Origin: Candidatus Wolfebacteria bacterium
Lineage (GTDB): Bacteria > Patescibacteriota > Minisyncoccia > UBA6257 > UBA9933
Length of the DNA stretch: 48,181 nucleotides
Assembly (NCBI GenBank): GCA_024654025.1
Contig: JANLIR010000009.1
Coordinates: 1 to 48,181 of the forward strand
Reading direction: 5' to 3'
In this document: piece by piece, positions 1 through 48,181 of the stretch
How the letters are laid out: every line of letters begins with the position of its first letter
Numbering within the stretch: position 1 is the first letter of the stretch
The notes under the pieces: generated by a model
Seen by the model: only the letters and a program-made list of their open reading frames with translations
Told to the model about the DNA's origin: nothing
Databases searched by the model: none
Translations under genes and position numbers: made by a program

Positions 1-94
1 AAAAAACGCGGAGCGTTCGGAATTGCCCAAAACCATTGGCTTTCTTTGGCGAACGCCAAAGAAAAAATTTCTAAAAATGACCTTACTTTAATTC

Positions 95-180
95 TGGTGC
101 CCGGGGCCGGAGTCGAACCGGCACGCCTTTTGGGCGGCAGATCTTAAGTCTGCTGCGTCTGCCAATTCCGCCACCCGGGC
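95..180 (-). tRNA. tRNA-Leu(TAA)
   Basis: Minus strand GCCCGGG...CCCGGGC-A-CCA acceptor, long variable arm, anticodon loop with TAA, T-arm GGTTCGACTCC. Confidence 0.95.
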
Positions 181-209
181 ATAAATTTAGAATTAATAAT
201 CATAATCGG

Positions 210-282
210 AGGCCATGGTGGGACTTGCACCCACGCGTAGCGGTTTTGCAGACCGCTGTGTTAGCTACTTCACCACATGGCC
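210..282 (-). tRNA. tRNA-Cys(GCA)
   Basis: Cloverleaf on minus strand GGCCATG...CATGGCC, anticodon loop CTGCAAA. Confidence 0.92.
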
Positions 283-366
283 AATAATAAATTATAAATT
301 TTGCCGGGCTGTTTTACCACTTGCCTGCCCGCCAAAGCCTTGTGCGCAGGCGGGGCTACGTGGCCG

Positions 367-705
367 CTATTTAATAATTTTATCGTCTATTAAAATTTTT
401 TCAATTCGAGCCGCGTTTTCCGGTCCGCGGTCCATTTCAAAATTTAATTTTGGAGCGCTTTTATTTCTTAATTTTTTAGAGAGCTCGTATCTCAACATTC
501 CTTGGCTTTCAATAAGTTTTTTAAAAGTCTCTTTGGATTTAGAAGAGGGTAAAACGCTTACTCCGAGTGTCGCAACAGAGTAGTCGTCTGAAACGGCGAC
601 TTCGGTGATTGTTAAAAGAGTCTCGGAGAATTCTAATTCTCTTGCGATTATTTTACCGAGCTCTTCTTGTATTAAGCTACTTAGTTTCTGTTGGCGGTAT
701 CTCAT
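367..705 (-). CDS. rbfA: Ribosome-binding factor A
   Basis: [26 protein letters not shown]... typical RbfA N-terminus; directly follows infB. Confidence 0.9.
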   Translation of the reverse strand: MRYRQQKLSSLIQEELGKIIARELEFSETLLTITEVAVSDDYSVATLGVSVLPSSKSKETFKKLIESQGMLRYELSKKLRNKSAPKLNFEMDRGPENAARIEKILIDDKIIK

Positions 706-2215
706 TTCTTAAAACATCTCCTTTTTGCGTTAAAATATCAGAGTCCAGCATGATGCCGCATTCTTCGTTTGTTTTCACCTCTGAAACGTCCTGCCTTGCT
801 TTTTGAAGATTGGTTATTTTTCCGGTTCCTATTAAAACGTCGCCTCTTAATATTTTAACTTGAACTCGGTTTTTAATGCTGCCGTTTAAGACTTTTCCTC
901 CGATAACTTGTTCTTCTTTTTTCTGTCCGTTAAAAACCGCCAATATTTCCAATTCTCCGATAACTGTAGAGGTATAAAATTTTTCTATTCTGTCGGTTAT
1001 TGCTTTTATCAATTCGTAAATTATTTCAGACGAAATAATTTTAACGTTGTTTAGCGAAGCCATATTTTCAACCGATTTAGAAATATTTGTTTTAAAGCTG
1101 ACCACGATAGAATTTGTGGAAACGGCAAGTTTTATGTCGTTATCGTTTATGTCTCCGATTTTTTCATCAACTACGTTAATGGCTAAATTTTCCTGGGGCA
1201 AATTTTTAATGATTTGGGAAAGGGCTTCCAATGATCCGAAAACATCGGCTTTGATAATAATGTTCAGTGATTTTTTGTCGGAGGCCGGTATCAGCAAACA
1301 ATTTTTTTTACAATCTACCTTTTGGTCAGATCTAATTTTTTCGATATCAAGCAGGCCGGCTTTAAAGATTTCTCCCACAATCGGCAAATCGTCAAAACCC
1401 AAAATCAAAACCGGACTGGAAGGTAAAGCCTCTTGAATTTTTTCTCCTTTAAAATTTTCCAGGAGCTTTATTTTCCCGCGCATTGTTTTGGTGGCTATAT
1501 AATCTCCGGCTTTCAAAACGCCGTTTTTAACAATAGCGCTTGCGGTCACTCCTCGTTGGTTGTCTCTTTTTGCTTCTAAAATTATACCCTCGGCGAATTC
1601 GGAAGCGGGGGAGTAAGTTAAATTTTCAACTTCCGCCGCCAGTAAAACCAAATCCAAAAGCTCGTCTATTCCTTGGCCGAATTTCGCTGAAATATTTTGC
1701 CAGCTGATATTTCCGCCGCGGCCTTCCAAATAAACTCCATTTTGCATCAAATCGTTTATTGTTTTTTCAATATCGGCGTTTGGTTTGTCTATTTTATTTA
1801 TCGCGACCACAAATGGGGTTTTTGTTTCTTCGAGAGTTTGTATGGATTCTTTTGTTTGCGGTTTTACTCCGTCGTCGGCCGCCACGATTAAAATCGCTAA
1901 ATCAGCGACAGTAGCGCCGCGGCTTCGCATATTTGAAAATGCTTCATGCCCAGGAGTGTCTATAAAAGTGATTTTGCGTGTTTTAGTCGCAAAATCATCC
2001 TGAACTTTGTGAAGGATCTCGTAAGCGCCGGTTGATTGGGTGATTCCGCCCGCTTCCCGAGCCGCCACATTGGTTTTGCGGATTGTATCTAAAAGGGTGG
2101 TTTTGCCGTGGTCGACATGGCCCATTATTACAACCACCGGCGATCTGGGGATTAGCCCGGATAGTTCAGTGTTTTGCGTCACTATTTCGTTTTTTGAAGC
2201 TTGTTGCTGCAACAT
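677..2215 (-). CDS. infB: Translation initiation factor IF-2 (short N-terminus)
   Basis: [53 protein letters not shown]-domain motifs. Confidence 0.97.
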
Positions 2216-2286
2216 AAAAATTAAAACCCGCGGTATTTAACGGGTTTTTGCAGAATACCAGAAAAAGGCTTATAAAGCAAGATTTT

Positions 2287-2802
2287 TCAGATAAATCTTT
2301 TGATCATTACTATGTCGTAAGCGGGTTTTGGTAAAATATTCATCTCGTGTTCTACTACGCCTTGAAGAATCGGGTTTAAAACCGCATTGTCGGCGGCGTG
2401 GATTATATTTCCATTTCCTACATAAATGACGTTGTGGCCGATATAAACTTTTTTTCCTGGCGGGAAAATCGCATGCCAATAATGGCCTTTTGTACTTTCA
2501 AAAAATAGGACATCGCCCGGCTCAATTTTGTCCGGAGAAACTTCTATGCCAAGAAGGGAAGCTGCTTGCTCTATTGAGGAACGCGGCATGTCAACTCCAA
2601 CTTGTTTAAAAATATACTGGACAAACGACGAACAATCAAAACCAGCCGGTTTTTCGCCGTTATTTTCTTTGAGATACGCTCCGTATTTGTACGGCATGCC
2701 TAGACAGTTTCTGGCAACCTCTATTAATTTTTCAACCCTTCGGTCTCTCTCGGGGTTGACTCTGAGTTTGTCGAATGAGTTATTTTTTTCTTCGCGGGAC
2801 AT
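2287..2802 (-). CDS. NlpC/P60-family cysteine peptidase
   Basis: FDCSSFVQYIFKQVGVDMPRSS...GDVLFF...HNVIYVGNGNIIHA. Confidence 0.88.
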   Translation of the reverse strand: MSREEKNNSFDKLRVNPERDRRVEKLIEVARNCLGMPYKYGAYLKENNGEKPAGFDCSSFVQYIFKQVGVDMPRSSIEQAASLLGIEVSPDKIEPGDVLFFESTKGHYWHAIFPPGKKVYIGHNVIYVGNGNIIHAADNAVLNPILQGVVEHEMNILPKPAYDIVMIKRFI

Positions 2803-2900
2803 TTAAATAAAATAGTCGGTATGAAAAATTTCGTCAATAGCGATCAAGTTTTAGTGAAGACGAAAGATTGATTTTTATCAAATTATAAATATAATAAGGA

Positions 2901-2972
2901 CGCGGGGAAGTGTAACGGTTGCACGTGAGGCTCATAACCTTGAGGCAGTGGGTTCAATTCCCACCCCCGCAA
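2901..2972 (+). tRNA. tRNA-fMet(CAT), initiator
   Basis: CGCGGGG...CCCCGC-A gives a C1:A72 mismatch typical of the bacterial initiator; loop CTCATAA. Confidence 0.85.
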
Positions 2973-3125
2973 CATTAAATAAATTAAGCACCTTAAATTA
3001 GTGCTTAATTTTATTTGATTACTAAAGATATTATGGAGTACTTGCGTTTCGGGTAAGAAATAGTGCAAAATTAGGCTATTATATTTTAGGGCTTATTGAT
3101 GCTTTGAAAGCCCAATAAATTAAAT

Positions 3126-3200
3126 GCCGGTGTAGCTCAATGGTGGAGCGGAGCCCTCATAAAGCTCAGGTTAGAGGTTCGATTCCTCTCACCGGCACCA
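3126..3200 (+). tRNA. tRNA with CAT anticodon (Met, or Ile2 if modified)
   Basis: GCCGGTG...CACCGGC-A-CCA, loop CTCATAA; 31:39 is a C.A mismatch. Confidence 0.85.
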
Positions 3201-3206
3201 ATAATT

Positions 3207-3233
3207 AAAAACCCCAACTCTGGGTTTTTTAAT
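3207..3233 (+). terminator. Rho-independent terminator
   Basis: AAAAACCCCAACTCTGGGTTTTTT. Confidence 0.7.
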
Positions 3234-3300
3234 TGAAAAAATCCGATTCTTAAGGTAGTATGAGTTTAATAAAAACAACAAACTACGCACTACTAATATC

Positions 3301-4545
3301 ATGCGCCAATCAGAACTTTTTACTAAAACTCGAAAAGAAATTCCTAAAGACGAAGATTCAATAAACGCCCAGCTTTTAATCCGAGCCGGATTTGTTGATA
3401 AAGTAATGGCCGGAGTTTACACTTTTTTGCCGTTAGGGCTTCGCGTTTTTAAAAAAATTGAAAACATTATCCGCGAAGAAATGATTGCTATCGGCGGTCA
3501 GGAAATTTTGATGCCCTCTCTTCAGCCGAAAGAAAATTGGGAAAAAACAGGAAGATGGGAAGGGTTGGATAATTTATTCAGGTTCACGAGCCATTATTCA
3601 AAAATTGATTACGCGCTTGGCGCGACTCATGAGGAAATAGTTGTGCCGCTCACAAAAAAATTTGTTTTTTCGTATAAAGATCTGCCCATCTATGTTTTTC
3701 AGATTCAGAACAAATTTAGAGATGAAAAGCGCGTGAAATCAGGGCTTTTAAGGGGTCGCGAGTTCTTTATGAAAGATTTTTACTCTTTTCATAAAGACGA
3801 AGAAGATCTCGACCAGTTTTATTTTAAAAAAGGCAAAAAAGCGTATGAAAACGTGTTTAAAAGAACGGGAATTGGCAATTCAACTTATTTTACTTTCGCT
3901 TCCGGAGGCACATTTTCAAAGTATTCCCATGAATTCCAAACAATATCTTCTGCGGGCGAGGATACGATATTTTTGTGTGAGAAATGCAAAATTGCGGTTA
4001 ATAAGGAAATAATTCTTGAGCAAAGCTCCTGTCCTAGTTGCGGCAATAAAAATTTAAAAGAAGAAAAAGCGGTTGAGGTTGGAAATATTTTTCAGCTCAA
4101 AACAAAATATTCTATTCCGTTTGATTTAAAATATCGCGATCAAAACGGCGCAGAAAAAGACGTTATTATGGGCTGTTATGGCATAGGTCTTAATCGGTTA
4201 ATGGGAGCTATCGTGGAAATCCATCACGATAAAAACGGAATAATTTGGCCCCAAGCAGTGGCTCCTTTTAAAGCTCATCTTTTGAATTTGTCGAAAGATA
4301 AAAAAAATAAGGATTTTGCGGAAAAAATTTATAAGGATTTGCAAATTTCAGAAGTTGAAGTATTGTTTGATGACAGAGTTGACGTAACTCCGGGTGAAAA
4401 ATTTGCCGAGGCCGATTTAATGGGAATTCCGTACCGGCTAGTTATAAGCGATAAGACAGGAAGCAAAATAGAAATTAAAAGGCGAGATGGTAAAATAACA
4501 TCGCTTGTATCGAAAAAAGACTTAATAACTAAATTATCAAAATAG
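3301..4545 (+). CDS. proS: Prolyl-tRNA synthetase (short form without a large editing insertion)
   Basis: MRQSELFTKTRKEIPKDEDSINAQLLIRAGFV..., GREFFMKDFYSFH, MGCYGIGLNRLMGA. Confidence 0.92.
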   Translation: MRQSELFTKTRKEIPKDEDSINAQLLIRAGFVDKVMAGVYTFLPLGLRVFKKIENIIREEMIAIGGQEILMPSLQPKENWEKTGRWEGLDNLFRFTSHYSKIDYALGATHEEIVVPLTKKFVFSYKDLPIYVFQIQNKFRDEKRVKSGLLRGREFFMKDFYSFHKDEEDLDQFYFKKGKKAYENVFKRTGIGNSTYFTFASGGTFSKYSHEFQTISSAGEDTIFLCEKCKIAVNKEIILEQSSCPSCGNKNLKEEKAVEVGNIFQLKTKYSIPFDLKYRDQNGAEKDVIMGCYGIGLNRLMGAIVEIHHDKNGIIWPQAVAPFKAHLLNLSKDKKNKDFAEKIYKDLQISEVEVLFDDRVDVTPGEKFAEADLMGIPYRLVISDKTGSKIEIKRRDGKITSLVSKKDLITKLSK

Positions 4546-4548
4546 CCC

Positions 4549-5604
4549 ATGTTTCTAATCAAGGAGATTTCAAACTATTTCGTAAAAGATGTTGGGATTG
4601 ATTTAGGCACTGCGAATTCTTTGGTCTATGTTAAGGGTAAGGGGATTGTTATAAACGATCCGTCTATCACGGCGATTAATAATAAAACCGGCCAAGTTGT
4701 GGCAATAGGCGAGGATGCCAGAAAAATGCTCGGCCGCACTCCCAGCCATATCAGCATTATAAAACCGCTTGTTAACGGCGTGATTTCCGATTTTGAAATG
4801 ACTCAAGAAATGCTCCGCCATTTTTTTAAGCGGATAAACGGTGAACGGGCATTTAATTATTTCAGGGCTGTTATCGGTATTCCCCCCAATTTAACGGAAG
4901 TTGAGAGAAAATCCGTGGAAGACGCTGTTATTAGCGCGGGAGCAGCCAAGGCTTATCTTATCGAAGAACCGGTTGCAGCGGCCATGGGAGCCCGGCTTCC
5001 TATAAAAGAAGCGGTGGCCACAATGATTGTGGATATAGGCGGCGGGACCATAGACATCGCGGTTATATCAATGGGAGGAACGGTTATCAGTAAAAGCTTG
5101 AAAACCGCCGGTGACAAGTTTAACGACGATATTGTTAAATTTATAAGAGACGAATTCAAACTAATTATTGGCGAGCCAACGGCGGAGGAGCTTAAAAAAA
5201 CAATCGGCTCGGCCATTCCTTTAAATGAACGTTTGGAAATGCCTATTCGCGGCAGGGGAGTTTCAAGCGGCCTTCCGGTTGAGGTTATTGTTAAAAACAA
5301 TCAAATACGAGCCGCTTTAAACAGATCGCTTCACATTATCGTGGATAATATTAAAGAAGTCATAGAACAAACGCCCCCGGAACTCGTTGGAGATATTTTG
5401 AAAAGAGGAATTTATATTTGCGGCGGAGGAAGTTTGTTAAAAGGTATGGACCAATTAATAGCAAAAGAGGTGGCGGTGCCGGTTACTGTTGTTGATGATC
5501 CGCTCACCGCCGTTGTTAGAGGCACGGGAGTGGCGGCGGAAAATTTAGACGAATACGATCATATTTTTGTGACTGCGCTGAAGCCCCTTGATATAAATAC
5601 ATAA
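4549..5604 (+). CDS. mreB: Rod shape-determining protein MreB
   Basis: VGIDLGTANSLVYVKGKGIVINDPS; IGIPPNLTEVE; GGGTIDIAVIS. Confidence 0.96.
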   Translation: MFLIKEISNYFVKDVGIDLGTANSLVYVKGKGIVINDPSITAINNKTGQVVAIGEDARKMLGRTPSHISIIKPLVNGVISDFEMTQEMLRHFFKRINGERAFNYFRAVIGIPPNLTEVERKSVEDAVISAGAAKAYLIEEPVAAAMGARLPIKEAVATMIVDIGGGTIDIAVISMGGTVISKSLKTAGDKFNDDIVKFIRDEFKLIIGEPTAEELKKTIGSAIPLNERLEMPIRGRGVSSGLPVEVIVKNNQIRAALNRSLHIIVDNIKEVIEQTPPELVGDILKRGIYICGGGSLLKGMDQLIAKEVAVPVTVVDDPLTAVVRGTGVAAENLDEYDHIFVTALKPLDINT

Positions 5605-5626
5605 GTTCATAAGTTATTGCGGTTTT

Positions 5627-6334
5627 ATGAAAAAAGCGATTTTTGCCTTTTTAATTGTTTTTTTGGCGGTTTTGGTATTTGCAAGCGGATTTTTTATTGA
5701 AAAAAAATTTATCCCAGGAAAATTTACAGGGAGATTTAATTTTTTAGCATCGCTGGGCGGGAGTAATTTTGAAGAAATACAGTCTTTAAAAAATGAAAAC
5801 GAAATTTTAAGAGCGCAAATTCAAAAATCCCAAATTTTTTGCTCCGAAAATAATAGCCCTTCCGTTTCCGTTGCAGTTCCAAAAATTTTATCCTCAAGGA
5901 TATTCTCCAACTATCCTTTTAATATAAAAAATGTTTTAACCATAAACGCAGGCTCTCGTGAAGGCGTCAAAAATTCTATGACCGCTGCCCAAGGTCAAGA
6001 TATCTTTTTGGGCCAAGTCACCGAAGTTTTTGAAAATTATTCGACAGTGCGGACGATTTTCGACCCCGATTGGCAATTGGCGGTTAAAATCGGAAACGAT
6101 AAAATAAATGGACTATTCAAAGGCGGAAACGAGCCTAAAATAACATTAATAGAAAAGCCAGTTAAAGTCGGCGATCCTGTTTTCACTTCCGGACCGGGCG
6201 TACCGCTTGATTTGAAAATAGGAGAAATCGGAGAAATTCGAGAAGGCACCGGCGGGGTTTTTAAAGAAGCAATTATTAAAGTTCCGTATAATATAAACCA
6301 GTTAGAAACTGTTAATTTGTTAATTAGTTATTAG
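5627..6334 (+). CDS. mreC: Rod shape-determining protein MreC
   Basis: N-terminal TM, coiled coil, beta domain; follows mreB. Confidence 0.85.
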   Translation: MKKAIFAFLIVFLAVLVFASGFFIEKKFIPGKFTGRFNFLASLGGSNFEEIQSLKNENEILRAQIQKSQIFCSENNSPSVSVAVPKILSSRIFSNYPFNIKNVLTINAGSREGVKNSMTAAQGQDIFLGQVTEVFENYSTVRTIFDPDWQLAVKIGNDKINGLFKGGNEPKITLIEKPVKVGDPVFTSGPGVPLDLKIGEIGEIREGTGGVFKEAIIKVPYNINQLETVNLLISY

Positions 6335-6342
6335 TTAATTTA

Positions 6343-8880
6343 ATGATGTATAACCCTCAAAAAATTGAGCGAAAATGGCAGAGAGTTTGGGAAAAGGAAA
6401 AAATTTATAAAAGCCGCGGAAAAGGCAAAAAATTTTATGTGCTTGATATGTTTCCTTATCCTTCGGGCGAAGGCCTTCACGTCGGCCATCCGCGAGGGTA
6501 TATTGCCACTGATGTAGTGGCGCGTTTTAAAATGCGCCGCGGTTTTGATGTTTTGCATCCAATGGGTTGGGACGCTTTTGGTCTTCCGGCGGAAAATTAC
6601 GCTTTGGCGAATAACATTCATCCTAAAATCTCGGTAAGTAAAAATATAAAAAGGTTTAAAGAGCAGATGAATAAAATCGGTTTTACTTATGATTGGAATA
6701 AAGAAATCAACACTACCGACCCCCAATATTATAAATGGACGCAATGGATATTTTTGAAAATGTTTGAAAGCGGATTGGTTTATGGTTCAGAGGAACCGAT
6801 TGTCTGGTGTCCGAGTTGTAAAACCGGGCTTGCATTGGAGGATTTGGAAGACGGGAAATGCGAACGGTGCGGAAGTGAAGTGGAGAAAAAACCTCTTCGC
6901 CAGTGGGTTTTAAAAATGACCGCTTACGCGGAAAAATTATTAAATGATTTAAAATCTCTTGACTGGCCTCAGCCCATTATTGATCAGCAAAGAAATTGGA
7001 TAGGAAAATCAGAAGGCGCAATAATAAAGTTTGTAGTCCGTAGTTCGAAGTCCGTAGTAGGCGAAGTTGAGGTTTTTACCACTCGGCTGGATACTATTTT
7101 TGGGTGCACTTATTTGGTTGTCGCACCAGAACATCTTTTGGTTAAAAATCTAAAATCAAATATTAAAAATTATGACAGCGTCCAGAAATACGTAAATCAA
7201 GCTCAAAAGAAAACTGATTTAGCGCGGACTGATTTAGCGAAAGATAAAACTGGCGTTGAATTAAAAGGCGTAAAAGCTAGAAATCCATTTAATAACGAAG
7301 AGGTGCCGATTTTTGTGGCGGACTACGTTTTGGGATCATATGGCACAGGCGCGGTAATGGCGGTTCCGGCGCACGATGAGCGCGACTGGGAATTCGCAAA
7401 AAAATATAAGTTGCCGATAAGAATGGTTATTTGTCCAAATTATCCGGAACCCAAATGCCCCGTGCTTCATAAGGCTTATGTTGATGACGGACACGTTGTC
7501 GATTCTCAAAAATTTACCGGTTTAACTTCCCAAAAAGCTCGAGAGGAGATGGTAAAATGGCTTGAGAAAAACAAATTGGGCGGCAAGAAAATAAATTATA
7601 AAATGCGCGATTGGGTTTTTGCCCGGCAACGTTATTGGGGAGAACCGTTTCCTTTAGTTTATTGTCAGTCATGCGCCGATAGAATCAATAATAAGAAATA
7701 TAAAAAAGGGGAATTTACCAAAGGAGAATTAATGAATCCCGGCTGGATTCAAATTCCCGAAAAAAGTTTGCCTGTAAAGTTGCCGGAAGTTAAGCAATAC
7801 GAGCCGTCCGGCACAGGCGAATCACCGCTGGCCAATATTAAAGATTGGGTTACGACAAAATGCCCGAAATGCAATGGCCATGCTTACAGGGAAACAAACA
7901 CAATGCCTCAGTGGGCCGGTTCGAATTGGTATTATATCGCGTATCTGATGAAACGCGGAGGGAAATATGTGTGGGACAAGAAGGAAATAAAAAAATGGCT
8001 GCCAGTCGATTTATACGTTGGCGGAGTTGAGCACGCAACCCGGCATCTTTTATACGCGCGTTTCTGGTACAAATTTTTATACGATATTAAAGCGGTTTTT
8101 AATAAAGAGCCGTTTCAGAAATTAATGAATCAAGGTTTGATATTGGCCGAGGATGGCAGAAAAATGTCCAAGCGTTGGAAAAATGTAATAAACCCGGATG
8201 ATATTATAAAAAATTTTGGAGCAGATACTTTGCGGCTTTATGAAATGTTTATGGGCCCGTTTATCCAAAGCATCGCCTGGAGCACGGACGGATTGAGGGG
8301 AATGAAAAGATTTTTGGATAGAGTTTGGAAGATGAGAGACAGAATTAATCCTTCGGCGGGGGCTTCGACTGAGCTCAGCCGAATGTCCTCAGGACGCGAG
8401 GCGCGAAATAAAAAACTGGAGATTTTTATAAATCAAACAATTAAAAAAGTTACCGAAGATATTGAGGGGTTTAAATTTAATACCGCGGTGAGCGCTTTGA
8501 TGGTTTTGGCAAATGAACTGGAAAAAGAGTCAAGCATTGATAAAAAACATTATCTAACGCTTGTAAGTTTATTATCGCCGTTTGTCCCGCATTTCAGCGA
8601 AGAATTGTGGAGGGGATTAAAAGGCAAAAACTCAATTCATTTAGAAAAATGGCCAGATTACAATCCAAAATTAATTTATTTTGATGAATTTGATTTAGTT
8701 GTTCAGATAAACGGCAAGGTTAGAGACAAAATTTCCGTGAGTAAAGGAATTTCGCAAAAAGAAGCCGAAGAGGTCGTATTAAATTTAGATAAAATAAAGC
8801 AATTTATCGGTTTATTAGGTTCGTCAAAAATTAAAAAAATAATTTTTGTTCCCAACCGGCTGATTAATATAGTGATTTAA
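6343..8880 (+). CDS. leuS: Leucyl-tRNA synthetase
   Basis: DMFPYPSGEGLHVGHPRGYIATDV; DWVFARQRYWGEPFP; DGRKMSKRWKNVINPD. Confidence 0.97.
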   Translation: MMYNPQKIERKWQRVWEKEKIYKSRGKGKKFYVLDMFPYPSGEGLHVGHPRGYIATDVVARFKMRRGFDVLHPMGWDAFGLPAENYALANNIHPKISVSKNIKRFKEQMNKIGFTYDWNKEINTTDPQYYKWTQWIFLKMFESGLVYGSEEPIVWCPSCKTGLALEDLEDGKCERCGSEVEKKPLRQWVLKMTAYAEKLLNDLKSLDWPQPIIDQQRNWIGKSEGAIIKFVVRSSKSVVGEVEVFTTRLDTIFGCTYLVVAPEHLLVKNLKSNIKNYDSVQKYVNQAQKKTDLARTDLAKDKTGVELKGVKARNPFNNEEVPIFVADYVLGSYGTGAVMAVPAHDERDWEFAKKYKLPIRMVICPNYPEPKCPVLHKAYVDDGHVVDSQKFTGLTSQKAREEMVKWLEKNKLGGKKINYKMRDWVFARQRYWGEPFPLVYCQSCADRINNKKYKKGEFTKGELMNPGWIQIPEKSLPVKLPEVKQYEPSGTGESPLANIKDWVTTKCPKCNGHAYRETNTMPQWAGSNWYYIAYLMKRGGKYVWDKKEIKKWLPVDLYVGGVEHATRHLLYARFWYKFLYDIKAVFNKEPFQKLMNQGLILAEDGRKMSKRWKNVINPDDIIKNFGADTLRLYEMFMGPFIQSIAWSTDGLRGMKRFLDRVWKMRDRINPSAGASTELSRMSSGREARNKKLEIFINQTIKKVTEDIEGFKFNTAVSALMVLANELEKESSIDKKHYLTLVSLLSPFVPHFSEELWRGLKGKNSIHLEKWPDYNPKLIYFDEFDLVVQINGKVRDKISVSKGISQKEAEEVVLNLDKIKQFIGLLGSSKIKKIIFVPNRLINIVI

Positions 8881-9167
8881 TGGACCCGGTTACTACAACT
8901 TCAATGATGCGCCTCTATTACGTTTATGTTTTGGAAAGCATCAAAGACGGCAAAAGATATGTTGGTTTTACTAATGATTTAAAGAAAAGATTGTCGGCGC
9001 ATCAGAAAGGAGAAGTTTCGTCAACCGCGCATCGGAAGCCTTTCAGGTTGATATATTTTGAAGGATGTACGAATATTATGGATACCAAAAGGAGAGAGCA
9101 TTATTTAAAAACTACCGGTGGTCGCCGGTTTTTAGTAAAACGGCTTCAAGAGTATTATAGAAATTGA
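8880..9167 (+). CDS. GIY-YIG (URI-type) nuclease
   Basis: YYVYVLESIKDGKRYVGFTNDLKKRLSAHQKGEVSSTAHRKPFRLIYFEGC...RREHYLKTTGGRRFLVKRL; alternative starts at 8904/8907. Confidence 0.92.
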   Translation: MDPVTTTSMMRLYYVYVLESIKDGKRYVGFTNDLKKRLSAHQKGEVSSTAHRKPFRLIYFEGCTNIMDTKRREHYLKTTGGRRFLVKRLQEYYRN

Positions 9168-9183
9168 AGTTGTAGTACCGGGT
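8884..9183. mobile_element. ~300-bp element with near-perfect terminal inverted repeats enclosing a GIY-YIG ORF
   Basis: ACCCGGTTACTACAACTTCAAT (8884-8905) versus ATTGAAGTTGTAGTACCGGGT (9163-9183), reverse complements apart from one T. Confidence 0.8.
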
Positions 9184-9448
9184 GGATGATTTCCCCAAAA
9201 AAATAGCAGTTTTGGTTCTTTTGGTTGCCTTTTTCGGGGCGCTTTTTTTGGAAACTCCGCTTATTTATAAAAAAGTTCAAAACGGAGGAGTCCCGGCTCT
9301 TAATTTTTTAAATCCGCCAGCGGGCGGACAAAAGCAAAAATCCTCAAACAGTAAGATTTATAGCAGGGAAAACCAGAGCTTTGTGTCCACCGATAAAAAA
9401 GACGGTTCTTACTCGTCTCCGATCCATGTGCCAGCCCTCGACCTTTAA
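9182..9448 (+). CDS. Hypothetical membrane-anchored protein
   Basis: GTG start within the right inverted repeat of the preceding element; N-terminal hydrophobic segment. Confidence 0.5.
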   Translation: MDDFPKKIAVLVLLVAFFGALFLETPLIYKKVQNGGVPALNFLNPPAGGQKQKSSNSKIYSRENQSFVSTDKKDGSYSSPIHVPALDL

Positions 9449-9523
9449 CGGGCTGGGGTTGACGGAGGGAGTTGTTAATGTTATCTTTAGAGCCTTGCTC
9501 TTAATTCAGTTTAGGGAGGGAAG

Positions 9524-9706
9524 ATGAACAAAGGATCTAGTTTTGCGCGTGTTGTAGAAGTAAAAGTAATTCGTTTGAGCCCCATTGTGACGGTTCGCCA
9601 CTATCCTCGATCAGACAGGGAGTTGGAGCGAGCCTACGGCGGGGTTGATGAAGCGATTTTGAAGTCAGGCACCCACCGGACCGTGAGAAAGGAATCCAAT
9701 ACGTAA
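9524..9706 (+). CDS. Small hypothetical protein
   Basis: Strong SD (GGGAGGGAAG) before ATG. Confidence 0.45.
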   Translation: MNKGSSFARVVEVKVIRLSPIVTVRHYPRSDRELERAYGGVDEAILKSGTHRTVRKESNT

Positions 9707-9738
9707 TTTTACCTTTCAAAACACTCCGGAGGGAAACG

Positions 9739-10050
9739 ATGCGGAAAAGAACAAAAGGAAACGGCAATGGCGCGAAGAACGGCACAAAGATAGGAATTCT
9801 TGTGTGGAAAACCAAACCGTACACTAGCCAGCAGTTAAAGGAATTAACGATCGCAGACAAAATTTACGATATACTGCTATTAGCGAAAAGCCTTCAAAAG
9901 GAGGGCGCGAGAGAGATACGCCTCACTCTCCATTTGAATCAGCTATGTTCAAGCGGACGACGAATTTCGCTTGAGGACGAAATGGTCACGCGACTTTATG
10001 GCGCGCTGCGTTCTCACGGCATCGAGGAGTCGACGATCCATTTCATCTGA
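9739..10050 (+). CDS. Hypothetical protein, 103 aa
   Basis: Strong SD (CCGGAGGGAAACG) before ATG; followed by a clear terminator. Confidence 0.6.
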   Translation: MRKRTKGNGNGAKNGTKIGILVWKTKPYTSQQLKELTIADKIYDILLLAKSLQKEGAREIRLTLHLNQLCSSGRRISLEDEMVTRLYGALRSHGIEESTIHFI

Positions 10051-10070
10051 ACCTCTCAACAGCTCTTTTT

Positions 10071-10106
10071 GCCCCAGCCGGGAAACCGGTCTGGGGCATT
10101 TTTATT
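10071..10106 (+). terminator. Rho-independent terminator
   Basis: GCCCCAGCCGGGAAACCGGTCTGGGGCATTTTT. Confidence 0.85.
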
Positions 10107-10187
10107 TCTTGATTATGGTCGCTAAAAAAGTTATTCTATTAATGTTTTAGTTGTTGGTTGTCGGTCGTATGTAGTCGGTTATTTACT

Positions 10188-10277
10188 GGAGAGGTGGCTG
10201 AGTGGTTTAAAGCAGCATCCTGCTAAGATGTTAGGGGCGAAAGCCTCTCGAGGGTTCGAATCCCTCCCTCTCCGCCA
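10188..10277 (+). tRNA. tRNA-Ser(GCT)
   Basis: GGAGAGG...CCTCTCC-G-CCA, long variable arm, anticodon GCT. Confidence 0.95.
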
Positions 10278-10314
10278 GATTACCAAGTTAGAACCTTGGT
10301 AAAATAAGGCGGAT

Positions 10315-11127
10315 ATGAAATCATATTACGAAAAACCAAAATTTAAACTCTACCATGCCAATTGTTTGGATTTATTAGCTGAACTTCCCGAGAACTCTGT
10401 TGATATGGTCTTTGCTGATCCCCCTTACAACCTTTCAAACGGAGGAATTACTGTCCACGCTGGGCGAATGGTTAGCGTCAATAAAGGAGACTGGGACAAG
10501 AGTAAGGGATTTAAGGATGATTACGATTTTCATTACAAATGGATGGAAGCGTGTCGCAGAGTTTTGAAACCGCATGGCACTCTTTGGGTTAGCGGCACTT
10601 ACCATTCAATTTATCAATGCGGCCACGCCCTACAATCGCTTGGATACCATATTCTCAACGATGTCGCGTGGTTCAAACCGAACGCATCCCCGAATTTAAG
10701 TTGCCGTTATTTCACCGCAAGCCACGAAACCTTGATCTGGGCGCGCAAAGACAAAAACGCAAAACATATTTTTAATTACGATTTAATGAAAAACGGCAAT
10801 TGGCCGGAAGATCAGCTAAAGAAACCTGGTCTGCAAATGCGTTCGGTTTGGGCAATGGGAACGCCAAAAACCGTAGAAAAGAAATTCGGCAAGCACCCAA
10901 CACAGAAGCCGGAAGATTTGCTAAAAAGAATTGTGCTTGCCTCAACTAACAAAGGCGACTTAATACTTGATCCATTTACCGGAAGCTCAACAACTGGGAT
11001 TGCCGCCTATCTTTTGGGACGACATTTTATCGGTGTTGATACTGAACCGAAGTATTTGGATGTATCAATAAAGCGATTTGAGGAATTGGATCGCAATTTG
11101 AAAAATAAATTTGCTAAAAAAATATGA
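10315..11127 (+). CDS. Site-specific DNA N6-adenine methyltransferase (beta class, DpnA-like)
   Basis: FADPPYNLSNGGITVHAGRMVSVNKGDWDKSKGF... and LDPFTGSSTTGIAA. Confidence 0.92.
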   Translation: MKSYYEKPKFKLYHANCLDLLAELPENSVDMVFADPPYNLSNGGITVHAGRMVSVNKGDWDKSKGFKDDYDFHYKWMEACRRVLKPHGTLWVSGTYHSIYQCGHALQSLGYHILNDVAWFKPNASPNLSCRYFTASHETLIWARKDKNAKHIFNYDLMKNGNWPEDQLKKPGLQMRSVWAMGTPKTVEKKFGKHPTQKPEDLLKRIVLASTNKGDLILDPFTGSSTTGIAAYLLGRHFIGVDTEPKYLDVSIKRFEELDRNLKNKFAKKI

Positions 11128-11744
11128 AAATAATTACCCGCGCAGTTGCAATAAAAAATTTAAAGAAGTACATCGGCCAAGATTTGCGAAAGTTGGCTTT
11201 GGAGCACGGCATTACGACATACGAAACTGGAAAGCAAAACAAGGGCTGGAAGGGCCTTGTTTTGGAACGCTTAGCCGGACTTCAAACCAACATTTCGAAA
11301 GCACCAAATGGGCTTACCTATGAATTGAAATCAGTTGCCTTCCGTAAAGTAAAAAATAAGCTTGTGCCGAAAGAAACAATGGCAATAACAATGATCAATC
11401 CAGAAGAATTGAAAGCCCATTCGTTTTTTGAAAGTCATTGTTGGGCGAAGCTAAAAACCATCGTGTTTTGTGCGGTAGAATGGAACGGCACAAATTCCGA
11501 GGAAGCAAAATTACTCAAAGTTACGAGCTTAGATTTTGCCGAGGACGACGAATTAATAAAAGAAATCAAGGCTGATTATGACTTCATTCGCAACAAACTT
11601 ATTAAACAAGGTTTTGAAGCTTTGACGGGAAAAGACGGCAAGTGGATACAAGCTCGCACAAAAGGCCCTGGTCATGGCTCGGTAAGCCGTGCATTTTACG
11701 CACGGACTGGATTAGTGAAAAAAATATTTGAGATAGCATCATAA
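11124..11744 (+). CDS. MutH/Sau3AI-like type II restriction endonuclease
   Basis: KGWKGLVLERLAGLQTN...LTYELKSV resembles the MutH E/ExK catalytic region; ATGA overlap with the methyltransferase. Confidence 0.8.
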   Translation: MKIITRAVAIKNLKKYIGQDLRKLALEHGITTYETGKQNKGWKGLVLERLAGLQTNISKAPNGLTYELKSVAFRKVKNKLVPKETMAITMINPEELKAHSFFESHCWAKLKTIVFCAVEWNGTNSEEAKLLKVTSLDFAEDDELIKEIKADYDFIRNKLIKQGFEALTGKDGKWIQARTKGPGHGSVSRAFYARTGLVKKIFEIAS

Positions 11745-11752
11745 AAAATAAT

Positions 11753-12262
11753 ATGACGAAAGAAATAGGATCAAATATGATAAATATGATTATAAATAGC
11801 GAGGCTTTCTTAATTGTCATATCTGGAGTTGTTATATTCACACTTCAAAATTTAATTTCACAATTATGGATTTTGCCTTTGGTAGAATTTAAAAAATGCC
11901 TGGCAAAAATAGAAACCCTACTCACTAGATACGCATTTTTATGTAATTTTAAATACAACTCTAACGGCGGACTTATGGATGCTGAGATAGAATATTTTCG
12001 TAAAGAATTAAAAAACTTAGTAGCGGAAATGCTTGGTACTTATAATATTTTACCCGGATTTGAAAGGTGGTGGTTTAAAAAAATTAAAAAGATTAATATC
12101 CTAAAGGCCAAAACAGAAATATTAACCTTATCTGCTGTTGTGAGTACAAAAAATGATGTTGCAAAAGAACGACCACGAGCAGAAATTGCCATAGAAAACA
12201 TTCCCAAATACCTGAATTTTACGGAGATCAAATATAAAATGGCTGATATTTTGGGAAATTAA
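11753..12262 (+). CDS. Hypothetical TM protein downstream of the R-M pair
   Basis: Single hydrophobic N-terminal segment; no family recognised. Confidence 0.55.
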   Translation: MTKEIGSNMINMIINSEAFLIVISGVVIFTLQNLISQLWILPLVEFKKCLAKIETLLTRYAFLCNFKYNSNGGLMDAEIEYFRKELKNLVAEMLGTYNILPGFERWWFKKIKKINILKAKTEILTLSAVVSTKNDVAKERPRAEIAIENIPKYLNFTEIKYKMADILGN

Positions 12263-12282
12263 ATGTCGAAAATATTTTGTAA

Positions 12283-12486
12283 TTAAATCGAATAATCCAC
12301 TGCATTTTGCCCCTTATCAGACTTTGGCTTCGGTGTTTCAAACCATTCAGGGTGAACTTTGTAGATAGCTCTTAATTTCTGTATACTTTTATCTATATCC
12401 TTGAATTTGAGCCACTTTTTCGGTTCAAACTTCGGGACATCGTCCCCGCCAATAGAATTTGTTCGAAGCGTAGCGAGATTACAAAT
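12283..12486 (-). pseudogene. Possible gene remnant (C-terminal fragment)
   Basis: Open frame ending ...GGDDVPKFEPKKWLKFKDIDKSIQKLRAIYKVHPEWFETPKPKSDKGQNAVDYSI*, stop codon immediately upstream, no start seen. Confidence 0.35.
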
Positions 12487-12697
12487 TCATCATCCCGAGG
12501 AGATTAGCGACGAGGGAACACATTTAAAAAAAACTATGTTTTGCGAGAGTGCTGAGCGATAGCGAAGCACTCCGCCATCTCGACTCCTATAATATGAATA
12601 AAAAGTTGTTTTCCATAGTTGTTTATAATATAATTCCCCTATAGTAAGAAGTCGTTAATATTAAAGGTCTGAATAGAATAAATTAACAAATAATTTT

Positions 12698-12955
12698 ATG
12701 GAGAAAAAAGCCAATTCTGCATTCATGAAGCCGCTGACTATCAGCGCAGAACTAGCAGTAATCGTTGGTAAAGGTCCGATGCCCAGATCAGAAGTTGTCA
12801 AAAAACTTTGGGTCTATATCAAAGCCAATAACCTTCAAGATCCAAAAAGCAAACGAAATATCGTTGCTAACGGAGATTTGAAAAAAGTATTTGGCGGAAA
12901 AGCAGTTGTTGATATGTTTGAAATGACAAAACTTGTTTCTAAACATCTCTCCTAA
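12698..12955 (+). CDS. SWIB/MDM2-domain protein
   Basis: MKPLTISAELAVIVGKGPMPRSEVVKKLWVYIKANNLQDPKSKRNIVANGDLKKVFGGK. Confidence 0.92.
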   Translation: MEKKANSAFMKPLTISAELAVIVGKGPMPRSEVVKKLWVYIKANNLQDPKSKRNIVANGDLKKVFGGKAVVDMFEMTKLVSKHLS

Positions 12956-12978
12956 CAATTTTTAAATAGATAGCACAA

Positions 12979-13004
12979 AGACGCTCTTTATGAGCGTTTT
13001 TGTT
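12979..13004 (+). terminator. Rho-independent terminator
   Basis: GACGCTCTTTATGAGCGTTTTTG. Confidence 0.7.
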
Positions 13005-13133
13005 TCGTTATTTTCCGCTCCCCCTGTTAAAATACTCAAAAAAGCCTTATAATGCCAATATTAATATATGAAAAGCCGAAAAATGACTAGAATCAACGGC
13101 TCAACCGGTTGATTCGTTGAAAGTTTAAAAAAC

Positions 13134-14441
13134 ATGCACCAAAATAAATCTACAACCAGTTCCGGTTTTTCCGGTCTAGGCATTGCGCCAAGCCTGATGG
13201 AGGTTGTGGCCAAATTAAATTACAAAATTCCGACTCCAATTCAACGTCAAGCTATTCCGGTTGCTTTGCAAGGCAAAGACCTGGTTGGTGTGGCGCAAAC
13301 AGGAACAGGCAAAACCTTAGCCTTTGGCATTCCTTTAATACAACGCCTGAACCAGATTATCGGTTGTGGCCTGATAGTTTTACCGACTCGCGAACTCGCG
13401 CTTCAGGTTGACGAAGCCTTAAGCAAATTTGGTTCAAAAATGAGTTTTAAAACAGCCGTGCTTATTGGCGGCGCTCCGATACGTCCGCAAATTCAGGCTC
13501 TAAGCCGTAACCCGCGTATTATTATTGCCACTCCCGGCCGGCTTAATGATCATATTCAGCAAAAAACAGCTAACTTAAAAAATGTCAAAATAGTTGTTTT
13601 AGACGAGGCTGATCGCATGCTGGACATGGGCTTTGCTCCGCAAATTAAGAAAATTTTTCAGGAACTGCCTGCTGAACGCCAAACAATGCTTTTTTCCGCC
13701 ACCTTGGCTCCGGAAATTATGAAAATGGCGAGTAGTCTTTTAAAACTGCCGATTCGCATTGAAGTTGCGCCGACTGGTTCAGTCGCTGAACATTTAACTC
13801 AGGAAATATTTATTATTCATAAAGATGACAAAACCAGGCTGGTAGATAAACTTTTGCAGCAATACTTAGGCGCGACTCTTATTTTTACCAGAACAAAACA
13901 TGGCGCCAAAAAACTAACCGGAAATATCAGAGACATGAATCACAGCGCCGCGGAAATTCATTCTAACCGTTCTCTTTCTCAGCGAAAAGAAGCAATGGCT
14001 GGTTTTAAATCGGGCAAATATCGGGTTTTGATTGCTACAGATATAGCTTCTCGCGGTATTGATGTTATGGGTATTGAATTGGTTATAAATTATGATTTAC
14101 CGACTAATACCGAAGATTATGTGCATCGAATCGGCCGCACAGCTCGAGCCGGAGTTGCCGGCCACGCCATTTCTTTGGTAGCGCCGGAACAGCGCAGAGA
14201 GGTGCGTAATATTGAACGCTTGATTAGAAAAACTTTGCCAATTTCTACGGTCCCGGAATTACCGCCAAAACGACAAATTAAACAAATTAAATTTGCGCCA
14301 ACAATTCAACCAATTCAATCAAGCCAAAAATCAGATCAAAAATCTTTTTCAAAACCGCGGTCAAGATCTAACGCTTCCGGGTTTTACCATAAAAGACGTC
14401 CCTTTCATCGCCAAGGCAATAGTCGTGGCCGGAGAAGTTAA
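13134..14441 (+). CDS. DEAD-box RNA helicase
   Basis: AQTGTGKT, PTRELALQ, VLDEADRMLDMGF, SAT, HRIGRTARAG. Confidence 0.97.
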   Translation: MHQNKSTTSSGFSGLGIAPSLMEVVAKLNYKIPTPIQRQAIPVALQGKDLVGVAQTGTGKTLAFGIPLIQRLNQIIGCGLIVLPTRELALQVDEALSKFGSKMSFKTAVLIGGAPIRPQIQALSRNPRIIIATPGRLNDHIQQKTANLKNVKIVVLDEADRMLDMGFAPQIKKIFQELPAERQTMLFSATLAPEIMKMASSLLKLPIRIEVAPTGSVAEHLTQEIFIIHKDDKTRLVDKLLQQYLGATLIFTRTKHGAKKLTGNIRDMNHSAAEIHSNRSLSQRKEAMAGFKSGKYRVLIATDIASRGIDVMGIELVINYDLPTNTEDYVHRIGRTARAGVAGHAISLVAPEQRREVRNIERLIRKTLPISTVPELPPKRQIKQIKFAPTIQPIQSSQKSDQKSFSKPRSRSNASGFYHKRRPFHRQGNSRGRRS

Positions 14442-14539
14442 CGCCAATATGGAATTTCTCACTTCGCTAAGGCTTAGATTTTTTTGAACATACATCCAAT
14501 TTAGAAAAATAATCCTTTGCTTCACGTCTTAATATTATA

Positions 14540-15724
14540 ATGAAAAAAATATCTAAATTTATCATTCTTGCGGCCGTAGCGTTTTTTGCATTCTTGCCGG
14601 CTTTAAGTTTGGCGGCAACCAAAAAGCCTTTTTACTACGCCGGCTGGATTCCTTTTTGGAAACAGCAGACTGGCGCTCATGAAATTTCGTTAAATTTAGA
14701 AAAGCTTAAAGAGCTTAGCCCGTTTTCTTACGAAGTAAAATCAAACGGAACGCTCGTGGATAAATTAAAAATCAACGAAGGTTTTTGGCCGGGCTGGCTT
14801 TCAGCCGTCCGAGATATGAATATAAAAATTATTCCCACGATAGCATGGTTTGATGGAGATGGAATCGATGCGTTGCTTTCCAATAAGAAAAAGCGCATTG
14901 CCCACGAAAACGCGATAACAAAACTGGTAAAAGACCAGAAATATGACGGCATAGACATTGATTACGAAGCAAAACTGGCGGAAACAAATCCTTATTTTTC
15001 GCTTTTTATAGAGGGGCTTGCTATACGGCTCCATCCTTTAAAAAAGATTCTTTCCTGCACCATTGAACCGCGGATGCCGGTTTCTTCGCGGTATTCGCAG
15101 ACGAACACTCCCGAAGATTATTTGTATGCCAATGACTATAAAATTTTAAATAAATTTTGCGATGAAGTTAGAATCATGGCGTATGACCAAGGATTAATAG
15201 ATATAAAATTAGACGTAGAGAAAGGCGACGGAAAATTATACGCGCCGGTGGCCGATGTTGATTGGGTAAAAAAGATTTTAGACGAAGCCGTTAAAACCAT
15301 AAATCCAAAAAAAATAATGCTCGGCGTTCCGACTTACGGATACGAATATCAGGTTAAATGGGACAACGGCGTATTAATTTACGAGCGTTTAAGAAGCCAC
15401 ACATTTGTTCAGGCGATTGAGCGCGCTTCATCAACGGGCCGAACGCCTTTAAGAAATAGCGCCGGCGAATTAAGCTTTACTTATACGACCAGCACGTGGG
15501 TAGGAGGCGTTTCTCCTTCTTTAAATTTTATCGTTGCTTCTAATCAACAACCGGCGGAATTAGCGTCATTAGGGAACGGTTCTGTTTTGCGGTATGTTTC
15601 TTTTAGCGACGCTGACGCCATCAAACAAAAAATAGATTTAGCTAAGAAAATGGGGCTTCGGGGAGTGGTATTTTTTAAATTCGACGGAGAACAAGATCCG
15701 CTTTTTTGGAGAGTAATCAAATGA
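14540..15724 (+). CDS. Secreted glycoside hydrolase family 18-like protein
   Basis: Signal peptide; YDGIDIDYEA matches the GH18 DGxDxDxE motif. Confidence 0.85.
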   Translation: MKKISKFIILAAVAFFAFLPALSLAATKKPFYYAGWIPFWKQQTGAHEISLNLEKLKELSPFSYEVKSNGTLVDKLKINEGFWPGWLSAVRDMNIKIIPTIAWFDGDGIDALLSNKKKRIAHENAITKLVKDQKYDGIDIDYEAKLAETNPYFSLFIEGLAIRLHPLKKILSCTIEPRMPVSSRYSQTNTPEDYLYANDYKILNKFCDEVRIMAYDQGLIDIKLDVEKGDGKLYAPVADVDWVKKILDEAVKTINPKKIMLGVPTYGYEYQVKWDNGVLIYERLRSHTFVQAIERASSTGRTPLRNSAGELSFTYTTSTWVGGVSPSLNFIVASNQQPAELASLGNGSVLRYVSFSDADAIKQKIDLAKKMGLRGVVFFKFDGEQDPLFWRVIK

Positions 15725-15755
15725 TTTCTATTGATAAAATATTAAGAAAATATCA

Positions 15756-15784
15756 AAACCCGCTGGAATTCTAGCGGGTTTTGA
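15756..15784 (+). terminator. Rho-independent terminator
   Basis: AAAACCCGCTGGAATTCTAGCGGGTTTTG. Confidence 0.75.
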
Positions 15785-15798
15785 GTTAGATTTACAAA

Positions 15799-17565
15799 AT
15801 GAGCTTAAAAAACATAAGGAATTTTTGCATCCTTGCCCATATTGACCACGGTAAATCCACCTTGGCGGACCGGTTTTTGGAAATAACCGGCACTATTGAG
15901 GCTCGGCAAATGAAGGCTCAATTTTTAGACTCTTTGGAATTAGAAAGAGAGAGGGGGATAACGATAAAAATGGCGCCGGTTAGGATGAACTATGTTTTTA
16001 ACGGCGAAAATTATTTATTAAATTTAATAGACACTCCCGGTCATCCGGACTTTGCTTACGAAGTTTCGCGCGCCTTTAGGGCGGTAGAAGGCGGAATTTT
16101 ATTGGTTGATGCCACTCAAGGCATCCAAGCGCAAACATTGGCGCATTTTGAAGTTGCCAAAAAATCAGGGCTTAGAATAATAGGCGTGGTAAATAAAATA
16201 GATCTTAACCCGTTGCAAATTACTTCGGTTATCGAGGAAACGGCCGAGCTTATCGGTTGTAATCCTGAAGAAATTTATAAAGTTTCCGGAAAAACCGGCC
16301 AAGGCGTGGAAGAATTATTGCGCGCCGTTATTGAAAATATTCCCGCGCCAAAAGAGTCGGAAGGAAAATTTACTTCGGCTTTGGTTTTTGATTCTTTGTA
16401 CGATGACCATAAAGGCGTTATTGCCAATGTCAGAGTTTTTAACGGCGAATTTTTTGGAGGTATGAATACGCGCCTTATCGCTACCGGCGAAAAAATTAAA
16501 ATAAAAGAAGTCGGTTATTTTTCTCCGGCATTAAAAACAGCTCTTAAATTAACCGTCGGAGAAATCGGTTATATCGCTACCGGTATAAAAGACCCCGGCA
16601 AGCTTCAAATTGGCGACACTATCGGCGATAAAGCGTTTTCCGGGTATGAAGAGCCGCGCCCGAGAGTTTTTGTTTCTTTTTTTCCTGAAGACGGGAGCGA
16701 ATACGAAGAATTAAAAAAATCATTCCAAAAACTCCGACTTAATGATCCGGCCATAAAACTCGAGCCGGATTCAAATGAAGTTTTGGGCCGCGGATTTAAA
16801 GCAGGATTTTTGGGAAAGCTCCATTTTGAAATAACTAGCCAGCGTTTGGAAAAAGAATTTAACGTGGAAACTATAAACAGTTTTCCGTCCGTTTCGTACA
16901 AAGTAAAAACGTCCAAAGGCGATTTTATAATAATAGACAGCCCTAAAGATTTATCGAATGATTTTATGGAAATTTGGGAGCCGATGATCGACATTGAAAT
17001 TTTAATAGCGCCGGCGTATCTGGGAAGCGTGTTAAAACTTTCAGAGCCTTTTCGAATGAAAAATGTCCGGACAAAAACAATCGGCGAAAGAGTTTTAATA
17101 AGCGCTAAAATGCCGTTAATGGAATTGATTTCCGATTTTGACGATCAGCTGAAATCGGTTTCTCACGGGTTCGCGTCTTTTAGTTATTCAGTCGCTGATT
17201 ACCAAAAAGGGGATTTGGTAAAAATTGACGTTTTGGTCGCGAAAAACCCGGTTATCGGGCTTTCGAGAATTTTCCCCAAATCAAACTCCGAATACGAAGC
17301 CCGAAAAATGGCGAAAAAACTCAAAGAATTTTTACCTCACCAGCAATTTGAACAGGCAATACAAATTGTTGTAGGCACCCGTGTTATCGCCAGAGAAACA
17401 ATGCCGGCGTTAAGAAAAGACGTTACGGGCTATCTTTACGGCGGAGACAGGACCAGGAAGATGAAATTATGGAAAAAGCAAAAAGCCGGCAAGAAAAAAT
17501 TATTAAATATGGCCAGGGTCGCTGTTTCCGCCAAGGTATTTAAAGAATTATTAAAAAAAGAGTAG
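15799..17565 (+). CDS. lepA: Elongation factor 4
   Basis: NIRNFCILAHIDHGKSTLADRFLEITGTIEARQMKAQFLDSLELERERGITIK. Confidence 0.97.
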   Translation: MSLKNIRNFCILAHIDHGKSTLADRFLEITGTIEARQMKAQFLDSLELERERGITIKMAPVRMNYVFNGENYLLNLIDTPGHPDFAYEVSRAFRAVEGGILLVDATQGIQAQTLAHFEVAKKSGLRIIGVVNKIDLNPLQITSVIEETAELIGCNPEEIYKVSGKTGQGVEELLRAVIENIPAPKESEGKFTSALVFDSLYDDHKGVIANVRVFNGEFFGGMNTRLIATGEKIKIKEVGYFSPALKTALKLTVGEIGYIATGIKDPGKLQIGDTIGDKAFSGYEEPRPRVFVSFFPEDGSEYEELKKSFQKLRLNDPAIKLEPDSNEVLGRGFKAGFLGKLHFEITSQRLEKEFNVETINSFPSVSYKVKTSKGDFIIIDSPKDLSNDFMEIWEPMIDIEILIAPAYLGSVLKLSEPFRMKNVRTKTIGERVLISAKMPLMELISDFDDQLKSVSHGFASFSYSVADYQKGDLVKIDVLVAKNPVIGLSRIFPKSNSEYEARKMAKKLKEFLPHQQFEQAIQIVVGTRVIARETMPALRKDVTGYLYGGDRTRKMKLWKKQKAGKKKLLNMARVAVSAKVFKELLKKE

Positions 17566-17569
17566 AATA

Positions 17570-17839
17570 TTGTTAATGACTCGCACGATTATTCTAATAA
17601 TATTTATAATTTTAATAGCCATTTCTTGGGCCGAATTATTTTTCCTGTTTAAAGAAGACAATAAATTAAAAGCCAGCCTTTTGGAAATTACCCAGAAAGC
17701 CCAAGTTTTAAGCGAGGAAAACCAAAGTCTTAAAGCGCAAATTGATTATTATTCAGATCCGGCCAACTTGGAAAAAGAGCTGAAATCCAGATACAACTAT
17801 CGCCGGCCAGATGAAAAAATGATGATAATAGTTCCTTAA
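17570..17839 (+). CDS. FtsB/DivIC-like septum formation initiator
   Basis: N-terminal TM, short coiled coil, ...LEKELKSRYNYRRPDEKMMIIV. Confidence 0.7.
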   Translation: MLMTRTIILIIFIILIAISWAELFFLFKEDNKLKASLLEITQKAQVLSEENQSLKAQIDYYSDPANLEKELKSRYNYRRPDEKMMIIVP

Positions 17840-17841
17840 TT

Positions 17842-18402
17842 ATGAATAACGGTAAAATAATAGCGCCTATTTTAATAATTTTAGCGGTAGTCGGTTTTGC
17901 GCTCGTATGGAGCGGTTATTATCCTATTGCGTTTGTAAATTGGCAACCGATTTTCGCCAAATCATTAGATACGAATTATGCCATCGCGCTTAATTTTTAT
18001 AAAAGCCAGCTTAAAAACAATCAGGTGTTTAATTCGTCCTCTACTCAGAGTGAAATAAAAAGAGCGGTTTTGATAAGCTTAATAGAAGACAAAATTATTG
18101 ATAGCGAGGTAGTCAAAAAAATCGGCAAGAACGATTTTGAAAAAAAGATAACTGAAAAATTAAGTGAAATAGATTTGAGTTCCGATAAGATAAAAGAAGG
18201 CGCGAAATTGATTTACGGACTGTCAACAGAACAATTAAAGGAAATCGTATTAACGGAACAAGTAAAGCGGGAAATCGCAGAGGGGTTGTTTGGTTCTCCG
18301 GATAAAAGCTTTCACGATTGGCTGGGAGAGAGGTTTAAGTCCTCAAATATAATAGTTTTAATTCCCGTTAAAGTTGTTGATAACTCTGTTGTTGCGGAAT
18401 AA
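17842..18402 (+). CDS. Hypothetical membrane-anchored protein
   Basis: N-terminal TM; possible SurA_N-like helical region (weak). Confidence 0.55.
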   Translation: MNNGKIIAPILIILAVVGFALVWSGYYPIAFVNWQPIFAKSLDTNYAIALNFYKSQLKNNQVFNSSSTQSEIKRAVLISLIEDKIIDSEVVKKIGKNDFEKKITEKLSEIDLSSDKIKEGAKLIYGLSTEQLKEIVLTEQVKREIAEGLFGSPDKSFHDWLGERFKSSNIIVLIPVKVVDNSVVAE

Positions 18403-18424
18403 AAAAAGGCATATAATTAAATTA

Positions 18425-19030
18425 ATGAAAAGAGCAATTTTTATTTTAACAGGGTTTGTTTTTGTTTTAATTGCAGTTTCTCCAGCGACTTTTGCGCAGA
18501 GCCCTACTTCGTCGGCAACTTCAACCGCTACCTCAACCGCAACTTCATCTAATAAGCTGTTTAAACTCGAACAGCGAAATGAAAAAATCAGGAATTTTGC
18601 CGCGCAAATGCAACAGCGGTTAAATGTTATTGTCGGCAATCTTGAAAGAACGGCCTTGCGCGTGGAAACTCAAATTAATAAACAAATTAATCAATCGGCG
18701 AGTTCAACCGCGACAAGTACTGACCTTTTAGCGGCGAAAATAAAATTAGCCGACGCTAAAAAGAAAATCGAGGAATTAAAAACAGGCATTGCCAGTTTAG
18801 GCCAGAAAGTGGAGGGGGTAATTATCTCCAAAACGCCCAAAACCGCTTTTTATAATGTCAGAGAAAAATTAGTCAAAGCGTTTGTCGCTAAAATAAAAGT
18901 AATTCATAAAGAACTTTTAGATTCGGTAAAATTAGCAAAGAAGGAAATGATAAAATTAAATAGACAAGAAAATTCTTCTTCAATCACAACCTCTACTGTG
19001 TCTACTACCACTACTTCAACGAACCGATAA
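18425..19030 (+). CDS. Hypothetical secreted coiled-coil protein
   Basis: ATG at 18425 followed by a signal peptide (MKRAIFILTGFVFVLIAVSPATFA); the ORF track starts further upstream. Confidence 0.6.
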   Translation: MKRAIFILTGFVFVLIAVSPATFAQSPTSSATSTATSTATSSNKLFKLEQRNEKIRNFAAQMQQRLNVIVGNLERTALRVETQINKQINQSASSTATSTDLLAAKIKLADAKKKIEELKTGIASLGQKVEGVIISKTPKTAFYNVREKLVKAFVAKIKVIHKELLDSVKLAKKEMIKLNRQENSSSITTSTVSTTTTSTNR

Positions 19031-19051
19031 TTTTTAAAATATAAAAAAAAT

Positions 19052-19420
19052 ATGGACCAAATTAATACTCAACCAAATCAAAATAACCCGATTGACCACG
19101 AGTCGTTCAGTTTGCTAAATCAACCGAAAAAATCCAGCTGGAAAACCCCGTTGATTATTATTGGAATCGTTCTGATTGTCGCGTTGTTTTTCGTTGGAGG
19201 AATGTTCTTGCGTTCGTATTTTTCGCCAAAGCCGGCTCAAGCTCCGATTACTCAAATCCCAGCGGGTTTTACTTTTCCGACAACTAATCCTCCGGCCGCG
19301 GCAACAACTACTGTCGCAGACAGCATTGATTTAATTGAAAAAGACTTAAACACTATTGATTTGAAAACTTTTGAAACAGATATAAATAATGATTTGGGCA
19401 ATATAAGTAAATCATTGTAA
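19052..19420 (+). CDS. Hypothetical membrane protein
   Basis: Single TM with a Pro/Thr-rich stalk. Confidence 0.5.
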   Translation: MDQINTQPNQNNPIDHESFSLLNQPKKSSWKTPLIIIGIVLIVALFFVGGMFLRSYFSPKPAQAPITQIPAGFTFPTTNPPAAATTTVADSIDLIEKDLNTIDLKTFETDINNDLGNISKSL

Positions 19421-19455
19421 TTACTACAGACGTACAGATTGCGGACTACGGACAA

Positions 19456-19483
19456 AATCCCCGAGTACTCGGGGATTTTTGTT
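19456..19483 (+). terminator. Rho-independent terminator
   Basis: AAATCCCCGAGTACTCGGGGATTTTTG. Confidence 0.8.
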
Positions 19484-19497
19484 TTATTAAGAGTGAA

Positions 19498-19565
19498 CCC
19501 CGTTAGAAGCAGATCGCCCCGAGGCGGTCGTAGCCGTGCCTTCGGCAGGGCGGCTTCTAACGGGG
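19498..19565. repeat. Palindromic element with CCCCGTTAGAAGC / GCTTCTAACGGGG ends
   Basis: 13-bp perfect inverted repeat around a GC-rich centre. Confidence 0.8.
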
Positions 19566-19702
19566 TGAATAACCTGTGGATAAATCGTAAGCTCAAATTT
19601 TAAAAACCCCATTAATAAAGGGTTTTTTAAAAAGAAATATCAAAAATTAATTATTTATTAATATTTGACCTTAATGGAGTAGTGGCTTAGAATAATATAA
19701 AA

Positions 19703-19758
19703 GTGGTGAATTGTGGATAACTATGGGGATAAGTATACAAACAGGTGGATAACATGGC
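19703..19758. promoter_or_regulatory. Candidate MraZ operator (10-bp periodic RTGG repeats) overlapping DnaA-box-like TGTGGATAA
   Basis: GTGG at 19703, GTGG at 19713, ATGG at 19723, plus GTGG at 19745 and ATGG at 19754, upstream of mraZ. Confidence 0.5.
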
Positions 19759-19857
19759 GGGATAGAAATTTATCTTGAACCCAGTTCCGCTCCAAAGCGG
19801 GACTGGGGGAAAAGATTTTTAAGAAATTAGATATTAGTAATTAGTAATTTTTCATAT

Positions 19858-20289
19858 ATGTTTATTGGCGAATTCACACATACTTTAGACACAAAAGGAA
19901 GAATGGCGGTTCCGGTAAAATTTCGCGGCAAGCTCGGAACGAACGCTATAATTACAAGGGGGCTGGATCACTGTCTTTTTGTTTTTACCAGCCAGGAATG
20001 GGAAACGCTGGCGCAAAAATTAATCGCATTGCCTTTGGCGCAAGCGAATTCTCGCGCGTTTGTCCGGTTGATGCTTGCCGGTGCTATGGATGTTGAAGTT
20101 GATAAACAAGGAAGAGTTTTAATTCCCGATTATTTAAGGGGATACGCCGGACTTGGAAAAGAAATTGTTGTCGCGGGGCTTTATAACCGTATAGAAATTT
20201 GGGACAGCCAGACATGGAAAGGATACAAAGAAAAGACCGAAAGCGAATCAGATGAAATAGCTGAACGACTTGGTGAATTGGGAATATGA
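19858..20289 (+). CDS. mraZ: Transcriptional regulator MraZ
   Basis: MFIGEFTHTLDTKGRMAVPVKFR...ITRGLDHCLFVF. Confidence 0.97.
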   Translation: MFIGEFTHTLDTKGRMAVPVKFRGKLGTNAIITRGLDHCLFVFTSQEWETLAQKLIALPLAQANSRAFVRLMLAGAMDVEVDKQGRVLIPDYLRGYAGLGKEIVVAGLYNRIEIWDSQTWKGYKEKTESESDEIAERLGELGI

Positions 20290-21167
20290 GCCACATTCCG
20301 GTTCTTTTAAAAGAAGCAGTTGAGATTTTAAATCCGAAACCCAAAGAAGTTTTTATTGACGCCACTTTCGGAGATGGAGGGCACTCAACCGAAATTTTAA
20401 AAAAGATTTTACCCGGCGGAAAATTATTGGCAATTGATTGGGATAAAGACGCGGCGGAAAAAGCGAAAAAATCCGAAAATTTTCAAAAGCCCGAAATAAC
20501 GATAGTAAATGAAAATTACGCCGATTTGCCGGAGATTGTAAAAAAATTGAAATTTCCGAAAGCGGACGGGCTAATAGTTGATTTGGGATTTTCCACAGGT
20601 CAGTTGGAATCTGGGAAAGGATTTAGTTTTTTGAAAAATGAACCATTAGATATGAGATTTTCAAAAAACAGCGAATTAACGGCGGCGGAAGTTATAAACA
20701 GCTTCAGTGAAAAGGATTTGGCGGATATTTTTTTCAAATACGGAGAAGAAAGATTTTCGAGGCGGATAGCCAAAGAAATTTTTATAGAAAGAAAAAAGAA
20801 AAGAATATTGACCGCGCTGGAACTAGCGGAAATTATAAAACGGTCGGTTCCAAAAAATTATGAAAGAAAAAGAATCCATCCGGCAACCAGAGTTTTCCAA
20901 GCGCTTAGGATTTACGTCAATTCCGAGCTGGAAAACCTGAAAACGTTGTTAGTCAAAATGGAGGGTATTTTAAACCCCGGCAGCCGAGTGGCGATAATTT
21001 CTTTCCATTCATTGGAAGACCGGATTGTAAAAACTCATTTTAAGGAATTAGAAAAAGAAGATAAAGCGAAAATTTTAACAAAAAAACCAATAACCGCTTC
21101 CGAAGAGGAAGCAAGAGATAACCCAAAATCAAGGTCGGCAAAATTAAGAGCAATTATTTTAAAATGA
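20286..21167 (+). CDS. rsmH: 16S rRNA (cytosine1402-N4)-methyltransferase
   Basis: SHIPVLLKEAVEILNPKPKEVFIDATFGDGGHS; dcw order. Confidence 0.97.
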   Translation: MSHIPVLLKEAVEILNPKPKEVFIDATFGDGGHSTEILKKILPGGKLLAIDWDKDAAEKAKKSENFQKPEITIVNENYADLPEIVKKLKFPKADGLIVDLGFSTGQLESGKGFSFLKNEPLDMRFSKNSELTAAEVINSFSEKDLADIFFKYGEERFSRRIAKEIFIERKKKRILTALELAEIIKRSVPKNYERKRIHPATRVFQALRIYVNSELENLKTLLVKMEGILNPGSRVAIISFHSLEDRIVKTHFKELEKEDKAKILTKKPITASEEEARDNPKSRSAKLRAIILK

Positions 21168-21481
21168 CAACCATTATCCAACCTAATCAGGAAAGTAAAA
21201 AAGCCCAAGTTTTTTTGACAACTATTTTTCTCAATATTGTTTTTATCGCCAGCGCAGTAGTTATGATTTTGATCTATAGCCAAGTGGCTAATTTTCGACA
21301 GGAAATTAAAACACAATCGGCAGGGTTAAGAACTATTGAAACCCAAAACGCAGAGCTTAAAAATAGTTTATACACGGCCATTGATTCTATAAATCCTCAG
21401 AATCTTAACGCGGCAGGTTCATCGTTGATTTTAGAATCAAATCCTGAGTATATTAAAAAAGAACAACTGGCTGGATTTTAA
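21164..21481 (+). CDS. FtsL-like small membrane protein
   Basis: Single TM, position between rsmH and ftsI. Confidence 0.55.
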   Translation: MTTIIQPNQESKKAQVFLTTIFLNIVFIASAVVMILIYSQVANFRQEIKTQSAGLRTIETQNAELKNSLYTAIDSINPQNLNAAGSSLILESNPEYIKKEQLAGF

Positions 21482-21496
21482 CGGCTATTTATAAAA

Positions 21497-23113
21497 ATGA
21501 ATTTAAGAACTGGTTTTATTACGTTTCTTTTTTGTGTTGCGTTTTTGGTTATAATCGCCAATCTTTATTCTATTCAATTTATTAAAGGCAGTATTTTTTC
21601 CGCGCAAAATCAGAAACAAAATACTTTGGCCAGCGGTTTAGACCCTATTAGGGGCAATATTTACATTTTAGATAAAAATAAAACTCAAATTCCGATTGCC
21701 TTAAATAAAGAGTATTCGTTGATTTTCGCGGTGCCTAAAAAAATAGGCGCGGAGTTTGAAAATTATGCCGCTCAACTTTCAACTGTGCTTGGGTTGGATA
21801 AAAATGATTTAGAAAAAAAATTTAAAAAACCCAACGATCTTTACGAGCTTTTAATTCAAAAAGCCGATCAAAATCAGGTTAGCGGCGTTTCCTCTTTGAA
21901 TCTCAAAGGCGTTTACTTGAAAAAGCAATTTTTGCGTTATTATCCTTTTGATAATTTTGCCAGCCATGTTGTGGGGTTTGTTTCTCCCGCAAACGATAAC
22001 GACAAAAATAAAGACACTTTGACTGAAGTCGGCCGGTACGGAATTGAAGCCGGGTTTAACGCTGTCTTGGCTGGAAAAGAAACAAAAGAGGGCGATGATC
22101 TAGTTCTTACAATTGATAGGAGCATCCAAGCTCAAGCGGAAGAAATTTTATCGCGGCTTGTAACGGAAAAACAAGCTACCGGAGGAACGATTATTGTTCA
22201 AGATCCATATTCGGGCAGAATTTTGGCAATGGCAAATCTGCCTAATTTTGACCCCAATAATTATTCGAAATCAGAAATTAAAAATTTTTTAAATCCGGCT
22301 GTGGCCGCGGTTTACGAGCCGGGCTCTGTTTTTAAAGTTATAACAATGGCAATAGGCATTGATAGCGGAAAAATAACGCCAGACACAAAATATACCGACA
22401 CTGGCTCTGTGACTTTAAACGGTCGAACTATCACCAATTGGGATAATAAAGCTCACGGAACCCAAACAATGACTTATGTTATTGAACATTCACTTAACAC
22501 CGGGGCGGTTTTCGCTGAAAAGCAAATCGGCCACGGATTATTTTTTGATTATCTTAAAAAATTTGGTCTTAATGATGCGACCGGAATTAAATTACCATCT
22601 GAAGTTAATGGTAGTTTGAGAAGCTTAGTAAAAGGAAAAGATATAAATTTTGCTACTGCTTCTTATGGTCAAGGAGTATCCGTAACGCCGATTAATTTGA
22701 TAAGCGCGATTTCTATAATAGCCAACGGCGGAAATCTAATGAAACCGTTAATTTTGGACAATGAAAAACAAGAAGTTGTCCGGCGCGTGATATCGGAAGA
22801 TACCGCTAAAAAAGTAACGGATATGATGGTTTCCGCGGTTGAAAAAAACTTTTTTGCAGCTATTAGAAATTATTCGGTGGCAGGCAAAACAGGAACCGCC
22901 TTTATTCCGGATTTTAACAAGGGCGGTTATACCGAAGACGTTATCAACAGCTATGTTGGATTTGCGCCGGCGTATAATCCGAAGTTTGTTATTTTAATAA
23001 AACTCGACAAACCAGCCGGGGCGCCTTTATCAGGCCAGACGGTTGTTCCGGCATTTAAAGAATTGGCGCAATTTATTTTAAATTATTATAACGTTCCTCC
23101 CGATAAGCAATGA
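21497..23113 (+). CDS. ftsI: Penicillin-binding protein 2/FtsI
   Basis: YEPGSVFKVITMA (SxxK), SLN, AGKTGTA (KTG). Confidence 0.93.
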   Translation: MNLRTGFITFLFCVAFLVIIANLYSIQFIKGSIFSAQNQKQNTLASGLDPIRGNIYILDKNKTQIPIALNKEYSLIFAVPKKIGAEFENYAAQLSTVLGLDKNDLEKKFKKPNDLYELLIQKADQNQVSGVSSLNLKGVYLKKQFLRYYPFDNFASHVVGFVSPANDNDKNKDTLTEVGRYGIEAGFNAVLAGKETKEGDDLVLTIDRSIQAQAEEILSRLVTEKQATGGTIIVQDPYSGRILAMANLPNFDPNNYSKSEIKNFLNPAVAAVYEPGSVFKVITMAIGIDSGKITPDTKYTDTGSVTLNGRTITNWDNKAHGTQTMTYVIEHSLNTGAVFAEKQIGHGLFFDYLKKFGLNDATGIKLPSEVNGSLRSLVKGKDINFATASYGQGVSVTPINLISAISIIANGGNLMKPLILDNEKQEVVRRVISEDTAKKVTDMMVSAVEKNFFAAIRNYSVAGKTGTAFIPDFNKGGYTEDVINSYVGFAPAYNPKFVILIKLDKPAGAPLSGQTVVPAFKELAQFILNYYNVPPDKQ

Positions 23114-24402
23114 TTAAAATCCTGTCAAAAATTTTGTTTTTTTTAGCTCATCGGATTATTAACCGTTATAGTCCTGAAGTTGTGGCGATAACCGGAAGCG
23201 TTGGGAAGACCTCAACCAAAGAAGCCGCTTTTGCGGCGCTTATCGGGCAAACAAACGAAAAGATAAAAGGAGTTAGAAGATCAAAAGGAAATTTTAACAA
23301 CGAAATCGGAGCGCCGTTAGCTATAATCGGCGATTTTAAGGACGAAGATTTAAAAATTATAAGCCGAGACCAGCCAGCTAGAACAAAAAAATTCCAAAAA
23401 TTTATTTTTTGGCTCAAAGTAATTTTGGTGGGAAAATTTTACGCGTTTTGGCCTTTTAAACTAAGCTATCCGCAAATTTTGATTTTAGAGTACGGAGCGG
23501 ACAAACCGGGCGACATTAAAAATATGTTAAGTTTGGCGCGGCCCAAAAAAGCGGTTGTTACGGCTGTGGGCGAAATTCCCGTGCATGTGGAGTTTTATCA
23601 AGAGCCCGCGGAAGTCGCTAAAGAAAAGGCGAAAATCATAGAACCGCTTTCGGTTAACGGTTTCGCGATTTTAAATTTTGACGACAAAAAAGTTTTCGAG
23701 ATGAAGGAAAAAACTCGAGCTAAGATAATTACTTTCGGATTTGATGGAGGAGCGGATATAAAAATCTCCAATTTTGAAAATCGTTCGTTTGACGGGAAAC
23801 CGCAAGGAATTTCGTTTAAAATAGAATACGAAGGCAATTTCGTGCCGGTGTTTTTAAAAAATGTTTTAGGCCGAGCGCAGGCGTACGCTTCCGCTGCCGC
23901 CTTCGCGGTTGGGGTTTCTTTTGGCTTGAATCTCGTTGAAATCGCCGATTCTTTGGAAAGGAATTATTATCCGCCCAAACGCCGTACTAATATTTTAGAC
24001 GGCATTAAAAATACATTTGTAATTGACGACAGTTACAACGCTTCGCCGCTTTCAATGAAAGAAGCGTTGGAAATTTTGAAATCGTTGGAAGTGAAGCGAA
24101 AAATCGCGGTTTTGGGCGATATGCTGGAATTGGGAGAATTTTCCATTGAAGCGCACCAGAAAATAGGAAAAATTGCCGGTCAAGTCGCGGATGTTTTAAT
24201 TACTGCCGGTCCGCGAGCGAAATTTATCGCGGAGAAAGCTAAAGCGGAGGGACTTTTAGAAAGCAATATTTATATTTTTGAAAACGCAATGGAAGTTTGT
24301 GAAAATATCAACGGCATTATAAAAGAAGGGGATTTGATTTTAATTAAAGCTTCACGCGGAATTGGCTTGGATAAAGTGGTTGAAGAATTAAGAAAAACGT
24401 GA
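23110..24402 (+). CDS. murF: UDP-N-acetylmuramoyl-tripeptide--D-alanyl-D-alanine ligase
   Basis: ITGSVGKTSTKE..., IDDSYNASPLSMKEAL, ILKASRGIGLD. Confidence 0.92.
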   Translation: MIKILSKILFFLAHRIINRYSPEVVAITGSVGKTSTKEAAFAALIGQTNEKIKGVRRSKGNFNNEIGAPLAIIGDFKDEDLKIISRDQPARTKKFQKFIFWLKVILVGKFYAFWPFKLSYPQILILEYGADKPGDIKNMLSLARPKKAVVTAVGEIPVHVEFYQEPAEVAKEKAKIIEPLSVNGFAILNFDDKKVFEMKEKTRAKIITFGFDGGADIKISNFENRSFDGKPQGISFKIEYEGNFVPVFLKNVLGRAQAYASAAAFAVGVSFGLNLVEIADSLERNYYPPKRRTNILDGIKNTFVIDDSYNASPLSMKEALEILKSLEVKRKIAVLGDMLELGEFSIEAHQKIGKIAGQVADVLITAGPRAKFIAEKAKAEGLLESNIYIFENAMEVCENINGIIKEGDLILIKASRGIGLDKVVEELRKT

Positions 24403-24450
24403 TAAATAACTAATAACTATTTTCGGCCCCATCGTCTAGTGGTTCGGACA

Positions 24451-24480
24451 CCCCGAAGGAAAGCGGAGCTTCCTACGGGG
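24451..24480. repeat. Palindromic hairpin insert in the outer tRNA-Glu
   Basis: CCCCGAAGGAAAGCGGAGCTTCCTACGGGG, followed by CATG. Confidence 0.8.
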
Positions 24481-24492
24481 CATGCTTGGTTC

Positions 24493-24631
24493 CTTGCCCC
24501 GTACTAAAATTTAAAATAATATATATTTGTATCTGGCCTTGTCGTCTAGTGGCCCAGGACACTTGGTTCTCATCCAAGAAACACGGGTTCGATTCCCGTC
24601 GAGGTCACAAAATTAAATTTTTAGTACGGGG
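24493..24631 (+). mobile_element. Inverted-repeat cassette carrying a complete tRNA-Glu
   Basis: CTTG + CCCCGTACTAAAATTT (24497-24512) ... AAATTTTTAGTACGGGG (24615-24631). Confidence 0.7.
24535..24607 (+). tRNA. tRNA-Glu(CTC), nested
   Basis: GGCCTTG...CGAGGTC-A cloverleaf, loop TTCTCAT; CCA not encoded. Confidence 0.92.
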
Positions 24632-24677
24632 TCATCCAAGAAACACCGGTTCGACTCCGGTTGGGGTCACCACGAAA

Positions 24678-25529
24678 ATGAAAGTTTATTATCCAAATCC
24701 TCAAAAAGACTCTAATTCCAGAACAAAGCTGAAAATTTTTTTAATCACCCTGCTTTTTTTAGCGCTCATCGGAGCTGGCGGTTATTTGGTTTACGCGTCA
24801 GGATTTTTCAAAGTCAAAAATATTGAAATTTCAGGCCTAAAAAATTATTCAAAAGAAAATTTAACCGCTGATCTGAAAGATTTTTTTAAGAACCGCTCGG
24901 CAATCTCTTCTTTTCTTGGGCCGGAAAATGTTTTGGTTTGGACAGCGGACGTCGGAGCCTTTCTTTCCAAAGAACCGCAATTTAAAAATTTAACCGTTCA
25001 AAGGGATATTTTAAGCCGTTTTGTAAGGATAGGGGTTGTGGAGCGGGAAAAGTTTGGTATTTGGTGTTTAATCAAAAAAAATATTACTCTCGAAAATGCG
25101 AGTTCAACGGTTGAACAAGCGGGAGAAAACGAAAATTGTTTTTGGTTTGATAAGAACGGAATAATTTTTGTTGAAGCGCCAACTATTGAAAGCGAACTTT
25201 TCAATAAAGTGGTGGACTCGACGGGAAGGGATTTAAAATTAGGCGACAAAGTCTTAGACAGCCGGCTCACAGAAAATCTCGTGAAGGTTTTTAATGTCTT
25301 TGATACGGCTGACGTAAAATCAAAAACCGTTCAGCTGAACGACATTAAATCCGAAGAAGTGGTTGTTAAGCCTTTGTTGTTTCCAGCCTCATTTTTTAGT
25401 TTGAGATTCAGCCCTGATTTTTCGATTGCCGCCATAAAAACTTTAAAGAAAGACAAACGGTGGGATAAAATCCAATACGCTGATTTCAGAGTAGAGAACC
25501 GTGTTTATTATAAATATAAAAATCAGTAG
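24678..25529 (+). CDS. FtsQ/DivIB-like POTRA cell-division protein
   Basis: TM then FFKVKNIEISGLKNYSKENL; ATG at 24678 preferred because the track's 24486 start lies inside tRNA sequence. Confidence 0.75.
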   Translation: MKVYYPNPQKDSNSRTKLKIFLITLLFLALIGAGGYLVYASGFFKVKNIEISGLKNYSKENLTADLKDFFKNRSAISSFLGPENVLVWTADVGAFLSKEPQFKNLTVQRDILSRFVRIGVVEREKFGIWCLIKKNITLENASSTVEQAGENENCFWFDKNGIIFVEAPTIESELFNKVVDSTGRDLKLGDKVLDSRLTENLVKVFNVFDTADVKSKTVQLNDIKSEEVVVKPLLFPASFFSLRFSPDFSIAAIKTLKKDKRWDKIQYADFRVENRVYYKYKNQ

Positions 25530-27220
25530 GAGTCGAATTTTTTGAGCTTTCTCATTGTTTCCAAATCTGAATTTCTCAGGTGCTCCGTCATTTGCATTTG
25601 CGCGTCAAAAGCGATTGATTTCCCTAAATACTGGCCGGAGGTAAACTGGGGGAAAATCACGTAATCCGCGCCTTTTTTGTAAAGCGCTTCCACTTCGTTT
25701 TCATCCTCGGCTCTTAAAACAATCTTTATTTTTTTACCCGCTTCTTTTAATAAATTTATTTCTTTCAAAAGGTTTAGATTGTCGGTGAAGTCGGGGTCTG
25801 TGGAAATAACCAGTTCGGCGTCTTTAATATTAGACCGTTCAAAAATTTCCGGATCGCTTATATCTCCAAAAAGGTATTCATAGCCGTATTTTTTTAGTAT
25901 TTCGATAACCTCCGGGTCAAAATCAACAACCAAAAGATTTTCTTTGGGAAGATTAAAGGCAATGCTTCGGCCAATTCGATGGAAGCCGATTAAAATAATG
26001 GGTTTTCTAAACTCGCCGTCGTCGAAGTATTTTTCTTTCAGGTTTTTGCGTTCAAAAAACGAAAATATTTTTGAAGTTTTTCTAAAAATTCCGTCAGCGT
26101 AAATAATAAGATAAGTTGAGGCGATTATCGTTATAATTCCAACCGCGGTTATAAGTGTTACTACTTGAGAGGTTAAATGCCCGAGCTTGAGTCCAACCGC
26201 GGCAAGTATCAAGCTGAATTCCGAAATTTGGGCAGTGGTGACGCCAGTCAAAAAACTCGTTCTTTTTCTGTATCCCATAATGCCCATGATTGCCAAAACT
26301 ATTAGCGGATTTCCGATTAAAACGAATAAAGAGAAAATTAAAATCGGAAAAGTAATTTGCGAAAAATCTGAAAATGCCAAAGAAGAGCCCAAAATAACAA
26401 AGAATATTAAAATAAAAAAATCTCTAAGCGGTTTGATACGGCCCGATATTTGAAAATGTTCGTAAGAATTTGCCAGAGCCAAGCCCGCTAAAAATCCGCC
26501 GATTTCTATCGGGAATCCGATTTGCGGAAGGCTGGCTATTGCCGCCAAAAGAAATGCCCAGGCAAGCGTGGATAAAAATAAAAGTTCTTGGGATTTAGCG
26601 ATTTTATCAAAAACAAGAGGAACAATTTTCCGGCCAAGATAAAGAAAAGCGCAAAACAGAGCTACCCCTTTTATTAAAGCGAAGATAACATTTTTTAAAA
26701 TCAACTCTCCATGGTTTTGAAATCCGCTCAAAAACACCAGTATTAAAATTGCCACAAAATCCTGGACTAAAAGAAAGCCAATACTTATTCTGCCATACAA
26801 GCTATTTAAGTCTCTTTTTTCAGAAAGAAGTTTTACAACGATGATAGTGCTTGAAAGAGTTAAGGCGATTGCTATATAAGCGCTGTGCAGATTAGTGAAT
26901 CCGAGTAAATAAGAAATTCCAAATCCGGCCGCGAAAGTAAAAATAAGCTGGCCAAGCCCGACAATTATCGCCGTTTTGCCTATTGATTTTATAGAAGGGA
27001 AATTCATTTCAAGCCCAACTAAGAAAAGTAAAAACATTATTCCTAAATCCGAGAATGTCTGGAAAATTTCGCGGTTTTCAAAATGGAAAAAACTGAAAGA
27101 GGCGATTATAATTCCGGTAAAGAAATAGGCGATAACCACCGGTTGTTTTAAAAGTTTTGCGATAATCCCCAAAACCGCGGCGATTAAAATAACAATCGCG
27201 AGTTCCAAGATAGTACTCAT
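25523..27220 (-). CDS. Kef-type cation/proton antiporter with TrkA-N domain
   Basis: Multi-TM Na+/H+ exchanger domain, GFHRIGRSIAFNLPKENLLVVDFDPEVIE nucleotide-binding domain. Confidence 0.92.
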   Translation of the reverse strand: MSTILELAIVILIAAVLGIIAKLLKQPVVIAYFFTGIIIASFSFFHFENREIFQTFSDLGIMFLLFLVGLEMNFPSIKSIGKTAIIVGLGQLIFTFAAGFGISYLLGFTNLHSAYIAIALTLSSTIIVVKLLSEKRDLNSLYGRISIGFLLVQDFVAILILVFLSGFQNHGELILKNVIFALIKGVALFCAFLYLGRKIVPLVFDKIAKSQELLFLSTLAWAFLLAAIASLPQIGFPIEIGGFLAGLALANSYEHFQISGRIKPLRDFFILIFFVILGSSLAFSDFSQITFPILIFSLFVLIGNPLIVLAIMGIMGYRKRTSFLTGVTTAQISEFSLILAAVGLKLGHLTSQVVTLITAVGIITIIASTYLIIYADGIFRKTSKIFSFFERKNLKEKYFDDGEFRKPIILIGFHRIGRSIAFNLPKENLLVVDFDPEVIEILKKYGYEYLFGDISDPEIFERSNIKDAELVISTDPDFTDNLNLLKEINLLKEAGKKIKIVLRAEDENEVEALYKKGADYVIFPQFTSGQYLGKSIAFDAQMQMTEHLRNSDLETMRKLKKFDSY

Positions 27221-27344
27221 ACAATAAGTATAAAGTATTAAGTATAAAGGAACAACAGATTTCTTGCCGCTTTCGGTTTTTTATTGTATGTTATTAGTTG
27301 TAAGTTATTGGTTGTAGGTTGATTTGGAGGGTTCGCATAGTGGT

Positions 27345-27375
27345 TCCCGCACCAAAGCTTCGCGTTGGTACGGGA
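27345..27375. repeat. Palindromic hairpin insert in the D-loop of the outer tRNA-Ser
   Basis: TCCCGCACCAAAGCTTCGCGTTGGTACGGGA, followed by CTAG. Confidence 0.75.
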
Positions 27376-27450
27376 CTAGCTAGTGCGTGCGGCTTGTTCC
27401 CGTTTTGTCCGAAGAGAAACGAGGTTACAAAACGCAATCCCGTTCATGGC

Positions 27451-27540
27451 GGAGAGGTCGCATAGTGGTCTAGTGCGCTCGCTTGGAAAGCGAGTGTGGG
27501 GTAAAACCCACCGCGAGTTCGAATCTCGCCCTCTCCGCCA
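27451..27540 (+). tRNA. tRNA-Ser(GGA), nested
   Basis: GGAGAGG...CCTCTCC-G-CCA, CTCGC-TTGGAAA-GCGAG anticodon arm. Confidence 0.94.
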
Positions 27541-27670
27541 TGTGCGGGAGAAAGCGACAATCCGTTTAAGATGGACAGAGAAGTTCTCAGCCCAGAGGCT
27601 GATCCGCCTCAGGCGGAGAATCTCGCCCTCTCCGCCAGCCAAACAAATGATTTTTTGATAAACTATATCT

Positions 27671-28201
27671 ATGACCTTACGAGAAAGAAAACTGAAAAAA
27701 GAGGAGCTTGAAGAAGTCCAATTTTTAAAAGAACGCGCAGTTGAAAATATTTTTTGGCATGCTCCGGAATATGAGTATTCGCCGAAGTCCAGTATGTGGT
27801 ATTGGACAAGTTTATTTTTGGCGCTGGTTTTGATAATTTTTGCCCTTTGGCAGAAGAATTTTTTATTCGCGTTTTTTGTATTTATTGCCGAGCTGATTGT
27901 TTTTGCTGTGGCTGATAAGCACCCGAAAATTTGGGAATTTGCAATTGACGAAAAAGGCGTTTATATAGGCAAAAATAAGTTTTATCCTTATGATCAGCTT
28001 GAGGCTTTTGATATACATATAAACGAAATCGGTCATGACCAGCTGGTTTTAAAAACGAAAAAGAAAATCTTGCCGATTGTTACTATTAATATATATAAGG
28101 AAGATCAGGAAAAAATAAAAGAATTTTTAAAAAAATATATAGCATACGAACAAATAGATATTTCGTTTGGGGATATAATCAGTAAATTGATAGGATTTTA
28201 A
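27671..28201 (+). CDS. Hypothetical two-TM protein
   Basis: SMWYWTSLFLALVLIIFALWQKNFLFAFFVFIAELIVF hydrophobic hairpin. Confidence 0.65.
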   Translation: MTLRERKLKKEELEEVQFLKERAVENIFWHAPEYEYSPKSSMWYWTSLFLALVLIIFALWQKNFLFAFFVFIAELIVFAVADKHPKIWEFAIDEKGVYIGKNKFYPYDQLEAFDIHINEIGHDQLVLKTKKKILPIVTINIYKEDQEKIKEFLKKYIAYEQIDISFGDIISKLIGF

Positions 28202-28247
28202 CATTGCCCTCGTCGTTCAACCCTTCGGCAGGCTCAGGGCAAGCGGA

Positions 28248-28277
28248 CCCCGCACCAAAACGAGTGTTGGTGCGGGG
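28248..28277. repeat. Palindromic hairpin insert in the D-loop of the outer tRNA-Arg
   Basis: CCCCGCACCAAAACGAGTGTTGGTGCGGGG, followed by CAGG. Confidence 0.8.
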
Positions 28278-28306
28278 CAGGTAGGACGCGATGGTTGTTT
28301 GGATTG

Positions 28307-28435
28307 CTTGTCCCGCACTAAAATTTAGGATATGTTTATGAAAAGTCCCCATAGCTCAACGGATAGAGTGTAGGTTTGCGGAACCTAAGATCGAGGTCCG
28401 ATTCCTCGTGGGGACGCAAAATTTTTAGTGCGGGG
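28307..28435 (+). mobile_element. Inverted-repeat cassette carrying a complete tRNA-Arg
   Basis: CTTG + TCCCGCACTAAAATTT (28311-28326) ... AAATTTTTAGTGCGGGG (28419-28435). Confidence 0.7.
28345..28416 (+). tRNA. tRNA-Arg(GCG), nested
   Basis: GTCCCCA...TGGGGAC-G, TAGGT-TTGCGGA-ACCTA anticodon arm. Confidence 0.92.
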
Positions 28436-28595
28436 CGGGTCTCGTAATTAGGGTTCGAATTTTACCCAGCACCATTACTTGTTATGGTGCTGTGGCCTCC
28501 CGAGGGCACCAGACGCGGATAATATTAAAAAACATTAGCAAGAATTACCAAGGCGTTAGAAGCTGGCGTTGATGATTTAATCAAATAATTCCACG

Positions 28596-31349
28596 ATGCA
28601 ACAACTTCAATGGCACAGTAAAACACTTCCCGAAATTTTTGACGCGCTTCGCTCGCGCGAACATGGCTTAACAAAAGAAGAGGCAACGGAACGTCTCCGA
28701 GAATACGGACTTAATAAACTTCCTGAGGGGAAAGTGGATGGCCTCCACGTTATTTTCTTACGCCAGTTCCAAAGCCCGCTGATTTATATTCTTCTTGCGG
28801 CAAGCGCGATTGTTTTTGCGATGGGAGAAACCGTAGACGGCTCAATTATTCTTGCCGTGCTTCTTTTCAACGCCATCGTCGGAACTATTCAAGAGGGCAA
28901 GGCGCAAAACACGCTTCTTGCGCTCAAGAAATTCGTAGAAACGAAAGCAACCGTTCTCCGTGAAGGAAAAGAGTTGATTATTCCCGACAGCGAAGTGACG
29001 TCCGGAGACATCATCATTCTCCAAGAGGGCGAAAAAGTGCCGGCGGACGCGCGAGTTATTTCGGCCGCAAATCTTAAAATTGACGAAGCGGCTCTTACGG
29101 GAGAATCAGAGCCAGTGCGCAAAATTGCCGATACTCTGGAAAGGCCTGATCTCGCAACCGCGGAGCAGAAAAACATGATCTTTAAGGGCACGCATATTCT
29201 TGCTGGGAATGGCAGAGCGATTGTGGTGGCGATTGGTCTTGAAACAGTGATCGGCAAAATTTCCAAAGAGATCGCGGCAATTGACACCGAAATTCCTCTC
29301 AAGACAAACATCCGTTATCTTTCACGGCTTATCATTATCGCCGTTGCAAGTATTAGCGCCTTATTGTTTCTGCTTGGCATTGTTTCGGGAAAATCGGTAA
29401 AAGAAATGTTCGCGACGGTGGTCTCGCTTTCGGTCTCGATTATTCCCGAAGGTCTTCCTATTGTGATGACGCTTGTTTTAGCGACCGGCGTATGGAGAAT
29501 GTCAAAGCGCAACGCCTTAGTAAAAAAGCTTCAGGCCGTGGAAGCATTGGGGCAAGCCCGCGTTATCGCCGTGGACAAGACAGGCACTATCACAAAAAAC
29601 GAGATGGTGATCCAGAAAGTATACGTGGACGGAAAATTTTTTGAGGTTGGAGGTGTCGGCTATGAACCAAAAGGAGAAGTTCAATTAAACGGGAACGTGA
29701 TTGATTCGGCTAATCACCCGGAACTTCTTTTCGCGGGGAAGATCGCCGCTTTTTGCGCGAATGCCCGCGTGTTATTTTCGGAAGAAGAAAAAGTATGGCG
29801 TGTTGCAGGCGACCCAACTGAAGCGGCAATGCTGGTACTCGCCCAAAAGCTCGGTTTTCATAAAGATGATTTGGAGCGAGAGGCGCCGTTTGTTGGCGAA
29901 ATTCCGTTTGATTACAAGCTCAAGTATCACGCGACGGCTCACCGAGTTGATGGCCAAAAATTTTTAGCGGTTGTCGGCGCGCCGGAGGTGATTCTCGGTC
30001 TCTCACAAAAAGTATGGCGTGGCGACCCCGAAGAATCCCGCCAAGGCGGAACATACGGGGCAGGCAAAAGCTATTATTTATCAAAAGAAGAGAAGCAAGA
30101 ATTAGAATCTGTTTTTTTATCTATGTCGCGGGAAGGGTTACGAGTTGTCGCATTAGCTATCGCCTTTGGCGATCCTCGCCTGCGGCGGGAAAACCGCGAC
30201 GCGCCGGAGATTCTCAAGTCAGAAGAAATTAAATCACTTACTTTCGTGGGATTTTTCGGCATGAAAGACGCGCTTCGGCCAGAGGTGCCGGAAGCTATGC
30301 AAAAAGCGGTTTCCGCCGGCATTAGAGTGGTGATGATTACGGGAGATCACAAAGTTACGGCGCATGCGATCGCCAAAGAAGCCGGCATTTATCAAGATGG
30401 CGATACTATTCTTACCGGGCAAGATATTGACGTTTTTTCCGATGCCGAGCTTTCCGAAAAGCTGGCTAGAACATCCGTATTTGCGCGAGTAACACCCGAG
30501 CATAAATTGAGAATTATAAAGGCGTATAAGACGCTCGGGGAAATTGTTGCCATGACCGGAGACGGCGTAAATGACGCTCCCTCCCTTGTTGCCGCCGACC
30601 TCGGCGTGGCAATGGGGAAGATCGGCACCGAAGTAGCAAAAGAAGCCTCGGATATTGTGCTTCTGGATGATAATTTCGGGAGCATTGTTTCGGCCGTAGA
30701 AGAAGGCAGGGGGATTTATAAAACGATTAAAAAAGTGATCCTCTATCTTTTTTCCACAAGCTCTGGAGAAGCGCTGACCATCACCGGCGCGCTGCTTTTG
30801 GGTTACCCTCTCCCTCTTTTGCCGGCGCAGATTATTTGGCTGAACTTTGTCACCGATGGCTTTCTTGATGTGGCCCTGGCTATGGAGCCGAAAGAAGAAG
30901 GATTATTGCGCGGCAACTTTGAACGGCCCAAAAAGTATCTTGTTGACAAACTTATGGCGCAAAGAATATTCATCATGGCCATCCCTATGATGATCGGCAC
31001 GCTTTTTCTTTTCAAAGGATATTTTGAGAATGATCTTGCGAAAGCTTGGACAATATCATTGACGACGCTTGCGGTATTCCAATGGTTTAACGCCTGGAAC
31101 TGTCGGCACGAATCAAAATCAATTTTCCAAATGAATCCGTTTTCCAATAAATTTTTGGTGGGGGCGACGATTACTATTATACTCCTGCAGCTTTTAGTAA
31201 TTTATAATCCGTTCATGCAGAAGCTTTTGCGCACCGTGCCGCTTGAGCTCTCGGAATGGCTCGTTATTATCCCGATCGCGGCTTCTATCGTTTTTGTCGA
31301 GGAAATAAGAAAATTCTTTTACCGAAGGAAAGCGTCAATACCGGCATGA
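28596..31349 (+). CDS. Cation-translocating P-type ATPase (Ca2+-ATPase-like)
   Basis: ALTGESEPV, VDKTGTITKNE, MTGDGVNDAPSL. Confidence 0.96.
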   Translation: MQQLQWHSKTLPEIFDALRSREHGLTKEEATERLREYGLNKLPEGKVDGLHVIFLRQFQSPLIYILLAASAIVFAMGETVDGSIILAVLLFNAIVGTIQEGKAQNTLLALKKFVETKATVLREGKELIIPDSEVTSGDIIILQEGEKVPADARVISAANLKIDEAALTGESEPVRKIADTLERPDLATAEQKNMIFKGTHILAGNGRAIVVAIGLETVIGKISKEIAAIDTEIPLKTNIRYLSRLIIIAVASISALLFLLGIVSGKSVKEMFATVVSLSVSIIPEGLPIVMTLVLATGVWRMSKRNALVKKLQAVEALGQARVIAVDKTGTITKNEMVIQKVYVDGKFFEVGGVGYEPKGEVQLNGNVIDSANHPELLFAGKIAAFCANARVLFSEEEKVWRVAGDPTEAAMLVLAQKLGFHKDDLEREAPFVGEIPFDYKLKYHATAHRVDGQKFLAVVGAPEVILGLSQKVWRGDPEESRQGGTYGAGKSYYLSKEEKQELESVFLSMSREGLRVVALAIAFGDPRLRRENRDAPEILKSEEIKSLTFVGFFGMKDALRPEVPEAMQKAVSAGIRVVMITGDHKVTAHAIAKEAGIYQDGDTILTGQDIDVFSDAELSEKLARTSVFARVTPEHKLRIIKAYKTLGEIVAMTGDGVNDAPSLVAADLGVAMGKIGTEVAKEASDIVLLDDNFGSIVSAVEEGRGIYKTIKKVILYLFSTSSGEALTITGALLLGYPLPLLPAQIIWLNFVTDGFLDVALAMEPKEEGLLRGNFERPKKYLVDKLMAQRIFIMAIPMMIGTLFLFKGYFENDLAKAWTISLTTLAVFQWFNAWNCRHESKSIFQMNPFSNKFLVGATITIILLQLLVIYNPFMQKLLRTVPLELSEWLVIIPIAASIVFVEEIRKFFYRRKASIPA

Positions 31350-31350
31350 G

Positions 31351-31427
31351 CCCCGTTAGAAACTCTGCTATAATAGGATTTATGACGGGCATAACCTTAT
31401 TTTGTGAATGCCATGAAAATTTTTAAC
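31351..31427. repeat. Inverted repeat of the CCCCGTTA family
   Basis: GCCCCGTTAGAAA ... TTTTTAACGGGGC spanning the start of the next ORF. Confidence 0.5.
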
Positions 31428-32468
31428 GGGGCGAATGGCCGAAAACCACAAGTGTATTTTTTACTCGCCATTCTTGCGGGAATTTTTGTTCTGGTTTTTT
31501 TCATTTTCCGTCCCTTTCTTTACGCGCTCGTTTTAGCAATGGTTTTTGCGACCGTGTTGCACCCCGTCTATCAAAAAATAGTAGGACTCACTCGCGGGCG
31601 GCAAGGAATAGCGGCGCTCGCCGCTATTCTCATTGTTGTCGCCTTAATTTTTACCCCCCTTATATTTTTAGGAGTACAAATATTTCAAGAAGCCCAGCAA
31701 CTTTACTTCTCTCTCGCGGAGGGCGGCGGGAAAAATGCCGTTTTTAATATCTTTAATAATTTACTAAATAGCTTCCAAAATTATTTTCCCGGCGCGCAAG
31801 AATTTTCCTTAACTATTGATCAATATCTTAAACAGGGATTAAGCTGGCTACTTCAGCATCTCGGCTCTGTGTTCGGGAGTTTTGCGAAAATGGCAGTCAG
31901 CTCCTTTTTATTCCTTTTCGCTCTTTATTATCTACTAAAAGATGGACAGAAATTAAAAGCGGCTATTATCGCCTTAAGCCCTCTTTCGAACACCGATAAC
32001 GAAGCAATTTTTCAAAAGCTAAAGATGGCGGTTGATTCGGTTGTGAAGGGAAATCTTTTAATCGCGCTCGCGCAAGGAGTTTCGACGGCAGCGGGGTTTG
32101 CTATTTTCGGAATTCCTAAAGCTGTTCTTTGGGGAAGCGTGGCGGCAATAGCCGCGCTTATCCCCGGCATCGGCACCGCGCTTGTGCTCACCCCGGCTAT
32201 TTTATTTCTTTTTCTCAAAGGAGAGATTTTTTCCGGGGCAGGTCTTATTGTGTGGGGGGTGACGGCAGTGGGGCTTGTTGATAATTTTTTAGGCCCCAAA
32301 CTTGTCGGGCGCGGCATGCAACTTCATCCTTTGATTATTCTTTTATCAGTCCTTGGCGGTATTGGATTTTTTGGACCTATCGGCTTCTTGTTGGGACCGC
32401 TTACTATAAGCCTGCTTTTTGCTCTTTTGGATACCTACTCTTCTTTGAGGATGAAAAAAAATTTATAA
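31404..32468 (+). CDS. AI-2E family transporter (PerM/UPF0118-like)
   Basis: Multi-TM; AKMAVSSFLFLFALYYLLKDG; ALIPGIGTALVLTPAILF; LVGRGMQLHPLIILLSVLGG. Confidence 0.9.
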   Translation: MNAMKIFNGANGRKPQVYFLLAILAGIFVLVFFIFRPFLYALVLAMVFATVLHPVYQKIVGLTRGRQGIAALAAILIVVALIFTPLIFLGVQIFQEAQQLYFSLAEGGGKNAVFNIFNNLLNSFQNYFPGAQEFSLTIDQYLKQGLSWLLQHLGSVFGSFAKMAVSSFLFLFALYYLLKDGQKLKAAIIALSPLSNTDNEAIFQKLKMAVDSVVKGNLLIALAQGVSTAAGFAIFGIPKAVLWGSVAAIAALIPGIGTALVLTPAILFLFLKGEIFSGAGLIVWGVTAVGLVDNFLGPKLVGRGMQLHPLIILLSVLGGIGFFGPIGFLLGPLTISLLFALLDTYSSLRMKKNL

Positions 32469-33020
32469 TGAAAATTATCACGCTTATGTATGGGCGCGGG
32501 GATTTAGAAAAAATCGGCGCGCGCAAATCAAAAAATGCGAACAAAACTTTTTTGTTTCTCTTAAGGAACGCCTCGGTGCCTTTATTGTCCAATAGCGAGG
32601 CAGGATTATTTGAGAAAATGTCTCGCAATTTTTTCTCTACCACCCCAACAAATTAAAAACCAATCTTGAGCGAATATTGCCGGAAAGCGTTTAAAAATTC
32701 GCCTGTGAGTAGGAAATTTTGCGGGTGCCCGTGATTCTGAGAGCTGGGCGGAAAATTTCCGTATATGAACGGGCAGAATTTTAACGTTTGGAGGCCTATG
32801 AGCGAAGGATTGGTTTTTAATAACACCCCCCAAAGTTATCCACATTGATTTGTAAAATTAATTGCTCCATAATGTTTTTGTCTAAAAGTGAAGCTGCGAA
32901 AAATTACCCACAATAATTTTTTGGTAACTTTTCGGTAATTTTTCGGGCGAAGCTCCGTGCCCTTTTCAAAGCGCCTGCCTACCGGCAGGCAGGGGTTAAT
33001 TCGCGGAAAGTATTGGTTGA

Positions 33021-33410
33021 ATGGAAAAACAGACGAATTTCGGCGCTCACTTAACCATTGATGGCTATAAAGGCGACAAAGAAAAATTAAATAATTTTGA
33101 ATTGGTTTACAGAGTATTGGATGAATTGCCGGAGAATTTAGGGATGCATAAACTTATTCCTCCCTATGTTGTTATCGCGCCTCCGGTGACTGAAAAAGAC
33201 CAGGGCGGAGTTTCCGGCTTTGTTATGATTGCCGAAAGTCATATCAGCGTTCATACTTTTCCCGAAAAGCAATTTGTTAGCATAGACGTTTATACTTGCC
33301 AAAAAGATTTGGATAATCAAAAAATTTCAGATTATTTTAAGGAAAAATTCGACCTTCAGGAATTGGAAATAAACAAAATTATAAGAGGCACAAAATTTTC
33401 AGAACAATAA
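33021..33410 (+). CDS. speD: S-adenosylmethionine decarboxylase proenzyme
   Basis: FVMIAESHISVHTFPEKQFVSIDVYTC (pyruvoyl-forming ESHxSxHT). Confidence 0.92.
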   Translation: MEKQTNFGAHLTIDGYKGDKEKLNNFELVYRVLDELPENLGMHKLIPPYVVIAPPVTEKDQGGVSGFVMIAESHISVHTFPEKQFVSIDVYTCQKDLDNQKISDYFKEKFDLQELEINKIIRGTKFSEQ

Positions 33411-33428
33411 CAACCTCTTTTTGTTTTA

Positions 33429-33456
33429 GAGAATACCGGCATTCCGGTATTTTTTG
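33429..33456 (+). terminator. Rho-independent terminator
   Basis: GAATACCGGCATTCCGGTATTTTTTG. Confidence 0.8.
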
Positions 33457-33495
33457 TTGGGTGCAATATAGTAGATTTTCTCCTATAATTTTACT

Positions 33496-35724
33496 ATGAC
33501 ATTAGAAAAATTATCCCTTCAAACTCCTTTGATTGATATAAAAGGCGTTGGCCCGAAATTTGTCGAGCGCCTGAAAAATTTGAACATTGATACCGTAAAA
33601 GATTTGCTTTGGCATTTTCCATTCCGTTATGAAGATTTTTCCAACATTTCTAAAATCAAAGATTTAAAAACCGGAGAACGGGCGACTGTTAATGGCGTTG
33701 TAAAAGACGTAAAAATGCGCCGGACCTGGAAAAAAAGAATGATTCTTTTGGAGGCGGTGGTAGCAGATGAAACCGGAACTGTAAAAGCTATTTGGTTTAA
33801 TCAGAAATTTTTGATAACGATTTTGAAAAAAGGAACAACGATAAACTTAGCCGGAAAAGTTCAAGAGGATAAAAAAGGTTCTATGTTTTCGCATCCGATG
33901 TTTGAGATTTTAAGTAAGAAAACCATAGAGCGTTTGAAAGAAGGCGATATCGAGGAAATTATTTCTGATTTGGATTATTTCAAGCACACAGGACGGCTGG
34001 TGCCGATTTATCCGGAAACGGCGCGGCTGACTTCAAAAGCCATTAGATATTTAATAAAAGGAGTTTTTGACAATGTCGAAAAAATTGCTGAAACATTGCC
34101 GGATGAAATTTTAAAAAAGCGCGGTTTTTTGGAAATAAATGACGCGTTAAAAAAGATTCATTTTCCCGATAGTTTGGAAGAGGCAAAAGACGCAAAAAAA
34201 AGATTTTCTTTTGAAGATTTGTTTTATCTTCAGATGTCCAACATCCGCCAAAAGAAAAAATTGGCGAAACAAAAAGCTTATGTTTTTGCTTTTGATGAAA
34301 AATACGCGGAGAGTTTGATAAATAGGCTTCCGTTTGAGCTGACTGGGTCGCAGAAAAAAGCCATTTTTGAGGTTTTGCGGGATTTTGAAAAAGGCCATCC
34401 TATGAATCGGCTGCTACAAGGAGATGTGGGGTCGGGCAAAACAATAGTTGCGATTATCGCGGCTTTGATTGTGGCTAGGGGTAACAAGCCCTTCGACTAC
34501 GCTCAGGGTGAACAATCGGCGTTTATGGCGCCTACGGAAGTTTTAGCAAGGCAGCATTATCAGACATTTAAAAAGTTTTTCACCAAGTTCGAAAAGGGTG
34601 TTTGTTTGCTTACCTCAAGCGAAGCGAAGATTTTTTATGGCGATGATATGGAAGTCGTGTTGAAAAAACCGGAGCTTATAAAAAAAATATCTTTCGGAGA
34701 GATAAAAATAATTATCGGCACGCATTCTTTGATACAAAAATCCGTTGATTTCAAGGACCTGGCGTTTGTGGTTATAGACGAGCAGCACAGGTTCGGAGTT
34801 GATCAAAGAGCGGAGCTTGTTTCGAGAAAATTCAGCGGAGAAAATAAAATTCTGCCTCATTTTTTGTCGATGTCGGCTACTCCCATACCGCGCACACTGT
34901 CCGTGACTATTTTTGGCGATCTTGAGCTGTCTATTATAGATGAGTTGCCGAAAAACAGAAAACCGATAATTACTAAAGTTGTGGCGCCGGAAAACCGAAA
35001 TAAGGTTTACGCGTTTGTCCGCGGGCAAGTTAAAAAAGGCAGGCAGATTTTCGTGGTTTGTCCGCGCATTGAAATTCCGCAGGACGAAGAATTGGAGAAA
35101 AAAGTTGTTTACAAATCAATGTTCAGTTCTTGGGAAGACACTCGCGCCGTAAAAGACGAGTACGAAAAACTTTCTAAAAAAATATTTCCGGATTTGAATG
35201 TGGATATGCTTCACGGGAAAATGAAAGCAAAAGAAAAAGCGGAAGCTATGAAAAAATTCAAAGATAAAAAAACCGATATATTGGTTTCTACTTCGGTTAT
35301 CGAAGTTGGCGTTGATATCCCCAACGCAACGATAATGATGATAGAGGGAGCGGACAAGTTCGGACTGGCGCAGCTTTATCAGTTCAGAGGCAGAGTTGGA
35401 AGGGGAGAGCATCAGTCGTTTTGTTTACTTTTTACGGATTCTGCCGCGAAAACAACTTATAGCCGGTTAGAGTCGCTCGTAAATGCCAAAAGCGGATTTG
35501 AGCTGGCGGAAATGGATTTGGCTTTAAGAGGTCCCGGCCAATTTTTGGGCCAATCGCAAACGGGTATTCCTGATTTGGCGATGAAAGCGGCGCAGAATCC
35601 CGAGATGGTCAAAGAAGCGCGCGAATCAGCGGAAGAAATTTTAAATTCCGATCCGGAATTAAATAATTATTTATTTTTGAAAAATCATTTGGAGCAATTT
35701 GAAAAAGACGTGCATTTGGAGTAA
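33496..35724 (+). CDS. recG: ATP-dependent DNA helicase RecG
   Basis: LQGDVGSGKTIVA, MAPTEVLARQHY, VIDEQHRFGVDQR, QFRGRVGRG. Confidence 0.96.
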   Translation: MTLEKLSLQTPLIDIKGVGPKFVERLKNLNIDTVKDLLWHFPFRYEDFSNISKIKDLKTGERATVNGVVKDVKMRRTWKKRMILLEAVVADETGTVKAIWFNQKFLITILKKGTTINLAGKVQEDKKGSMFSHPMFEILSKKTIERLKEGDIEEIISDLDYFKHTGRLVPIYPETARLTSKAIRYLIKGVFDNVEKIAETLPDEILKKRGFLEINDALKKIHFPDSLEEAKDAKKRFSFEDLFYLQMSNIRQKKKLAKQKAYVFAFDEKYAESLINRLPFELTGSQKKAIFEVLRDFEKGHPMNRLLQGDVGSGKTIVAIIAALIVARGNKPFDYAQGEQSAFMAPTEVLARQHYQTFKKFFTKFEKGVCLLTSSEAKIFYGDDMEVVLKKPELIKKISFGEIKIIIGTHSLIQKSVDFKDLAFVVIDEQHRFGVDQRAELVSRKFSGENKILPHFLSMSATPIPRTLSVTIFGDLELSIIDELPKNRKPIITKVVAPENRNKVYAFVRGQVKKGRQIFVVCPRIEIPQDEELEKKVVYKSMFSSWEDTRAVKDEYEKLSKKIFPDLNVDMLHGKMKAKEKAEAMKKFKDKKTDILVSTSVIEVGVDIPNATIMMIEGADKFGLAQLYQFRGRVGRGEHQSFCLLFTDSAAKTTYSRLESLVNAKSGFELAEMDLALRGPGQFLGQSQTGIPDLAMKAAQNPEMVKEARESAEEILNSDPELNNYLFLKNHLEQFEKDVHLE

Positions 35725-35732
35725 AAGTATTA

Positions 35733-35979
35733 TTGACATGTTTTAAGGGTGTGTTAATATTTATTTAGCTGTTATTACACCCGATTAATCGGGAGAAGAA
35801 AGGAGAGGCATCATGAGGAAAATGCTTTTCGTCCGTGTCTGACGGTTGCAAGGGCGGCCGCCAACTCCTTTTCGTGGGTTCACGAGGATGAAGGCGGCGC
35901 CTTCCGGGCGGAGAATCTGTTCACCACTGGCTGATTCGATTTACAGCTGGTGCGTGTGGGCAGATCTCCGCCCTTTTTT
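35733..35979 (+). ncRNA. Candidate structured small transcript with a 9-codon ORF
   Basis: TTGACA-N16-TAATAT; AAAGGAGAG SD; ATG at 35813 (MRKMLFVRV*); GGGCGGAGAATCTG...CAGATCTCCGCCC-TTTTTT terminator. Confidence 0.5.
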
Positions 35980-36023
35980 ATCTTGTTTTATTTGTATTCT
36001 ATTTTTTGAGAGAAATAAATTTA

Positions 36024-36097
36024 TGGTGGACCTAGGCGGAATCGAACCGCCGTCTCGTCAATGCGAATGACGTATTCTACCACTAGACCATAGGCCC
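36024..36097 (-). tRNA. tRNA-Ala(CGC)
   Basis: GGGCCTA/TAGGTCC with G3:U70, loop TTCGCAT, CCA encoded. Confidence 0.92.
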
Positions 36098-36107
36098 AAA
36101 ATTTTTG

Positions 36108-36179
36108 AGCGGGCGATGGGAATCGAACCCACGTCTCCAGCTTGGAAGGCTAGCATAATAGCCACTATACGACGCCCGC
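36108..36179 (-). tRNA. tRNA-Gly(TCC)
   Basis: GCGGGCG/CGCCCGC, loop CTTCCAA. Confidence 0.93.
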
Positions 36180-36267
36180 GACTGCTCATATAGTATAAGA
36201 CATTTATTATCATTTTTTCAATATCTAAGTTGATTTTTATTTTCGGTTAAGCTTTAATTATTGGACG

Positions 36268-36876
36268 ATGCTTGAAGGTATTTATACCAAAATTTCCAGG
36301 AAGGAGAAGCTTTTTTTGCTGGTTTTGTTTATTGCTTTGGCAATTTATTTTGTCGGCAGATTTGTAATGGCCAAGCCGCAAATAATCCCCGCTGATTTTT
36401 TGAAAGCGCGGCAACAAGCGTCGCTTATAGCGCAGGACATTGTCGGAACTGCTAACGAGTCGTCACGTAATTTGGAAAAGATTTCCGAGCTGGACGGAGA
36501 AAGAAAATACGCTGATGCCATTAAATTAGTGGCTCAAGAATTGGAGCATAATAATCAAGCAAGGCAACGCGCGGTTTATCTTTCGTCCCAACTGGAAACA
36601 ATGGCGAAAAATGTTCCCAGTATTTCGCCGGATTCTTCAGCGCAAAAAGCTTTAGAGGCCGTAAGTTTGGAAACGACTTTAATAAATAGATTGATTACGC
36701 ATAATGATTATTTAAACCAACTTTTGGGAATTTTAAGAGATAAATTTTTGGGTCAAAATAAAAATTCTCATGACAAGATTGCGGAGCTGGTCAGTAAAAT
36801 AAACGAAGAAGCAAAAGCAATCAACGAGATAAACCAGAAATTTAACGATAAGTTGAGTGATTTTGACGGTAAGTAA
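36268..36876 (+). CDS. Hypothetical membrane-anchored protein
   Basis: N-terminal TM followed by a helical domain. Confidence 0.6.
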   Translation: MLEGIYTKISRKEKLFLLVLFIALAIYFVGRFVMAKPQIIPADFLKARQQASLIAQDIVGTANESSRNLEKISELDGERKYADAIKLVAQELEHNNQARQRAVYLSSQLETMAKNVPSISPDSSAQKALEAVSLETTLINRLITHNDYLNQLLGILRDKFLGQNKNSHDKIAELVSKINEEAKAINEINQKFNDKLSDFDGK

Positions 36877-36879
36877 GGG

Positions 36880-36950
36880 CGGACTGTAGTATAACGGTAG
36901 TATGCGTGCTTTGGGAGCACGCGGCCTGGGTTCAACTCCCAGCAGTCCGA
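36880..36950 (+). tRNA. tRNA-Pro(TGG)
   Basis: CGGACTG/CAGTCCG, loop TTTGGGA. Confidence 0.94.
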
Positions 36951-36962
36951 CTTGTAATAGTT

Positions 36963-37034
36963 GTCCCCGTAGTTCAACGGATAGAATAGCTCCCTTCTAA
37001 GGAGTAGATCGAGGTTCGATTCCTCGTGGGGACA
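36963..37034 (+). tRNA. tRNA-Arg(TCT)
   Basis: GTCCCCG/TGGGGAC, loop CTTCTAA. Confidence 0.93.
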
Positions 37035-37167
37035 CAATCAAATAACTTGTAACCGTTAACGATTAACTGGTAACTAGCTGAATTGCTCTGGACTTTATCG
37101 TTATTTTTTGTAAAATATTTAAGTTGTTATAAGTTAGTAGTTTTAAGTTATTTATTAATTAAATATT

Positions 37168-37239
37168 GCCGCGGTAGCTCAGTGGTAGAGCTCATGCCTG
37201 AAGAGCATGGAGTCGTCAGTTCGATTCTGACCCGCGGCA
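37168..37239 (+). tRNA. tRNA-Phe(GAA)
   Basis: GCCGCGG/CCGCGGC, loop CTGAAGA. Confidence 0.94.
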
Positions 37240-37265
37240 CAGGAAGGAAACAATCCTATTTTTAT

Positions 37266-37337
37266 GGAGGTATTGGTGTAGCAGTAGCACTGCAGTTTGT
37301 GGCACTGCCAGCACGGGTGCGAATCCCGTATACCTCC
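37266..37337 (+). tRNA. tRNA-His(GTG)
   Basis: G-1 encoded against C73, loop TTGTGGC. Confidence 0.93.
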
Positions 37338-37636
37338 CATTTATACATTATTTATTGGAGCTAATCTTGCTTTATTAAATAGAGAAATTTAATATTTAAA
37401 AGTCGAAAAATAATAATGAAACGTAAAGCGTGAAGCGTGAATCGTCAGAAAATTGTGTAAATAAATTTAGACTGTTATGCTCTAGCATAACAGTAGAGCA
37501 TAAAAACTAATATTTAAAAATTCAAAAGTCGAAAATACAAAATATATTTAACGAAACTACGAAAATATACGAAATTACGAAAAAAGAATTCGTAAATTCG
37601 TACCAATTCGTTATTCGTTGATAGAGTGAAACGATT

Positions 37637-37996
37637 ATGAATATAATTAATCTCGCAAAAGAAAACGATAATTTTAGGAAAGTCGTTGAAACCGGAAACC
37701 ATTCACAAGTGGTTTTGATGAGTTTATTGCCTAATGAAGACATCGGTGAAGAAGTTCACGATGAGAACGACCAGATTTTGGTTTTTGTGGAAGGAGAAGG
37801 AAAGGCGGTTATTGATGGCGAAGAATCGGCGATTGAAGAAGGGGATTTGTTTTTAGTAAAATCCGGCGCAAAACATAATTTTATAAACACAAGCTCCGGC
37901 AGTCCGTTGAAACTTTATACGGTTTATTCTCCTGCGCATCACCCGGCAGACAGAGTGCAGAAGACGAAGGAACAGGCGGTGGCGGAGGAATACTAA
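37637..37996 (+). CDS. Cupin-domain protein
   Basis: DIGEEVHDENDQILVFVEGEGKAVIDGEESAIEEGDLFLVKSGAKHNFINT. Confidence 0.9.
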   Translation: MNIINLAKENDNFRKVVETGNHSQVVLMSLLPNEDIGEEVHDENDQILVFVEGEGKAVIDGEESAIEEGDLFLVKSGAKHNFINTSSGSPLKLYTVYSPAHHPADRVQKTKEQAVAEEY

Positions 37997-38135
37997 GACA
38001 GTAGAAAGTAGAAGGTAGTAAGCAGTAAATAAAAATAGTTAGGAAATAAAAAAAGAAACAGGGCGTCCGCGCCTTGTTTCTTTTAATTGCATTTAATCCC
38101 AATTATTTCTATAATTTATCAAGTCGTATAAAGAA

Positions 38136-40697
38136 ATGATTATTATGAACGAAAATTTTATAAAAAAGTTTGATAATACAAGAATTGAAGATGTTGGTGA
38201 GGTTGGAGGGAAAAACGCGTCGCTTGGAGAAATGATAAGCCAGCTGATTTCAAAAGGAGTTAATATTCCGAATGGATTCGCGGTAACGGCGACGGCTTAC
38301 AGATATTTTTTGGAAAAAGCATTGGTTGAAACCAAGAAACCCAAGAAACCAAAGAAACCAAAGAATAAAAAGCCAGAAAAAGAAATAAACTTAAAGGATT
38401 TTATTAAAAATACTTTAACCGGACTCGATACTAAAAATTTAGCGGATTTAGCCCGCAGGGCAAAGCTTGTAAGAGAAGCAATAAAGTCAGCCGAACTTCC
38501 GGCCGATTTAAAAGATTCCATAATTTCGAGTTATAAGGAAATGGAAAGTACGTACGGCAAGAACGTAGACGTGGCGGTTCGTTCCAGCGCCACAGCCGAA
38601 GATTTGCCGGGTGCGTCTTTTGCGGGAGAACATGAAACGTTTTTAAATATTCGCGGATCGGAAAACGTATTAAATGCGGTGCGGGCGGCGATGGCGTCGT
38701 TATTTACCGACCGCGCTATTTCTTATCGCGTTGATAAAGGATTTGATCATTTTCAAATCGCGCTTTCAGTCGGCGTGCAAAAAATGGTTAGGTCGGATTT
38801 GGGCTGTTCAGGAGTTATGTTTACGCTGGACACGGAATCAGGATTTAAAGACACGGTTTTAATAAACGGTTCGTGGGGATTGGGAGAAATGATAGTACAA
38901 GGAGAGGTGACGCCGGATGAATTTATAATTTACAAGCCGAAGATGGACAAATATAAATCCATTATAGGGAAAAAACTTGGAACGAAAAATCAAAAAATGA
39001 TTTACGGTTCCGTTGATCCTTTAAGGCAATCTATAAAAACCACTAAAATCGTTTTTACGTCGGCGCAAGAAAAAGATAGTTTTGTTTTAAACGATGAAGA
39101 AATTTTAATAATGGCGAAATGGGGGGCTTTAATCGAAGAACATTATTCGCAAAAGCACAATAAATGGACGCCGATGGATTTGGAATGGGCGAAAGACGGA
39201 AAAACTAATGAATTATTTATAGTTCAGGCAAGACCGGAAACAATTCATGCCCAGAGAGATTTTACGAAGATTAAAGAATACATACTTGAGGATAAAATTG
39301 GCGCGCCGATAACAAAAGGAGTTTCGGTTGGAAGTAAAATAGCAATTGGTAAAGCGCGGGTGATTTTAGACACAAAAAATATCAAGCAATTTAAACAAGG
39401 CGAGGTTTTGGTAACTGATATGACTGATCCTGATTGGGAGCCGATTATGAAAATTGCTTCGGCGATTGTAACCGACAAAGGAGGCAGGACTTCTCACGCG
39501 GCAATTGTTTCGCGCGAACTTGGGATCCCGTGCGTTGTCGGCACTGAAAACGCCACAAGAAAAATAAAAACCGGCCAGATGATTACGGTTGACACTACCG
39601 GAGCTGACGGATTTATTTACAGCGGTGAGTTGAAATTCAAAATTGTTGACCACGATATAAAAGAAATTCCTAAGCCGAAAACGAAAATAATGATGAATAT
39701 CGCCACTCCTGAAACCGCGTTTGAAAAATCATTTTTACCCAACGACGGTGTAGGTCTGGCGCGGGAAGAATTTATCATTGCTTCAGAGATTGGAATTCAT
39801 CCCAACGCGCTTATAAACTACAAAAACTTAAATACTAAAAAACTTAAAGACTCAAAGCTAAGCCATATTATTTCAGAAATAGATAAAAGAACCGTTGGTT
39901 ATAAAGATAAAAAGCAATTTTATATAGACAACCTGGCTTACGGAATCGCGAAAATTGGCGCGGCATTTTATCCTAAGCCGGTTATCGTAAGATTTTCCGA
40001 TTTTAAAACAAATGAATACCGTACTCTTATTGGCGGAGAACTTTACGAGCCCCAGGAAGAAAATCCGATGCTTGGTTGGCGAGGCGCTTCAAGATATTAC
40101 CATCCGGATTTTACTGAAGCGTTTGTTTTGGAAATCAAGGCGATTAAAAAAGTTCGCGAAGAAATGGGATTGGATAATGTTATGACAATGGTTCCGTTTT
40201 GCCGCACTGTTGAGGAGGGAAAGAAAGTAATAGAAATAATGGAGAAGAATGGTTTGCGGAGAAACAACGAGACCCTTCGAGGGGCTCAGGGTGACAAAAA
40301 TTTTAAAATTTTTGTCATGTGCGAGATTCCTTCAAATGTAATTTTGGCGGATCAGTTTTTGGATGTATTTGACGGAATGAGCATCGGTTCAAACGATTTA
40401 ACGCAGCTTACAGTCGGTATTGATCGCGACGGAAACGATAAAATAAAAGTTATTACAAACGAAAAAGACGATTCGGTGAAAACATTAATTTCCGCGGTTA
40501 TTCAAAAATGTAAAGACCGGAAAAAATACATTGGTATTTGCGGACAAGCGCCGTCTGATTATCCGGACTTCGCGCAGTTTTTGGTGGAAGCGGGGATTGA
40601 AAGCATATCTTTGAATCCGGACACGGTTGTTAAAACAACTCTTGCGGTTTATGAACAGGAAAGCAAAAAGCGCTCGCTTATGAAATGGGGCAAGTAA
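38136..40697 (+). CDS. ppsA: Phosphoenolpyruvate synthase
   Basis: VGGKNASLGEMISQL; GGRTSHAAIVSRELGIPCVVG; MCEIPSNVILADQF; CGQAPSDYPDFAQFLVEAGIESISLNPD. Confidence 0.94.
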   Translation: MIIMNENFIKKFDNTRIEDVGEVGGKNASLGEMISQLISKGVNIPNGFAVTATAYRYFLEKALVETKKPKKPKKPKNKKPEKEINLKDFIKNTLTGLDTKNLADLARRAKLVREAIKSAELPADLKDSIISSYKEMESTYGKNVDVAVRSSATAEDLPGASFAGEHETFLNIRGSENVLNAVRAAMASLFTDRAISYRVDKGFDHFQIALSVGVQKMVRSDLGCSGVMFTLDTESGFKDTVLINGSWGLGEMIVQGEVTPDEFIIYKPKMDKYKSIIGKKLGTKNQKMIYGSVDPLRQSIKTTKIVFTSAQEKDSFVLNDEEILIMAKWGALIEEHYSQKHNKWTPMDLEWAKDGKTNELFIVQARPETIHAQRDFTKIKEYILEDKIGAPITKGVSVGSKIAIGKARVILDTKNIKQFKQGEVLVTDMTDPDWEPIMKIASAIVTDKGGRTSHAAIVSRELGIPCVVGTENATRKIKTGQMITVDTTGADGFIYSGELKFKIVDHDIKEIPKPKTKIMMNIATPETAFEKSFLPNDGVGLAREEFIIASEIGIHPNALINYKNLNTKKLKDSKLSHIISEIDKRTVGYKDKKQFYIDNLAYGIAKIGAAFYPKPVIVRFSDFKTNEYRTLIGGELYEPQEENPMLGWRGASRYYHPDFTEAFVLEIKAIKKVREEMGLDNVMTMVPFCRTVEEGKKVIEIMEKNGLRRNNETLRGAQGDKNFKIFVMCEIPSNVILADQFLDVFDGMSIGSNDLTQLTVGIDRDGNDKIKVITNEKDDSVKTLISAVIQKCKDRKKYIGICGQAPSDYPDFAQFLVEAGIESISLNPDTVVKTTLAVYEQESKKRSLMKWGK

Positions 40698-40747
40698 AAA
40701 AATCCCCGCCCTAGAAGGGAAGGGATGGCTACTCAAGAAGTGGAGGT

Positions 40748-40823
40748 TGGTCGCGATGGGGGTTGAACCCATGTTCCCATCTCTGGCGAAACGGGCGTCT
40801 TACTCTTTTTAGACGACGCGACC
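40748..40823 (-). tRNA. tRNA-like gene with abnormal anticodon arm, isotype unresolved
   Basis: GGTCGCG/CGCGACC acceptor, D-stem GTCT/AGAC, T-arm ATGGG-TTCAACC-CCCAT; anticodon arm is 20 nt (CCCGTTTCGCCAGAGATGGG). Confidence 0.6.
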
Positions 40824-40940
40824 ACCAATAGAACTATTATTTTTTATCATAAATATATAAACGCTGTCAATATTTTTTTCTGTTGATTTTTAATTTTTTT
40901 TCGTTATAGTGATTTCAGTAAATTTTATAAGGAGGGAAAA

Positions 40941-41267
40941 ATGAGCGTGAACGTGATGAAAGAGCAAGCGCAAGAAAAGAAATTTTTAGAAAAGAAAGTT
41001 CCCGGACTGACATTGGGACATCTTCGAACCAGGCTCGTGGAGTGGGGCGTAGATTATTTACTGATCCCCAGTTTTTGGGATTCGTTTCTGCGGGCTGTTC
41101 AACAAAGATTGCCCGTCGAGGAGCGATTCTCGCGCATGAATGGTTTAGAGATAATAACTTCCGAATTTCAACTCAAGGCAATCATCATTCAACTTAATTC
41201 AAAAAACAGCCTTATTTTCCGGATTGAAAAAAATATTCGGGAGTTGTGGCTGGGCAATATTGGGTGA
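40941..41267 (+). CDS. Hypothetical protein, 108 aa
   Basis: Strong SD AAGGAGGGAAAA; followed by a strong terminator. Confidence 0.6.
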   Translation: MSVNVMKEQAQEKKFLEKKVPGLTLGHLRTRLVEWGVDYLLIPSFWDSFLRAVQQRLPVEERFSRMNGLEIITSEFQLKAIIIQLNSKNSLIFRIEKNIRELWLGNIG

Positions 41268-41311
41268 GTTTTTCTGGGATTTTCCTGTTTTTTTGATGTG
41301 ACTTTTTGTAG

Positions 41312-41351
41312 CCTCCGCCGAATCGCCTTAGGGCGCGGCGGAGGTTTTTTG
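41312..41351 (+). terminator. Rho-independent terminator
   Basis: CCTCCGCCGAATCGCCTTAGGGCGCGGCGGAGGTTTTTTG. Confidence 0.85.
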
Positions 41352-41389
41352 TTTTCAATATACTTTAAATTGCCGGAGGTTTTAGGGGC

Positions 41390-41515
41390 TTGACATTGTT
41401 TTAAACGCGATTATAATTTAGCCATGATGAGACTGGTCAGAAAACGAAGAAGCGGATAAAACTCGGCGCTTTTGCGTTTCCGATTTATCCGCCACTAGGC
41501 GGTTTTTTTATGCCT
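41390..41515 (+). promoter_or_regulatory. rRNA promoter plus attenuator-like leader with an 11-codon ORF
   Basis: TTGACA-N16-TATAAT; ATG at 41424 (MMRLVRKRRSG*); GCGGATAAA...TTTATCCGC stem overlapping CCGCCACTAGGCGG-TTTTTTT terminator. Confidence 0.65.
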
Positions 41516-42169
41516 CGTGAAACCCGATTCCGAATGAACGAACTTTAAAAATTTAATGACAAGATAATAAAGTACACCCGTAAATTCTTCAGGACTTTGC
41601 GGAGTATAAATTTCTTAAACGAGAATGAAATTAAGAGCGTATGGAGGATGCCTTGACTGAGGAAGACGATGAAGGACGTGGCGTAGCTGCGATAAGCTTC
41701 GGGGAGGTGCGTAGCAACCTTTGATCCGGAGATTTCCGAATGGGGAAACCCAATTGAGCAAACCTCAATTATCCCGATGCAAAATCGGGAAGTAAACCTG
41801 CTGAAGTGAAACATCTCAGTAAGCAGAGGAAAATAGAACAAATGTTATTCCCCTAGTAGCGGCGAGCGAAAAGGGAAGAGCCCAAACCCGTTTAAACTTT
41901 CGTAAGAAAATTTGGAAGGGGGTAGTAAGATAAAGACATTCTTGTTTGGCTAATGGTTTGAATCGCAAGATTTTTGCTGTTAGCTAAACAGGAGGAAGTT
42001 ACAAATTTGTGAGTTAGCCGAAGCCGCTGGAAAGCGACACCATAGAGGGTGATAGGCCCGTAGGCGAAAATTTACAAACTTCTTGTTTTTAATCTTGAGT
42101 ACCACGAGGAACGAACGCCTCGTGGGAAACAGCCAGTACTATCTGGTAAGGCTAAATACTTTCTCAGAT

Positions 42170-42206
<37 letters not shown>

Positions 42207-43759
42207 CAGGCCTGTTAGGCCGATGAAATAGAATCTGAAACCATATGCTTACAAGGACTCGGAGCCTTATATCAAAGCCGCAAGGTTTTGGTCGGGTGAC
42301 GAGGTGCCTATTGAAGAATGAGCCAACGAGTTTATTTGTATTGCAAGTCTAAGTTCTACGGAACGGAGGCGGAGCGAAAGCGAGTGTTAATAGCGCGTTT
42401 AGCAGTACAGTTAAGACCCGAAGCCAAGTGAGCTTGCCCTGAGCAGGATGAATCCCGAGTAAAATTGGGAGGAGGTCCGAACCGGTTGGTTGTGCAAAAC
42501 CTTCGGATGACTTGGGGTAAGAAGTGAAAAGCTAATCGAACTTGGTAATAGCTGGTTCTCTCCGAAATAGTTTTAGGACTAGCGTTTAGCAAAAACTTGT
42601 GAGGGGTAGAGCTACTGGTTGAGGAGTAAAGGGAGAAATCTCGGCTCCTCGGTCAAACTCCGAATACTCACATTAAGCCATGTATTTCACAAATAGCACC
42701 AATTTGGCGATATTTGTGAAGTACATGGTCTAAGGCTAAGCAGTCAGACTGTGGGGGCTAAGCTCCATGGTCGCGAGGGCAACAGCCCAGATCATCATCT
42801 AAGGTCCCTAAATTCATGCTAAGTGTTAAAGGTAGTAATCCGCCATTGACAGATAGGAGGTTGGCTTAGAGGTAGCCATCCTTTAAAGAGTGTGTAACAA
42901 CTCACTATTCGACGGCGGGTTGCGCCGAAAATATACCGGGGCTAAGCATGATACCGAAGATATGAATTTGGTAGAAAATTTATTTTCTGCCAAGTGGTAG
43001 GAGAGCATTTTATGCGCGCTGAAGGTCGATCCGTGAGGGCGACTGGAGTGCATAGAAGAGAGAATGTTGGCATGAGTAACCACGAATCCCGATGAGAATT
43101 CGGGACCCCGTAAATCTAAGGTTTCCTCCGCAATGGAAGTCAGCGGAGGGTTAGGCGGTCCTAAGGCAATGGCGAAAGCCGCAGCTGAAGGGTAGCTGAT
43201 TAATATTTCAGCCCTTCCTTAAAATGTGATGGAGTGACGAAGGAAAAAAGATCGAGCGCCTTAATGGTTTGGCGTTGACGGTTTTGAGAATTTCTCATCA
43301 GGAAAATCCGGTGAGATGCTTTTAACGGCAAAATTCGCATTCTGGCAAAAGTTTCGGTTTCGGCCGAAATAATTCGATTGAAGAGCCTTCCGAGAAAAAC
43401 TTCTAAACTTAGTTTTAAGGAACCCGTACCGTAAACCGACACAGGTGGATGAGGCGAGTAGCCTCAGGGGAACGAGTGATTTCTCGTTAAGGAACTCGGC
43501 AAAAAAGCGGCCGTAAGTTAGCAATAAGGCCTCCCGCTAAATTTTTTACGCAAGTAAAAGCTTAGGCGGGCGCAGTGAAAGTATCTCTGGCGACTGTTTA
43601 TCAAAGACACAGCTCCCTGCGAACTCGTAAGAGGATGTATAGGGGGTGACGCCTGACCGATGCGAGAAGGTCAACGGCGGCGGTGGTGTGTAGCAATACG
43701 CACTGCTGACTGCCTGAAGCCCTCGTCAATGTCAGCGGTAACTATAACCGTTCTAAGGT

Positions 43760-44036
43760 GAATTGATTGCCTTAGTAAAAGTCGGCCATATGCTGGAATA
43801 ACCGTGTATCCGACACTACTCATAAGAGTGACAATGTGTTCGGTGCGGTCAATCAGCAGGAAAGACTAAGAATGATAGAAAAAACGTTTTTAGTATCCTC
43901 AGAGACTATACGCCGACCCGTAGCGCATAATATGTTATGTGCTCGGAAGATATAGTCCGAACTCTATGGCGACATAGAGACCGTAGCACATAAAATTTAT
44001 GTGCTCGGCAGCGAAACAAATCGTTGTAACATTTTG
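43760..44036 (+). other. Group I intron in 23S rRNA at ~E. coli position 1931 (no ORF)
   Basis: Exon CTAAGGT pairs with IGS GCCTTAG (P1 with U.G); AATCAGCAGG, TCCTCAGAGACTATACG, AAGATATAGTCC core; ends in G. Confidence 0.92.
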
Positions 44037-44365
44037 AGCGCAATTCCTTTCCGGGTAAGTTCCGGAGCGCACGAATGGCGTAACGACCGGAGAACTGTCT
44101 CAACGAGAAGCTCGGTGAAAGTGCGAGTGCCGTGAAGACGCGGTGTACCTGTAGCGGGACGAAAAGACCCTGGAAGCTTTACTATAGCTTGGTATTGGCT
44201 TTAGGGTTTGGATACGTAGCGTAGTGGGGAGGCTTTGAAACTTTGATTTCGGTTGAAGTGGAGCCGCCAATGAAACACCCATTTTCCAAATTTTAAAATC
44301 TAACCTTGACGGAAAAAACGTCAGGGGACAGTGCCTGGTGGGTAGTTTAAATGGGGCGTTTTCCT

Positions 44366-45308
44366 TAAGGTGATAGTACTCTCCGTGCTATCACAAGGGG
44401 GACCCGTCCCGACCTAAGGTCGGGAGGGAAAAATCTGGTGTATATGCTGGAACATCCGTGGAATCTTCAAGTACCTTTGTCGAAAGGGTGAAAATCTTGA
44501 AGTGGTGTTCGATTAAAACCGAACCGGCGGACAATCAGCAGGCAACTCTGATTAAAAAGATCGGAGAAGTCCTCAGAGACTACAAGCCAGAGCGGTTATG
44601 TGTCCGCATAGCCGTATGATATAGTCCGAACTGCGTGGCGACATGCAGGTTGCGCAGCGATGCGCGACAAACCTAATTATGAGATCGAATAAAATAGAGA
44701 GTTTTAAGAAAAAATTAAAACTCAATAATAAACAACGATCTATTCTTGTTGGGCTACTTTTAGGAGATGGGCATTTAGAAACGCAAGATAACGGCAAAAC
44801 GTATCGACTAAAAGTAGAACATTCTATTAAGCAAAAAGAGTATGTAGAGTGGCTTTATGAGCAATTTAAAGACTTTGTTCGTAGTGAGCCGCGAGAAAAA
44901 AAGCACCGAGTAAGCGGTGTTACTCATATAAGTTATTTTTTCAATACATATTCGCTTGGCACTTTCCGTTTTTTTGCTCAACAATTTTATGTGGGCAGAA
45001 AAAAAGCGATTCCGAAATTGATTGGAAAGTTGCTTGATGCTCAAGCGCTTGCGATATGGTTTATGGATGACGGATCATATAAATCCGCGTATCATAAAAC
45101 TTATATCATTCATACGCTTGGATACGACAAGAATGATCTTGAACGAATAAAAGACGTGCTTCATAAAAAATTTGGAATTGAAATTGGAATTCATAAACAA
45201 TACGATAAGTGGCGAATCTATGTGAATAGTTTGTCTGCCGTAAAATTTAGAAAGTTTATCGAGCCGTATATGATTTCATCTTTGAAGTACAAATTAGGGA
45301 ACACAATG
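44366..45308 (+). other. Group I intron in 23S rRNA at ~E. coli position 2262
   Basis: Exon TTTTCCT pairs with IGS GGGAAAA; ACAATCAGCAGGCAAC, GTCCTCAGAGACTACA, GATATAGTCC; 3' terminal G before CCTAAAG. Confidence 0.92.
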
Positions 45309-45320
45309 CCTAAAGGGTAA
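44643..45320 (+). CDS. LAGLIDADG homing endonuclease
   Basis: SILVGLLLGDGHLETQ and ALAIWFMDDGSYK motifs; stop codon lies in the 3' exon. Confidence 0.93.
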   Translation: MQVAQRCATNLIMRSNKIESFKKKLKLNNKQRSILVGLLLGDGHLETQDNGKTYRLKVEHSIKQKEYVEWLYEQFKDFVRSEPREKKHRVSGVTHISYFFNTYSLGTFRFFAQQFYVGRKKAIPKLIGKLLDAQALAIWFMDDGSYKSAYHKTYIIHTLGYDKNDLERIKDVLHKKFGIEIGIHKQYDKWRIYVNSLSAVKFRKFIEPYMISSLKYKLGNTMPKG

Positions 45321-46086
45321 CGGAGGAGTTTATTAAGGTCAGCTTAGCGCGGATGGAAATCGCGCTGGACGTGTAAAGGCATAAGCTGGCTTGACTGCAA
45401 GGCTGACAAGCCGCGCAGGCGCGAAAGCGGAACTTAGTGACCCGACCATTCTTTATAGAAAGGTGGGAGACAGCGGACAAAAGCTACTCCAGGGATAACA
45501 GGCTAGTGAGATCCGAGAGTTCCTATCGACGATCTCGCTCGGCACCTCGATGTCGGCTCATCCTAGCGCGGGGCTGGAGAAGGTCCCAAGCGTTTGGCTG
45601 TTCGCCAATTAAAAGGATACGTGAGCTGGGTTCAGACCGTCGTGAGACAGGTTGGTCTCTATCTGCTACAGGCGTTGACGCTTGAAGGGAGTCGTCCCTA
45701 GTACGAGAGGACCGGGATGAACGAACCTCTGGTGTACCGGCTTTGATACCAATTGAAATGCCGGGTAGCTATGTTCGGGTGGGATAAGCGCTGAAAGCAT
45801 CTAAGCACGAAGCCCATTCCTAAGATTAGGCGTCTAGTTTGCCGCAAGGCAAACGTTAGACTCGTGGAAGATTACCACGTTGATAGGCCTCAGGTGTAAG
45901 CGCAGTAATGCGTTTAGCCGAGAGGTACTAATAAGTTTAATCATTTACTTAAGAAATTAAATTACTCCGCAGAGTCGTGGAGGATTTTACAGTGTGCCAT
46001 TCTTCAATAAGTTCAGGATGTCCTGAGTTTGTCGAAGGATATTTTGTCATTAAAATTTAAAGTCAATTAGCGCCAAAATTTTTGTT

Positions 46087-46203
46087 TGCTGGTGTTTTAT
46101 TCAAACGTGAACCACTCCTTCCCATTCCGAACAGGAAAGTGAAAGTGTTTGAGCCTGATGATACTTACTGCTTCGGCGGTTGGGAAAGTAGGGTACGCCA
46201 GCA
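46087..46203 (+). rRNA. 5S ribosomal RNA
   Basis: TGCTGGTGT...ACGCCAGCA terminal helix, CCACTCCTTCCCATTCCGAACAGGAAAGTGAAA core. Confidence 0.95.
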
Positions 46204-46295
46204 TACCAAAGTTTTGGCGCTTTTTGTTATCCACAATAACTAGTTGCGTTTAGTTGTATTAATTTATAAAATAATAGTAAGAGATAATTTTTATA

Positions 46296-47030
46296 ATGGT
46301 TAATTTTTTAAGACTTAATAAGTTTTTAATTTATTTTCTATCTGTCAGTGTAATTGTTTTGGCAGCGGTTTTATTTTTTGTAATCGGATTTTATATAAAT
46401 AATAACTCTTTAAAAATCGCGTTGGCGGCTAACCAAGAATTAGGAGGATTTGCTTGGGCTGCGCGCCCTGTTCCGTTTGGAACTGAATTAGGCGGTCCGG
46501 GGTGGATAAGTTTTAATTGTTTGGACGGAGGAGCCGGTGCGTGCGTCACGTCTGATTACAAAGTTTTTTATTCTGATGTAACTGGTTGGTTGGAAGGTTA
46601 CGCGTGGTCGTCAAATATCGGCTGGATAAGGTTTTATGATTTCGGTTTTTATCCTGAGTCACCTAACACAATGGCTAATATTAATTTAGCAACCGGCGCC
46701 GTAACGGGTTGGGCAAGAGCGTGCGCGGTTTTTCAGAGCGGCTGTATGGGCGCTTTAAAACCGGATTATGAACGTGGCGGCTGGGATGGTTGGATAAAAA
46801 TGGCGGGAACTGCTACCGATGGCAGTCCGTACGGTTTGAGATTCGACAATATTTCGGGAAGGTTTTTACCAAATAATTTTGCTTGGGGAAGCAATGTTAT
46901 TGGTTGGATAAATTTTTGCATTACGCCAGGGACAACTATGTGCGTTGGCAGAGTCAGTGGCGCGTTGCCTCCGCCAACTACAGCTACCACAACTCCGCCA
47001 GGTGGATGGCATGAAGTGCCGCCGTCATAA
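46296..47030 (+). CDS. Hypothetical secreted/anchored protein with WxxxxxIGWIxF-type repeats
   Basis: N-terminal TM; repeated GWLEGYAWSSNIGWIRF, FAWGSNVIGWINF. Confidence 0.7.
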   Translation: MVNFLRLNKFLIYFLSVSVIVLAAVLFFVIGFYINNNSLKIALAANQELGGFAWAARPVPFGTELGGPGWISFNCLDGGAGACVTSDYKVFYSDVTGWLEGYAWSSNIGWIRFYDFGFYPESPNTMANINLATGAVTGWARACAVFQSGCMGALKPDYERGGWDGWIKMAGTATDGSPYGLRFDNISGRFLPNNFAWGSNVIGWINFCITPGTTMCVGRVSGALPPPTTATTTPPGGWHEVPPS

Positions 47031-47068
47031 AACAGGGTGCAGGCTTAGTTAATAGTAAATTAGGAATT

Positions 47069-47407
47069 ATGGAAAATAATAGGGTTTCAACAATTAGTGT
47101 AATTATTTCAATCATTGTTGTTTTTTCCGGAATATTAGTTGGCTGGTATTTTTATTCAAAAAGACAAGTCCCTGCGTCTCAATCGCAGCCGAGTTCTCAG
47201 TCTTCAACGACAATCCCACTGACCCTTACAAAAAATTCGATTGATAATTTAATAAAAGCAATGTCAGCTAGCCCAACAGCAACCTCGACTCTTTCAAAAA
47301 CTCAACTGGATAAACTTTCTAAATCAATGAGCGCGCCAAAAACAGCCAAACCGGTTTTAAATTCTGACGAGCAGAAAAAATTAATAGAAGCAATGAGCGC
47401 GAAATGA
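47069..47407 (+). CDS. Hypothetical single-TM protein
   Basis: TM then Ser/Thr-rich linker; repeated IxAMSA-like motif. Confidence 0.55.
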   Translation: MENNRVSTISVIISIIVVFSGILVGWYFYSKRQVPASQSQPSSQSSTTIPLTLTKNSIDNLIKAMSASPTATSTLSKTQLDKLSKSMSAPKTAKPVLNSDEQKKLIEAMSAK

Positions 47408-47465
47408 CCTATAACTTACAACCTACAAAAATATAAAAAAGTCGCAAAAATTTTTATAAATTATG

Positions 47466-47608
47466 CCCAGTATTACAACCTCGACGAATTCTCTATAAAG
47501 ATTTTTGAGGATTTTAGAAGAAACAATATTAGGCAAAAAATAAAAAAATATTAATTAATCATCAACTTCGAGAATTGTCTCAAAAATAATCGAAGCTGTA
47601 GTACTGGG
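47466..47608. mobile_element. Deleted relative of the 8884-9183 inverted-repeat element
   Basis: CCCAGTATTACAACCTCG (47466-47483) versus CGAAGCTGTAGTACTGGG (47591-47608), 15/18 complementary. Confidence 0.55.
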
Positions 47609-48181
47609 ATGTTCAAAAAAATAAACTTTTATCAAATTCTAATAACCATCGTTGCGGTAATTTTAACTTCAGCCGCAATTGCGTATGGTTGGACTGCTCC
47701 AGTAGCAGGTCCTCCGGGAAATGATACGGAGCCACCGATAAATACAGGGTTAACGGGTCAAATTAAACAAGGGGGATTAACTCTGGGTTCAGTTGCCGGA
47801 GTTCAACTGGGTTTAGGGGTTTTAAACGGCAATGTTGGAATCGGAACAATTACTCCAAATCCAAGTAAGGGAATAGGCGGATATTTGGACGCCAGGGATG
47901 TTTATCTCCGCGACGTTAGTAAATGGGCGAGCGAACTTGGTGGCGGTGGGGGTGGCGCACCTATAATTAATCCTTTAAGCGGTAATTTTAGCGGAGCATA
48001 TACTTTCACGGCTCCAGCAGGTACTACGCCAATATCATTAACGGTAAATATTGATACTTCCGGCGCCAGCAATTCTGCGGGCATAATGGAAGCCAGGTGG
48101 TTAAACAGCGCATCAGGAGTCGTTAAAGATTGGACAAGGATAAGCGGTACAAATATAACTTGGGGTCGAGATGGAGGCTCT
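47609..48181 (+). CDS. Secreted hypothetical protein, truncated by the window end
   Basis: Open frame from ATG 47609: MFKKINFYQILITIVAVILTSAAIAYGWTAPVAG...; absent from the ORF track because it has no stop. Confidence 0.6.
   Translation, partial: MFKKINFYQILITIVAVILTSAAIAYGWTAPVAGPPGNDTEPPINTGLTGQIKQGGLTLGSVAGVQLGLGVLNGNVGIGTITPNPSKGIGGYLDARDVYLRDVSKWASELGGGGGGAPIINPLSGNFSGAYTFTAPAGTTPISLTVNIDTSGASNSAGIMEARWLNSASGVVKDWTRISGTNITWGRDGGS

Follow-up and report, generated by a model that had tools for sequence, protein, structure and literature searches.

Why should an intact serine tRNA gene lie inside the anticodon loop of another, broken one? The question arises at positions 27326-27637 of the window, by which we mean the whole analysed stretch of 48,181 nucleotides from a Candidatus Wolfebacteria contig, in a genome of the Paceibacteria (hereafter G000; 630 kb in 9 contigs, with an estimated completeness of 100%). 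The interval is a tRNA-Ser gene broken after position 34, where a 153-nt insert holds an intact tRNA-Ser(GGA). Read on the forward strand, the outer gene begins with an acceptor strand and the start of a D arm (27326-27344), identical at 17 of 19 positions to the start of the inner gene (27451-27469) and matched by an orthologous outer 5′ half in the sister species; it is interrupted in the D loop by an unstranded palindrome with ends TCCCG and CGGGA (27345-27375), a similar palindrome lying at the same place in the sister species; and it resumes with the remainder of the D arm and the 5′ strand of the anticodon arm up to G34 (27376-27396), the break being placed against the inner loop TTGGAAA. 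The insert itself (27397-27549), lying between TTG and GAAA of the outer anticodon loop, opens with a left end made of TTCCCG, a two-part hairpin and CAATCCCG (27397-27442), followed by a left linker (27443-27450) that pairs with the right linker and lengthens the acceptor stem of the inner tRNA (inverted repeat 27438-27460/27527-27549, 87% complementary). Next come the inner tRNA-Ser(GGA) (27451-27540), the only one in the genome and called by both ARAGORN and Rfam (58.7 bits), and the right linker with the right end CGGGA (27541-27549), an end found unchanged in many nested loci. Beyond the insert, the outer gene runs with broken stems from position 35 through the variable arm to TTC of the T loop (27550-27586), is interrupted again by an unstranded 31-nt palindrome (27587-27617), a dispersed repeat with matches at C7:53821 and C4:19944 and in relatives, and closes with 20 nt (27618-27637) identical to 27521-27540, with which the outer half in the sister species also ends.

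A first-pass annotation, made from the letters alone, had proposed much of this arrangement: a tRNA-Ser 5′ part interrupted in the D loop, an intact tRNA-Ser held in 153 nt between TTG and GAAA, a 31-nt palindrome in the T loop and an exact match of the last 20 nt to the nested gene, all of which hold. Its description of inserts in all three loops needs amending: the three are present, but they do not form one system, the anticodon-loop insert being a cassette of a widespread family and the T-loop insert a separate, dispersed repeat. Folded as RNA, the entire stretch is far more stable than its shuffles (z −8.2). The outer RNA joined without its inserts, which ARAGORN does not call, folds no better than shuffles (z 0.08), whereas the inner tRNA does (z −4.4); the outer copy is therefore decayed, and the earlier suspicion of a pseudogene is borne out as probable. 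Palindromes in the T or D loops of outer tRNAs are also seen at, for example, L091, L096, L115, L117 and L166, and dispersed palindromes such as TCCGCC..GGCGGA recur between TTC and GAAT of dead outer tRNAs in many genomes.

The arrangement is not a lone curiosity: G000 holds at least six nested tRNA loci, three of them within the window (Ser-GGA, Glu-CTC and Arg-GCG) and the others on contigs C4 (Val-TAC and Thr-TGT) and C5 (Gly-CCC). At the Glu locus (24425-24672), which the first-pass annotation had rightly singled out as repeating the break after position 34, an outer 5′ half runs to C34 and has a palindrome ahead of its anticodon stem (24425-24492, forward strand, as are the features that follow); the cassette (24493-24631), with inverted-repeat ends CCCCGTACTAAAATTT and AAATTTTTAGTACGGGG, holds an inner tRNA-Glu(CTC) (24535-24608) identical to the single tRNA-Glu(CTC) of the sister species at the orthologous place; and the outer 3′ half with its CCA (24632-24672) is 87% identical to the inner 3′ half. 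The third locus in the window, a tRNA-Arg(GCG) within a tRNA-Arg(GCG) at 28206-28511, was absent from that annotation. Here the outer 5′ half, with palindromic inserts in its D loop, ends at G34 and matches an uninterrupted tRNA-Arg(GCG) of the sister species (28206-28306); the cassette (CTTGTCCCGCACTAAAATTT .. AATTTTTAGTGCGGGG; 28307-28435), with its inner gene at 28345-28417, is missing from the sister locus; and the outer 3′ half, which contains a palindrome and ends in CCGAGGGCACCA, has the same acceptor strand as the sister gene (28436-28511). A similarity search that looks for outer halves near every tRNA overlooks nested loci with foreign cargo, such as Arg-GCG. In place of the hairpin, the Glu and Arg cassettes have simple inverted repeats (CCCCGTACTAAAATTT, TCCCGCACTAAAATTT), and further insert types occur at other loci (CCCCGCACCAAAGAAAG, CCCCGTATAACAAAAAG, CCCCGTTAGA, CCCAGCACCTTTT); all of them set a tRNA on a stem. 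Among the 46 tRNA genes of G000 every anticodon is single except Met-CAT, and at each nested locus the inner gene is the sole intact copy of its anticodon.

Comparison with the sister species G001, a member of the same genus whose alignable flanks are about 88-90% identical, reveals both occupied and empty sites. Six loci have a gene that is split in one species and uninterrupted in its sister: the outer Gly-TCC, Val-CAC, Ala-CGC and Thr-GGT genes of G001 correspond to whole genes in G000 (with about 2 positions differing for Gly-TCC), and the outer Arg-GCG and Val-TAC genes of G000 correspond to whole genes in G001. The Val-TAC insertion is exact, falling between A35 and C36, and the joined outer halves give the same anticodon arm as the whole gene, with no base gained or lost. 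Single cases call for caution, as G001 is a draft in 50 contigs and at least one of its regions is shared at 100% with another bin; cases that have orthologous flanks are independent of this concern. An assembly artefact is unlikely, as nesting recurs in dozens of independent genomes and the empty sites are reciprocal. The comparison of homologous loci in sister genomes that the first-pass annotation had proposed thus comes out in favour of its tRNA reading of the outer segments: in G001 the same site is nested and its outer halves are those of a tRNA-Ser, and at other nested loci the uninterrupted counterparts equal or resemble the outer halves. Over 1251 nt, loci L089 (G015) and L102 (G001) are 100% identical although their bins belong to two genera, which probably reflects an error of binning.

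The Ser locus is nested in both species, with upstream flanks 88.6% identical over 1374 nt, and yet the two inner genes are only 76% identical. The inner Glu gene is identical in G000 and G001, with the outer absent from G001; Thr-TGT is nested in both, with identical inners and damaged outers; and in G004, of the same family, a seemingly nested Glu gene sits at a similar place and has different sequences for both inner and outer. Together, these comparisons of sequence suggest repeated rounds of nesting. Two or three successive tRNA 3′ halves follow a single inner gene at L086, L080 and L091, an arrangement that repeated nesting predicts. Over 43 isoacceptors, identity between the two species is bimodal, with 23 at 93-100% and 20 at 59-88%; of the 10 isoacceptors nested in at least one species, nesting status being judged by eye, 8 fall among the 20 diverged and 2 among the 23 conserved (Fisher p 0.028). 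Several diverged isoacceptors have orthologous flanks from which the outer halves are gone. The Ser locus (window 27240-27700; L034; L022) is also a rearrangement breakpoint, its upstream flanks being orthologous between G000 and G001 and its downstream flanks not; the downstream neighbour in G001 sits on C2 in G000.

Does the insert leave by splicing, which would fuse the outer halves into another functional tRNA-Ser and free the inner tRNA from the intron? The anticodon loop is the usual site of tRNA introns, the stem would draw the exons together, the full precursor folds strongly, and two outers are exceptions to the general decay: that of Val-TAC is perfectly paired and that of Glu nearly so, and both still fold like tRNAs. 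This good pairing had first prompted the splicing reading, which was set aside as the main one on the joined-outer test with its mismatched-half control, the missing splicing enzymes, the antisense loci and the loss of outers beside identical inners. Only 8 of 41 joined outers are called as tRNAs by ARAGORN, leaving 33 that are not, and truly matched halves (7/37) fare no better than mismatched ones with the same anticodon (48/352). At the Ser locus the outer anticodon and T stems are broken and the fold signal is absent, and outers elsewhere have been deleted, invaded by palindromes or truncated. The tRNA splicing endonuclease (PF01974) is absent from G000, with archaeal controls positive, as is an RtcB-type ligase (PF01139), found in 9 of 14 controls; the group I intron family (RF00028) matches in an Rfam scan only in the 23S gene, with none at 27326-27637. 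Loci where the tRNA lies antisense to the hairpin (Cys and some Ser-CGA) also speak against splicing, as do outers that vanish beside inners that remain identical. We thus regard the intron reading as very unlikely, and take the well-paired Val-TAC and Glu outers as recent insertions. Framing the locus as an interrupted gene, as the first-pass annotation did, was right in that the split outer is real, but left splicing possible; with most outers in relatives broken and no splicing enzyme found, replacement is the best reading of the inner gene. The 23S rRNA gene of the window (41621-45950) contains the group I intron match at 43750-43979, and an open reading frame in the same region (44643-45320) looks, by eye, like a LAGLIDADG homing endonuclease.

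If the inner gene is a replacement, where did it come from? One candidate source is the resident gene itself, copied in place as a palindrome inserted and without any exchange among genomes, and the window's Ser locus, whose inner and outer genes agree at all of 20 3′ bases and at 17 of 19 5′ bases, fits such a local duplication. At most loci, however, inner and outer are strongly different: the Arg and Val inners of G000 are respectively 68% and 80% identical to the G001 genes that match their outers. Serine cargo, moreover, is often nearer to that of other families than to that of relatives. The inner Ser gene of the window is 76% identical to that of the sister species G001, 91% to G045 and 89% to G184, and Ser-GGA cargo is similar across families elsewhere (the inner gene of G117 is 97% identical to the single gene of G045, and the pairs G184-G082 and G112-G047 each reach 93%). 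Copying in place is extremely improbable as the source of these genes.

We then turned to the insert itself. Its left end, TTCCCG followed by the hairpin and CAATCCCG, recurs in relatives of the same order: a covariance model, R1, built from 27393-27442 (the cassette left end with its CTTG target), has hits in 83 of 246 genomes from this order, and as many as nine in a single one. Across 89 aligned copies, 95.8% of cells pair and 160 cells have changed on both sides; none of 500 shuffles reaches the observed values, and slid controls fail. Because the copies were aligned by fitting them to the model, this covariation leans towards structure, although the effect size is large. Presence of the hairpin in 83 of 246 genomes and strong pair covariation over 89 sequences place the nested structure beyond chance. 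Scanning named genomes with a sequence pattern turned up 41 loci, most of them in genomes labelled as Parcubacteria lineages (Wolfe-, Portnoy-, Yanofsky-, Lipton-, Colwell-, Azam-, Jorgensen- and Sungbacteria, among others), with one locus in Roizmanbacteria and one in a bin labelled Nanoarchaeota. In a phylum-wide sample of 389 genomes just four besides G000 match R1 at E 0.001 or better, indicating that the hairpin is concentrated in this order. The exact hairpin pattern had no match in viral contigs. A conserved ribozyme was considered as the identity of the hairpin and set aside, an Rfam scan at the Ser locus giving no match for it.

Some hairpin copies have no tRNA; one of them, at L189, sits within a dead tRNA-Ser, and an intact tRNA-Ser follows immediately downstream. 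At L066, L072, L093, L227, L231 and L233 it occupies a non-tRNA context, between AAAAACTTG and AAATTGTC; G430 has three such copies 920 nt apart and G186 two copies 1055 nt apart, as if in a larger tandem unit. Scanning non-tRNA hairpin loci (L066, L072, L074, L083, L088 and others) for another RNA host gene returned tRNAs only, and three loci with the AAAAACTTG context matched no Rfam family.

Where the hairpin does accompany a tRNA, cargo and target agree. In a tally that covers the R1 hairpin subfamily, with a search set built from the Ser locus type, 52 of 113 hairpins are followed directly by an intact tRNA that points the same way: Ser-GGA (20), Ser-TGA (13), Val-TAC (6), Gly-CCC (5), Ser-CGA (4) and one each of Ala, Thr, Arg and Ser-GCT. 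The joined outer anticodon loop equals the inner loop at 6-7 of 7 positions in 41 of the 55 loci whose right end could be placed, as against 19% with inner loops of other anticodons (some serine loops being one base apart) and 3 of 55 in the opposite orientation. The break falls mostly after position 34 or 35, the exceptions being some Ser-CGA genes, broken in the T loop, and genes of the Ala-CGC type, broken in the anticodon stem; it lies just downstream of a short DNA motif, mostly CTTG, AATG, ATTG or TTTG; the orientation of the element tracks this upstream motif (mostly NTTG or AATG). Cassettes start with (C)CCCG and finish with CGGG(A/G), and those with different cargo have linkers in common (CTTAAAGC..GCTTTGTGCGGGA). 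Insert ends vary, with extra bases such as CAAG at one end in some loci of other insert types, and given this variation a single precise mechanism is not established.

Such agreement between cargo and target could also arise if no transposase were involved, and imported nested loci instead recombined with the resident gene via their outer halves, spreading within an isoacceptor. This route would account directly for the isoacceptor match, the orientation and the constancy of the site, as well as for the different inner cargo of G000 and G001 at one orthologous nested site. Against it, the homology arms are short (20-40 nt), the same hairpin occurs away from tRNA genes and without a tRNA, and cassettes for different anticodons share linkers; the hairpins outside tRNA genes and the common linkers require another way of moving at least at times. 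As the sole explanation, homing by recombination is therefore unlikely, and homologous recombination through the outer halves is retained as an alternative or additional route of spread.

The reading that we favour, and consider probable, is that short mobile elements, each a hairpin bearing a tRNA, enter the anticodon loop of a matching tRNA gene, destroy it and supply its substitute. The 153-nt insert would be one such cassette, an intact tRNA gene on an inverted-repeat stem, which would enter the anticodon loop of a resident gene with the same anticodon, presumably by transposition. Insertion would kill the resident gene, and the cargo tRNA, lying in the same direction of transcription and perhaps transcribed from the old, outer promoter, would take over. 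Only insertions whose cargo matches the target would be expected to survive, a putative protein-free form of addiction; the outer halves would then decay through further palindrome insertions, deletions and substitutions until the newcomer alone remained, itself open to fresh invasion. Neither excision of a cassette nor an intermediate of transposition was seen. As to what might move the cassette, the Y1 transposase (PF01797) has no match in G000 or G001; across the order, hairpin and Y1 transposase occur in one genome in 34 cases against 24.3 expected (p 0.0035), a modest excess that is uncorrected for kinship.

More broadly, and with somewhat less assurance, we favour the view that these are a class of element with a tRNA as its only cargo, which breaks the single gene for an anticodon and, by supplying the substitute, makes itself impossible to lose, and that repeated invasion has renewed much of the tRNA complement of Paceibacteria, both among sister species and from family to family. 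tRNA genes are taken to be slow and vertically inherited. If confirmed, the cassettes would represent a new route of essential-gene replacement and of genetic addiction without a protein, in bacteria that are abundant and hardly cultured, and would caution that tRNA trees, tRNA counts and intron calls may mislead in such genomes.

The open-access literature, covered for nesting of tRNAs, introns in the tRNA genes of Patescibacteria, palindromic elements within tRNAs and replacement of tRNA genes, yielded no account of nested tRNA genes of this kind. Archaeal tRNA introns have been reported to transpose between tRNA genes (summarised in PMC10714607), a tRNA-Thr gene of the archaeon Caldiarchaeum is disrupted by a mobile element (PMC3293823), and rRNA-gene insertions in the bacteria considered here have been studied without mention of tRNA (PMC11270868).

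How, then, do the cassettes compare with known systems? Like tRNA introns, whether the protein-spliced introns of archaea and eukaryotes or the group I introns of bacteria, they break a tRNA gene in the anticodon loop; unlike these, they hold a whole tRNA, the outer exons mostly decay, and neither splicing enzymes nor a group I core was found. With the split and permuted tRNA genes of archaea and algae they share a gene in pieces and complementary flanks, but here the pieces surround another intact tRNA and are not maintained. There is a likeness in form to MITEs derived from IS200/IS605, REP sequences and other short palindromic repeats, of which the Rickettsia palindromic elements are an example: the cassette is short and palindromic, and a covarying subterminal hairpin lies beside a fixed short target (mostly CTTG, AATG, ATTG or TTTG). 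At the cleanest site, Val-TAC, there is no target duplication, while some loci of other insert types have an extra CAAG. It differs from such MITEs in carrying a tRNA that matches its target and, judged from its sequence, is probably functional, and in residing in a genome, G000, without a Y1 transposase. Finally, as with integrative elements that target tRNA genes, the cassette enters a tRNA gene and the cell keeps a working tRNA. Tyrosine-recombinase islands usually come with genes and an integrase and, of the tRNA, bring just the part that is missing; the Ser insert has no integrase or cargo genes between the tRNA parts, its 153 nt holding only a tRNA and stems, and in cassettes of 129-153 nt what is brought is a complete, often foreign tRNA and nothing else.
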